This document shows, one piece after another, positions 1 to 34,331 of a stretch of DNA of 34,331 nucleotides. Each line of letters begins with the position of its first letter. The stretch's first letter is position 1. A model generated the notes under the pieces. It did not search any database. It saw only the letters and a program-made list of their open reading frames with translations, and was not told the origin of the DNA. The DNA comes from Isosphaeraceae bacterium. GTDB taxonomy: Bacteria; Planctomycetota; Planctomycetia; Isosphaerales; Isosphaeraceae. The position numbers and the translations under genes were made by a program. The stretch covers positions 1 to 34,331 of the forward strand of contig JANXSX010000029.1 in NCBI GenBank assembly GCA_025356475.1, written 5' to 3'.

Positions 1-2
1 AT

Positions 3-299
3 AAGGTCGCCAGCATGTCGGGCGAGAAGGTGAGTTCACCAGGCCTGATGCGGCTGAACCGCGTCCATTGGGGAGTGGAGAACAAGCTCCATTTCATTAA
101 GGATCGTTGGTGGGACGAGGATCGCCAGTGGAGTAAGAGATCGGGCCTAGCGGAGCGTTTGGCGATGCTCCGCGACTCGGCGTTAACGGTCTTGCGGCTG
201 ATCCCAGGACTGCCCAAAGACCTCCCGATCCGCGCCCGAGCCGATCATCTCGGACGGAAACCCCGGAAGGCGTTGAGATTCATGAGCGCTTTGAGTTAG
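3..299 (+). pseudogene. 3' end of an ISAs1-family transposase (partial at window edge)
   Basis: The reading frame is open from the left edge and ends with TAG at 297-299. The translated stretch around residues 15-30 (RLNRVHWGVENKLHFIKDRW) matches the C-terminal part of ISAs1-type DDE transposases, where an 'R.HWGIEN.LHW..D' block carries the last acidic catalytic region, followed by 'LAMLRDSALTVLRL'. The 5' part lies outside the window, so I cannot tell whether the element is intact; an internal ATG at 15 is unlikely to be the true start. It sits at the outer edge of the cassette region, where such elements often truncate arrays. Family assignment is from memory of the motif. Confidence 0.7.
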
Positions 300-450
300 G
301 GACTTTGCAATCCTTCTGGGGAAGACAATTCCTTAAGAGGCGGCGAGGCCCGACGGAAGACCAGGGCACGAAGACCTTGCCCCGGCCACGCGCCCCGGCC
401 ACGCGCCACGACCGCTCGCCGGGGCGACACCCATGGGCCGGCGCGCTCTG

Positions 451-1005
451 CTACTTTGTGATTTTGAGGCCAATGGTCCCGACGATCCCGGCTTGAGTCT
501 TGTAAGTCCCCTCCAACGCCTCCCCCTTGAGCACTAGAGTCGCGTTAATCTTGTTCGCGGTGCCAACGTTCGTCCACGAGAGTCGGGCACCCTTGATCAC
601 TCCTTCGATGTCCTCCTCGACCGTGCCGACGTCGTTGTTGTCCTTCATCTGCTTGCGGACGGAGGTCGCCTTGAATTGGTTGCGGCTCCGTTCGGAAATC
701 GTGACGGTGATCTCGCCGTAGCCCCCACCCTCAGTAGCCCGATAAGTCCCCTGGAGCACCGTCCCCTCCGTGAGCAAGTCGGAGAGCGACGACGCCTTTG
801 TCTTGGGTGCCCTGGCCCCATCTGGTTTGGCCTTGGCCTCGTTCTTGAGCAAATCGATCTCTTTCTTGAGAAGTTCGTTCTCCTTCTTGAGAAGTTCGAT
901 CTGCGTCCGAAGGCTCGCAACCTCATCGGGGACTTGCGCCCGAGCCGTCGAATGGGTCAGGGTGAGCATCGCAGCCAGAGCACCCAACAGCGCCAACTTC
1001 ACCAT
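451..1005 (-). CDS. Secreted coiled-coil protein of unknown function (integron cassette gene)
   Basis: This 184-residue protein starts with a signal peptide (hydrophobic stretch at residues 3-22, ending ARA-Q). A leucine/lysine heptad coiled coil follows at about 30-56, with tandem LLKKE-type units, then a basic linker and a beta-rich C-terminal domain (about 75-184) with no family I recognise. The ATG at 1005 is preceded by a strong GGAGAGGGGAG ribosome site. The start lies only 24 nt inside the junction with the attC site at 1024-1079, the layout expected of an integron cassette gene. No attC was found beyond its 3' end, where the transposase remnant begins. The secreted location is inferred from the signal peptide; function is unknown. 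Confidence 0.75.
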   Translation of the reverse strand: MVKLALLGALAAMLTLTHSTARAQVPDEVASLRTQIELLKKENELLKKEIDLLKNEAKAKPDGARAPKTKASSLSDLLTEGTVLQGTYRATEGGGYGEITVTISERSRNQFKATSVRKQMKDNNDVGTVEEDIEGVIKGARLSWTNVGTANKINATLVLKGEALEGTYKTQAGIVGTIGLKITK

Positions 1006-1023
1006 CGCACTCCCCTCTCCACC

Positions 1024-1079
1024 GCTTAATGAGGAGTTAAGCGGATGTACTCATCTGCTTCAACTCCGAATGGTTAGGT
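1024..1079 (-). repeat. Integron attC recombination site (copy A, 56 nt)
   Basis: Read on the minus strand: R'' ACCTAAC (1079-1073), spacer, arm GGAGTTGAAGCAGATG, loop AGTA, arm CATCCGCTTAACTCC, then R' ATTAAGC (1030-1024). The arms pair except for one extrahelical G after GGAGTT and one mismatch. The extra base is in the L'' arm on the minus strand, which fixes the orientation. The first base of R' is A instead of G. The next cassette therefore begins TTAAGC, 24 nt before the ATG of the secreted coiled-coil gene. Confidence 0.75.
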
Positions 1080-1257
1080 AGAACGCACGTTCGGCCTAGC
1101 CGGCGGTTAGACAGAACGCGACAGCCGGCCCCCGCCGTCACCGGCCATCTCCCCACGCTCGAAGCGTCCGTCCGATGAGCAAGCTCTCACCCAGCGCCCT
1201 CGAGCGTAACGGACCTGTCAACCCGCATCAAGCCTTCGCCGCGTTACTGCCTAACGA
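1028..1257 (-). repeat. ORF-less integron cassette with its attC, copy A of a duplicated 230 bp unit
   Basis: This stretch is repeated at 3214-3445 with three substitutions, one 1-base indel and one 3-base indel. It is bounded by the cores of two attC sites: it starts, in cassette orientation, with TTAGGCAGTAACG and ends with its own attC at 1079-1024. A short minus-strand ORF present in copy B is stopped by TGA at codon 13 here, so the unit is probably non-coding. Inside it, GTTAG(G/A)YAGAACGC occurs twice (1073-1086 and 1106-1119). Confidence 0.8.
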
Positions 1258-1343
1258 TCAAGCTCAGTGGCCGGGGGGCTGGAGAGACGTGGTGTCGCGC
1301 ACCACCGTGACGCCCCCCGGTCCAGTGCAGCGCCTTGTTCGGC
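1249..1343 (-). repeat. Integron attC site, long form (95 nt), downstream of the SpoIIE gene
   Basis: On the minus strand: R'' GCCGAAC (1343-1337), arm GCTGCACTGGACCGGGGGGC, an internal hairpin (GTGGTG/CACCAC), arm GCCCCCCGGCCACTGAGC, spacer, R' GTTAGGC (1255-1249). The two arms pair over about 18 bp with one mismatch and two extrahelical bases (G after GCT, A after CTGG) in the L'' arm, the hallmark of attC. It lies 39 nt after the stop of the SpoIIE-domain gene. Confidence 0.85.
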
Positions 1344-1382
1344 CCGGTTTGGCCGCAATTCGACTCCCGACCCCTTTGAATT

Positions 1383-3185
1383 TCACGTGAATTTAATAAT
1401 GACTGCCGTGCAATCATCAAATGGGGTTATGGCACCGCCGAAGTCGGCCAGATCACGAAAGAGCGCCTGAATAGTCTCGGCGGGAGCTTCGTCGCGGTGC
1501 GCTCGAATGACACTTAAGGCGCGCGCGATGCCGTAAGATAGGTTCGCCTCTGACCGAGCATCCACGATCCCATCGGTGAAAAAGAAGAGCAGGTCGTCTA
1601 CTTGGAGCGCAGCCGCAGCAGCGCTGGAATACTCGGTGCCGGGCAGGATCCCGAGCGGAAAGCCCGTACTGTTCGCCGACCGGACCTCGCCGTGACGATC
1701 CATGACGAAACCGGGACAGTGCCCGGCATTCACGTATTCCAAGGCACCGGTGCACGGGTCGATCACCACCAGGAGGAGCGTGACAAAGTGGTCCGTGGGG
1801 AGGCCGTCGCTGAGGAGCTGATTGAGGAGCGTAACCAGGCGACCCGGGTCGGAATGGGTGAGCGCGAGTGCCCGCAGGCATGCGCGGGTTTCCGCGATGA
1901 TAAGCGCGGCGCCGATCCCGTGACCACTGGCATCGCCGACGACAATCGCCAAGCGACCGTCCGGCACGCGGAACACGTCCCAGTAATCCCCGCCCGTCTC
2001 CTGGGTGGGCTGTGCCGCGCCCGCGATGGCGAGGCCAGGCAACTCGGGCATCACCGCCGGAAGCAGTCCCTGCTGAATCGCTCGCGCCAGGACGAATTCG
2101 TAGTCGCGGTCATGCACGATCCTTTCCGCGCGGCGCCATTCGACAAACTGACTGATCTGGCTGCCAATGCTGTCCATCATGTCGAGCAGTTGCTTATCCA
2201 ACGGCTGGATTTCGCGGCTGAAAAACTCCATGATGCCCAGCACGTCGCCGCCGTTATGGAGTGCAAAACCACAGGCCGCGCCCAGCCCCTCGCGGGCAGC
2301 CACTGCCGCCCGTGGAAAGTTGTCATCGCGAGTCACATCCGGAATCCAGGCGGGAGTGCGGTTGGCCCAAACCCGGCCCGGCATGCCGATCCCGCAGACG
2401 AAGGTTCTCTCTCGGCTGACGCGCTCAAACTCCGGCACCAACACCGTTGGCAGGTGCCACATATCGACGCAGCGTAGCACTTGGGCCGTTTGGTCAATGG
2501 TCCATAGCGCGCCTACGTCCCAGCCGAGGCATTCGCAAATGGCTTGAAGAAGGTGCGGCGCCGCCGCAAGGATCTCGGTGGACTCCGCTAAAACTCGCGT
2601 CACGGCGTGTTCGACGGTCACACGCCGGTGGGAAAGCACACGCTCGTTAATGTCTTCGAACAGCAAGCCGATACAATCATTGCCCAGCGGGAACGCGTGG
2701 CGGGAACACCAGCGTTCCGCGATGCGATCATCCCCATACAGTCTATCCCCTATGTCTATCCCTCGATCCGTAGAGAGGACATCCAGCATCGGCAATACGT
2801 CTGCTTCTACCGCGTTGGGAAACGCCTCGACGATGGTTTTGCCGAATTGCTCTTCGAGACGAATCCCTAACAACCGGGAGGCAGCAGGATTGGCGGTGAT
2901 CAGCCGTAACGTGGTCCATTCATGGCGGTCGTCGGCGCGGAAAACGAGAAATCCCGCCGGGCTGTTCTGGAAGATCTCCTCAAATAACCCTGTCATCTGC
3001 TCCGGCGCGAGGGGCATGCCGATGTGCATTTCCCCCTCCGCTTCAACCCAATCTTGCAATGGGCTGCCTTCCGACCGGCCACGTGCCACCCATTTACCGT
3101 ACGCGAGTGTGTTAACGGCCTCATGAAACGTGTGGTTGTTCGGTGACGCGGTGGCTTGCTGGCCCCCCGTTGGCTGTAAGTTCAT
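1383..3185 (-). CDS. DUF2934-PAS-GAF-SpoIIE (PP2C-type) serine phosphatase, integron cassette gene
   Basis: A 600-residue cytoplasmic signalling protein. Residues about 20-52 resemble DUF2934 (AYGKWVARGRSEGSPLQDW). A PAS domain spans about 66-185 (NSPAGFLVF, ANPAASRLLG) and a GAF domain about 195-350 (GIGMPGRVW, LGIMEFFSREI). A SpoIIE/RsbU-type PP2C phosphatase follows at about 385-600. It has the metal-binding acidic motifs ETGGDYWD (near 396-403), VGDASGHGIGAAL, FFTDGIVDAR and FDDCTAVI. Such proteins usually dephosphorylate anti-sigma-antagonist proteins in partner switching; no partner is visible here. The ATG at 3185 lies about 30 nt inside the cassette boundary set by the attC at 3210-3265, and the stop precedes the attC at 1249-1343. 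At 1.8 kb it is a large cassette insert. Confidence 0.9.
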   Translation of the reverse strand: MNLQPTGGQQATASPNNHTFHEAVNTLAYGKWVARGRSEGSPLQDWVEAEGEMHIGMPLAPEQMTGLFEEIFQNSPAGFLVFRADDRHEWTTLRLITANPAASRLLGIRLEEQFGKTIVEAFPNAVEADVLPMLDVLSTDRGIDIGDRLYGDDRIAERWCSRHAFPLGNDCIGLLFEDINERVLSHRRVTVEHAVTRVLAESTEILAAAPHLLQAICECLGWDVGALWTIDQTAQVLRCVDMWHLPTVLVPEFERVSRERTFVCGIGMPGRVWANRTPAWIPDVTRDDNFPRAAVAAREGLGAACGFALHNGGDVLGIMEFFSREIQPLDKQLLDMMDSIGSQISQFVEWRRAERIVHDRDYEFVLARAIQQGLLPAVMPELPGLAIAGAAQPTQETGGDYWDVFRVPDGRLAIVVGDASGHGIGAALIIAETRACLRALALTHSDPGRLVTLLNQLLSDGLPTDHFVTLLLVVIDPCTGALEYVNAGHCPGFVMDRHGEVRSANSTGFPLGILPGTEYSSAAAAALQVDDLLFFFTDGIVDARSEANLSYGIARALSVIRAHRDEAPAETIQALFRDLADFGGAITPFDDCTAVIIKFT

Positions 3186-3209
3186 GGCGAGCCCTCGGTG
3201 AAGAGATTC

Positions 3210-3265
3210 AGAGAATGAGGAGTTAAGCGGATGTACTCATCTGCTTCAACTCCTAATGGTTAGGC
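3210..3265 (-). repeat. Integron attC site (copy B, 56 nt)
   Basis: On the minus strand: R'' GCCTAAC (3265-3259), arm GGAGTTGAAGCAGATG, loop AGTA, arm CATCCGCTTAACTCC, then the R' position ATTCTCT (3216-3210). The arms are the same as in the copy at 1024-1079. The R' heptamer no longer matches GTTRRRY; its last six bases belong to the following SpoIIE cassette, whose gene starts 25 nt further on. Confidence 0.75.
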
Positions 3266-3445
3266 AGAACGCACGTTCGGCCTAGCCGGCGGTTAGACAG
3301 AACGCGACAGCCGGCCCCGCCGTCACCGGCCATCTCCCCACGCTCGAAGCGTCCGTCCGATGAGCAAGCTCTCGCCCAGCGCCCTCGAGCGTCGTAACGG
3401 ACCTGTCAACCCGCATCAAGCCTTCGCCGCGTTACTGCCTAACGA
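3214..3445 (-). repeat. ORF-less integron cassette with its attC, copy B of the duplicated unit
   Basis: This is the second copy of the unit at 1028-1257, about 98% identical. In cassette orientation it runs from TTAGGCAGTAACG (just inside 3442) to the attC ending at 3210. A 44-codon minus-strand ORF (3416-3282) is open here but is interrupted in copy A, so I do not call it a gene. The GTTAGRCAGAACGC motif occurs at 3259-3272 and 3292-3305. Confidence 0.8.
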
Positions 3446-3491
3446 CCAGGTTCAGCGACGGTACTCCGTCCGCTGCAACCGTATGTTAGGC
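3437..3491 (-). repeat. Integron attC site, canonical short form (55 nt)
   Basis: On the minus strand: R'' GCCTAAC (3491-3485), spacer ATAC, arm GGTTGCAGCGGACGG (3480-3466), loop AGTA, arm CCGTCGCTGAACC (3461-3449), spacer TGGTC, R' GTTAGGC (3443-3437). The arms pair perfectly apart from two extrahelical G residues, after GGTT and after CAGCG. This matches the architecture of textbook attC sites such as attC-aadA7. It lies downstream of the haloperoxidase gene stop at 3600. This is the clearest attC in the window. Confidence 0.92.
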
Positions 3492-3513
3492 CCAATTCCT
3501 GTGGATTGGGTGG

Positions 3514-3535
3514 CACTGGTCGTACTCGACCAGTG
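3514..3535 (-). terminator. Perfect 9-bp hairpin after the haloperoxidase gene
   Basis: CACTGGTCG pairs with CGACCAGTG around a TACT loop, 65 nt after the stop codon at 3600 and just before the attC. It has no T-run on the minus strand, so a terminator role is only a guess. Its loop TACT (AGTA on the minus strand) is the same as in the neighbouring attC sites. Confidence 0.4.
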
Positions 3536-3599
3536 CTTTGACCAAACATGAATGCACTTGTCGATTCTGACCAGTGTCACCTGCTGCGGAACAACCGGC

Positions 3600-4943
3600 T
3601 CAGGCGAACGCCACCTTCGCCTTCTCCGCGATCGCCTTCCCGACCTCCTCCCCGCCGCAAGCGTCGAAGTCCCAATGCACGCCAAGAAATATCCGGCTCT
3701 CGCTGTTCTGTTCGATCGCCACTTGCAGTGAAAACGTCTGTTCCCACCGCGGCCGGGTCACACCGTTGTGGTCGGTCGTCGTGCCGTTGAACTCGTCGGA
3801 CATGAACTTCACGGACACGTCCTTCGGCTTCTTTCCGAGCAACTTTGCGGCCGTCTCGAAGCAAGCCGTTCCGAACGTCGCGTGCCCGGATGGATACGCC
3901 GGGAAGTTCGGGGTGAAGTTGTCGGTCTGGGCGAGTGGCCCGATGATCGGTCCGGGGATCGGGTTGCTCCGCGGTGCGCCGAGCGGCCGCCAGAACGGGT
4001 TGCCGGGGATCTTCCGCAAGGTGTTGCCGTCCCCCGCCCCGGTCGGTCCCCAACCGGCATCCGCCTCGCGGATGCCTACGATCGGTCGCCACACGTCGTA
4101 CTCGTACTTCCAGTGCCACGCGGCGATCCCGGCGTCGGCCATGGCCGCGTTCACCGCCGTTAGCAGTCGTACCCGCTTCGGGTGTTCTAGCAGGGGCAGA
4201 GCCGGGATCGCGCGCACGATCTGGTTATACAGCCGCGGCGGGGTGCCGAGTTTGTTCGACCCGTCGTACCCCCAGAAGTTGCCGACGGCCGCCATGTGCC
4301 GGGCCTTGGTGTTCCGCTCGGTCAGGTTCGCGCTGCCGTCCTCGTAAACGTGCTTGTACGCGTCGGCGTATTTCTGACTGTTCAGCGCCGGCGGCGGGCC
4401 GAGTGGGGCATCCGTTACGACGTCACTGATCACGAACGGGTGTACCTTGCCCCACGTCCGACCGAGCGTCGTCTGGCCGGGGTTGAACGGGTCCGGGCGG
4501 TGCCGACCGGCGGCGTTGTCGAAGTTCGTGTCCTCCTGCGGGTTGGCCGACCCGTCCCCGGCACGGGCGTTGACCCACGCATCGCCAACGAGTGTGCCGT
4601 ACGCGACCAAAGCCGGATCGACACCCGCGTGCGCCGGGCGGAGCATCGCGATCGTTGCCCCGAAGTCCGGGTACAGGCGTTCGGCCGCGCGGAACCCGGC
4701 CGCGAGGAGGGCCACCGTGCCGGCCGCGTCGTCGGATCCACTGCCCGTCGGCTTTGGCGGCAGCCCGCACAGCCGAGCCGAAAACGCGACCGTCACCTGG
4801 GCGTAGGCGTCGTGGGCGGCGAGGTGGATGATCGCCATGGCGCGGGCCGTCTTCGTCGGCCCGCCATGGCTCGGCTTGTGGCCGTTGCTGAAGTCGTCGG
4901 CGACGAGCCGCATCGACAGATCGTTGATGATCTCGATACTCAC
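3600..4943 (-). CDS. Vanadium-dependent haloperoxidase / PAP2-family protein
   Basis: A 447-residue protein of the vanadium chloroperoxidase-like PAP2 fold. Starting from the GTG at 4943 (AGGAG seven nt upstream), all vanadate-binding residues appear with the expected spacing. These are Lys279 and Arg286 (WKYEYDVWRP), Ser352-Gly353-His354 (YPSGHATFG), Arg417 and the apical His423 (SRIFLGVHW). They correspond to K353, R360, S402-G403-H404, R490 and H496 of the Curvularia enzyme. No signal peptide is visible. The frame stays open to an ATG at 5033, but that extension has no ribosome site. It is the last gene of a three-gene minus-strand cluster and is followed by an attC. Whether it oxidises halides or acts as a phosphatase cannot be told from sequence. 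Confidence 0.9.
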   Translation of the reverse strand: MSIEIINDLSMRLVADDFSNGHKPSHGGPTKTARAMAIIHLAAHDAYAQVTVAFSARLCGLPPKPTGSGSDDAAGTVALLAAGFRAAERLYPDFGATIAMLRPAHAGVDPALVAYGTLVGDAWVNARAGDGSANPQEDTNFDNAAGRHRPDPFNPGQTTLGRTWGKVHPFVISDVVTDAPLGPPPALNSQKYADAYKHVYEDGSANLTERNTKARHMAAVGNFWGYDGSNKLGTPPRLYNQIVRAIPALPLLEHPKRVRLLTAVNAAMADAGIAAWHWKYEYDVWRPIVGIREADAGWGPTGAGDGNTLRKIPGNPFWRPLGAPRSNPIPGPIIGPLAQTDNFTPNFPAYPSGHATFGTACFETAAKLLGKKPKDVSVKFMSDEFNGTTTDHNGVTRPRWEQTFSLQVAIEQNSESRIFLGVHWDFDACGGEEVGKAIAEKAKVAFA

Positions 4944-5075
4944 GGGCGAACTCCTGAAATGGTAAAGGTCAAACGAGGCGGAAGATCTAGCCGTATAGAC
5001 TCGCACCAATGCGGTGCTATCGTCCCACAACACCAGAACTTGCGAGGACGGTATCCCACACCTCGCACATTCACG

Positions 5076-6113
5076 TTAATGGTCCAGGAATCGGAAGTCG
5101 GGTCCCCGAATTCCGTTGCCGGTGCCACTCGGGATGTCGGCATTGAGAAGGGCCAAAGCCTTGGAAGTCAGATCCATGTTCATCCTGCGGATCGCGTCCG
5201 AGAGCTTTTGTGGATCCCCCACCGCCCACGCGTCGTGGAGAAGCTTGAGCATGGCCGTGTACTCGCGGTCGAAGGCGTCGGAATCCGAATAGCCGCCGGG
5301 CGGCACCTCCGCCACAAAGTAGAGGTCGTCCGGCCGCGGGAAGGGCAACGGGGCACCCGTGAACGACCATCCGGTCGGGGCGTTCGCGTCGGGTTGGAGC
5401 TTGCGTTCGGCGTGGATTTGTCCGAACCGATAATAGTGCGCGAGTTCCCTCTCGGGTGCGATGGCAAGTCTCCGGCCATCGGCGAACGGGGAGGTCGATG
5501 TCCCCTCGCCTTGTCGCTTGATCAGGTCGATCGCCGCCTGGGCTTCCGCAACGGTGTGGATGACGACCAAGTCGCGCAGGCGTCCGGGGGGAGTCGTCGT
5601 GAGTTGCCGGTCCGTGGAGAATGTCGGATTCACATCCGCGAGCGTCTGGCTCAACGCGTCGTAGAACTCGCCGATTGTCGCGAAGCCTGTCCGCACCCGC
5701 AAGGCGAGCGGATGTTCGGGCAGTTCGATCTGCATGAACTGGTAGACCTGCTCCTTGTTCCCTGCTTCGTCGCGGGACAGGCCGGCCAGACTGACGATCA
5801 GTCCTTCGTGGACGTGGCCGGGAAGTTCACTGGGGTATCGTGGGGTGAAATTCTCCGAGTAAATGTTCGGGGTGCCGCCCAGGCCCGCCAACATGTTGCA
5901 GCCCAGGCCCATGTGCGCCATTTCCTGAAGCAAAATCTGCCGGAAGGTCTGCCGGATGTCGTCGTTCACCTCCACGTCCTTGAGCGACCAGTACGCACAC
6001 AGGTACGGCGGGATCGTGGCCCATTCGAGCCGGATCGCTTCCTGAAGCGCGTCGGTGAGCCACTGCACGTCGCGTTCGGTGGCCGGTACGGTCATCAATC
6101 CCTGGACGGACAT
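5076..6113 (-). CDS. Ferritin-like protein of the VioB / iminophenylpyruvate dimer synthase-like family
   Basis: A 345-residue protein. Residues about 20-230 match the ferritin-like domain found in VioB-type iminophenylpyruvate dimer synthases. Recognisable blocks are LEWATIPPYLCAYWSLKD (Glu30), LLQEMAHMGLGCNMLAGLGG (Glu64-x-x-His67), a conserved tryptophan-poor middle, EGTSTSPF and ELAHYYRFGQI (Glu223, His226). The paired Glu/ExxH motifs suggest a metal-binding four-helix bundle. The ATG at 6113 has GAGGG nine nt upstream. It lies 74 nt after the cupredoxin gene and 132 nt before the haloperoxidase gene, all minus strand, probably one transcript. The substrate is unknown; family members act in tryptophan dimer and oxidative pathways. 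Confidence 0.8.
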   Translation of the reverse strand: MSVQGLMTVPATERDVQWLTDALQEAIRLEWATIPPYLCAYWSLKDVEVNDDIRQTFRQILLQEMAHMGLGCNMLAGLGGTPNIYSENFTPRYPSELPGHVHEGLIVSLAGLSRDEAGNKEQVYQFMQIELPEHPLALRVRTGFATIGEFYDALSQTLADVNPTFSTDRQLTTTPPGRLRDLVVIHTVAEAQAAIDLIKRQGEGTSTSPFADGRRLAIAPERELAHYYRFGQIHAERKLQPDANAPTGWSFTGAPLPFPRPDDLYFVAEVPPGGYSDSDAFDREYTAMLKLLHDAWAVGDPQKLSDAIRRMNMDLTSKALALLNADIPSGTGNGIRGPDFRFLDH

Positions 6114-6187
6114 GATTTGCCCTCAAACTCGATAGTCGGAATCCAGTCGATCGCAGCAAAGCGTGAGTCACTACCACTTCTGGCCTA

Positions 6188-6526
6188 CTACTTGTGCCCT
6201 TCGGAGTGAGCCTGAATCGCCGCTTCGCGTGAGAAGCCTTCGGTCATGGACCCTCGCAATGTCACGACGACGTGGCCCTTCATGAAGTTCATGTGCGGCT
6301 GGCAGAAGTACTCGAAGCCCGTGGCGTCGCTCGCTTGCGTGAACTCCACGGGGTCGGAAGTCTCGTTCTGTCCGAGCAACCGGGTCATGAACGCGGGCGC
6401 ATCGTTCCGCTGGGCGTTGTGCCGTGCGCCGTCGAGGTTCTGCCACTGGATCGAGTCCCCGACCGCGATCACCACCGCCTCCGGCACGAACGCAAAGCCT
6501 TGCATCTTCACGACGACTGTGGCCAT
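6188..6526 (-). CDS. Cupredoxin (plastocyanin/amicyanin-like blue copper protein)
   Basis: A 112-residue single-domain cupredoxin. The type 1 copper ligands are visible: His36 (GARHNAQ), Cys75, His78 and Met82 (YFCQPHMNFMKG, the C-x2-H-x3-M arrangement). Early beta strands contain GFAFVPEAVVIAVGDSIQW. The ATG at 6526 follows AGGAGCTGATGAC. It has no signal peptide, which is unusual because most such proteins are exported; either the protein is cytoplasmic or it is carried out otherwise. It is the first gene of the cluster with the ferritin-like and haloperoxidase genes and lies next to the putative integron insertion point. A role as electron carrier to one of the two neighbours is an inference from context. 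Confidence 0.85.
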   Translation of the reverse strand: MATVVVKMQGFAFVPEAVVIAVGDSIQWQNLDGARHNAQRNDAPAFMTRLLGQNETSDPVEFTQASDATGFEYFCQPHMNFMKGHVVVTLRGSMTEGFSREAAIQAHSEGHK

Positions 6527-6577
6527 GTCATCAGCTCCTGTTTGGAAACTTGGAAACGTTACCCATCGGCTTCCGCC

Positions 6578-6651
6578 GCCTAAAAAGCATTAGGCAGAAG
6601 GGAGTCTGGCTAATCCAATTGTGTATTCTGCCTAAAACGCCCGTGTTAGGA
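6578..6651. other. Cluster of attC/attI-like core heptamers (candidate integron insertion point)
   Basis: Four core-like sequences lie here: GCCTAAA (6578-6584), ATTAGGC (6589-6595), GCCTAAA (6630-6636) and GTTAGGA (6645-6651). A 10-bp perfect inverted repeat, TTAGGCAGAA (6590-6599) and TTCTGCCTAA (6626-6635), joins them. No L-type arms are present, so these are not complete attC sites. The position between the integrase-like remnant and the first minus-strand gene is where attI would lie. Confidence 0.4.
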
Positions 6652-6739
6652 GCGAAGCGTTCTTGACGGATATGATTCAATCAAGATGGCATGCTCGCTC
6701 AGCGATTTGGCCGTGTCAAGAAATATCCGGAGAAAAACA

Positions 6740-6829
6740 ATGGCTGAGCAGTTCACTCCTGGGAAAGCGCCTCAGTTGCTCGATCAAATCTGGCAAAAAC
6801 TGCGGCTTTTGCACGATTCCATCTTATAA
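6740..6829 (+). pseudogene. Remnant of an integron integrase (intI) N-terminus, 29 codons
   Basis: ATG at 6740, preceded by GGAGAAAAACA, opens a 29-residue frame that stops at TAA 6827-6829. Residues 11-28 (PQLLDQIWQKLRLLHDSI) resemble the start of integron-type tyrosine recombinases, which typically read 'P.LLDQVR..LR..HYSIRTE..Y..WI'. The similarity ends exactly where the 219 bp inverted-repeat element begins (6828), and no integrase sequence resumes up to 8000. The strand is opposite to the attC-bearing cassettes, as expected for intI. The call rests on a short match plus context, so it is tentative. Confidence 0.45.
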
Positions 6830-7046
6830 GCTTCGCTTAACCCGTTATCAACGCATCTATCTTTGAAAGTAGGTAGTCAGTGGCGAGTTCAATCTCCCGA
6901 GAAGAAGGTCCTACCGACCTATCGAAATGCCTGCCCTGGCGATGAGGTAGGCGTGGGAGTTCGTATCCGGGTGTTGCGAAGAGAATACATTCCGTCGCGA
7001 TAAATTGATGATCGTTTGTATGTTCAGAACGGGTTAAGCGATGCTT
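6828..7046. mobile_element. 219 bp element with 19-bp terminal inverted repeats (MITE-like, or an unusually long attC)
   Basis: The ends AAGCTTCGCTTAACCCGTT (6828-6846) and, on the other strand, AAGCATCGCTTAACCCGTT (7046-7028) match at 18 of 19 positions. The element interrupts the integrase-like reading frame. A 73-codon minus-strand ORF (7058-6837) spans almost all of it and overlaps the toxin stop as TGATG; I cannot assign it. The inner heptamers GCTTAAC and GTTAAGC also fit attC core sites, and the position 12-18 nt after the toxin gene would suit an attC, but the inner arms pair poorly. Confidence 0.5.
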
Positions 7047-7057
7047 TACGCTTAGCA

Positions 7058-7339
7058 TCAGTACACTTGATCGTGAGCACCCAAGGATAAAAGCAGAATC
7101 GCCTCCGAACCTTCGTGTTGCATGTACTCGAAAACCACGCGCAAATCATAGCCCCCGCTGCATGCCCAACAACCCGAAAGCGACCCCTGCAACTTATGCG
7201 TCCGTAACGACGGGTGCGAGGCGTCGGCAGATAACTGTTCGAGAGTTGCCTCGACTGACGCGGCCATCCCCGGCCGAGACTTCAACCAGGCGCGAAGGTC
7301 GCGAGCAAATGCTGGCGAGCGGAACAGCGTCCGGTTCAC
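7058..7339 (-). CDS. RelE/ParE-family toxin of a type II toxin-antitoxin pair
   Basis: A 93-residue protein starting at a GTG (7339) that overlaps the antitoxin stop as GTGA, indicating translational coupling. The fold signature is that of RelE/ParE/YafQ-type mRNA interferases: a basic N-terminal helical part, then LRTHKLQGSLSGCWACSGGYDLRVVFEY and a C-terminal LLLSLGAHDQVY. The pattern 'HKL.G.L.G.W....G..LR..F....' with a final 'G.HD.VY' is typical of the family. A longer frame up to 7384 is open but runs inside the antitoxin gene and is not needed. It sits beyond the putative integrase remnant, on the same strand as the cassettes. Confidence 0.85.
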   Translation of the reverse strand: MNRTLFRSPAFARDLRAWLKSRPGMAASVEATLEQLSADASHPSLRTHKLQGSLSGCWACSGGYDLRVVFEYMQHEGSEAILLLSLGAHDQVY

Positions 7340-7551
7340 GACATCGCCTCTCGCACCAACTCCGCCGCCGTCATTGCCTGGCATTGACCGGCCGCGAACT
7401 CGCGCCGGGCCTGTGCCACGGTTGCCGCCACACGGTCCCGGCCTCGCTCAGCTAAGCGGCGACTTAGGACAGCCACCAACTCGGTCTGTGCCTCTAGATC
7501 GAGTTGCTCGGCCGCATCGAGGACATCGGCGAAAACCAAAATCTGACTCAT
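7336..7551 (-). CDS. Antitoxin of the RelE/ParE-type pair
   Basis: A 71-residue, largely helical protein (ADVLDAAEQLDLEAQTELVAVL, then SRRLAERGRDRV and ARREFAAGQC). It resembles small antitoxins that pair with RelE/ParE toxins in planctomycetes and cyanobacteria. The ATG at 7551 is followed by the toxin gene with a four-base GTGA overlap. The antitoxin presumably binds and neutralises the toxin and represses the operon; this is family knowledge, not shown here. Confidence 0.8.
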   Translation of the reverse strand: MSQILVFADVLDAAEQLDLEAQTELVAVLSRRLAERGRDRVAATVAQARREFAAGQCQAMTAAELVREAMS

Positions 7552-7738
7552 GGCGATCTCCCAACAGGTAACAGCAATTCCAGGCTACTCAGTGCCGGAG
7601 ACGCTGGCAAGTGGATCGATAATCGGGGCAGACTGAATCGGACATTGATCGCAGTCTGGATTTGGCCTGCTCCGAATGGCATGAACTTAATGTTGACCAC
7701 ATCGGGCAGACCGGCGAAGCACGCCAGGAAGGCGTCCG

Positions 7739-7961
7739 CTAATCGGGAGTTCCAAACTCGTCGATCCCGACATCGCGGACGCGACCGTCTGCGATGTCGC
7801 GCCTCACCTTAGCTGCTAGCTGCGACAACTGATCCTGCGAGTTGGCAAACGCCTCGTCCCATCGGCGGTCGTCGGCGAGTTCTTCCAGGATAAGGGCGGC
7901 GATTGCGTCCTGCTCGGACGCGGAGAGCTTCCCCGATGGCTTGCTCTAAAAGTTGAGTCAT
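7739..7961 (-). pseudogene. Frameshifted second antitoxin gene
   Basis: From the ATG at 7961 the frame encodes MTQLLEQAIGE and then loses sense. After a shift of frame the sequence continues as PSGKLSASEQDAIAALILEE, then LADDRRWDEAFANSQDQLSQ and LAAKVRRDIADGRVRDVG, to TAG at 7739-7741. Together these match a common small antitoxin family of the form MTQLLE.A...L...EQDA.A..ILEEL. The gene has suffered a small deletion or frameshift near codon 11. Immediately downstream, the frame after the stop reads FLACFAGLPD, which may be the start of its decayed toxin, but nothing more is recognisable between 7552 and 7738. Confidence 0.7.
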
Positions 7962-8111
7962 CCGTCGCCCCCTCGGATTGTCGTACGAACCCCGTTCCCA
8001 CCAACGATATCCGAAGGATAGTCGGGATGGCTAGCGCCCGTTTCCGAGCGACCGGGGTCGCCCCAGGGATGGCCCGAGTCGGTGGGACCTTCTTGGTAAC
8101 TTGCCGAGATC

Positions 8112-8160
8112 CCAAAACAAAAGCGACCGTCGCCCAGCAAAGATTGCTGAGGACGGTCGC
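8112..8160 (-). terminator. Rho-independent terminator of nrdJ
   Basis: On the minus strand the stem GCGACCGTC...GACGGTCGC (8160-8152 with 8131-8123), extended inward by CAGCAA/TGCTG, is followed by TTTTGTTTT. It lies 41 nt after the nrdJ stop codon. Confidence 0.9.
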
Positions 8161-8200
8161 ATTGATAAAGGATGACTTGCTCAGGGATCGGAACGTCAGA

Positions 8201-11200
8201 TCATGAGCAACCCATGCTGTTACCGCAGTTGAAGCAGCGGTAGCAGGTGCCGCACCGGACGGTCAGGGCTCCGCAGTTGTCGCAGGCGGGTGCATCGCTC
8301 TGGAAGCGAGCAAACTGATCCTGTTGCGCCCCGTGTGAGGCAACATTGGGCTCAGGGTGGTGGTGATTTTGGACCACGTTCAAGTTCAGGTGCGAGCCGG
8401 TCTTGGGCAGAGCCGCCTCAGCCTCAACATGATCAAGATCGTCCATCGTCGCCGTTCGGTGGCCATTGACCTTCACGACAGGAGCCACTGGGGCGGCTGG
8501 GGCGTCGATATAGGCGTCCCGATTGGGAGCATTGGCCGCTCTATAGCCGGGCAGGAACTCCATCCCCATCCAGCGGAAGATGTAGTCGGTCACACTCTTG
8601 GCGATCGGAATATCCGGATTCTTGGTGAAGCCGGCTGGTTCGAACCGCTGGTGAGCGAACTTGTTTACGAAGACCGACAGCGGCACGCCATACTGAAGAC
8701 CCATCGACACCAGAGTGCCGATCGTGTCCATCAGCCCGCCGATCGTTGATCCTTCCTTGGCCATCGTGACAAAGAGTTCGCCAGGTCGGCCATCCGCAAA
8801 GAAGCCGACCGTAACGTAACCTTCGTGACCTTGGATGTCGAACTTGTGGGTCAGGCTTTGACGGGTGTCGGGTAACCGCTCACGGCGCGGGTGAGGAACG
8901 ACGGAAATCGCCGCTGGGGCTGGAGTTGCAACCGGAGCTGGAGTTGGCATTGAGGCAGCGACCACGAGGGCGGCAGCGGCTTCGACTTTGTCCTTCTCCT
9001 TCGTTTCATCGCTCTTCGTGCTCACCGGCTGGCTTCCCTTCGAGCCGTCTCGGTAGATCGCCAGGGCTTTCAGACCGAGCTTCCAGCCTTCGAGGTAAGC
9101 GTTGCGAATATCCGCAACTGTCGCCTCCGTCGGCATGTTGACCGTCTTGCTGATTGCTCCGGAGAGGAACGGCTGAACAGCCGCCATCATCTCCAGGTGG
9201 CCGCGATAGAGGATCGACCGACCCCCTTGAGGAGGGGCAAACGCACAGTCGAAGACCGGCAGGTGCTGGTCCTTGAGGCTGGGCGCACCTTCAATCGTGT
9301 CGTAACCGTCGATATAGTCGAGGATTCCCTTGATCTTCGGCTCGTCGTAGCCCAAGGTCCGCAGGGCCATCGGCACGGTGCGGTTGACGATCTTGAGCAT
9401 GCCCCCACCGGCCAAGCTCTTGTACTTCACCAGCGCGATGTCGGGCTCGATCCCCGTCGTGTCGCAATCCATCATGAACGCAATCGTTCCCGTGGGGGCC
9501 AGCACCGTCACCTGGCTGTTGCGATACCCGTGCTTACGACCCATGTCGATGCACTCGTCCCAGACCTTACGAGCCTCGGCCACAAGTTCAGGAGGGCCAG
9601 AACGATCGATCGAATTGACCGAGTCGCGATGCATCTCCATCACCTTCAACATTGGCTCGCGATTGAGGGCGAACCCGTCGAAAGCCCCAAGGTGCGCAGC
9701 ATGCTCGGAACTGGTCAGATAGGCCTGTCCGTGCATGATCGCTGTGATGCTACCGGCCAGAGCGCGGCCTTCGTCGGAGTCGTAAGGCAGACCACTCGCC
9801 ATGATCAGGCTGCCGAGATTCGCGAAACCCAGTCCCAGGGGCCGGAACTTGTGGCTATTCGCGGCGATCCGCTCGGTGGGGTAGCTCGCGTTGTCGACCA
9901 GAATATCCTGGGCAGTGATGAAGATCCGGCAGGCCGCTCGGAAGCCTTTGAAGTCAAAGCTACCGTCTTCGCGACGGAACTTCATCAGGTTGATCGACGA
10001 CAGGTTACAGGCGCTATCGTCGATGAACATGTACTCGGAGCACGGGTTCGACGAGTTAATGGGTGCGGTGTTAGGGCACGTGTGCCACTTCTGGATCGTG
10101 TCTTCATACTGCATACCGGGGTCGCCACAGAGCCAGGTCCCTTCGGCGATGGCGTTCATCAGCGTGAGGGCAGGCATCGTCTCCACTGGACGACCGGTTG
10201 TGACCGACTTCGTGGTCCAGTCGCCGCCCGACTCGACGCAATTCAAGAACGCGTCGGTGACCCGGACGGTCAAGTTGGCGTTCTGGAACATCACCGAGCT
10301 ATAGGCTTCGCCATTGAAGTTAGCGTCGTAACCTGAGGCGATCAGGGTGTGGGCCTTCTTCTCTTCCTTGGTCTTGCACTCGATGAACTCAAGGATATCG
10401 GGGTGCCAGATCTTGAGAGTCTGCATCTTGGCGGCCCGACGGGTCTTGCCACCGCTCTTGACGACACTGGCGATCGCGTCGTAAACCCGCATGAAGCTCA
10501 CGGGACCTGAGGGGCGACCGCCGCCGGAGAGCTTTTCTTTGCTCGATCGCAGAGTCGACAGGTCTGTGCCTGTGCCTGAGCCAAACTTGAAGAGCATCGC
10601 CTCGGCCGTCGCCAGCCGCATGATGTCCTGCATGTCATCGGAGACGCTCTGGATAAAACAGGCTGAGCCTTGGGGGTACTGGTAGGCGCTGGTCGCCTTG
10701 ACGATCCCACGCGTCTCTTCGTCCCACCGCCAATTGTTGGCCGGCCCGGTGATGCCGTAGCGATGGTACAAGCCGACATTGAACCAAACCGGCGAGTTGA
10801 ACGAGCCGTACTGGTTCAGGCAAAGGGCGGTTAGCTCGTCATAAAACGCGTCAGCATCCGCACTTGTGGCGAAGTAGCCGTCTTGACGACCCCAATCGGC
10901 GATCGTACGAGTGACGCGGTCCACGAGTTCGCGAACGCTGGTTTCTCGTTCGGGGGTATCGACTTCACCATAGAAGTACTTGCTGACAACCACGTTTGTG
11001 GCCAGCAAGCTCCAGTTAGTGGGGATCTCGCAATCGGTCTGTTCGAAGATCACTCGGCCCCGCTCGTCCTTGATGGCGGCGGTGCGTCGATCCCATTCGA
11101 CTTGATCATAGGGGCTGATCCCTTCGGTGCTGAAGATTCGGGGGACAGTCATCCCCGACCGCCCTTGAGCGCCACGGGCTACGTCCTGACGTCCCGCGAC

Positions 11201-11224
11201 CATCTTCTCTTCGACCGTTGCCAT
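8201..11224 (-). CDS. nrdJ: Vitamin B12-dependent (class II) ribonucleoside-diphosphate reductase
   Basis: A 1007-residue adenosylcobalamin-dependent ribonucleotide reductase, which makes deoxyribonucleotides in the cytoplasm. Recognisable blocks include NSPVWFNVGLYHRYG near the N-terminus, FKFGSGTGTDLSTLRSS, GKTRRAAKM, the active-site NPCSEYMFIDDSACNLSSI, LAPTGTIAFMMDCDTTGIEP, and a C-terminal TSCPD-like domain (LMDTIGTLVSMGLQYG). The C-terminus is a Cys-rich zinc-ribbon-like tail (CDNCG, CGTCYRCFNCG). The ATG at 11224 is chosen because GGAGAG lies eight nt upstream and the residues N-terminal to it (up to 11380) have no family similarity. An oxygen-independent enzyme of this type is common in planctomycetes. 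A strong terminator follows; no cobalamin riboswitch was recognised upstream. Confidence 0.95.
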   Translation of the reverse strand: MATVEEKMVAGRQDVARGAQGRSGMTVPRIFSTEGISPYDQVEWDRRTAAIKDERGRVIFEQTDCEIPTNWSLLATNVVVSKYFYGEVDTPERETSVRELVDRVTRTIADWGRQDGYFATSADADAFYDELTALCLNQYGSFNSPVWFNVGLYHRYGITGPANNWRWDEETRGIVKATSAYQYPQGSACFIQSVSDDMQDIMRLATAEAMLFKFGSGTGTDLSTLRSSKEKLSGGGRPSGPVSFMRVYDAIASVVKSGGKTRRAAKMQTLKIWHPDILEFIECKTKEEKKAHTLIASGYDANFNGEAYSSVMFQNANLTVRVTDAFLNCVESGGDWTTKSVTTGRPVETMPALTLMNAIAEGTWLCGDPGMQYEDTIQKWHTCPNTAPINSSNPCSEYMFIDDSACNLSSINLMKFRREDGSFDFKGFRAACRIFITAQDILVDNASYPTERIAANSHKFRPLGLGFANLGSLIMASGLPYDSDEGRALAGSITAIMHGQAYLTSSEHAAHLGAFDGFALNREPMLKVMEMHRDSVNSIDRSGPPELVAEARKVWDECIDMGRKHGYRNSQVTVLAPTGTIAFMMDCDTTGIEPDIALVKYKSLAGGGMLKIVNRTVPMALRTLGYDEPKIKGILDYIDGYDTIEGAPSLKDQHLPVFDCAFAPPQGGRSILYRGHLEMMAAVQPFLSGAISKTVNMPTEATVADIRNAYLEGWKLGLKALAIYRDGSKGSQPVSTKSDETKEKDKVEAAAALVVAASMPTPAPVATPAPAAISVVPHPRRERLPDTRQSLTHKFDIQGHEGYVTVGFFADGRPGELFVTMAKEGSTIGGLMDTIGTLVSMGLQYGVPLSVFVNKFAHQRFEPAGFTKNPDIPIAKSVTDYIFRWMGMEFLPGYRAANAPNRDAYIDAPAAPVAPVVKVNGHRTATMDDLDHVEAEAALPKTGSHLNLNVVQNHHHPEPNVASHGAQQDQFARFQSDAPACDNCGALTVRCGTCYRCFNCGNSMGCS

Positions 11225-11611
11225 GGAGTCTCTCCGGGTCGAACAGCCCATCGGCATGACGGGCTGTGTCGCTGTAATCCTTAACATACACGTGACCAGG
11301 TGTCCAGTACCTAACGCCCAAAACCGTTTGGTGGTGGGTGCGATCCCTCTTGGAGTACGGTTCGTGACCTGTTGGAACAATCAGAGAGGAGATGCATTAT
11401 CCGTTAGGTGGCCATCGTCTACCACGCGATCCAACGGGGGATGTTTAGCATCTGGACCATGAATGTCTCGAGGTCAGTTTATCCGCAGAGCAAGGTACAG
11501 AGACATGCCCGTGTGAAAGAATTGAGAAGAGGAGATCCGATTGTGCCAAAACGCGAAGACGTGCCGTGTGGGCAGCCTTGGGATGCAGGCATACCCAAGC
11601 AAGAACAAGGC
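11225..11611. other. Intergenic region upstream of nrdJ
   Basis: No credible gene in this stretch. A hairpin sits just before the nrdJ ribosome site (listed separately). ACCTAACG and CGTTAGGT at 11311 and 11401 form an 8-bp inverted pair but have no attC arms. Confidence 0.6.
11243..11267 (-). promoter_or_regulatory. Hairpin in the nrdJ leader
   Basis: ACAGCCC (11243-11249) pairs with GGGCTGT (11261-11267) around an 11-nt loop, 19 nt upstream of the nrdJ ATG and next to its ribosome site. It could affect translation or be a repressor site; no known consensus (for instance an NrdR box) was recognised. Confidence 0.4.
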
Positions 11612-11663
11612 CAAAAATAGAAAAACCGCGCCCTGTCAAGCTTTGCAAGACAGAGAACGGTTT
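11612..11663 (-). terminator. Rho-independent terminator of rplU
   Basis: On the minus strand AACCG..CTGTC (11662-11649) pairs with GACAG..CGGTT (11637-11624) around TTGCAAAGCTT and runs into TTTTTCTATTTTT. It lies about 40 nt after the rplU stop. Confidence 0.85.
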
Positions 11664-11701
11664 GGCGATCCGAGCCAATCAGCATGTCTGAAAAAGGCAG
11701 G

Positions 11702-12019
11702 TCAAACCGGAGAGACCACAGCGGTGATAATCACCGTCGTGTAGGGCTGCCGGTGGCCGTTACGGCGACGCAGGTTCTTGCGTCGGCGGAACTTCTGAAT
11801 AATGATCTTCTTGTCGCGGAATTGTTTAACAATGGTCGCAGTGACTTGCGCACCATCAAGCGTTGGGAAACCAATGATCGGCGCACCTTCGCCCGCGATC
11901 AAAAGTACCTTCTTGAACTGCACTTCGCCCCCGTGTTCGCCATCGCGGCGATCCACGACGATCGTGTCTCCCTCGCGAACACGATACTGGTGGCTACCGT
12001 CCTCAAAAATCGCATACAT
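11702..12019 (-). CDS. rplU: 50S ribosomal protein L21
   Basis: A 105-residue protein matching bacterial L21 along its length: MYAIFEDGSHQYRVREGD, IVVDRRDGEHGGEVQF, KVLLIAGEG, and the signature near the C-terminus KKIIIQKFRRRKNLRRRNGH followed by RQPYTTV. The ATG at 12019 has GGAGGAG about ten nt upstream. In most bacteria rplU is followed directly by rpmA (L27); here the gene is followed by a terminator and no L27 gene is present, so L27 must be encoded elsewhere. Confidence 0.97.
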   Translation of the reverse strand: MYAIFEDGSHQYRVREGDTIVVDRRDGEHGGEVQFKKVLLIAGEGAPIIGFPTLDGAQVTATIVKQFRDKKIIIQKFRRRKNLRRRNGHRQPYTTVIITAVVSPV

Positions 12020-12700
12020 CCGTCAAAACTCCTCCGCAGTCGCGGCGGCCTGCCCGACCGGGTCACGCCTAACTTTTCCGTTCAAACCTGTCTGACGCAA
12101 TCAAACAGCAAGGCTCCGGGTCGGGTCGGTCCCCGGGAGTCGAAAGTATCACTGTACCGAGACCACGCCCGAACGTCCAGCCGATTGGCCGATTGTTTTC
12201 CGCAAGACACTTGGCGACCCACCACGCCAGCCGTTTAAGCCTCAACATCGGGGCTCAGTGGTAAATTCCGCCCGTTAACGCTCACCGGGTGAGCACTATT
12301 GATTGTGCAAGCCTCTTTGCGAGGTTCATTGTCTGGCCAAGACCCGTGAGGCGGATTACAGTCGAGTCCTCCATGAACAACTTCGTCTTATCGTTCAGGC
12401 CGCGTCTCTAAAATCTTCACTGGGGAATCTTATCTCCATAATCGATCGCCATCGGTGCCCAGCCCGCAGGCAAGAGAGGTGCCAAAGTCTATCACGAGCC
12501 TGATCAAGAGAGGTCGCTGATGCTCGCTAGAACAAGTCGATTGTCAATCCATCCCGGGAACGCTGACGAAAGAACTTCCCGATTGATGTGAAACCTTGGC
12601 CGGAATTGCTCCCTGATGAATCAGGAATCTCTGAGCGGGAGTATCATGTCACAGAAGCAGCCAATGCCTGGATGCTCGACCCGAATCGCGACTGGAACTG
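12020..12700. other. Long intergenic region without a recognisable gene
   Basis: No ORF in the 681 bases has a convincing start, ribosome site and protein-like composition. A short hairpin GCTCACC/GGGTGAGC lies near 12280-12294. The region must contain the rplU promoter (minus strand) and probably that of the membrane protein gene at 12719; no clear -35/-10 pair was picked out, and no tRNA-like fold was seen. Confidence 0.5.
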
Positions 12701-12718
12701 GTGGAGCAGCCGAGCCCG

Positions 12719-13426
12719 ATGTCCGAGACACGTTCCAAACCCGACGAGCCTCAGCCGATCCGTGAGCTGACGATCTGGATGATCGCCATGCTCATCCTGG
12801 GAGCATTGCCTTGGGTGACCGGGTTCCAGGAGCGAGCCCTTGCGGAAGCGGTTGAGGCGGGATCCGCTCGGGCGGAACGACGCGGGATTGGCGAGGTCCG
12901 TGACGATCAGATCCGCAAAGCCGTGAAGGCTCAACAGGATACAGAACCATTCTGGATGACGTTGTGGCTGCTAGGCGATCTCTTGATTGAGCCGGTGGCG
13001 ATCGCGTTGCGAGCCGTCGCTGTCGCGACTTCCTTTGCTGCCCTGGCCGCCCTCTCGGGTCGGACCATCGGCTTCGAATCGGCGTTTGAAGACTGCGCAC
13101 GCTCACAGCGTTTCTGGGTTTTGGGACTCGCCGTTCGGGTCGGCTTGATGCTCGTCTTGCGGCGGAGTGAGGTCGATACCTCGCTTGCATTGTTACTCCC
13201 CGAGGGACCTGTCTCGGCCCTGACCTGGCTGTTTTGCAGACAGATCGACGTCTTCACAACGCTCGGCTGGTTGTCGATGGCCAAAGGGGGCTGGAAGCGC
13301 GGCCAGGTCAATCTCTTCGCCGCCCTGCTCGTCTGCGGGCTCTTCGCCAGCGTTGAAGTGGTCTCACGCGTGTCGTTCGAGGCCGCGATCGGGATGGTGA
13401 TTCGGCTGAGAATCACAGCGGAATGA
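12719..13426 (+). CDS. Multi-pass membrane protein of unknown function (Yip1-like appearance)
   Basis: A 235-residue integral membrane protein. Hydrophobic segments lie at about residues 17-38, 85-110, 125-145, 170-190 and 200-220. Between the first two is a soluble, charged loop of about 45 residues (RALAEAVEAGSARAERRG and following). The layout of an N-terminal polar stretch plus four or five closely spaced TM segments recalls Yip1-domain proteins, but no motif secures it. The ATG at 12719 is preferred; a GTG at 12701 in frame is possible (GGAG lies at 12703). It is convergent with the TolQ-like gene that ends at 13546. Confidence 0.7.
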   Translation: MSETRSKPDEPQPIRELTIWMIAMLILGALPWVTGFQERALAEAVEAGSARAERRGIGEVRDDQIRKAVKAQQDTEPFWMTLWLLGDLLIEPVAIALRAVAVATSFAALAALSGRTIGFESAFEDCARSQRFWVLGLAVRVGLMLVLRRSEVDTSLALLLPEGPVSALTWLFCRQIDVFTTLGWLSMAKGGWKRGQVNLFAALLVCGLFASVEVVSRVSFEAAIGMVIRLRITAE

Positions 13427-13545
13427 CGGGTTTCTTCTGGGAGGCGGCTCAGCGTCCTGCTTTACGCAATCTTCCGGTTATACCCTGGGAGCTGATCGAG
13501 AAGAGGGGCAGAAGCAGCTCGAAACTGCGGTCCACCCCTCAGCAT

Positions 13546-14499
13546 TCAATCCAGATCGATGGCTCGTGAGTCGCGTTTCCGACCACCGCCTAGCGACTCG
13601 GGGATCTCGACTCGCATCGTATGAGGGCCTCGGGGAGAGGCTGGCTGGTTCGTCGTGTGACGTCGAGTTTCGATCGGTCGCGAATCGACTAAGGGCATCG
13701 ACATAGCGATCGCGTCGACCGTCTCTGCTCCGAGTCGATCGAGGGTGCCGGAGAGCTTCTCGATCCGACCGATTAGCCCGTCGTAGATGACAAGGGCGAG
13801 AATCGCCAGGGCAACTCCAGCGGTGAGTGGCCCTAAAGCCGTCCCCAAGGCCGGGGCCCATGTCGCGCCCGGAAGGGTTAAACTCCGTCCAGCCGAGAGC
13901 AAGGAGCCGAGAAGGCCGATAAGCGGAGCGAGCGCGGCAATCCGCCGCAGGGTGCCCACATTGCGACGCAATTGGTCGACCTCAACCCGAACGGCCAGCG
14001 CCACCGCCCGATCAAGATCCGTCGTCGGACGTCCCCACCGCCTCACGGCGGCCAGGGCAACTCGCGAGGCGGGTGATGGATTTAACTCGCACAAATCCAA
14101 GGCTTTATGGCGGTCAAGCTTCCCTTCCTCCATGCGATCGCTGAAGCGGGTCATGAAGTCCTTGGGGGTGATCCGTCGTCGCCGGACCTTCCAGGTCCGT
14201 TCGACCATCACCAGGGTTCCGAGCACGGCACAGGCACCGAGGCCTCCCCAAGTGACCCGGTCAACAGGAGGGGTTCGGTTATACCAAGCCATAGCGGTCA
14301 GGCCCGATTTCTTGATCTGGGTGTAGGCCTGATCGGCCATCGGGTGACCAAACGGGCCGGCCGCAACGCCAGGATCGGCGGCACCGGTAAGACTCACCAG
14401 AAGTCCTGCACATAGGACAAACCCCGTGCCCTGCTGGCGAAAGCGGGTCGGAGTCCATCGGAAAGCGGCAACAGCGTTCGCCTTCGACGAGCGTGGCAT
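13546..14499 (-). CDS. MotA/TolQ/ExbB-family proton channel protein
   Basis: A 317-residue inner-membrane protein. Segments: a signal-like or TM stretch at 24-41, TM at about 83-99, a cytoplasmic helical part (100-180), then TM at about 187-204 and 219-240. The diagnostic block LRRIAALAPLIGLLGSLLS is shared with ExbB/TolQ/MotA channel subunits. An Arg-rich, disordered C-terminal tail follows. The ATG at 14499 has AAGGA upstream; the open frame extends to 14880 but the extra part overlaps the end of the TPR gene. It lies 52 nt after that gene and is probably co-transcribed. An ExbD/TolR partner is expected but not found in the window. Confidence 0.88.
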   Translation of the reverse strand: MPRSSKANAVAAFRWTPTRFRQQGTGFVLCAGLLVSLTGAADPGVAAGPFGHPMADQAYTQIKKSGLTAMAWYNRTPPVDRVTWGGLGACAVLGTLVMVERTWKVRRRRITPKDFMTRFSDRMEEGKLDRHKALDLCELNPSPASRVALAAVRRWGRPTTDLDRAVALAVRVEVDQLRRNVGTLRRIAALAPLIGLLGSLLSAGRSLTLPGATWAPALGTALGPLTAGVALAILALVIYDGLIGRIEKLSGTLDRLGAETVDAIAMSMPLVDSRPIETRRHTTNQPASPRGPHTMRVEIPESLGGGRKRDSRAIDLD

Positions 14500-14551
14500 G
14501 CGGTGGGTTCCTTCCCAGCACCGGGAGATCGAACAGGGCGGTCCCGACGGA

Positions 14552-17500
14552 TCAAGAGTCGGACTTCTCGCGTCGGGATAATCCACCAGACTTACCACGA
14601 ACCGCCTCAAGCCGTTTCCGGGCTTCGATTGCGGAGGGGTCGTCGGGGAATTTCGAAGCGAGTCTCTGATATGTTTCGGCGGCTTCGGCCCACTGGGCGA
14701 GTTGTTCATGAACTTTTCCCGCCTGGAGCAAAGCGGCTGCCTGCCAGGTCGGGGCGTTATAGAGGATGTAGACCTTGAGGAACTCGCTGAGGGCCTCGTC
14801 GTAATCCTTTTGGTGGAAATAGCTTTCGCCACGCATGAGTTGAGCGCGAGCGGCAAGTTCGCTCGCAGGTTTGGCAGCAATCACCAGGTCGTAGGCTGCC
14901 CTCGCTGCTTCAAATCTTGCTAACCCTTGTAAAGCGCGTCCTCGGGCGTATTCGACCTCGCTGACCATAGGATCGTTAGGGGCCTCAGCTTTCCAGGCTT
15001 CCGCCTGGAGCAGAGCATCCTTCCAACGTTCGAGTAAGACGAGGCACTGAATGCGTCGTCTCCGCGTTGCCAGCATCAGACCCGGAGGATCTCCCGGGCC
15101 GACAGGTTCTGAGGCGAGAGTCGCGAAACCGACCTCGGCGATACGCGCATCTCCTGACTGGAAAGCGACTTCCGATCTCCAGAATCGAGCCTCACGACGG
15201 AACGCCCCTTCACCATATTCCGAGAGAAGCCGGTCGAAGGTCTTACCAGCCGCCGCCCAATCGCGCTGGGCGGCCTGAGTCCGACCGAGTCGATAGAGGG
15301 CCGACTGAAGCAATACTGGCTTAACGTCACCCGAGCCCGCAACCAAGGGTGAGAGTAGCCGGATCACTTCGTCGTAATTCTTGACGTTGTAAGCCGTTTC
15401 GGCAAGATTGACGCGGGCATCGGCAGTCCGCGCGCTGTTAGGAAATTGCTCCAGAAGCCTGGTGAAGAGCTTGTCGGCTTCGGTGGGCTTTCCCGCATCG
15501 ACCAGGGCCCAGCCCCACTCAGCGAGGAGGCTATCGAGTCCTTCACCTCCCCCATCGGGATAGTCGAGTAAATATGCTTCATAGATCGGGACCGCTTCCG
15601 CCGGCTGTTTGGTCTCGACCAGCAATCGTGCCCGGGCCAGTCTCGCCGGTTTCGCCTGGGGAGTCTTGGCGTAAGTCTCAGCAGTGAAGGCATAAGCAGC
15701 GAGCGCCTCATCGTTCTTTCCCACCGATTCCAGGGCTCGTGCCCGTATCAAGGCCGACTCAGGGGCGAGTGCGCTATCGGGGCTCGCCTTCAGGAGTTCA
15801 TCAAAAGCCTGGGCAGCTTCTTCAGGTCGATTGGCGCTGAAGTAGGCCCACCCAAGTGCCGATTTTGCTTGATCTTGGGTCGAAGGATCGACAGCCTCGG
15901 TCGCTCGCTTTGCCAAGACGATGGCGCGGTCGTAATCCTTGGCTTCAATCGCTGCCTGCGCCAGACGCAATTGGGTTGTGGCTAGGACTTTACTCTGCGG
16001 GAAATCTTTTTCGAGCCGGTCGAGAGCCTTGCGAGCCTCGACGGGCTTATCGCGAGAAATCTGAGCATGGGCGAGGTGGGCCAAGGCGTAATCGGCCACG
16101 TCACCATTTGGATTCTCCGCAAGATACGCTTCGAGTGGCTCGACCGCTTCGGGGAATCGGCCAGCCTCCACATGCCCCTGACCGATCAGGAACTGGGCGT
16201 TTGTCGCGGCGGGCAAGGAGGGAGACTTGGCAAGGTCCTTGAGGACCTTTGCCGCCATCTCAGGCTGATTGTCCGCCCGGTAAGCCAGCCCCAGGAAGTA
16301 GCTCGCCGCCTGTTTGACCGCCATACTTGGCTTCTCGGACTCGATCGATTCCAATAGCCGGATGGCCGTCTTAGGCTCTCCCAGATCGAGCGCCGCCCGC
16401 GCTTCAATCAATCGAGCATCGGACTTAAGAGGACTCTGAGGAAAGAGTTCGGGAAAGGAACTCGCCAGAGTTCGAGCGTCCGCCGACTTCTTGGAGTCGA
16501 GGGTCAATTCGGCGGCCCGAACGAGTGCAGCCGCTCCCCAAGGATCGGTCGCTGGAGCTTTGTAAGCCAGAACCATCAACTCCCGGGCTTGGTCGCGTTG
16601 GCCGCTCGAGAGCAACGCTTCGCCGGCCCCATATTGAAGCATGGGACGCAACGGGGTGTTCTCATACTTCGTCACAGCCTCACCCAACAACTTCGCAGCC
16701 TCGACTGCTCGTTTGCTCGTCCTCAGGAGGGTCCCTAACGCATAAACCGCAGGTCCCGCAATGGCAGGGTTCGTATCCTCGGACAACTGCCTGAGAATCG
16801 GCTCAGCCTCAGCGCGGCGGTCGAGCTTGATCATCGCATCTGCCCGCGACAACTGGGATTCCGCGATGAGAGGGCTCCTAGGCGCGGATCTTTCGAGGGC
16901 CTCGAAGCTCTGGATCGCCTCGGCCCACTGACCCAGAGCCATCTGCAGTTTTCCCGCCTCTGCGCGAGACTTATCGGCGAGGTCAGGGGCTCCCTTATCG
17001 GCGAGGTCATTAAAGAGTTTGATCGCGGGCTCGGGCTGGCCAGAGAGGGCCAGGGTCCGACCGAGCCCGAACTTGGATCGGTCGATTAACCGACCGTTGG
17101 GGAACTGTTCAATGGCGGTCTCGTAGGCTTTAATCGCCGCAGGGAAGTCATTCTGACGGAGGCAGACGTCGCCTAAATATGGCCAGGCGGTATCGAGATG
17201 GCGGTGGCCGGGATACTTCGTCGTGTACCGTTCCAGAGCCGAGCGGGCTCCAGGGAGGTCGCCCAGCATATAGGCGGTTTCGCCCGAGCGGAACCACGCC
17301 GTCGGGGCGTTCGCGTTCTCGGGAGAGGCCCGCAAGAAGCCTTCAAAGGCTGCCCGTGCTTCCTGATATCGTCCCTGAAAGAGGCGGGCATTGGCCAGTC
17401 CAAACCGGGCATCGAACGCATCGGTACCGGGGCTAGCGGTCTCAAGAAACCGCTCATATTCCTTCGCTGCCAGGTCATAGCGACGCTCGCGGAGGAGCCC

Positions 17501-17641
17501 ATTCGCGAAGGCCAATGCCTCGGGAGGCCGATTGGCGGCTGGAGGCTGCTGCTGCCCCAAGCTGAGTGATGTTAAAGTGATTAAAAGGGCAATCGCTGAG
17601 ACAGCCCGTCTGAGGTGGCGTCGTATCATCGGCTTGGGCAT
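14552..17641 (-). CDS. Secreted large TPR-repeat protein (YbgF/BamD-like repeats)
   Basis: A 1029-residue protein with a signal peptide (residues about 8-29, ending SLSLGQQ) followed by many tetratricopeptide repeats covering almost the whole length. Typical units include LLRERRYDLAAKEYERFLE, GRYQEARAAFEGFLRASPEN, NDFPAAIKAYETAIEQFPNG, and, near the end, KDYDEALSEFLKVYILY and AQWAEAAETYQRLASKFPDD. The protein is periplasmic or cell-surface and probably a scaffold. The ATG at 17641 has GGAGG about ten nt upstream. With the TolQ/ExbB-like gene downstream it forms a two-gene unit, so a role in a Tol/Exb-type envelope energy system is likely by context. Confidence 0.9.
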   Translation of the reverse strand: MPKPMIRRHLRRAVSAIALLITLTSLSLGQQQPPAANRPPEALAFANGLLRERRYDLAAKEYERFLETASPGTDAFDARFGLANARLFQGRYQEARAAFEGFLRASPENANAPTAWFRSGETAYMLGDLPGARSALERYTTKYPGHRHLDTAWPYLGDVCLRQNDFPAAIKAYETAIEQFPNGRLIDRSKFGLGRTLALSGQPEPAIKLFNDLADKGAPDLADKSRAEAGKLQMALGQWAEAIQSFEALERSAPRSPLIAESQLSRADAMIKLDRRAEAEPILRQLSEDTNPAIAGPAVYALGTLLRTSKRAVEAAKLLGEAVTKYENTPLRPMLQYGAGEALLSSGQRDQARELMVLAYKAPATDPWGAAALVRAAELTLDSKKSADARTLASSFPELFPQSPLKSDARLIEARAALDLGEPKTAIRLLESIESEKPSMAVKQAASYFLGLAYRADNQPEMAAKVLKDLAKSPSLPAATNAQFLIGQGHVEAGRFPEAVEPLEAYLAENPNGDVADYALAHLAHAQISRDKPVEARKALDRLEKDFPQSKVLATTQLRLAQAAIEAKDYDRAIVLAKRATEAVDPSTQDQAKSALGWAYFSANRPEEAAQAFDELLKASPDSALAPESALIRARALESVGKNDEALAAYAFTAETYAKTPQAKPARLARARLLVETKQPAEAVPIYEAYLLDYPDGGGEGLDSLLAEWGWALVDAGKPTEADKLFTRLLEQFPNSARTADARVNLAETAYNVKNYDEVIRLLSPLVAGSGDVKPVLLQSALYRLGRTQAAQRDWAAAGKTFDRLLSEYGEGAFRREARFWRSEVAFQSGDARIAEVGFATLASEPVGPGDPPGLMLATRRRRIQCLVLLERWKDALLQAEAWKAEAPNDPMVSEVEYARGRALQGLARFEAARAAYDLVIAAKPASELAARAQLMRGESYFHQKDYDEALSEFLKVYILYNAPTWQAAALLQAGKVHEQLAQWAEAAETYQRLASKFPDDPSAIEARKRLEAVRGKSGGLSRREKSDS

Positions 17642-17693
17642 GTCCGCCTGCCTCCGTGGGGCTGGAACGTCCCGGGGATCGGATCGATGGAAG

Positions 17694-17725
17694 CACGAAG
17701 AGGGGGGGACCCTTACCTCTTCGTG
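17694..17725. terminator. Perfect 10-bp hairpin between two minus-strand genes
   Basis: CACGAAGAGG (17694-17703) pairs with CCTCTTCGTG (17716-17725) around a 12-nt loop. It lies 37 nt after the stop of the deiodinase-like gene and before the TPR gene start. There is no strong T-run on the minus strand, so it may terminate weakly or act in the TPR leader. Confidence 0.5.
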
Positions 17726-17762
17726 ATGCCTTCTTCGTTATAACCCGTTTACCACCTTTCCC

Positions 17763-18962
17763 TCAAGGGCGGCTCTGGGCCTGGTCGTTGAGGAGCCACA
17801 CGAGAGAGGTCTCGAGTTCACGGGGCTTGAACCCAAAAGGGCCCCGGCCACTTTTGTAGGCCACCTTACCCTCACTATCAAGTAAGTAAAGGCGACTTGG
17901 CATGCCGCTATACTTGGCTCCAACGGCGTCATCGATCGTGTCGACCAGGAACGGCATGTCGAACCCCAAGGTCCTTTGGCAGGTCTGCGCGACCGCGATC
18001 CGCTCGTCCTGAGTCTTGGGCTGGTCGAGCGAGACGCCAACGCGATCGTTGCTCGGTAGGACCCAACCCCCCTTGGGATGAGCTTCACGGACATAGACCA
18101 TCACGAACTCTGCGCGATCCTTATAATGCTCGTAGAGCTTCTCGATATTCCCCCCCTGCATCCGGAACGGCCCACACGTAAAGTTGCCAAAGATCAGGAC
18201 TACGGGCTTGGGACCGATCAGTTTCGAGAGGGTGACCGCACCCTTACCGTCCACCGTTTTGAGTTGGAAGTCGGGAGCGAATTCTCCAAGTCTCGGACCT
18301 GCTTGAAGGGACCCGATTTCCTGGGCAAAGAGCCCCTGGATCAGGGTAGACCGGCTCGGCCCAGAGCTTGAGGAACCACCACCACCACGGCGGCCGCTAC
18401 TAGCAAACAGTTGTTGAAAGTCTTCCTGGGATAAGAAGCCCTGGGAATCGCTATCGAGCATTTTAAAGAAGGCATCGAACTCTTCGGGAGTGACTCGACC
18501 ATTGCCGTCTCGATCTGCCATTGCGAAGAGCATCATGCCTGGGGTCGGGGTGAGAGCGTGGGCTGAGAACTCGAAGTCGGCGGCTGAAATCGCTCCACTA
18601 CCGTCGCGGTCGAGCCTGCGGAAGTCGGGATCTGACCCAGGAAACTCCCCTCTTGCGATCGTTCCGTCGCCGTCCTTATCCAGCCCAGCGATCAGAGTCT
18701 TCGCGTCGAACCTGGTCTGGGCCTTGGCTTTGCGGAACCAACCGTCTTCGGGTCCAAGCTGACTCCCTGCCAGGATATCGGCGAACATCGCCAGCCATTC
18801 CGGGTGGTCAGGCCAGCGCTTTTCCAACCTAGGAAGAGTCCACCGGCCAATCCGGGCGACCATGTCCGGTGGGGGCGTATCGTCCCAGGAAGCGGAGGCT
18901 TGATCCGTCGAGATCGTCCAGAGGACCAGAGACATGAGGCCAAGTTTCAAGACGTTTCGCAT
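17763..18962 (-). CDS. Secreted EF-hand protein with an iodothyronine-deiodinase-like thioredoxin domain
   Basis: A 399-residue protein. A signal peptide (to about residue 24) is followed by a helical region and four EF-hand calcium loops at about 95-106 (DKDGDGTIARGE), 118-129 (DRDGSGAISAAD), 150-161 (DRDGNGRVTPEE) and 170-181 (DSDSQGFLSQED). A Gly/Ser-rich linker leads to a thioredoxin-like domain (about 220-395). It contains FGNFTCGPFR, EFVMVYVREAHPKGGW and GPFGFKPREL, which are signatures of deiodinase-like proteins. The cysteine in FTCGPFR (about residue 263) stands where animal deiodinases carry selenocysteine. The ATG at 18962 is chosen for its GGAG; an ATG at 18977 is in frame. Substrate unknown. 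Confidence 0.88.
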   Translation of the reverse strand: MRNVLKLGLMSLVLWTISTDQASASWDDTPPPDMVARIGRWTLPRLEKRWPDHPEWLAMFADILAGSQLGPEDGWFRKAKAQTRFDAKTLIAGLDKDGDGTIARGEFPGSDPDFRRLDRDGSGAISAADFEFSAHALTPTPGMMLFAMADRDGNGRVTPEEFDAFFKMLDSDSQGFLSQEDFQQLFASSGRRGGGGSSSSGPSRSTLIQGLFAQEIGSLQAGPRLGEFAPDFQLKTVDGKGAVTLSKLIGPKPVVLIFGNFTCGPFRMQGGNIEKLYEHYKDRAEFVMVYVREAHPKGGWVLPSNDRVGVSLDQPKTQDERIAVAQTCQRTLGFDMPFLVDTIDDAVGAKYSGMPSRLYLLDSEGKVAYKSGRGPFGFKPRELETSLVWLLNDQAQSRP

Positions 18963-19242
18963 TGGAGCAGACTCCATCTGGACAGAGAAGGCACCCGTTC
19001 CAGGGTGGCCTCGACCCTTCGCAAGATCAAGGACCTACCGGCGACACGAACTTCCCGGTGCCTGTTAACGATCTCGGTATCCGGAAGGTCGAACGCCCGA
19101 CTTGACCCACCTCATTTTGTGGTGTAGAAAAAGAGCATCCTAAAACTCCTGGACCTCCTGATCAGATCAATCATCCCAGTACGATCCATTTTGCTGGGAT
19201 CGATAAGCCGATCGGGAACGACAGAGCAGTTTTGGGTGACTA

Positions 19243-19301
19243 CGCAGTCTGGGGAAATTTTTCTAAATTTCCCAAACCGCGCAGTCTGCAAAATGTATAC
19301 T
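19243..19301 (+). promoter_or_regulatory. Promoter region with inverted and direct repeats upstream of the repeat-protein gene
   Basis: GGGAAATTT (19252-19260) and AAATTTCCC (19265-19273) form a perfect 9-bp inverted repeat with a TTCT loop. It is flanked by direct repeats CGCAGTCTG at 19243-19251 and 19280-19288. A good -10 box TATACT lies at 19296-19301. The palindrome sits at about -30 to -55 relative to the likely transcription start, where a regulator would bind. The leader to the ATG at 19391 is about 85 nt. Confidence 0.55.
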
Positions 19302-19390
19302 GTCTTTGAACCCAGCGGAGACCGGACGAATCTGGTCTTCTCCTTCTGACCTGCCCGTTGGGTAACCCCACCTAGGGAGATTTGCAGCAC

Positions 19391-19717
19391 ATGACTTCGC
19401 GTAAGATTTTTGGTGTGTTGGCCGCTTCGTTGGCCATTTCTGCCTCGGCCTCGGCCCAGTCGCCGCAGGCTCCCGACAAGAACGCCCCGGTCGCGGTTGC
19501 TCCGACCAAGGTTGCCCCGGTCGCTGTCGCTCCGGCCAAGTCCTTGCCGGTGGCTGTTGCACCGTCGAAGGTCACCCCGGTGGCCGTCGCCGCTCCCCAG
19601 TCTGCTCCCGCCGCTCCTGGCAAGGGCATGCCAGACGCAGTCGCTCCGAGCAAGGTTGCTCCCGCCTCGTCCGCCCCCCAGATGCCTTCGAAAACCCTTC
19701 CCGCCGCTCAAGGTTGA
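19391..19717 (+). CDS. Small secreted Pro/Ala/Val-rich repeat protein
   Basis: A 108-residue protein with a signal peptide (residues 1-22, ending SASA-Q). A low-complexity mature part follows, made of imperfect repeats of about eleven residues: VAVAPTKVAP, VAVAPAKSLP, VAVAPSKVTP, VAVAAPQSAP and, after a gap, DAVAPSKVAP. The lysines are regularly spaced. No catalytic domain is present; it may be a cell-envelope or matrix component. The ATG at 19391 is preceded by GGGAGAT; an upstream in-frame TTG at 19382 is less likely. Its own promoter region and a strong terminator make it a single-gene transcript. Confidence 0.8.
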   Translation: MTSRKIFGVLAASLAISASASAQSPQAPDKNAPVAVAPTKVAPVAVAPAKSLPVAVAPSKVTPVAVAAPQSAPAAPGKGMPDAVAPSKVAPASSAPQMPSKTLPAAQG

Positions 19718-19747
19718 TTGCTCAACCTGGCGAGATTGAACTTCATC

Positions 19748-19781
19748 GACCCCGGACGCACCTTGCGACCGGGGTTTTTTT
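19748..19781 (+). terminator. Rho-independent terminator
   Basis: ACCCCGG (19749-19755) pairs with CCGGGGT (19769-19775) and is followed by a run of seven T's. It lies 30 nt after the stop of the repeat-protein gene. Confidence 0.93.
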
Positions 19782-20173
19782 GTTGGCCAAGGTCCTCTGA
19801 TCAGGACGGGTCGCGGGACAGCCCTCTAGTAGCTTGAGGGCGTTTCGACTAACATCTTGTGAACGAAGTGATTGGATCAACCGGTCACGACGAATTTCGA
19901 ATCTCGTGTGTTTACTTCCCACCCGTACCGACCACGGCCTCTCGCTCGCGAGCAGCGAAAGGCCAAGGCCAGGCTGACGGATTGACGCTCCCTGCTCGAT
20001 TCGCCAGCGAATCGACGCGGCTCAACTCTACCCGGGTTGGGCACGTCCGAGGGTTTGTTTCCCTCGACTGAGGCCAGGGGCGTCTTGGCTGATTTGCCAA
20101 TCCGTCTGCGGGACGGTCTTGAAAATCGCCCGCTGACCTGAAGCCAGGATTGATGAAGGAGCAACGCCCCGCC
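19782..20173 (+). other. Long leader / intergenic region before the RRM gene
   Basis: No gene is supported here. A tight hairpin CGATTCGC-CA-GCGAATCG lies at 19997-20014, and another inverted pair around TCGCTCGCGAGCAG near 19942. A long structured leader would fit a cold-inducible RNA-binding protein gene, but no defined riboswitch class or promoter was recognised. Confidence 0.4.
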
Positions 20174-20470
20174 ATGATGATTTACGTCGGGAATCTTGAC
20201 TACGCAATGACCAACGAGGACCTTCGCCTCCTCTTCGAGCCGTTCGGTGCCGTGGCGATGGCTGAGGTGCAAGTCAAGTCGCGCACCGGCCAGTCGCGTG
20301 GCTTCGGCTATGTCGACATGCCCAACGACCACGAGGCCGACGCTGCGATCAACGCTCTCTCAGGTCGCGAACACAAAGAACGCAAGCTCACCGTGAACGA
20401 GTCCCGACCACGCCGCACCGTCCGCGATATGTACGCCGGTGGTGGCTGGTTCGGTGGCGGGAGTGGCTGA
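20174..20470 (+). CDS. RRM-domain RNA-binding protein
   Basis: A 98-residue single-RRM protein of the bacterial/cyanobacterial Rbp type. The RNP2 motif is IYVGNL (residues 3-8) and RNP1 is RGFGYVDM (about 41-48), with the expected helices between. The C-terminus is a short Gly-rich tail (AGGGWFGGGSG). Such proteins bind single-stranded RNA and are often cold-induced. AAGGAG at 20155-20160 precedes the ATG at 20174; an in-frame ATG at 20153 cannot be used by that ribosome site. A strong palindrome after the gene probably terminates transcription. Confidence 0.93.
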   Translation: MMIYVGNLDYAMTNEDLRLLFEPFGAVAMAEVQVKSRTGQSRGFGYVDMPNDHEADAAINALSGREHKERKLTVNESRPRRTVRDMYAGGGWFGGGSG

Positions 20471-20576
20471 GCAGCCAGCCTCTGAGAACGAGAAGAGCGA
20501 ACCCCTCGAAGTTCATCCTGCGGTCCAGGTTCTCCCAGCTCGGGACATCCCCTCGCCGGAGGGGCGGCCCGATCGT

Positions 20577-20608
20577 GATCGCACGCGACATCGCGATCGC
20601 GTGCGATC
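20577..20608 (+). terminator. Perfect 12-bp hairpin with pyrimidine tail
   Basis: GATCGCACGCGA (20577-20588) pairs exactly with TCGCGTGCGATC (20597-20608) around an 8-nt loop, followed by a C/T-rich stretch (CCCCCTTCTTTTCTTCC). It probably terminates the RRM transcript before the NYN gene. Confidence 0.75.
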
Positions 20609-20663
20609 GGCCCCCTTCTTTTCTTCCGCGCGGTCAATTGACCGAGCGGACCCTTGGACCGCC

Positions 20664-21518
20664 ATGGCCAATAACGCCCACCCACCAGACCGCGACCGCG
20701 AGCGAAGTCTCGCCGTTTTCATCGATCTTGAGAACCTCGCGATGGGGTTCCAAAACCAGCGCAAGACCAAGTTCGACATCCAAAAGGTGCTCGAACGGCT
20801 GGTCGAAAAAGGGAAACTGATCGTCAAGAAAGCCTATGCCGATTGGAGTCGGTATCAGGCCTATACGGTCCCCTTCCATGAGTCGGCGATTGAACTGATC
20901 GAGATCCCACGCCGGAGCCAAACCGGCAAAAACTCGGCCGATATCCGCTTGGTGGTCGATGCCATGGACCTATCCTGGTCCAAGCCACATGTCGACACCT
21001 TTGTGATTGTTTCGGGTGATAGCGACTTCTCACCACTGGTCTCAAAGCTCAAAGAGAATGGCAAGCACGTCATCGGCCTGGGTATGAAGGGTTCGACCTC
21101 GGAACTTCTCCGCGACAATTGCGATGAGTTCATCTATTACGAGGACCTCGAACGCCAGGAAGAGGCGGAACAGAAACAGGTTGCCACCAACCTTTCTGCC
21201 GATCTACCCGATCGCAAGCGCGAGCTTTATAGCCTGCTCCTTGAAGCCTGTAGCGCCCTCACTCGCGAGAACCATGAGGTTCTCTATGCATCCATGATCA
21301 AGGATACGATTAAGCGGAAGAAGCCCTCATTTGATGAGACTTATTACGGCTTCCGATCGTTCACTCACGTCCTGGAAGATGCGGACAACCTCGCGCTGAT
21401 TGACATCGAACGCAATCCCAAGAGTGGGACGTATGTCGTCACTCGCTTCGGTGAGCGACCCCCCACAAAGCCAGTCGTTGCCGAGAAGCCCCCTACGCCC
21501 CCGCCCAGGAAGCCCTGA
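20664..21518 (+). CDS. NYN-domain protein with C-terminal OST-HTH/LOTUS domain
   Basis: A 284-residue putative RNase/RNA-binding protein. The N-terminal NYN (PIN-like) domain, about residues 14-160, shows the acidic active-site positions: VFIDLENLAMGF, SADIRLVVDAMDL and VIVSGDSDFSPLV. A C-terminal domain of about 85 residues (RKRELYSLLLEACSALTREN to SGTYVVTRF) matches the OST-HTH/LOTUS winged helix, a probable RNA-binding module. A short Pro-rich tail ends the protein. The ATG at 20664 is chosen because the open frame upstream runs through the RRM gene and its terminator. It follows the RRM gene closely, so both may act on RNA, an inference from context. Confidence 0.9.
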   Translation: MANNAHPPDRDRERSLAVFIDLENLAMGFQNQRKTKFDIQKVLERLVEKGKLIVKKAYADWSRYQAYTVPFHESAIELIEIPRRSQTGKNSADIRLVVDAMDLSWSKPHVDTFVIVSGDSDFSPLVSKLKENGKHVIGLGMKGSTSELLRDNCDEFIYYEDLERQEEAEQKQVATNLSADLPDRKRELYSLLLEACSALTRENHEVLYASMIKDTIKRKKPSFDETYYGFRSFTHVLEDADNLALIDIERNPKSGTYVVTRFGERPPTKPVVAEKPPTPPPRKP

Positions 21519-21551
21519 GCGACGGCGTTTCGACTTTTCTGTAAGCCGGGC

Positions 21552-22133
21552 TCAGCCTTTTCTGGCTGCCATCAGATCTTTGACCGAACAGCCGGAACAG
21601 CCCCCGCCGCCACCGGTCCCGCAGCCCCCGCCACCGCCGGAGGAACACGACCCACACGTGTGCTCCTCCTCTTCCTCTGCGTGATCATGTTCGTCTTCGT
21701 CCTCAACGTCGATGCCGACGGGTTCGAGGACGACGTCGAGCCCGCAGAGGTCCCGAAGTGCGGCTACCAACCCCGAGGCGTCGAGCCTGTGCGGGCCAAG
21801 ATAGTGAAGCACGGTCCGGTTGAGATCGAGAAGTGGCTCGACGTCAAGAATGTCGATCGGCCAGATACCCTCACTGAAGAACTTTTGACACGTTGCGAAG
21901 TGACCAGGCGCTTCGCGGCTGACCTGGACGCTCCGTGCGAAGTCGTCGGCATTGGCAATCCGAACCACGGGCGCGGCCTCGCCTTCTCCGGCAGGGGCGA
22001 CGACCTCACCAAGCTCCGTTCCGCGATGTGTGCGGATCACCACAGAGTCGCCGCGAGCAAGCGAATCACCCTCGAAGGCGAATTTCGCGACCTCGCGACG
22101 TAACCCATAACGAATCCAGTAGTTCCGCATCAT
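21552..22133 (-). CDS. PSP1-domain protein with acidic-His and Cys/Gly-rich tail
   Basis: A 193-residue protein. The first about 130 residues look like a PSP1/YaaT-type domain: YGLRREVAKFAFEGDSLARG, VVIRTHRGTELGEVV, and LLDLNRTVLHYLGPHRLDASG then ALRDLCGLDVVLEPVGIDV. The tail is unusual: an acidic/His run (DEDEHDHAEEEEEH) followed by CGSCSSGGGGGC and CSGCS, containing six cysteines separated mainly by Gly. This suggests a metal-binding appendix. PSP1 proteins in Bacillus (YaaT) act in phosphorelay and RNA-decay complexes; the role here is unknown. It is divergent from the metal ATPase gene, which makes a link to metal handling conceivable. Confidence 0.75.
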   Translation of the reverse strand: MMRNYWIRYGLRREVAKFAFEGDSLARGDSVVIRTHRGTELGEVVAPAGEGEAAPVVRIANADDFARSVQVSREAPGHFATCQKFFSEGIWPIDILDVEPLLDLNRTVLHYLGPHRLDASGLVAALRDLCGLDVVLEPVGIDVEDEDEHDHAEEEEEHTCGSCSSGGGGGCGTGGGGGCSGCSVKDLMAARKG

Positions 22134-22210
22134 TGTCCGCCCCCCGCCGACCCGATCGCCGACGCCTCCAGTTTAGCCTCCTGCGGGGACAAAGGGCAAC
22201 CCGGAGACCT

Positions 22211-22239
22211 TTCCTGCCAGGCGGGAATCGGGCTATAAT
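22211..22239 (+). promoter_or_regulatory. Sigma70-type promoter of the metal ATPase gene
   Basis: A perfect -10 box TATAAT at 22234-22239 lies 17 nt after a weak -35 TTCCTG at 22211-22216. It is about 57 nt upstream of the ATPase start. The 17-nt spacing argues against MerR-type control. Confidence 0.7.
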
Positions 22240-22295
22240 CCTCGTGCCGGAGTGGATCAGACCCGAGACGCGGAACGGCCCCGAGGGCAACCAGG

Positions 22296-24437
22296 ATGAC
22301 CAGTGCCCGCATTACCTTGAAGGTCCAGGGGCTTGATTGCCCCGTCGAGGCCGCCGCACTCCGTAAGGCGCTCGAAGGGAAGCCGGGCATCGTGGGTGAC
22401 CTTGGTTTCGACCTTCCGGCCGGGACCATGACCGTCGCTCATGACCCCACGACCCTCAATGGCGATGGCCTTGTCGCCATGATTGCCATCAATTCCGGCA
22501 TGAAGGCTGAGTTGATCGTTGATGAGATCACAGCGCCAGGCCCAGACTCCTGGTGGGCTCGAAACGGTCGCTGGTTCACGACCATGGGCTCGGGCTTGAT
22601 GCTCTTGAGCGGGGTTCTGCTTGATCTGGGTCATTCCACGAACCTATCAATTCCATGTTATGCGATGGCGGTACTGATCGGTGGGATCGACCTGCTCCCT
22701 CGCAGTTTCCGTTCGCTCATGAGTGCGCGGCTTGACATCCATGTGTTGATGGGTCTGGCAATGGTGGGTGCCTGTGTCCTGGGTCAGTGGGACGAGGCGG
22801 CAACCCTTGCTTTCCTGTTCGGTCTCTCCGAATGGCTCGAAGCGCTCAGCCTCGCCAGGGCTCAGAATGCGGTGCGGACCTTGCTGGAGATCGCCCCCGA
22901 GACCGCCGAACGGATCAACAAAGATGGTTCTACCGAGCTGATCCCCGCAGGCGATCTCTTACCCGGCCACCAGGTGCGGGTCCGTCCCGGTGAGCGGGTA
23001 CCGGTCGATGGAGTGGTCGTTTCGGGCCGATCGACACTCGATCAAAAGGCGATTACCGGTGAGTCGACCCCTGTCTTGCGCGAGCCTGGCGACCTTGTTT
23101 ACGCCGGGACGGTGAACGGAGAGGGCGCAATCGACGTAAGGGCCTCGGTCGCTGCCAGGGACACGGTGGCTTCGCGGATCGCTCGCGATGTCCGACTGGC
23201 CCAGGCGAGCCGGGCTCCCGTGGAACGGTCGATCGAACGCTTCGCAGCCTGGTACACCCCTGGAGTCCTGATCGTGGCAGTTGCCATGATGCTCATTCCT
23301 GTGCTAATGGATGCGTGGCTTGGTCGCCCGTTGGCCTGGCAAGGGCCGTTTCGGAATGGCCTGGTGGCGCTGGTGATCGCATGTCCTTGCGCTTTGGTGA
23401 TTGCAACACCCGTCGCTGTTGTCAGTGCAATGACCTCCGCCGCCAGGCGGGGAATCTTGATCAAGGGGGGCCAATATCTCGAAGCGTTCGGACGCTTGAA
23501 AGTGCTAGCATTCGATAAAACCGGCACCCTGACCAAGGGGGAGCCGGACGTGGTCGAGGTTGTGGCGATGGACGGCCAAGGTGAGGATATGCTCAAGATT
23601 GCAGCGGCTATGGGCGATCGCGGCGGCCATGTCGTCGGTCGCGCGATCGCCAGGCATGCCCGTCGCCTTCAACTGGACGTCCCTGCCGCCGAAAGCTACG
23701 CAGCCGTCCCTGGGCTGGGGGCCTCGGCGATGGTCGAGTCGGTCCAGTATCATCTCGGCAATCACCGCTATATTGATGAGTCCCACCAGTGCCGGCCCGA
23801 CTTCCACGGCACCTTTGCCGACGCGGAAACGAAAGTCGGAACCGCCGTGGCCTTGACCTCTCCGAGTGGTCCCCTGGGCTACATCCGGCTCGCGGATCGA
23901 CCGAGGTCCGAGGCCGCTGAGGTGCTCCTCGAGTTACGCGAGCTTGGGATCGAAACCGCGATGTTGACCGGCGACAACAGCGCGACCGCGTCGGCAATCG
24001 CCTCTCAGCTAGGAATCCACACTCCTTTATCGGGCTTACTCCCGGGCGATAAAGCCGACGCGGTTCGCCGCTTACAATCGACCCGTGGGCTGACAGGTAT
24101 GGTGGGCGATGGCCTGAACGATGCCCCTGCCCTGGCCGCCGCCGGGGTCAGTGTCGCGATGGGGGGCATCGGCTCCGCAGCCGCGCTTGAGGTCGCCGAT
24201 ATCGTTCTCATGAGAGATGATCTGACGAGCCTCCCATGGCTGGTCCGCCATGCACGGCTTACCCTCTATCGCATCAAGCAAAACATCGTTCTTGCACTCA
24301 TAACCAAAGTGATTGTCTTGATATTAGCGATGTTTGGCATGGCGAATCTCTGGCTAGCCATCGCAGCCGACGTAGGGACGAGCTTGGTTGTGACGGCGAA
24401 TGCGCTGCGGTTGTTGCACCCAGCACCAGCTCGTTGA
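22296..24437 (+). CDS. P1B-type heavy-metal-exporting ATPase (Zn/Cd/Pb type, ZntA/CadA-like)
   Basis: A 713-residue inner-membrane P-type ATPase that exports divalent metal ions using ATP. An N-terminal HMA domain (residues 4-72) has LDCPVE in place of the usual CxxC, so it keeps one cysteine only. Then come about eight TM segments. The actuator loop has TGES, the metal-binding CPC lies in TM6 (CPCALVIATP, about 362), the phosphorylation site is DKTGTLTKGEP (about 406) and the hinge GDGLNDAPALA (about 604). In the last TM pair, ALITKVIVLIL and ADVGTSLVVTANALRLL carry the Lys and Asp typical of the Zn/Cd/Pb subgroup rather than copper ATPases. It has its own promoter; no metal regulator gene is adjacent. 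Confidence 0.95.
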   Translation: MTSARITLKVQGLDCPVEAAALRKALEGKPGIVGDLGFDLPAGTMTVAHDPTTLNGDGLVAMIAINSGMKAELIVDEITAPGPDSWWARNGRWFTTMGSGLMLLSGVLLDLGHSTNLSIPCYAMAVLIGGIDLLPRSFRSLMSARLDIHVLMGLAMVGACVLGQWDEAATLAFLFGLSEWLEALSLARAQNAVRTLLEIAPETAERINKDGSTELIPAGDLLPGHQVRVRPGERVPVDGVVVSGRSTLDQKAITGESTPVLREPGDLVYAGTVNGEGAIDVRASVAARDTVASRIARDVRLAQASRAPVERSIERFAAWYTPGVLIVAVAMMLIPVLMDAWLGRPLAWQGPFRNGLVALVIACPCALVIATPVAVVSAMTSAARRGILIKGGQYLEAFGRLKVLAFDKTGTLTKGEPDVVEVVAMDGQGEDMLKIAAAMGDRGGHVVGRAIARHARRLQLDVPAAESYAAVPGLGASAMVESVQYHLGNHRYIDESHQCRPDFHGTFADAETKVGTAVALTSPSGPLGYIRLADRPRSEAAEVLLELRELGIETAMLTGDNSATASAIASQLGIHTPLSGLLPGDKADAVRRLQSTRGLTGMVGDGLNDAPALAAAGVSVAMGGIGSAAALEVADIVLMRDDLTSLPWLVRHARLTLYRIKQNIVLALITKVIVLILAMFGMANLWLAIAADVGTSLVVTANALRLLHPAPAR

Positions 24438-24535
24438 GGGCATGCTCGGGGCGGATCTATCGCACAGCTTGCATAAAGGGGTGAGGTTAACTTTGTCATT
24501 ATCGCATCTACATATCCCGCATCATACGGACTCTC

Positions 24536-25645
24536 ATGGATCACGTATCACCTCTCATCGTCTACGTCACCAGCCACGGCTTCGGCCACTTGAACCGGAC
24601 GGTGGCGGTGCTCAATCAGGTTCCTCCACAGGTCCCGATCACGATTAAGTGTGATCCAAGTTTGTTTGATCATTGGGGTGAACGTCTCCATCGCCACGCG
24701 AGCTTCAAGGCCTACGTTTCGGACGCAGGTGCGTTGAACCCACCGGGTGATAGCTCAAAAACGGATGGGCCGGGCTCGATCGCTCGGGCGATGGCGATCC
24801 ATGAGGATGCGATGCTCTTGATCGATGAGGAAGTAGCGTTTCTCAAAGGGGCGGGTGCCGTTCTTGTTGACGCACCCCCTTTGCCGCTCCTGGCCGCGAA
24901 ACGCGCCGGGGTGCCGGGCTTCTTGCTGGGGAACTTCACCTGGGCCGAGATCTATGCGCCCCACGCCAAGAAACTCGGCGAGGACGAAATTGCGTTTGTT
25001 CATAGTTTGAATGATTGCTACAGCCAGGCCACTGCGGTCTTCCGGACTGAGCCTGCACTGGCGATGACGCATATCGGACCCATCGAGAATGTGGGGATGG
25101 TCGTCACCCCCGGTCGAGATCGCCGGGCCGAGCTTCGGGCATTGTTCCAGATCTCTAAGAATGATAAGATTGTTTATTTCTATATTGGCCGTTATGGTCA
25201 AGCGAACTTGCCTTGGAAGCGGCTTGGCAAGTTCGCGGGGGTCCACTTCGTCGGCTTCCACCCTCCAGCCGGAGGTCCTCTGGCCAACTTTCACGTCGTG
25301 CCCCCTCAGGAGTGGACGGGGGCCGACCTGGCAGCATCGGCAGACGTCATGGTCGCAAAAGCAGGGTACGGGACCGCATGCGAAGCCATGGTCTCGGGAA
25401 CCCCGTTCGTGTATCCTCCCCGGACCGGGTTCGCCGAGCATCGTGCCCTCGACCGAGCCCTCCGCGCCTGGGGAGGCGGTGTCCCCGCAACCGCTCGTGA
25501 GTTTGCCGAACTCCAGCTCGAAACACTCCTGGATCGTGCATTCCGACTCAAGCCAGGCCCGCCCCCGTTCGACTCCCACGGGGCAAAGATTGTCGCCGAA
25601 CGACTGACAGTGATCTGTAACAACAACTCATCTGTTCATAATTGA
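24536..25645 (+). CDS. MurG-like GT-B glycosyltransferase family protein
   Basis: A 369-residue cytosolic protein. The N-terminal VTSHGFGHLNRTVAVL is the loop seen in MurG/UDP-glycosyltransferase-like proteins and in the N-terminal part of L-arabinokinase-type proteins. The C-terminal half has VHFVGFHPPAG, then ADVMVAKAGYGTACEAMVSG, and PFVYPPRTGFAEHRAL, typical of the nucleotide-sugar-binding side of the GT-B fold. The ATG at 24536 is used. It abuts the next gene (stop TGA at 25643-25645, next ATG at 25651), suggesting one operon with the D-2-hydroxyacid dehydrogenase. Donor and acceptor are unknown. Confidence 0.8.
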   Translation: MDHVSPLIVYVTSHGFGHLNRTVAVLNQVPPQVPITIKCDPSLFDHWGERLHRHASFKAYVSDAGALNPPGDSSKTDGPGSIARAMAIHEDAMLLIDEEVAFLKGAGAVLVDAPPLPLLAAKRAGVPGFLLGNFTWAEIYAPHAKKLGEDEIAFVHSLNDCYSQATAVFRTEPALAMTHIGPIENVGMVVTPGRDRRAELRALFQISKNDKIVYFYIGRYGQANLPWKRLGKFAGVHFVGFHPPAGGPLANFHVVPPQEWTGADLAASADVMVAKAGYGTACEAMVSGTPFVYPPRTGFAEHRALDRALRAWGGGVPATAREFAELQLETLLDRAFRLKPGPPPFDSHGAKIVAERLTVICNNNSSVHN

Positions 25646-25650
25646 GTATA

Positions 25651-26661
25651 ATGATGAAAATTGTGATTCATCCTCCGGTGGAAGCCGTTCGGCTTCTTGC
25701 CTTCCAGGCGGCTGCGCCGGAAGTAACCTTCGTCAATGCGGCGACCGAGGCCGAAGTGATCGCCGCTCTGCCAGGGGCGGAGGCCTTTTTGGGCAAGATC
25801 AGCCCAACGATGCTGGCGACGGCTGACTCCCTGCGGTGGGTTCAAGCGTTCACTGTCAGCCTGGAGCATTATCTCTATCCGGCGTTGATAGAACACCCGT
25901 GTACACTGACCAATATGCGAGGCCTGTTTGGTGACGTGATCGCCGATCAGGTGATGGGGTACGTGATCTGCTTTGCGAGGAATCTGCATCACTACATTCG
26001 TCGCCAGGCCGAGCATCGCTACGAGCCGTTTGGCGGTGAGGCGGGGCGAGTCAGTCTTGCGGCCGGCCCAGGAACGGTCAACGCTATGGATAGGGCGAAC
26101 ATCTTCTTGCCAACCGCGACGATGGGGATCGTGGGGTTTGGAGCGATCGGTCGTGAGATTGCGCGCCGGGCACTTGCGTTCGGGATCTCGATTCGTGCGG
26201 TGGATCGCTTTCCTGATCGCGTTGAGCCGCTTGATGGGGTTGAGAAGGTCGATGGGCTCGATCGGTTGCCGAACTTGCTCGCGTGGAGCGACTTCCTGGT
26301 GATCGCCGCTCCGCACACTCCGGAAACCGAGCGGATGTTCAACGCGTCGACGATTGCACTGATGAAACCGAGCAGCTACCTGATCAATATTGGACGAGGA
26401 GCGATCGTTGTTCTAGAGGATCTGGTCGAAGCGCTCCGGGCGGGAACGATTGCGGGGGCCGCGCTCGATGTTTACGAAATTGAGCCTTTGCCTGCAGATC
26501 ATCCGCTCTGGGACTTCACCAACGTGATCCTCACTCCGCACACAGCGGGTTACTCGACCGCGATCGCCCAGAGGCATCTCTCAGCCCTGACCGAGAACCT
26601 CCGGAGATTTGTTGGTGAGGAACCGTTGCTCAACGTAGTAGACAAAGCACTCTGGTTCTGA
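25651..26661 (+). CDS. D-isomer-specific 2-hydroxyacid dehydrogenase (NAD-dependent)
   Basis: A 336-residue oxidoreductase. The Rossmann motif GIVGFGAIGREIARRA (near residue 158) binds the dinucleotide. The catalytic Arg is in INIGRGAIVV, the Glu in LDVYEIEPLP, and the His in LTPHTAGYS, the full R-E-H set of the family (phosphoglycerate, glycerate, lactate or formate dehydrogenase-like). ADHPLWDFTNVILTPH is very typical. The ATG at 25651 follows the glycosyltransferase stop by five nt; the upstream TTG at 25642 overlaps it. No good ribosome site is seen, so expression probably depends on coupling. The substrate cannot be deduced. Confidence 0.92.
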   Translation: MMKIVIHPPVEAVRLLAFQAAAPEVTFVNAATEAEVIAALPGAEAFLGKISPTMLATADSLRWVQAFTVSLEHYLYPALIEHPCTLTNMRGLFGDVIADQVMGYVICFARNLHHYIRRQAEHRYEPFGGEAGRVSLAAGPGTVNAMDRANIFLPTATMGIVGFGAIGREIARRALAFGISIRAVDRFPDRVEPLDGVEKVDGLDRLPNLLAWSDFLVIAAPHTPETERMFNASTIALMKPSSYLINIGRGAIVVLEDLVEALRAGTIAGAALDVYEIEPLPADHPLWDFTNVILTPHTAGYSTAIAQRHLSALTENLRRFVGEEPLLNVVDKALWF

Positions 26662-26734
26662 CCATCATGAATAGACCCTCACTGATTTGTTGTTCAGCGT
26701 CCCCGACCCCGGATCTTGCCGGAGGAGCGTTTGG

Positions 26735-27628
26735 ATGCGCCGACGTTCTGCGTTTACCCTGATTGAGCTACTGGTTGTCATCTCGATCATCGGTGTGTTG
26801 ATCGCGCTCTTACTGCCGGCGGTCCAAGCGGCCCGTGAGGCCGCTCGTCGAACCCAGTGCATTAATAACTTGAGGCAGCTCAGCATAGCGCTCCAGAACT
26901 ATCACTCCAGTTCGAACCTCTTCCCGATGAGTTCGGTGAACGGAAATGGGCACGGAAACGGGCAGACCTGCTTCACTTTGATCCTGCCCTTCCTCGAACA
27001 GAAGCCGCTCCACGCAGCCTATAACTTTCAGGTCGAGTTCTATACCACCGCGAACTCGACGGTCGTAAGCACCCAGCTCTCAGGGATGATCTGCCCGAGC
27101 AACCCACAGTTTGACCGCCGTCCGGCATCGGACCTCAAAAGCCTTTCGGGCGTCCCGCCGACGGTTCCAGGAACCTCAATATTCGCGCGGAACCACTATG
27201 CAGCGAACTGGGGAGGAGGTCGTGGTACCTGGGGGGCGGACTTCGTCCGGAATAAGCAGACCTCACGCGGGGTAATGATGACGATCGCCAGCCTGGACTC
27301 GACAGGCAAGCCAAATTCTTGCGTCCGGATCGAGCAGATCACCGACGGGAGCGCCATGACCGTTCTCCTGGGGGAGAAACGCGATGGCCAAGGTTGGGGG
27401 ATCGGCGGCTGGGCGGCCAGCGAGTTCGATGTCAACATTGGGCCAGAGCTTCAAGGTGATGATCCGCTCGCCCGCCAGGTCTATACGGGTTCACTCCATC
27501 CCGGCGGACCTGGATTCGCCATGTGCGACGGCTCCGTCAAGTCGTTCAAACCCACGATCGACAAAATGATCTGGTATGGGTTGATCACTCGTAATGGTCG
27601 TGAAGTGATCAGCGCTGATGCCTATTGA
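26735..27628 (+). CDS. DUF1559 (SBP_bac_10-type) pilin-like secreted protein
   Basis: A 297-residue protein with the type IV pilin-like N-terminus: RRSAFTLIELLVVISIIGVL, a prepilin peptidase/N-methylation site before the Phe and a hydrophobic helix. LLLPAVQAAREAARRTQCINN, the family-specific continuation, follows. The DUF1559 domain ends with the H-X9-DG motif (HPGGPGFAMCDGSV). These proteins form very large paralogous families in planctomycetes and are thought to be exported pseudopilins. The ATG at 26735 has GGAGGAG eight nt upstream; the open frame continues to 26687 but that start has no support. Confidence 0.95.
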   Translation: MRRRSAFTLIELLVVISIIGVLIALLLPAVQAAREAARRTQCINNLRQLSIALQNYHSSSNLFPMSSVNGNGHGNGQTCFTLILPFLEQKPLHAAYNFQVEFYTTANSTVVSTQLSGMICPSNPQFDRRPASDLKSLSGVPPTVPGTSIFARNHYAANWGGGRGTWGADFVRNKQTSRGVMMTIASLDSTGKPNSCVRIEQITDGSAMTVLLGEKRDGQGWGIGGWAASEFDVNIGPELQGDDPLARQVYTGSLHPGGPGFAMCDGSVKSFKPTIDKMIWYGLITRNGREVISADAY

Positions 27629-27797
27629 CGTGCGTCCCGAGTCGGATCGAACAAACCACCTACTTCTCGCTTTGAACTGAACGACTGGGACGGACTCGGG
27701 GCCGCGTATTTTGCCTATTTTCGCACTGAAATTGGGGACGACCTCCTCTCCGATGGGGAGAGGATCACATTGACCGACTCTGACTCCTTGAGGAAGC

Positions 27798-28679
27798 ATG
27801 ATGAGGCGATCCGCCGTTTTGATGAGTCTGGGAGCCTTGGCCGTGCTAACGACCTTGGTTCGAGCAGACAATCTCAAGATCGTGACTGAGAATGACGTCG
27901 TTTACACGAAGGTCGGCGACACTGAGCTGAAGCTGGATATCGCTCGACCTGCTGAGGGGGAAGGGCCGTACCCCGGTGTCCTCATCATTCATGGGGGAGG
28001 TTGGCGCGCCGGGAATAAGAGCGGCCATCGCGGCCTCTTGGCCGACTTCGCCAAGCGGGGCTATGTGGCCATTTCGCCCCAGTACCGGTTCTGCCCCCAG
28101 GACCTCTTCCCAGCGCAGGTCCACGACGTCAAAGCCTCAGTGCGCTGGATGCGAAGTCACGCCAAAGAGCTCAAGCTCGACTCCGACCATATTGGGGCGA
28201 CCGGTTTCTCAGCCGGTGGCCACCTCGCGCTGATGCTGGGCATGACCGGCCCGGAAGACAAGCTTGAAGGGGATGTCTCAGCCGATGCCCCAAGTTCACG
28301 AGTTCAAGCGGTCGTCAACTACTTCGGACCGACCGACATGAACGCGGAAGATATCCCCGAGGCCTCTCGACCACTCCTCAAGGACTTCCTGGGCAAGGCC
28401 CCCAAGGATGACCCCAAGCTCGCTGCGCAGGCGTCGCCGGTCACTTTCGTGACCAAAGATGACCCACCCACACTGACTTTCCAAGGGACCAAAGACCCCT
28501 TGGTTCCGCACACTCAAGCGTTCAAGCTGACCGATGCCCAGACCGCTGCGGGGGTTCCAGGACGAGTCGAACTCATCGTCGGCGGCGGCCACGGAAATTG
28601 GGGCGATGTCGAGATCAAGCGGACCATGGACGTAACGATGAATTTCTTCGATGACCACTTGAAGGTCAAAACGAAGTGA
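27798..28679 (+). CDS. Secreted alpha/beta hydrolase (BD-FAE / acetylesterase-like)
   Basis: A 293-residue protein with a signal peptide (residues 1-23, ending LVRA-D) and an alpha/beta-hydrolase domain. The oxyanion hole is in HGGGWRAGNKSG, the nucleophile Ser in GATGFSAGGHLA, the acid probably in FQGTKDPLVPH and the catalytic His in VGGGHGNWG. It resembles esterases of the BD-FAE / acetyl-xylan esterase group that planctomycetes use against polysaccharide side groups. ATG at 27798 with TGAGGAA upstream. The gene is followed by a terminator shared with the convergent gene. Substrate unknown. Confidence 0.92.
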   Translation: MMRRSAVLMSLGALAVLTTLVRADNLKIVTENDVVYTKVGDTELKLDIARPAEGEGPYPGVLIIHGGGWRAGNKSGHRGLLADFAKRGYVAISPQYRFCPQDLFPAQVHDVKASVRWMRSHAKELKLDSDHIGATGFSAGGHLALMLGMTGPEDKLEGDVSADAPSSRVQAVVNYFGPTDMNAEDIPEASRPLLKDFLGKAPKDDPKLAAQASPVTFVTKDDPPTLTFQGTKDPLVPHTQAFKLTDAQTAAGVPGRVELIVGGGHGNWGDVEIKRTMDVTMNFFDDHLKVKTK

Positions 28680-28740
28680 ACATCGCAGTCCGTCTCGACT
28701 TGATCTGAAGAAGCATCCGAATTGTCAAAGACCTTCCAAG

Positions 28741-28785
28741 GCGACCGCACTCATTCGAGAGGATGGGCGGTCGTCTTTGTCTTTG
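28741..28785 (+). terminator. Terminator after the alpha/beta hydrolase gene
   Basis: CGACCGC (28742-28748) pairs with GCGGTCG (28767-28773) and is followed by TCTTTGTCTTTG. It overlaps the 3' end of the convergent gene, whose stop is at 28751. Confidence 0.75.
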
Positions 28786-29641
28786 TCGAGAAAGAGTCGG
28801 TGGTTGGCTTTACTGAGGAGGACGTTTTGGTTCTGGTGGCGGCAGTCAAGTCGTTATCGTCGTCTTCAGTCGCACCCAAAATGGCGTCGTTGAGCTTGTG
28901 AATCATCCGCTCATCGCGGTTGCGCTGGCGTTCGAGCTTGTCCAATTGGCAATCTGGGACCAGGAAAATTCCTTTGAGTGCAAACTCTCGTTGCTCGCGG
29001 TCCTCTTCAACCAAGACCTCGATATACGCTTCGAGGCGCTTGGTCTGGGTTTCCACAAGGGCGAGAATCTTAGCGCGGGTCCGTTCGACGGCACCCGGAT
29101 TCGCCTTATCTCGATCGGTCGGGTCGGGGTCGATCGGATAATTGGGCAGGTGGCGCTGGAACTTGGGAATGCCCAATAAGGTGAGGGCGGCATTGCGATC
29201 AGCCGATGTGAGGGCCCCATCGAAATCCTCAGATTCGGCAGCCTCGCGAAGGTAATTCCACTGCGTGACTAGGTGCTGACATCCGTGATAGGTCTGTTTG
29301 AGCCGGCAGACGATCGAGTGCGGGTGGCCGTTGATTCGATCGGCGATCAGAGCGATCTCCGCCTGGCGATCGACAGCCCAGAGCCGGTCCGCGCGGCGAA
29401 TCAGTCGCACCTTGCGAGCATCGCGCTCAACGGTGAGGGCCGCATGGTGGGCGATCAAGGTCGCAACCTCGATCTTGGCTGCGGTGATCGCCTGTTGAGT
29501 AGTTCGACATGCGACTGGCGGCATGGCTCCCGCCAAGCTCGTCAGGGGTGACACACCCGGAGAGCGAGCTGAAGTGGCGACAGCGTCCGTCTGCGCCTCA
29601 ATGGGCAATTGCTGGAGGGGTAAGGACAAGTTCGCGTCCAT
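28751..29641 (-). CDS. Hypothetical protein, apparently of a planctomycete family
   Basis: A 296-residue protein without signal peptide or TM segment, mainly helical. A conserved-looking core (about 65-180) contains VATLIAHHAALTVERDARK, HSIVCRLKQTYHGCQHLVTQ, then WNYLREA and DRNAALTLLGIP. The C-terminal part (200-265) is helical and charged, and the tail is Ser/Thr/Lys-rich and probably disordered. I recall similar helical proteins with an 'RLKQT..GC..L...W' block in several planctomycete genomes, but I know no function. The ATG at 29641 has GGGAG eight nt upstream; the open frame extends to 29734 without support. Confidence 0.7.
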   Translation of the reverse strand: MDANLSLPLQQLPIEAQTDAVATSARSPGVSPLTSLAGAMPPVACRTTQQAITAAKIEVATLIAHHAALTVERDARKVRLIRRADRLWAVDRQAEIALIADRINGHPHSIVCRLKQTYHGCQHLVTQWNYLREAAESEDFDGALTSADRNAALTLLGIPKFQRHLPNYPIDPDPTDRDKANPGAVERTRAKILALVETQTKRLEAYIEVLVEEDREQREFALKGIFLVPDCQLDKLERQRNRDERMIHKLNDAILGATEDDDNDLTAATRTKTSSSVKPTTDSFSTKTKTTAHPLE

Positions 29642-29932
29642 GGCGATCTCCCGAGTTAGGGGGGGTCTGCTTGCACGTACAAGACCCTCATCGGATTCGG
29701 GATGGGCAACCTTGCGAAAATAGGAGGCTTTCACAAGGCTTTCCGAAGAACCGATTCGACTTTAGCGATTAGAAGGGTTGGCTGGCCCAAGAATGTGCAT
29801 GATCGCAATCACATCCAAAATAATTTCTGAGTTCACAAAACTTTTTGCATGATTGGGGCGATATATCCCGTGTACGAAATAATTATGTCTCGTACTGGCA
29901 ACCTGGGACCTTTGTCTCGTTAAGGAGAGATA

Positions 29933-30121
29933 ATGGCTCGACTTCGCAATCCGCGCTACGCCCCTGAGTTCCTGGAGCATCGTCTCAGCCCATCGGCCGG
30001 GATTTCCGCTGGGCTGGTGCCTATCGCGGTGGTTTCGACCTATGCAGGTGATCCACCCCCCCCACCCGCTGAGCCGGGTGTCCCCCCGCTTGATCCGCTG
30101 GACCCACCGATTGAGCCATGA
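29933..30121 (+). CDS. Small Pro-rich protein with planctomycete LExR-like N-terminus
   Basis: A 62-residue product. The ATG at 29933 follows a near-perfect ribosome site AAGGAGAGATA. Residues 10-21 (APEFLEHRLSPS) resemble the 'LE.R..PS' motif near the start of many planctomycete secreted proteins. A short hydrophobic stretch (22-38) follows, then a Pro/Asp tail (PPPPPAEPG, LDPLDPPIEP). The strong ribosome site and proline tail make a real gene likely. Function unknown. Confidence 0.65.
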   Translation: MARLRNPRYAPEFLEHRLSPSAGISAGLVPIAVVSTYAGDPPPPPAEPGVPPLDPLDPPIEP

Positions 30122-30158
30122 GAGGACGAGAGTTGCCCACGCGACGATGAGCGGAGCC

Positions 30159-30180
30159 GAGCGGACCTGGAGGTCCGCTC
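30159..30180. terminator. Hairpin between convergent genes
   Basis: GAGCGGACC (30159-30167) pairs with GGTCCGCTC (30172-30180) around a TGGA loop, between the small Pro-rich gene and the kinase stop. The T-richness is weak on both sides, but the place suits a bidirectional terminator. Confidence 0.6.
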
Positions 30181-30207
30181 TCGTCACCGGGATTTCTCTT
30201 CGTGAAT

Positions 30208-33200
30208 TTACAAGCCGCCGCGAAGTCGTGCGTCGAGTTGCTCGCGAATGAGATCGAAGGCTCGATCGCTGAAGAATTGGGCCGGATTGGCCTGAAGCTC
30301 GGGAATCAGAGCAAACGCATTCGCCAAGTGGTTCGCGATCTGGACCAGTTGCGACTCATTCTTCTCATCGGGAGAAGCCGCCAGAATGTGCGCGATCGTG
30401 TAGTGGGCATACCCGATGGGGCCGATGGTCTCAGTCTCACTGGGAAGCAGTTCAGCCACTCGCAAGCCGTCGAGATTCGTTGCCAGTTCAAGGGCACGCT
30501 CGGCCAGGGGGAGAGCTCGATCGAGCCGATTCTCGGTGATATAACACCGAGCGAGGTAGATTAAGGCATAGATCGCCTGCGGCTGGTGCCGAACGAGTTC
30601 CTCATATCGAGAGTCGTGAACAACCTCATTGAGTTCCTTGATCTCGCCTTCACGCTGATAAACGAATGCATGAGAAGCATGTCGATACTTGACGAAAAGC
30701 TGGTTGGGATTGTGCTGAAGGATGGACGCATAATGGTCGTTCACCAAGGAATACTCGCCGTTAAGCTGGAGACGGCGGATCAACCCCCTGCGAGTGGACT
30801 CGTCGGTTGGCTGGTCTTTGAGTACAGAGTAAGCAAGTTGAGTGGCCTGAGTGGGATCGAGCCGGGTCGTGGAAAACTGACCTTCCGTCGCTGCGAAATG
30901 GAGTTTTAGGAAGCCAACGTGCCGTCCTGACGCCAAATTTTCCGCATATCGGCGGGCGTCCGCTACCGCCTCCTGGGGATGGCCAAGCGCCGCTTCCGCA
31001 AAGGAGCGGAGCCGAAGTCCTTCGCCACGCGGGTCGAGAGCGACGGCGGCGTTCGCTTCCTGATAGGCTTCGCTCGCCCTGTTTAATAGATAGTAACAGG
31101 AGGCCAGCCGGACCCGGGTCGCGACATGGGAGGGCCGGAGATCGCGGGCCGCTTGCAAGTGCGTAACCGCGTCGGCAAGCTCCTTGAGCCGAGCCGAGAC
31201 ATGGGCGATCCGGATGTGGATCCAGAACGAATGGGGACGAGCCTCTAACGCATGTAGATAATGCTCTCTTGCCTGCTCGGCATGGTCGGCCTCAAGCGCA
31301 ACCCCACGGAGGTAGTGATCGAGCCAACCCGGAGGGGTTCCCCGCTCGACGCTCGGCTGATCGACTGTCACAACGGTCGCAATTCCCAACTTTTTTCGCA
31401 GTCGTTCCGCCTCATCCTCCAGGCTATCAAGCCGCCAGATCCCTTGGTTGGCCTCAATCCAGGCGAGGGCAGAACGGATTGCGGCATGGTCGCTAATCCC
31501 CGCATTCGCAGCGATCGCCTGGCGAAGGATCTGCTCGAGGACCCACATTTCCACATCGCCAAGATCGGATTGCGGAAGGGACTGGACCTCGGGGCGATCT
31601 CGCCAGTATTGCGGGTTGCTGATTCGAAATCCGAAGGCTTCGAGCCGCCTGCGGGCTCGGAAACCGGGATCGTCGAGAGTCGTGGAAGCCCAGAGGCGGT
31701 CATTGTGCGCGGAGTGCAGCTCCTCGTTCGTGTCCGAGTCCCAGGCACCTGATAGCATTTGGAGCCCAGCGTCACGTTGGGCCTGCCCTGTGAGGAACGC
31801 GCTCCCGCCCCAGGCCGAACAACCCAGCAGCAGGACCACGACCCAGCGTGCGATGAGAGGGCGGGAACGGGTCAGGGATCGTTTGAGCCTCGCCGGAAAC
31901 GGGGCCTGGGGGACATTCAGGGTCGCCTGCCCACGCGACCAACGCTCAAGATCGGTCGCAAGGTCGGCAGCCCGGCGGTACCGGTCGGCAGGATCGGTCG
32001 CCAGGCAGCGTTCGAGGATCGGTCGCATGCCAGCGGGTATCAGGTGGGCTTCGGACTTCGCCACAACCGGGGCAAGGCTCCGGTGGATGGCGAGCATCGC
32101 CGCAACGTCGTACGCCGAGTGTCCCTCTCGTTGGAAGACGGTCGGTCCGTTCCCGGTCAGGGCTTCGCGGAGCACCAATCCAAGGCTGTAGAGATCACTG
32201 CGCTGTCGGTCAAAAAGGGGTTGAGCGGGCTCGTGGTCGCGGGAGTTCGCCACATGACGAAGGACCTCGGGAGCCATGTAGTTAAGGGTTCCACCCAGAC
32301 TTCCCGACGAGCCAAGGCCCCCGACGGTCACGCGATCGTCGGCGGCCAGGTTGAAGTCGAAGAGCATCGGCACCGCATGGGCGGTCAGAAGAATGTTCGA
32401 TGGTTTGATGTCTCCATGCGAGACTTTATGCCGATTCGCGTTGTCGAGGGCCCGAGCAAGCTTGGCGAACAGCGACGCAATCGCCTCGGCATACGTCAGG
32501 CCTTCCAGGGCGGATCGACTCTCGGTAGGGAGTTCGCCGAGATGATATTCCGGCGCGGAGACCCGATCGAGATCGGTGAGCAGGTCGAGTCCCGTCTCAG
32601 GGTGTTTCTTCCTCTTGCGGGCCCTGTTCAAAACATCGAGTAGCGTTGCCCCGCCGGCGAACGGCATCGCAACCAGGTAGACGGTCGCTCCTTCGGTCTT
32701 GGCCTCAAGAAGGTTGAGAACTTCAACGACGTTGGGGTGGGTTACCCTCGCCAGGAGTTGCGGCTCGCTTGACGTTCGGGTCGAGAACTTGACCACCACC
32801 CGACGGTGATCAAGGTCGTTCTGTTCGGCGAGAAACACCCTGGCGAAGCTCCCCTCCCCAAGTTTGCGTTTCAAGTGATATGGACCAATGACATCACCAA
32901 CGACGGGGAGAGGATCGTCATCGTCGATGTCGTCCAGGTCGCTCGACTCGTGAGCGGCGATCAGAAGGCGAGAGGTTGGGAGAGCCTTGTGGAGTTCGAG
33001 AAGGAGCGAAAGCTCCTCAGACCAGAGAGGGAACCTGGCGCGAAGATCGTTGGGTAAGGCCGTGTGCCCATCACCCTCGGCCAGGCAATAGGCCAGATAG
33101 ATCAGTTCGACGGCGTCGTCTGCGGCGGGATTCGGGCCGAGCCGGTGGATGTAGGCCTCGACGTTGGGCGATTCCCCCCGTTCCCAGCAGGCCCGAAACT

Positions 33201-33360
33201 CCTTCGTGAGGGCGGAAGGGTCAGTGGGTGAAACTTCACGCGTCCGCGCCCGACGGTAATCTTTCCGAGCGCGAGGATCGGTTCGAGAGGGCGTGACGGT
33301 GTTCAGACGCCTCCGCGCAGCTCTGACAAGACCACGCCGCCGCTCGGGTATTATTCCCAC
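30208..33360 (-). CDS. Transmembrane Ser/Thr protein kinase with C-terminal TPR repeats
   Basis: A 1050-residue protein. The N-terminal segment (about 45-130) has KEFRACWERGESPNVEAYI, frequent in planctomycete kinases. The kinase domain (about 160-475) shows the glycine loop LGEGSFARVF, Lys191 (VVVKFS), the catalytic loop HGDIKPSN (315-322), DFN (335-337) instead of DFG, and APE (363-365). A single TM segment lies at about 503-524, followed by a large probably extracytoplasmic part with TPRs (for example LEARPHSFWIHIRIAHVSAR). The catalytic loop has HGD rather than HRD, so the mechanism may be altered. The GTG start at 33360 overlaps the end of the sigma factor gene by ten nt, showing an operon with translational coupling. 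Confidence 0.92.
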   Translation of the reverse strand: MGIIPERRRGLVRAARRRLNTVTPSRTDPRARKDYRRARTREVSPTDPSALTKEFRACWERGESPNVEAYIHRLGPNPAADDAVELIYLAYCLAEGDGHTALPNDLRARFPLWSEELSLLLELHKALPTSRLLIAAHESSDLDDIDDDDPLPVVGDVIGPYHLKRKLGEGSFARVFLAEQNDLDHRRVVVKFSTRTSSEPQLLARVTHPNVVEVLNLLEAKTEGATVYLVAMPFAGGATLLDVLNRARKRKKHPETGLDLLTDLDRVSAPEYHLGELPTESRSALEGLTYAEAIASLFAKLARALDNANRHKVSHGDIKPSNILLTAHAVPMLFDFNLAADDRVTVGGLGSSGSLGGTLNYMAPEVLRHVANSRDHEPAQPLFDRQRSDLYSLGLVLREALTGNGPTVFQREGHSAYDVAAMLAIHRSLAPVVAKSEAHLIPAGMRPILERCLATDPADRYRRAADLATDLERWSRGQATLNVPQAPFPARLKRSLTRSRPLIARWVVVLLLGCSAWGGSAFLTGQAQRDAGLQMLSGAWDSDTNEELHSAHNDRLWASTTLDDPGFRARRRLEAFGFRISNPQYWRDRPEVQSLPQSDLGDVEMWVLEQILRQAIAANAGISDHAAIRSALAWIEANQGIWRLDSLEDEAERLRKKLGIATVVTVDQPSVERGTPPGWLDHYLRGVALEADHAEQAREHYLHALEARPHSFWIHIRIAHVSARLKELADAVTHLQAARDLRPSHVATRVRLASCYYLLNRASEAYQEANAAVALDPRGEGLRLRSFAEAALGHPQEAVADARRYAENLASGRHVGFLKLHFAATEGQFSTTRLDPTQATQLAYSVLKDQPTDESTRRGLIRRLQLNGEYSLVNDHYASILQHNPNQLFVKYRHASHAFVYQREGEIKELNEVVHDSRYEELVRHQPQAIYALIYLARCYITENRLDRALPLAERALELATNLDGLRVAELLPSETETIGPIGYAHYTIAHILAASPDEKNESQLVQIANHLANAFALIPELQANPAQFFSDRAFDLIREQLDARLRGGL

Positions 33361-33941
33361 GATTCATTCCCCTTGAGGGACCTCACAAGATTTAACTTGC
33401 GACGCACTGTGCTCTCGTGCAAGTGCAGGCGCGTCGCAACTTCGCCGTGACTGAGCCCCTCGCGGCGAAGGGTGACGATTTGAACGAGTTCGGGCCCTTG
33501 GCCGGCAAGGATCTGGCGGAGTCGATCGCTCGCCTGGGCCTCTTCGCTGGGCGACGGGGCGTTCGAGACGATCTCGACGGGAACATCGCGCTGGCCTCGT
33601 CGTTCATAGATCCCCTGCTCTTTCGTGATGTCGTACTTGCGAGTGCGCGTCCGCTTGCGATGTTCCTCGTACACCTTGTTCTGAGCGATCGCGCCCAGGA
33701 ACGCGCCAAGCTGTTGGGCGTTCTCGAAGGGAGTTTCACGCTCGCGGATTCTGACGAAGAAACTGGCCCAGACCGCCTGGACAAAGTCCATCGAGTCATA
33801 CTTACGCCGCAGAGCGTGAGGGAGCCGGACCCGGACCATCATCCGGATTTCACGCTCGTACTTGCTCAGGAGTTGTCTCACAGCCGTGTCGTTTCCAGAT
33901 TTGGCCTGCGAGATCAAATCCGCAAAGTCTGCGTCCTCCAT
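33351..33941 (-). CDS. ECF-type RNA polymerase sigma factor (planctomycete STK-associated group)
   Basis: A 196-residue sigma factor. Region 2 is visible at about 20-90 (LLSKYEREIRMMVRVRLP, then YDSMDFVQAVWASFF and the promoter-melting FLGAIAQNKVYEEHRKRTRT). Region 4 is at about 140-190, with the helix-turn-helix LRREGLSHGEVATRLHLHES and TVRRKLN. The start ATG at 33941 has GGAG nine nt upstream; earlier in-frame starts to 34013 are unsupported. Its stop overlaps the kinase start, so the kinase probably regulates this sigma factor by phosphorylation, as proposed for ECF-STK pairs in planctomycetes; no anti-sigma gene is present. Confidence 0.92.
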   Translation of the reverse strand: MEDADFADLISQAKSGNDTAVRQLLSKYEREIRMMVRVRLPHALRRKYDSMDFVQAVWASFFVRIRERETPFENAQQLGAFLGAIAQNKVYEEHRKRTRTRKYDITKEQGIYERRGQRDVPVEIVSNAPSPSEEAQASDRLRQILAGQGPELVQIVTLRREGLSHGEVATRLHLHESTVRRKLNLVRSLKGNESWE

Positions 33942-34302
33942 CGTCCATGCTCCTTCGCAGGGTCGATGCAATCGTGCGTCATCATCCTGAAGCTGACAAC
34001 ACCCCCAAGCCATGCCGCTTCATCGCGACGCGAGGGACAGATCCTCAACGAAACCCTGTCTGAAAGGTTGTCGCCTGAACCTGTGACCCGATGCTACTCA
34101 AAGTTCGGCTTCTTGCCAAAGTAAATCTTGTGGGGCATGAGAGATTCCCTAGCGCTCGCCAGTTGGTGCGCGACAAAAGGTGGAGTACGTAGAATAGGCA
34201 AGATGCTTCCGGGTAATTCCGTTCAGGAGGTAGCGACTTTGGGACCCGCTCGATCATAAAGTACGCACGATGGATCCCCATAATTGCACTATGGAGACAC
34301 AC
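33942..34302. other. Upstream region of the sigma/kinase operon
   Basis: No convincing gene is seen in these 361 bases. The minus-strand ORF 34314-34045 has no ribosome site or protein-like pattern. The promoter of the sigma factor operon must lie here; no clear -35/-10 pair could be picked. Confidence 0.45.
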
Positions 34303-34331
34303 CGTGCGCACCACCGACGGCCTTGAGACTA
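34303..34331 (+). CDS. Possible start of a gene running off the right edge
   Basis: GTG at 34303 is preceded by GGAGACACACC, a good ribosome site seven nt away, and opens the frame VRTTDGLET to the window end. Only nine codons are visible, so no function can be given. Confidence 0.25.

Follow-up and report, generated by a model that had tools for sequence, protein, structure and literature searches.

An apparent three-gene integron cassette for a likely vanadium haloperoxidase, a PF12902 ferritin-like protein and a cupredoxin in a planctomycete-like genome

Introduction

Integron cassettes usually carry one ORF. The locus described here resembles chromosomal integron cassettes in that an attC site is present, an integrase gene occurs in the genome, and attC sites are repeated among toxin-antitoxin-like genes; however, it differs from them in that the cassette in question carries three ORFs. 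The three protein types that these ORFs encode are each already known, and the trio was not encountered elsewhere in the material searched. Vanadium haloperoxidases (VHPOs) require H2O2 and a halide, and they have the same ligand set as acid phosphatases. The VCPO of PDB entry 1idq, whose source organism we take to be Curvularia inaequalis, is a protein of 609 aa, whereas the VHPO-like protein of this locus is bacterial and has 447 aa. VioB and RebD are full-length multidomain proteins of about 1000 aa, of which PF12902 is presumably the N-terminal domain. The multidomain full length is absent from the PF12902 protein found here, which has 345 aa and one Pfam domain.

The whole stretch of DNA that was analysed, hereafter the window, has 34,331 nucleotides and corresponds to contig C175 in a genome of 5.92 Mb and 232 contigs, whose gene content we judge to be planctomycete-like. 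A reading of its letters, the original prediction, had pointed to three metalloprotein genes beside an integron and had proposed that they form an uncharacterised redox or halogenation module. The trio is not described in the open PMC literature that was searched. The integron-haloperoxidase papers, in their accessible portions, are not evidently about such a cassette, and the diazo paper (PMC13061610), as far as its accessible text goes, concerns other enzymes.

Results

Three tandem genes for metal-binding proteins

The ORF list of the window contains a cupredoxin gene (6188-6526), a PF12902 ferritin-like gene (5076-6113), and a VHPO gene (3600-4943), all in tandem on the minus strand, exactly where the original prediction had them. 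They are separated by gaps of 74 nt and then 132 nt, the latter before the VHPO gene. Upstream of each gene, a purine-rich, ribosome-site-like stretch was observed by eye. The expected metal ligand residues were found in all three proteins, as had been claimed. By eye, no signal peptide was recognisable at the start of any of the three, in agreement with the earlier statement that the cupredoxin lacks one.

In the ORF list, the VHPO begins further upstream, with a GTG at 5033. Since the GTG at 4943 is preceded by AGGAG and corresponds to the start of the Nostoc homologue, 4943 was preferred as the start, which gives a protein of 447 aa. In the phmmer search, this protein matched the VCPO of 1idq (4.1e-33, residues 186-434 aligned), and its solved-structure matches were haloperoxidases in eight of eight cases (VCPO and variants, and one VHPO entry, 4cit). 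When the VCPO vanadate ligand numbering was presumed to apply, the ligands were assigned as K279, R286, S352, G353, H354, R417, and H423. All seven were identical in the 12 aligned sequences, which were chosen to comprise the window's own, 2 from plasmids, and 9 from sampled genomes. The second-shell residues W276, F347, and D227, which we take to be the equivalents of VCPO W350, F397, and D292, were also identical in 12/12. The window protein thus has all vanadate ligands and these second-shell equivalents in common with the VCPO. Nevertheless, it scored below the Pfam cut-offs (PAP2, 19 vs 27.2 bits; VCPO_2nd, 21 vs 27 bits; VCPO_N, 18.2 vs 29.3 bits), and it is therefore named VCPO-like rather than a member of a curated family. 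Its sole NCBIfam match, to an undecaprenyl-diphosphatase model, was very weak (17.4 bits against a cut-off of 250). As judged from these residues and matches, the 3600-4943 product is likely a vanadium haloperoxidase.

The 345-aa protein matched PF12902 at 2e-47 (162.3 bits against the Pfam cut-off of 22.3), which was its sole Pfam match. The label "VioB-type" in the original prediction holds at the level of this domain, but not for the protein as a whole, which is far shorter than VioB. PDB 3hl1, of the PF12902 family, was matched weakly (0.0067). The window protein has the domain and the invariant E/H residues in common with this family, and differs in being a stand-alone protein of this length without an NCBIfam match. 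E30, E64, H67, E130, E203, and H226 were identical in all 16 aligned sequences, the window's included. These residues fit, but do not prove, a di-metal site, which is probably di-iron. An AlphaFold model of the protein had a mean pLDDT of 38.8; it was set aside and lends no support to the di-iron site.

The cupredoxin, of 112 aa, matched PF00127 at 4e-10 (40.4 bits against the Pfam cut-off of 21.2). The type 1 Cu ligands H36, C75, H78, and M82 could be read from its sequence, the last three in a C75-X2-H78-X3-M82 loop. Its PDB matches were amicyanin and plastocyanin chains, and its NCBIfam scores were under the cut-offs for amicyanin (30 vs 110.2 bits), plastocyanin (29.8 vs 87.85 bits), and halocyanin (27.7 vs 93.8 bits). 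The ligand loop is shorter in the amicyanin alignments than in the window protein. Compared with the Sinorhizobium relative, the C-X2-H-X3-M loop of the window protein is longer by one residue; the relative likewise has no evident signal peptide at its start.

Anatomy of the putative cassette

An attC site of 55 bp was found on the minus strand at 3437-3491, at the 3' end of the cassette. Its 7-bp cores, GCCTAAC and GTTAGGC, form an exact inverted repeat, and the inner stem carries single-base bulges. By convention, attC orientation is taken from the side of the bulge; when read from that side, the site is oriented as the genes are. In single-stranded form, its fold gave z scores of -4.83 (minus strand) and -5.56 (plus strand), and none of 200 shuffles was as stable on either strand. 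The paired-core pattern alone is not significant, since the scan also gave a few other pairs elsewhere, including two on the plus strand in addition to the attC. When the attC and its flank were used as a 321-base query, 11 matches were obtained in the genome, counting the query itself, and contig C5 holds four of these. The C5 copies aligned over 143-151 nt at 89-91% identity and lie roughly 0.8-1.3 kb apart among small toxin-antitoxin-like ORFs (named by eye). Two of the four align only from 3446, with the outer core missing. On contig C152, a gene truncated by the contig end encodes an integron integrase (239 aa), which scored 355.8 bits against a curated cut-off of 265, whereas the other six integrase-model matches in the same genome were below the cut-off. 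In the 14 control genomes, the same model gave a weak match in 14/14 and a match over the cut-off in 0/14. With this attC and the integrase gene on C152, the integron that had been placed beside the trio is borne out.

Upstream of the cupredoxin gene, a degenerate attC-like site lies on the minus strand at 6576-6660, where an outer CCTAA is paired with TTAGG (from the fold alone, with no shuffle control). The degenerate core is about 50 bp before the cupredoxin gene and reads TTTAGGC in the window, against GTTAGGC in the homologous leader of contig C192. The two leaders are partly common, at 6584-6814 on the minus strand of the window (82% over 200 nt and 88% over 49 nt), and the C192 leader precedes a different gene, PEP-CTERM-like by eye. 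The degenerate state of the 5' core site is a feature that counts against a single-cassette reading. Another candidate for the upstream attC, a 211-base inverted arrangement at 6832-7042, was set aside because it is too long for the length range of attC sites, and the site at 6576-6660 was favoured.

The paired-core scan of both intergenic gaps gave no canonical attC. Based on the 3' attC, the upstream fold, and the comparison with the C192 leader, the cassette was placed at about 6583 to 3438 (3438-6583, minus strand), with three genes and no canonical internal attC. Its 5' end at about 6583 is likely, as deduced from the degenerate core. The trio is thus not merely beside an integron, but appears to be the cargo of one cassette, and the suggestion that it may move as a single cassette gains support from this anatomy.

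A gene for a DUF2934-PAS-GAF-SpoIIE phosphatase (1383-3185, minus strand, by Pfam) is flanked by repeats of about 240 bp, at 1028-1267 and 3214-3455, and appears to be a neighbouring cassette between them. By eye, these repeats hold an attC-like half without the second core site. A weaker attC-like site follows the SpoIIE gene at 1249-1343 on the minus strand (GCCGAAC...GTTAGGC by eye); its fold z score was -1.89, and 6 of 200 shuffles were as stable.

Relatives and probable origin

The nearest relative of the window VHPO was WP_341531902.1, from plasmid unnamed5 of Nostoc sp. UHCC 0302, with 60% identity over the full length, whereas the identity to the sampled planctomycete VHPOs was at most 45%. 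In a tree of 19 rows of selected sequences, with a midpoint root for drawing only, the window VHPO was sister to the Nostoc plasmid protein with a support of 100/100. Since the wider clade of these two also takes in two planctomycete sequences (98/97), the tree does not fix the direction of transfer. For the PF12902 protein and the cupredoxin, no close relative was found, and the best identities were 44% and 43%, respectively. The GC3 of the trio was 80-86%, compared to 74% for the ribonucleotide reductase gene and 69% for the P-type ATPase gene of the same window, and 71% for the neighbouring SpoIIE cassette. The trio is probably of foreign origin; taken together, the VHPO kinship and the GC3 values support, but do not prove, horizontal acquisition.

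As in the window, the Nostoc plasmid has a PF12902 gene on the same strand as its VHPO gene, 1.6 kb downstream. However, the Nostoc PF12902 protein has 544 aa and is about 25% identical to that of the window, and no cupredoxin match was obtained in the 21-kb Nostoc stretch at the cut-off used. The Nostoc PF12902 gene adjoins genes like those for a Qhp-type radical SAM maturase, a QhpG/LodB-type flavoprotein, and a LodA C-terminal domain, all of which matched below the NCBIfam cut-offs. The Nostoc VHPO was considered as a fixed part of this quinoprotein cluster, and the idea was rejected on two grounds: no VHPO match was obtained within 8 kb to the left or right of a like cluster in Streptomyces, and in Mesorhizobium a relative of the in-between gene adjoins YcaO/TfuA genes. 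A SpoIIE-PF12902-PAP2 arrangement on a Streptomyces plasmid was also rejected as a mirror of the window, since its PAP2 protein is a PAP2_3 without real similarity to the VHPO.

Occurrence of the trio in other genomes

The survey covered 286 genomes of the phylum (199, plus 99 relatives, with 12 common to both; the window's own genome was counted, and unions were made by hand). VHPO matches (E up to 1e-15) occurred in 29 of the 286 genomes (10/199 of the phylum set and 22/99 of the relatives), and matches to the PF12902 model (E up to 1e-10) in 12 (5/199 and 8/99, respectively); the latter model also matched in 1 of 14 control genomes. Both were present in three genomes, and on a common contig only in the window genome. 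In one of these genomes (G240), the two genes are on different contigs, at least 6.8 kb from the contig ends. In another (G200), both lie close to a contig end, the VHPO gene at a distance of about 0.2 kb and the PF12902 match at about 1.6 kb, so that the two could still be linked. The window PF12902 protein itself, when used as the query, matched in 1/199 genomes and in 2/392 genomes, and in a genome-contig scan it gave 2 Rhizobium loci out of 53 pattern matches. A cupredoxin match at 1e-6 was seen in 3/99 relatives, own genome included. PF12902 relatives occur frequently on plasmids (167 records, none reaching 60% identity), VHPO relatives were found in 83 plasmid records (one at 60%), and cupredoxin matches in four, all from Sinorhizobium.

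The ferritin-like protein, the cupredoxin, and two Nostoc ferritin-like queries were searched in 20 wide VHPO regions by tblastn (E up to 1e-4), and none was found. Of the 28 other VHPO genomes, 18 contributed these regions, several of which were cut by short contigs; a further eight genomes were covered only by short loci, which extended no more than about 1.5 kb past the match, and two were uncovered. Conversely, VHPO queries gave no match in 7 planctomycete PF12902 regions (6 genomes) or in 10 plasmid PF12902 regions, the latter being a selection, partly from the 167 records, rather than a full survey. A conserved three-gene module is not supported in the samples searched; among the 286 genomes, VHPO and PF12902 genes share a contig only in the window genome. 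A conserved neighbourhood was thus not found in the sampled genomes, an outcome that the original prediction had itself listed as speaking against it. Since none of the other genomes and plasmid regions examined yielded the trio, co-selection is not demonstrated. The proposed redox or halogenation module is left with slight support, which comes from the plausibility of each protein and not from the neighbourhood.

It is possible, although we lean against it, that three single-gene cassettes were joined by loss of the attC sites between them, in which case the genes would have a common vehicle and not a common pathway. Decayed sites do exist in the array, as seen in the half attC of the repeats at 1028-1267 and 3214-3455 and in the two C5 copies without the outer core; the absence of the trio from the other regions examined and the unequal closeness of the nearest relatives (60%, 44%, and 43%) point the same way. 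However, such a fusion is at odds with the lack of a canonical attC in the 74- and 132-nt gaps, and with a GC3 that is similarly high in all three genes and unlike that of the SpoIIE cassette.

Predicted function

The explanation that we favour, with about even confidence, is a cassette of about 3.1 kb with three genes, probably co-transcribed, for a cytosolic haloperoxidase and two redox partners. We infer that the three proteins act in one pathway. The genes would be read on one transcript and the proteins would be cytosolic. With H2O2 and a halide, the VHPO would halogenate or oxidise a small molecule, the PF12902 protein may act on a related substrate in an O2-dependent step, and the cupredoxin, as guessed from its family, might pass electrons to the PF12902 protein. 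An enzyme that forms H2O2 is not evident in the cassette.

The proposed roles of the PF12902 protein, as an oxidative enzyme, and of the VHPO, in halogenation or oxidation, are drawn from the neighbours of PF12902 genes elsewhere and from VHPO family chemistry. Several PF12902 genes elsewhere were found beside or near genes for GMC oxidoreductases and LodA/Qhp-like quinoprotein clusters, and in one case with a tyrosinase gene two genes away. Other PF12902 neighbourhoods were without such an enzyme and contained neighbours with no Pfam match, regulators, an Ebo-type cluster, a peptidase, or a pyruvate:ferredoxin oxidoreductase. In the accessible text of one report, PF12902 genes are described near fungal lodA/lodB-like genes (PMC4417212).

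A more ambitious form of the favoured explanation, in which a Cu carrier, a di-iron oxidase, and a VHPO make up a self-contained pathway that spreads as one cassette and yields an undescribed cytosolic halogenated or oxidised metabolite, is doubtful. If the genes do act together, a single step of the integron would move a small oxidative pathway, and a testable role could be given to stand-alone PF12902 proteins and to cupredoxins without a signal peptide. If they do not, the locus remains a case of several genes carried as cassette cargo in a planctomycete-like genome.

All three of peroxide, iron, and copper are relevant to redox stress, and the array also contains toxin-antitoxin-like and regulatory genes. 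The trio could accordingly be read as a cytosolic oxidative-stress cassette without a dedicated product, in which the VHPO serves mainly to remove H2O2, while iron is handled by the ferritin-like protein and copper by the cupredoxin. We consider this quite unlikely, because PF12902 is, to our knowledge, not an iron-storage ferritin family, several PF12902 neighbours elsewhere are oxidative enzymes, and the VHPO has a chloroperoxidase-like second shell. That the 3600-4943 product is a PAP2-superfamily acid phosphatase and not a haloperoxidase is very improbable: the common ligand set, the presence of PAP2 among the weak Pfam matches, and the faint undecaprenyl-diphosphatase match would allow it, but all eight solved-structure matches are haloperoxidases, and the agreement of W276, F347, and D227 with the VCPO second shell favours a peroxidase over a phosphatase.

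Expression signals and upstream genes

Rfam gave nothing at the gathering threshold. In a scan for one promoter type, no sigma-70-like promoter was found on the minus strand, and one such site was found on the plus strand, where 0.8 was expected. The 132-nt gap before the VHPO gene could hold a separate promoter, which counts against one transcript.

Further upstream on the minus strand, a small ORF (7336-7551) without an NCBIfam match precedes a toxin gene and is a possible antitoxin gene by position only. The toxin gene itself (7058-7384, minus strand) encodes a RelE/YafQ-like protein, which scored 27.2 bits against PF15738, below the cut-off of 30, and 28.4 bits against TIGR02385, for which the cut-off is 27.9.

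Apparent cassette and repeats around the SpoIIE gene

The gene encoding a DUF2934-PAS-GAF-SpoIIE phosphatase (1383-3185) apparently constitutes integron cassette cargo. It was flanked by two copies of an approximately 240-bp element (1028-1267 and 3214-3455; 95-99% identity), of which two diverged copies (81-83%) were also found in contig C105. As judged by eye, this element contains an attC-like half without the second core site. At the contig end of the window, a short transposase-like ORF (15-299) was observed, which by eye resembled ISAs1.

In contig C5 of the same genome (locus L101), four attC copies were spaced by approximately 0.8-1.3 kb and interspersed with toxin-antitoxin-like ORFs. 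These copies represent a cassette array, and the adjoining genes are apparently chromosomal.

Related genes on plasmids of other bacteria

A signal-less, unannotated cupredoxin sharing 43% identity with that of the window was present on Sinorhizobium meliloti pSymA (L109:4971-5250), and it was directly followed by an ORF (5302-6867) whose N-terminal start appeared signal-peptide-like.

On a Nostoc plasmid (L022:12923-18970), the genes of two PF12902 proteins, one of them fused to a LodA C-terminal-like domain, were clustered with those of a radical SAM maturase resembling the Qhp type and of a flavoprotein similar to QhpG/LodB. In a single strain, Methylobacterium oryzae CBMB20, the vanadium haloperoxidase and PF12902 genes were located on separate plasmids, pMOC4 (L023) and pMOC1 (L111), respectively. 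In the latter locus (L111:5929-9236), the gene for a sugar dehydrogenase small subunit was followed consecutively by those for a GMC oxidoreductase and the PF12902 protein, suggesting that the PF12902 protein is a third component.
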